A stretch of 6,951 bases of DNA from Deltaproteobacteria bacterium (lineage in GTDB: Bacteria; JAUYMQ01): NCBI GenBank assembly GCA_030698575.1, contig JAUYMQ010000447.1, positions 1 through 6,951 on the forward strand, in the 5' to 3' direction. Shown in pieces: positions 1 through 6,951 of the stretch. A program made the translations under genes and the position numbers. The notes under the pieces are model-generated. The model worked only from the letters and a program-made list of their open reading frames with translations, ran no database searches and was not told where the DNA came from. Numbering within the stretch: the stretch's first letter is position 1; every line of letters begins with the position of its first letter.

Positions 1-88
1 GGTCGGGCTGCTTGCCACGGATCTCATCGAGCGAATTCCCGCGACCATCGACGCGCTCAGAGCCGGCCGCGCCGGCCCCCCGTTCTGA
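1..88 (+). CDS. nnrD: NAD(P)HX dehydratase C-terminus (partial)
   Basis: Only the last 28 codons are present, read in the frame that begins at base 2 and ends at TGA 86-88. The peptide contains GLLATDLIERIP, which resembles the end of the ADP/ATP-dependent NAD(P)H-hydrate dehydratase domain (YjeF C-terminal, carbohydrate kinase fold), where a G-(M/L)-(L/I)-A-(T/S)-D-L segment followed by a helix closes the protein. That enzyme repairs hydrated NADH and NADPH. The gene lies 17 bases upstream of tsaE, a neighbour often found beside nnrD, and this supports the call. Whether the N-terminal epimerase half (NnrE) is fused cannot be seen. The assignment rests on a short tail plus context. Confidence 0.68.
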   Translation, partial: VGLLATDLIERIPATIDALRAGRAGPPF

Positions 89-105
89 CGAGGCCGAATT
101 CCGAA

Positions 106-585
106 ATGCCGACTTCCAGGGCTCCGGGATCAGAGTCGCCCGCGCAGAGCGGCGTGGGCGAGCGCGTGGTTGAAACAAGCTCCGAGGCCGAAACCCGCTC
201 TCTCGGCCGAAGTGTCGGGGAGGGGCTCCATCCCGGCGCTGTCGTGGCGCTCATCGGAGACCTGGGCGCGGGAAAAACGATCTTCGCGAAGGGGGTGGCC
301 GAGGGGCTCGGCTGCAGCGACGAGGCGTCCAGTCCGACCTTCGCGCTGGTGCATGTGTACGAAGGGTCGGTTCGCGTGTATCATATCGATTTTTACAGGC
401 TTTCCGGCCCCGACGAGGTTGAATCGCTCGGCTTCCGTGACTATCTCGACGGCCGGGGGGTGCTGGTCGTGGAGTGGGCCGACCGTGCCCCCGACAGCCT
501 GCCGCCCGATCGCCTGGAAGTGCGCTTCCAGCGCACGGGCGACGAGTCGCGGCGGATTACGGTAAGGCCGTTGCGGGGAAGGTAA
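106..585 (+). CDS. tsaE: tRNA t6A biosynthesis ATPase TsaE
   Basis: TsaE is the ATPase that works with TsaB and TsaD to make N6-threonylcarbamoyladenosine at position 37 of ANN-decoding tRNAs in the cytoplasm. The 159-residue product shows a Walker A loop, GDLGAGKT, at residues 51-58. It also has the family motif SPTF at 76-79, HIDFYRL at 93-99 (the Walker B-like strand), and EWADR at 123-127. Family members are usually 140-160 residues, so this is full length. The first ATG is used. Residues 1-20 look poorly conserved, and GTG codons at 154 and 166 are possible later starts; upstream there is only a weak GAGG at 90-93. The gene follows the nnrD end by 17 bases and probably shares its operon. 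A repeat begins almost directly after the stop. Confidence 0.96.
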   Translation: MPTSRAPGSESPAQSGVGERVVETSSEAETRSLGRSVGEGLHPGAVVALIGDLGAGKTIFAKGVAEGLGCSDEASSPTFALVHVYEGSVRVYHIDFYRLSGPDEVESLGFRDYLDGRGVLVVEWADRAPDSLPPDRLEVRFQRTGDESRRITVRPLRGR

Positions 586-590
586 CTCCG

Positions 591-749
591 TTTGTCATTG
601 CGCGGGGAGCCTGGGCTCGCATGTCATTGCGAGGAGGGCCGAAGGCCCGACGAAGCAATCCCCCGGGCACCGCCACGAACGGGGGGATTGCTTCGTCGCT
701 GCGCTCCTCGCAATGACATGCGTTCCGATGCATGGGTTCCGATGACATG
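591..749. repeat. Palindromic repeat, copy 1 (core 620-720)
   Basis: This is a long interrupted palindrome between tsaE and lysC. The outer arm CATGTCATTGCGAGGAG (620-636) pairs perfectly with 704-720. The inner arm CGACGAAGCAATCCCCC (648-664) pairs with 682-698. Between the left arms, 636-648 folds on itself (GGGCC-GAA-GGCCC), so a transcript could form a branched hairpin. A degenerate half-repeat starts 29 bases to the left (591), and another ends 29 bases to the right (749). No transposase is present. The sequence type (TGTCATTGCGAGGAG with GAAGCAATCCCC) resembles small non-autonomous palindromic repeats seen in many bacterial genomes; that match is from memory. It fills the 184-base gap before lysC, and I see no gene in it. 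Confidence 0.9.
722..749. repeat. Short tandem repeat upstream of lysC
   Basis: GTTCCGATG-CATG (722-734) and GTTCCGATGACATG (736-749) are two adjacent near-identical units differing by one inserted base. The second unit ends in GATGACATG, which resembles the outer end of the neighbouring palindromic repeat. The pair may therefore be decayed repeat ends that duplicated. It lies just upstream of the lysC ribosome binding site. Confidence 0.7.
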
Positions 750-769
750 CGCTGGAGACGGATAGATAC

Positions 770-2008
770 ATGGCGCTGATAGTCCAGAAATATGGCGGCA
801 CTTCGGTGGGCGACACCGCGCGCATCGCGCGGGTTGCGGATCGTGTCATCCGCACCCGCGAGAGCGGCAACCAGGTGATCGTCGTGGTCTCGGCCATGGC
901 CGGCGAGACCAATCGCCTCACCAAGCTCGCGGCGGATCTCACCGACACGCCCAGCGAGCGCGAGATGGACGTCATCCTTTCGACCGGCGAGCAGGTGACT
1001 ATCGGGCTCCTCTCGATCGCGCTCGACGCGCGGGGGTGCGCTGCACGCTCTTTTACCGGCTCGCAGGTGCGCATCACCACCGATTCGGCCTTTTCGAAGG
1101 CGCGCATCCAGAAGATCGACGACTCAGCCATTCGCCAGGCGCTCGACCGCGGCGAGGTGGTGGTCGTGGCGGGCTTCCAGGGGATCGATGAGGCCGGCAA
1201 CATCACGACGCTCGGCCGGGGGGGATCGGATACCAGCGCCGTAGCCATCGCGGCGGCCCTTGGCGCCGACGTCTGCGAGATTTACACCGACGTCGACGGC
1301 GTCTTCACCAGCGATCCCGGTGTTGTTCCGTCGGCCCGCATGCTCGACAGGGTTTCCTACGACGAAATGCTCGAGATGGCGTCGCTGGGGGCGAAAGTGC
1401 TGCACATCAGGTCGGTGCTCTTCGCCAAGAAGTACAATGTGCCCCTCCACGTCCGATCGAGCTTCAACGACAAGGAAGGCACGCTGGTCACCAGGGAGGA
1501 AGACATCATGGAGGCGCTGGAGGTCACGGGGGTCACCTACAACCGCGACGAGGCGAAGATCACCGTCGTGGGGGTTCCCGATCAGCCCGGAGTGGCGGCG
1601 AAGTTGCTGGGCCCCATCACCGACTGCAACATCATCGTCGACATGATCGTGCAGAACGTAGGGACCGACGGGCACGCGGACGTGACGTTCACGGTGCCCA
1701 AGGCGGACTTCAAGAAGGCGCTTTCCTGCGCCCAGGAAGCGGCGCGCGAACTCCGCGCCCGGGAGGTGCTGTCGGACGACCGGGTCGCCAAGGTATCGAT
1801 CGTCGGCATGGGGATGAAGAACCACGCCGGCGTGGCGTCGCGCATGTTCGAGCTTCTCTCCAAGGAAGGTATCAACATCCAGATCATCAGCACCTCGGAG
1901 ATCAAGATCAGCTGCGTCATCGATGACAAGTACGCCGAGCTGGCGGTGCGCACACTGCACGACGGCTTCGAGCTGGGCAAAGAGCCCGCCGTGGCGGAGA
2001 ACACCTGA
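770..2008 (+). CDS. lysC: Aspartokinase
   Basis: Aspartokinase phosphorylates L-aspartate with ATP, the first step toward lysine, threonine, methionine and isoleucine. The 412-residue product has the length of single-function aspartokinases. It starts with KYGGTSVG (7-14), where Lys7 is the expected catalytic lysine. It has STGEQ (71-75), [12 protein letters not shown] (147-158) and [12 protein letters not shown] (172-183) in the kinase domain. Two ACT domains follow (about 262-330 and 340-405), including [19 protein letters not shown] and the ISTSEIKIS motif; such domains bind lysine and/or threonine for feedback control. The start is the first in-frame ATG, with GGAG at 754-757. The stop TGA shares one base with the cimA ATG (TGATG), so translation is probably coupled. 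A second, internal start at 1508 is described separately. Confidence 0.97.
1495..1510 (+). promoter_or_regulatory. Internal RBS and start for aspartokinase beta subunit
   Basis: Inside lysC, GGAGG (1495-1499) lies 8 bases before ATG 1508-1510, which is in the lysC frame at Met247. Translation from here would give a 166-residue protein consisting of the ACT-domain half (starts [20 protein letters not shown], ends at 2008). In Corynebacterium glutamicum and Bacillus, aspartokinase is an alpha2beta2 enzyme whose beta subunit is made from just such an in-frame internal start. The C. glutamicum beta subunit, as I recall it, begins with a very similar M-E-x-A-x-x-T-G-V motif at the same place. This ribosome binding site is stronger than the one in front of the full-length gene. 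Use of the start in this organism is inferred. Confidence 0.65.
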
Positions 2009-3675
2009 TGGGAACGAAGAAAGCAACACGGAAAGCGCCGCCGAAGGCGGGGAACGCCAAGCCGCCCCCGGCGCGGCGGGAGATATCCATCTACGACGCG
2101 CTGCTGCGCGACGGGACGCAGGGCGAGGAGATCAACTTCTCCGTCGAGGACAAGCTCCGCATCACCGAAAAGCTCGACGAGATGGGGGTCGACTACATCG
2201 AAGGAGGATACCCGGGCTCCAACCCGAAGGATCTTGAGTTCTTCCGCGCGGCCAAGTCGCTTCGGCTAAGCCACGCGAAACTTGTGGCCTTCGGGGCCAC
2301 GCGGCGGAGCGGGACCTCCTGCGAGAAGGACGCCGGTATGCAGGGGCTGCTTCGCGCCGAGACGCCGGTGGCCACCATCTTTGGAAAGTCCTGGGACCTG
2401 CACGTCACCGACGCGCTTCGAATCCCGCTCCAGGAAAACCTGGACATCATTCACGACTCGCTCAGGTGGCTGACCAAGCGCTTCGACCGGGTCATCTACG
2501 ACGCCGAGCACTTTTTCGACGGCTACAAGCGAAACCAGGCTTACGCGCTGAAGAGCCTGACCGCCGCCGTCGAGGCCGGCCCCGACTGGATCGTGCTCTG
2601 CGACACGAACGGGGGCAGCATGCCCCATGAGGTCGCCGAGATCGTCGAAGCCGTGCGCGCGCGGTTCGACGTGCCGCTCGGCATTCATTGCCACAACGAC
2701 TGCGAGCTGGGCGTGGCCAACACCCTGGCGGCGGTCGCGAAGGGGGCCGACCAGGTCCAGGGGACCATCAACGGTTTCGGCGAGAGGTGCGGCAACGCGA
2801 ATCTCACGTCGATCATCCCGAACCTCCAGTTCAAGCTCGGCTTGCGCTGCATCAGCGACGGGCAGATCTCGAAGCTCGTCGAGCTGTCTCACTTCGTCGA
2901 TGAGCTGGCCAACGTGCCGCCCAACAACCGCGCCGCCTTCGTGGGCCGGTCGGCCTTCGCCCACAAGGGCGGGATGCACGTCGACGCCGTGCAGAAGAAC
3001 CCCGAGACCTACGAGCACATTCATCCCGAACTGGTCGGAAACCGGCAGCGAATTCTCGTCTCGGACATGGCCGGCAAGGGCAACGTGCTGGCCAAGGCGC
3101 GCGAGGTCGGCATCGATCTCGAGAGCGGCGATCCTGTGGCCAGGGAGATCCTCGCGCAGGTGAAGCAGCTCGAGCACGAGGGGTACGCCTTCGAGGGCGC
3201 CGATGCGAGTTTCGAAATCCTGCTCCGCAAGTCGATGGGGACCCACAAGAAGTACTTCAGCCTGCACGGGTTCCGCGTGATCGACGAGAAGCGCGACGAG
3301 AACGTAACGCCGATCTCGGAGGCGACGGTGCAGGTGGAGGTGGGCGGGCATCTGGAGCACACCGCGGCAGTCGGCAACGGCCCGGTGAACGCACTCGACA
3401 ACGCCCTTCGGAAGGCGCTGGAGAATTTCTATCCATCGCTCATGAAGATGGAGCTGCTGGACTACAAGGTGCGCGTGCTCGCCTCCGGCCACGGCACGGG
3501 GGCCCGCGTGCGCGTGCTTATCGAGTCCGGCGATCACAGCTCGCGCTGGGGCACGGTGGGCGTCTCGGAGAACATCATCGAGGCGAGCTGGCGCGCCCTG
3601 GTCGACAGCGTCGAGTTCAAGCTCATGAAAGATGAGCGGGCCGCGCGCGCGTCGAAGCGAAAGCCTCGCAGCTAA
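2008..3675 (+). CDS. cimA: (R)-citramalate synthase
   Basis: Citramalate synthase condenses pyruvate with acetyl-CoA, opening a threonine-independent route to 2-oxobutyrate and isoleucine. The 555-residue protein has a DRE-TIM metallolyase barrel with RDGTQGE (34-40; Arg34 and Asp35 expected catalytic/metal), [13 protein letters not shown] (63-75), HCHND (227-231, metal-binding HxH) and GFGERCGN (256-263). A C-terminal LeuA-type allosteric dimerisation domain lies at about 430-545. Its length and the [12 protein letters not shown] block match the Geobacter-type CimA subfamily rather than 2-isopropylmalate or homocitrate synthase. Residues 1-23 are a basic Lys/Ala/Pro-rich extension. The ATG overlaps the lysC stop by one base, and GGAGA at 1995-1999 serves as ribosome binding site. 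Substrate choice is inferred from family resemblance. Confidence 0.92.
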
Positions 3676-3704
3676 GAGGCCGCCGGCGCCCCCGGAACGG
3701 CCTC
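3676..3704. repeat. Inverted repeat just after cimA
   Basis: GAGGCCG (3676-3682) and CGGCCTC (3698-3704) form a 7-bp GC-rich stem with a 15-base loop, starting at the base after the cimA stop codon. It has no T-tract. It sits 11 bases upstream of a stronger terminator hairpin and may stabilise the 3' end or slow polymerase. Confidence 0.55.
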
Positions 3705-3715
3705 GTGAGAAGCAG

Positions 3716-3746
3716 AGAGCGCCCTGAAAGGGGCGCTCTTTCTTTT
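3716..3746 (+). terminator. Intrinsic terminator of lysC-cimA
   Basis: AGAGCGCCC (3716-3724) pairs with GGGCGCTCT (3731-3739), a perfect 9-bp stem with a 6-base loop, TGAAAG. It runs into the T-rich tract TTTCTTTT (3739-3746). This is a textbook Rho-independent terminator on the + strand, and it ends the transcription unit that contains cimA. It also shows that the next gene should not start before about 3750. Confidence 0.92.
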
Positions 3747-3776
3747 GCCGGGCGCGCCACGGGGGGAGGGGCTGGA

Positions 3777-4424
3777 ATGTTCTCGCGCGTCGACAGGCGC
3801 CTGGCGGCCGGGCTCCTCGTCCTCGGGGCCGCCTGGACGGGCGCCGTTCTCGATCATTTCGAGCGCCGCCGGGCCGAGAGCGGCCCTGCGGGGTGGGAAG
3901 CGCCGCGGTCCTACGCGGGCGCCGTCGAGATTGCCGGCGCCGTCTCCCGGCCCGGCGTGCGGCCGGGGCTGGCCGGACGCACGCTTCGAGAAGCCCTCGC
4001 GCTGGCCGGGCCGCTCCGTTCTCTCCGGGGTCCGGACCTGGATCGGCCGCTGGAGGAGGGAGCGCGCGTCGTCCTCCATCCCGACGGGCGCGTGCGCGCG
4101 GGGCGGATGCCCGGGCGGCGGCTCCTCGCGCTTGGCCTGCCTATCCCGCTCGAGTTCGCGACCGCTGCCGACCTCGTGGCGCTCCCCGGCGTGGGGCCGG
4201 CCATTGCGGCACGCATCATCGCCCACCGGGACGCGGGCGCTCCCCTGAAGCGCATCGCCGATCTGGACGCCGTCCCCGGAATCGGCCCCAAGACGCTGGC
4301 TCGCATTCGCCCCCACCTCACGCTGCAACCCGCATGTCATAGCAAGGAGCGTGGTTTCGCATGTCATTGCGAGGAGGGGCGGGAGGCCCCGACGAAGCAA
4401 TCCCCCCCGCCATCGCGCCCTTGA
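3777..4424 (+). CDS. ComEA-like SLBB/helix-hairpin-helix protein
   Basis: This 215-residue protein looks like the DNA-uptake receptor ComEA. It has a short basic N-terminus, one hydrophobic segment (about 8-25) that probably anchors it in the inner membrane, and an SLBB-like region (about 49-103, with VEIAGAVSRPGV and LREALALAG). Two helix-hairpin-helix motifs then follow (about 129-182, with LPGVGPAIAARI and VPGIGPKTLARI), which bind DNA non-specifically. The ATG at 3777 is chosen because GGAGGGG (3765-3771) precedes it; an upstream ATG at 3705 would place the start inside the terminator. From about residue 186 the protein is translated from palindromic repeat sequence (CHCEE, TKQSP), so this tail is probably not functional, and the original stop may have been lost. 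No other competence gene is in the window, so a role in DNA uptake is only suggested. Confidence 0.78.
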   Translation: MFSRVDRRLAAGLLVLGAAWTGAVLDHFERRRAESGPAGWEAPRSYAGAVEIAGAVSRPGVRPGLAGRTLREALALAGPLRSLRGPDLDRPLEEGARVVLHPDGRVRAGRMPGRRLLALGLPIPLEFATAADLVALPGVGPAIAARIIAHRDAGAPLKRIADLDAVPGIGPKTLARIRPHLTLQPACHSKERGFACHCEEGREAPTKQSPPPSRP

Positions 4425-4491
4425 TGCGAACGGCGCCGAGCGCACGGGGGATTGCTTCGGCGCCCCTGAGGGGGCGCCTCGCAATGACATG
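4333..4491. repeat. Palindromic repeat, copy 2 (core 4360-4491)
   Basis: The core has the same outer end as copy 1, with CATGTCATTGCGAGG from 4360 pairing with the end at 4477-4491. It also has the same inner arm: CGAAGCAATCCCCC on the left and GGGGGATTGCTTCG at 4446-4459 on the right. The side hairpins differ in sequence but are kept: 4376-4390 (GGGGC with GCCCC) on the left and a perfect 8-bp stem at 4459-4478 on the right (GGCGCCCC, loop TGAG, GGGGCGCC). A degenerate half-repeat starts 27 bases upstream at 4333 (CATGTCATAGCAAGGA). After the core, GCGCTGGAAACG resembles the GCGCTGGAGACG that follows copy 1 (749-760). The left part overlaps the 3' end of the ComEA-like gene. Confidence 0.9.
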
Positions 4492-4571
4492 CGCTGGAAA
4501 CGCCCCCGCGTATCCCAGGTATCCAGGAAGGACCCGGAGCCTTCTCCGCCGCGGCATCGAGCAGGAACATG

Positions 4572-4601
4572 TTGAAAGAGTGGGCGCCACTGGCGTATAA
4601 G
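4572..4601 (+). promoter_or_regulatory. Sigma-70-type promoter for response regulator
   Basis: TTGAAA (4572-4577) and TATAAG (4596-4601) each match the housekeeping -35 and -10 consensus at 5 of 6 positions and are separated by 18 bases. Transcription would start near 4608, giving a leader of about 30 bases before the TTG start at 4638. It is the only good promoter I see between repeat copy 2 and the gene. The rest of 4492-4637 shows nothing else I can assign. Confidence 0.6.
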
Positions 4602-4637
4602 GTCCCATCGCCCTGAAAGCCCCCCGGGAGGTGTTCG

Positions 4638-5075
4638 TTGCCCGCCAAGACCAGTGTTCTCCTGGCCGAGCAGAGCCAGGATCTCGTCGAGATCATCACA
4701 AGCACGCTGAAAGGCACCGGGATCGTGGACGAGATCCACGTCGTGCAGGATGGCGAGGAGGCGCTCGAGTTCATCTTCCGGCAGGGAAAGTACGCCTCCG
4801 GCGAGGGAATGACGCGGCCGAGCCTCATCCTGCTGGACGTGAAGCTCCCCAAGGAGAACGGCATCAGCGTCCTCCGGAAGATCAAGTCCAGCCCCGAGTT
4901 CCGGAGCATCCCCGTCGTGATGCTCTCCTCCTCAGAGAGCCCGGTCGACATCCAGAGCAGTTACGCCGAGGGGGCAAACTCCTACGTCATCAAACCCGCC
5001 CGCTTCAACGACCTCATGGACAGGGTGGAGCGCGTGGTCAACTACTGGATCCAGACGAACGCGCTGCCTGACTGA
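4638..5075 (+). CDS. Single-domain response regulator (CheY/Rcp1-like)
   Basis: This 145-residue protein is a lone receiver domain with no output domain. Such proteins take a phosphoryl group from a histidine kinase and act through protein contacts. The phospho-acceptor is Asp67 in LILLDVKLP. Ser97 (VVMLSSSE) fills the switch Ser/Thr position, and Lys119 (VIKPA) is the conserved lysine. The pattern IPVVMLSSSESPVDIQSSY with AEGANSYVIKP is typical of the Rcp1-like group, often paired with phytochrome or hybrid kinases. The acidic pocket is altered: the usual E-D or D-D pair reads Glu11-Gln12. TTG is the start because no ATG or GTG lies between the preceding in-frame stop (4614-4616) and this codon, and GGAGG (4627-4631) sits 6 bases before it. 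No kinase is nearby, so the partner is unknown. Confidence 0.9.
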   Translation: MPAKTSVLLAEQSQDLVEIITSTLKGTGIVDEIHVVQDGEEALEFIFRQGKYASGEGMTRPSLILLDVKLPKENGISVLRKIKSSPEFRSIPVVMLSSSESPVDIQSSYAEGANSYVIKPARFNDLMDRVERVVNYWIQTNALPD

Positions 5076-5084
5076 CCTCCCGCG

Positions 5085-5113
5085 TTGACACCCCCGGAAT
5101 ACCCGATTATCTT
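5085..5113 (+). promoter_or_regulatory. Sigma-70-type promoter for iscR-iscS
   Basis: A perfect -35 TTGACA (5085-5090) is followed by a 17-base spacer and TATCTT (5108-5113, 4 of 6 matches to TATAAT). It begins 10 bases after the response-regulator stop, and transcription would start near 5120. The leader to the ATG at 5208 would be about 88 bases. The -10 box lies inside a candidate operator. Confidence 0.75.
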
Positions 5114-5123
5114 GTAGGGGTTT
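5099..5123. promoter_or_regulatory. Candidate IscR-type operator
   Basis: The 25 bases have a left half ATACCCGATT (5099-5108) that fits the E. coli type 1 IscR half-site pattern ATASYYGACT at 9 of 10 positions. The right half (5114-5123, GTAGGGGTTT) is weaker, keeping only the GGGG-T part of the expected inverted copy. The site covers the -10 box, the arrangement expected for repression by cluster-loaded IscR. The consensus is from memory of the enterobacterial regulator, so the fit is suggestive only. Confidence 0.45.
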
Positions 5124-5140
5124 ACGGCCCGGGACCGTAA
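5122..5140. promoter_or_regulatory. Perfect dyad in the iscR leader
   Basis: TTACGG (5122-5127) and CCGTAA (5135-5140) are perfect inverted 6-base arms around a 7-base GC-rich centre (CCCGGGA). The dyad sits at or just after the expected transcription start. It may be a second operator for a dimeric regulator or a small hairpin at the mRNA 5' end; the sequence does not decide between them. Confidence 0.5.
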
Positions 5141-5207
5141 CGCGACAGGTTCTCGCCGCTTTCCGGGGATTCACCCCCGAACCTTCCGGCCAGTGAGGCA
5201 TCGCACC

Positions 5208-5705
5208 ATGCGGATCACCGCCCGCGGCTCCTATGCCCTCCGTGCGCTCGTCGATCTCGCGAGCCAGGAGAGCGCCCAGCCCGTCAGCCTGCGCCAGATC
5301 GCCGCGCGCGGCAACATCTCCGTGAGCTACCTCGAGCAGCTCTTTCTGAAGCTCCGCCGGAAGAAGCTGGTGCGAAGCGTCCGCGGGCCCGGCGGCGGCT
5401 ATCTGCTCGACCGCGAGGCCGCCGACATCACTGTGGCCGACGTGGTCGAGGCGGTCGAGGAGAAGATCGAGCCGATCTACTGCGTCGATCCCGGCTCCGA
5501 CCGGACCTGCCCCCTCGAGCCCTGCTGCGCGGCGCACGACGTGTGGCAGGGGCTGGCGGAGAGAATTCGCGAGTATCTCTCGTCCGTCCGCCTGGACGAG
5601 CTGGTGCGAAAGAGCCGCGCGATGAGGCCCGGCAACGAGGCCGCGACGAATGGCGATCCCTTCGCCGTGCTCCCCCGGGGCGCCTCCGGCGAGCGCAAGC
5701 CGTGA
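5208..5705 (+). CDS. iscR: Rrf2-family Fe-S cluster regulator, IscR-like
   Basis: IscR-type proteins bind a [2Fe-2S] cluster and repress iron-sulfur assembly genes when clusters are plentiful. The 165-residue product has an N-terminal winged helix (MRITARGSYALRAL at 1-14, recognition region about 28-50, wing RGPGGGYLL at 59-67). A cysteine patch follows: Cys92, Cys101, Cys106, Cys107 and His110. CX5CX2H (101-110) equals the second part of the E. coli ligand set, but the first gap is eight residues instead of five. The ATG is chosen because family members begin with this M-R-(L/I)-T-x-(K/R)-G motif; an in-frame GTG at 5193 would add five residues. GTGAGG (5193-5198) can serve as ribosome binding site. 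The stop overlaps the iscS start by 4 bases. Residues after about 140 look like an unstructured tail. Confidence 0.92.
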   Translation: MRITARGSYALRALVDLASQESAQPVSLRQIAARGNISVSYLEQLFLKLRRKKLVRSVRGPGGGYLLDREAADITVADVVEAVEEKIEPIYCVDPGSDRTCPLEPCCAAHDVWQGLAERIREYLSSVRLDELVRKSRAMRPGNEAATNGDPFAVLPRGASGERKP

Positions 5706-6880
5706 AGCGCTTCTACCTCGATCACAATGCCACCACCCCCGTCCTGCCCGAGGCCCTGGAGGCCGCGCTCCCGCACCTCACGCGGCATTTCGGAAACTCG
5801 TCGAGCTTTCACTGGGCCGGGAGCGTTGCCCGCGAAGCCGTCGACACGGCCCGCGAGCAGGTTGCGGCGCTCCTTTGCGCGGCGCGCGAGGAGATTATCT
5901 TCACGAGCGGGGGAACCGAGGGCAACAACCTGGCGCTGAAGGGCGTTCTGGAGGCCCAAGGGGGCGAACGGCGGCACCTGGTCATCTCCGCGGCAGAGCA
6001 CGCCTCGGTCTTCGAGGCGGCCCGTCACCTCGAGGCGCAGGGCGCGCGATTGACGATCGTGCCTGTCGACGGCGCCGGGCGTGTTTCGGCCGAGGCCGTC
6101 GCGGCGGCAATCACGCCCGATACCGCGCTGGTGTGCATCCATCACGCGAACAACGAGACCGGCACGCTTCAGCCCGTCGAGGCAATCGGCCGGGCCTGCC
6201 GCGAGCGCGGCGTGCCCTTCCACACCGACGCCGTGCAGGCCGCGGGCCGCATTCCACTCGACCTGCGGGCGCTTCCCGTCGACCTCCTGTCCCTCTCGGG
6301 GCACAAGATGGGAGGGATGAAGGGGGCGGGCGTGCTCTACGCGCGCGCGGGCGCGCCGCTAGTCCGGCAGACGGATGGCGGTCCGCAGGAGCGGCGCCGC
6401 CGGGCGGGCACCGAGAACGTGGCGGCGCTCGTGGCGCTTGGCGTCGCATCACGCGTTGCCCTGGAGGCGCTCCCGACCGAGCCGCTCCGGCTTTGCGCGC
6501 TGCGGGACAGGCTCTGGGAAGGCGTTCGCGCGCGCGTGCCCGACGCCGTCCGCAGCGGCGACGCAGCGCACTGCCTGCCGAACACGCTCAACGTGCGTTT
6601 TCCAGGCGCCGACGGCGAGACGCTGCTCATGGGGCTCGATCTCGAGGGCGTTGCGGCGAGCGCCGGATCGGCCTGCAGCACCGGAAGCCTCGAGCCCTCG
6701 CGCGTCCTTCTCGCGATGGGCCTCGACCGGAACGAGGCGCGCGCCAGCATCCGCTTCTCGCTGGGGCCCGAGAGCACCGACGAGGATGTCGAGCGCGTGA
6801 TCGATCTCCTGCCCCCGCTGGTGGCGGGGGCGCGCGAGGCCGCGCAGGCGGCCGGGGGCCCGGAGGCCAGTCGGCTCTGA
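5702..6880 (+). CDS. iscS: Cysteine desulfurase (IscS/NifS family)
   Basis: This pyridoxal-phosphate enzyme removes sulfur from L-cysteine as an enzyme persulfide for Fe-S cluster assembly and, in many bacteria, tRNA thiolation. The 392-residue product begins MKRFYLDHNATTP, the usual N-terminus. It has SGGTEGNN (69-76), AEH (98-100, His stacking on PLP), HANNETGTLQP (148-158), HTDAVQ (174-179), SGHK with the PLP lysine Lys202, RRAGTEN (233-239), and SACSTGSLEPS with the catalytic Cys325 on a long loop (group I type). The start is GTG 5702, which overlaps the iscR stop TGA (GTGA). The frame is open back to 5543, but that part lies inside iscR and is not IscS-like. Length fits the family. No scaffold gene (iscU/nifU) follows before the window ends. 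Confidence 0.94.
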   Translation: MKRFYLDHNATTPVLPEALEAALPHLTRHFGNSSSFHWAGSVAREAVDTAREQVAALLCAAREEIIFTSGGTEGNNLALKGVLEAQGGERRHLVISAAEHASVFEAARHLEAQGARLTIVPVDGAGRVSAEAVAAAITPDTALVCIHHANNETGTLQPVEAIGRACRERGVPFHTDAVQAAGRIPLDLRALPVDLLSLSGHKMGGMKGAGVLYARAGAPLVRQTDGGPQERRRRAGTENVAALVALGVASRVALEALPTEPLRLCALRDRLWEGVRARVPDAVRSGDAAHCLPNTLNVRFPGADGETLLMGLDLEGVAASAGSACSTGSLEPSRVLLAMGLDRNEARASIRFSLGPESTDEDVERVIDLLPPLVAGAREAAQAAGGPEASRL

Positions 6881-6890
6881 CGGCCACCCC

Positions 6891-6951
6891 GCATGTCATC
6901 GTGAGGCACGCTGGCGCCGCATGTCATTGCGAGGAGGGCCGCCCCGCATGT
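6891..6951. repeat. Palindromic repeat, copy 3 (partial array, runs off window)
   Basis: After iscS, three successive GCATGT starts occur at 6891, 6919 and 6946. The first unit is degenerate (GCATGTCATCGTGAGGCA). The second matches copies 1 and 2 (CATGTCATTGCGAGGAGGGC from 6920). It then runs into a third GCATGT instead of continuing to the inner GAAGCAATCCCC arm. The right half is not in the window, so a complete palindrome cannot be confirmed. No terminator for iscS is seen before it. Confidence 0.75.

Follow-up and report, generated by a model that had tools for sequence, protein, structure and literature searches.

Lysine, threonine and methionine synthesis all begin with aspartokinase. 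In 1987 Chen, Hu and Paulus reportedly described overlapping genes for aspartokinase II of Bacillus subtilis, an early case of an alpha and a beta subunit made from one gene. The aspartokinases of Corynebacterium glutamicum, Thermus thermophilus and Pseudomonas aeruginosa (CgAK, TtAK and PaAK) are alpha2beta2 enzymes encoded by in-frame overlapping genes (PMC8690038). In Campylobacter jejuni an internal initiation peak in lysC, detected by retapamulin Ribo-seq, gives rise to a LysC beta isoform; the same study cites the 1987 B. subtilis precedent (PMC11955535). In an ordinary annotation such a gene appears only as its full-length protein, and the separate beta is missing. We have analyzed a lysC gene in a window of 6,951 nucleotides (the whole stretch of DNA under study) and compared it with homologues from across the bacteria. 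In our preferred reading, to which we assign a probability of about 90%, this lysC would encode an alpha subunit and, in the same frame, an ACT-only beta subunit via an internal start, the two forming an alpha2beta2 aspartokinase. The gene adds a lineage without earlier data to the alpha2beta2 aspartokinases already known.

The lysC ORF lies on the plus strand at 770..2008, and its product of 412 aa is a full-length aspartokinase (the alpha subunit), with an AA_kinase domain followed by ACT domains. It scores 641 bits against the NCBIfam profile NF005155 (aspartate kinase; cut-off 346) and above the cut-off of TIGR00656 (monofunctional class); its match to NF005656 is below the cut-off of that profile. 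In Pfam, AA_kinase covers residues 3-230 and the ACT domains follow from residue 265. Length, profile and Pfam matches identify a monofunctional aspartokinase with C-terminal ACT domains and without a fused partner; at 412 aa and with one ACT pair, it is not of the tandem four-ACT type (3L76, ~600 aa). Rfam gave zero matches in the window at the gathering threshold, and thus there is no annotated riboswitch upstream of lysC. A citramalate synthase gene, cimA (2008-3675; TIGR00977, 768 bits), overlaps lysC in TGATG, its first base being the A of the lysC stop codon, so that the two genes look translationally coupled. The segment 5208-6880 contains a gene for an Rrf2-family regulator (IscR-like) and then one for a class-V aminotransferase (IscS-like). 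A dispersed palindromic repeat with the core TGTCATTGCGAGGAG ... GACGAAGCAATCCCCC is found at three intergenic sites of the window (609-731, 4326-4502 and 6885-6942), with one copy immediately before lysC. Across the genome there are 124 occurrences of the core 15-mer (68 forward, 56 reverse) and 0 of its reversed control.

Between the AA_kinase domain and the first ACT domain, the plus strand carries the elements of a second translation start. GGAGG (CCAGGGAGGAAGACATCATGGAG), the putative ribosome-binding site, occupies 1495..1499 within the codons Arg242-Glu243-Glu244 and is followed, after a spacer of 8 bases (1500-1507), by an ATG at 1508..1510. This ATG is in frame, since (1508-770)/3 = 246, and is codon 247 of 412; Met247 of lysC would be Met1 of beta. 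The next codon, that of E248 (1511..1513), is GAG. The predicted beta, or regulatory, subunit (1508..2008) has 166 aa, beginning MEALEVTGV, contains only ACT domains (Pfam ACT_9, ACT_7 and ACT) and ends with lysC at 2008. The full-length start is preceded, 11 bases before ATG 770, by a weak Shine-Dalgarno (SD)-like GGAGA at 754..758, whose duplex energy with the anti-SD UCACCUCCUUA is -6.4 kcal/mol, versus -11.1 kcal/mol for the internal site. A search of the window's MAG for a 16S gene, which would give the host's own anti-SD, found none. The coordinates, spacing, product and relative strength of the two sites all agree with the first-pass annotation, which had reported a GGAGG 8 bases before an in-frame ATG at the kinase/ACT junction, a product of 166 residues and a ribosome-binding site better than that of full-length lysC. 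It had also claimed that the product begins where the C. glutamicum beta begins, and this is borne out by the solved structures. The nearest of these is the P. aeruginosa aspartokinase 5YEI (E 2e-154; phmmer of the full-length query against its beta chain 5yei_D, E 1.6e-55), and Met247 aligns with residue 1 of the beta chains 5yei_D (P. aeruginosa) and 2dtj (C. glutamicum).

Within this single gene the internal SD is not beyond chance, and its significance comes from relatives. When the upstream codons were resampled synonymously according to the gene's own usage, an energy at least as strong was obtained about 60% of the time; the result is non-significant because GAG is the usual Glu codon of lysC (20/26). 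The GTG at codon 133 likewise has an SD-like match of -11.3, equal in strength to the internal site. Both observations would suit an explanation in which R-E-E-D-I-M is conserved for the sake of the protein, and GGAGG and ATG arise incidentally, because the gene is GC-rich and the linker acidic. The codon choices of the relatives, described below, make this very unlikely.

We collected 231 single-ORF lysC homologues, that of the window included: 80 are named loci of a GTDB genome scan, and the other ~150 come from a sample of genomes that spans bacterial families. We left out two tandem four-ACT genes (L240 and L264), with the result unchanged and 229 genes remaining; a thinned set of 108 genes shares less than 70% identity. 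The genome collection held no relatives of the window's genome from its own phylum, and the comparisons are thus all deep, across phyla (best identity 67%). An in-frame ATG or GTG is present at the Met247 column, or one codon upstream in L223, in 221/229 genes, five of them with GTG. GGAGG stands exactly 8 bases before the ATG in 48 genes of the thinned set. The SD is not universal, since 15 thinned genes bear the ATG without GGAGG, GAGG, AGGA or GGAG upstream, and several relatives retain the ATG but have GAA in place of GAG. The internal SD is stronger than the upstream one in 69/102 thinned genes, which would accord with a need for ample beta. Eight genes have no start near the Met247 column, and most of these have a weak SD (-0.7 to -5.4, mean -2.6). 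In these genes (L181, L182, L187, L202, L204, L245, L261 and L025) the internal start has apparently been lost; an in-frame ATG some codons upstream in L187, L204, L245 and L261 might replace it.

Resampling each gene synonymously, with the codons that it uses itself, provides a test that is independent of the protein sequence. Across the 108 thinned genes the SD energy at the junction averages -9.24, versus -6.08 after resampling (p 2e-11); as a control, 1,225 other in-frame internal ATGs of the same genes showed no deviation. The signal can be traced to individual codons by asking, at each of the 40 alignment columns with at least 25 Glu, whether GAG is more or less frequent than the gene's overall Glu codon usage predicts. 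At E243, whose GAG lies inside the GGAGG core, GAG is over-represented (73/91 versus 45.9 expected, z +6.2). At E248, the second codon of beta, it is under-represented and GAA is preferred (z -6.6), so that the GAG of the window is the minority choice among relatives. None of the remaining columns lies beyond |z| 2.7, and the bias holds at 65, 60 and 55% thinning and in both halves of the sample. The first-pass annotation had named synonymous loss of GGAGG or ATG among relatives as the observation that would count against an internal start; at both elements the relatives mostly keep the signal. The two signs are opposite, which would fit a ribosome-binding site followed by a G-poor early codon, and G-poor early codons are usual at ordinary translation starts. 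In genes that otherwise prefer GAA, E243 is GAG in 26/32 versus 9.1 expected; the E248 bias is weak there (z -1.1), as these genes use GAA for most Glu anyway. A linker conserved only for its amino acids does not account for the two strongest biases among 40 Glu columns, with opposite signs, nor for an E243 bias that is strongest where GAA is preferred, and for the family as a whole the codon bias at E243 and E248 refutes that explanation. As judged from codon choice, the internal SD and start are kept across relatives by selection beyond what the protein requires.

The mRNA at the junction is also less folded than its synonymous versions, by +1.56 kcal/mol (p 4e-7), whereas the control ATGs are slightly more folded (-0.70). 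This bears on a further explanation of the internal SD, as a pause site: ribosomes would stall at the linker between the kinase and the ACT domains, the kinase domain would fold first, and no separate protein would be made. SD-like pausing is a debated idea. The SD does lie at a domain boundary in all of the fused genes, as such a role would have it, but pausing does not call for a start codon 8 bases further on or for the five genes in which GTG takes the place of ATG, and it has no need of GAA as the second codon or of weaker mRNA folding around the site. The solved beta chains, too, begin at the residue aligned with Met247. The tandem four-ACT aspartokinases weigh against pausing as well, for they have the same kinase/ACT boundary, yet both signals are lost. 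At the first junction of these enzymes (L268, L269, L270/L298 and L297; four genomes of at least three lineages) there is neither a start codon nor an SD: the Met position is Ala, Gly, Phe or Leu, and the SD energy is -0.1 to -4.6. We regard a pause site as highly improbable. In this sample, the start and SD have gone from enzymes that would have no use for a separate beta.

Under the preferred reading, ribosomes starting at 770 would make the kinase-plus-ACT alpha subunit, while others on the same mRNA would bind GGAGG at 1495-1499 and produce the ACT-only beta from ATG 1508. Alpha and beta would then assemble into alpha2beta2, in which paired ACT domains would bind the feedback inhibitors. 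The conserved start and its codon signature lead us to infer strongly that ribosomes initiate at 1508 in the organism of the window; alpha2beta2 assembly and feedback control of its enzyme are to be expected by analogy with relatives. Beta might instead come from a short transcript of its own that begins within lysC, and not from the full mRNA. We find this improbable: a consensus scan, the only search made, found no sigma-70-like promoter in 1200-1520, and such a transcript would still use the start site at 1508. The first-pass annotation had suggested an alpha2beta2 aspartokinase "in this lineage". The reading itself is supported, but its scope was too narrow, as many bacterial families with this type of enzyme carry the signal. 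Its further proposal, that translation sets the alpha:beta ratio, is a conjecture. The conservation at codon level suggests that, across a large part of the bacterial tree, aspartokinases of this type normally have a regulatory subunit that is made separately.

In one phylum the gene has been divided at the same point. Among the 17 genomes of the phylum of G027, all 13 with a readable alpha locus (G027, G060-G064, G066 and G068-G073; loci L115-L127, L131-L142 and L111) have lysC physically split at the site of the internal start. The split alpha stops near residue 241-248 (with EGTIIE-stop or a similar end), some 241 codons from the start of homology, and the split beta is ~165-190 aa long. 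In G027 alpha contains only AA_kinase and beta only ACT domains. Two arrangements are seen. In one, beta comes a few bases at most after alpha, and a TTG that may be its start overlaps the alpha stop, with GGAGG ~9 bases before this TTG; in the other, beta follows a short spacer and has its own SD and ATG (L115, L116 and L117; the spacer is ~190 bases in L118). Ile or Leu has replaced the former Met in the loci whose beta seems to have its own start further upstream (L115, L116 and, probably, L123). Its recurrence in 13 genomes from several families speaks against the split being a product of sequencing errors. Three other loci (L112, L113 and L114) were considered as split genes and rejected, being single longer ORFs of other aspartokinase types. 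A search of one literature library for a bacterial split aspartokinase found no papers. We think it probable that beta is an independently selected protein across bacteria, and that one phylum has split lysC into genes for a kinase-only alpha and an ACT-only beta. If so, the split-gene kinase, which has no ACT domain of its own, would be regulated entirely in trans. Two natural experiments bear on the purpose of beta: in the split-gene phylum it has its own gene, and in the four-ACT enzymes it is fused in line and the internal start is gone.

The lysC of the window can thus be placed among the described systems. The Synechocystis enzyme (3L76 type) has the same kinase and regulatory modules, but it carries the second regulatory module as an in-line fusion, and the examined examples of this type have no start codon or SD at the first junction. 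C. jejuni lysC also has an internal start and belongs to a different phylum. In C. glutamicum LysC (3AAW, 2DTJ), which is more distant in sequence, beta is likewise an ACT-only subunit, with its first residue in the Met247 column; alpha has Val there, and the beta start is therefore presumably GTG, unlike the ATG of the window. The P. aeruginosa enzyme (5YEI) shares with the window lysC a separate beta chain that starts at the residue aligned with Met247, and differs from it in a linker that is two residues longer in the alpha alignment.
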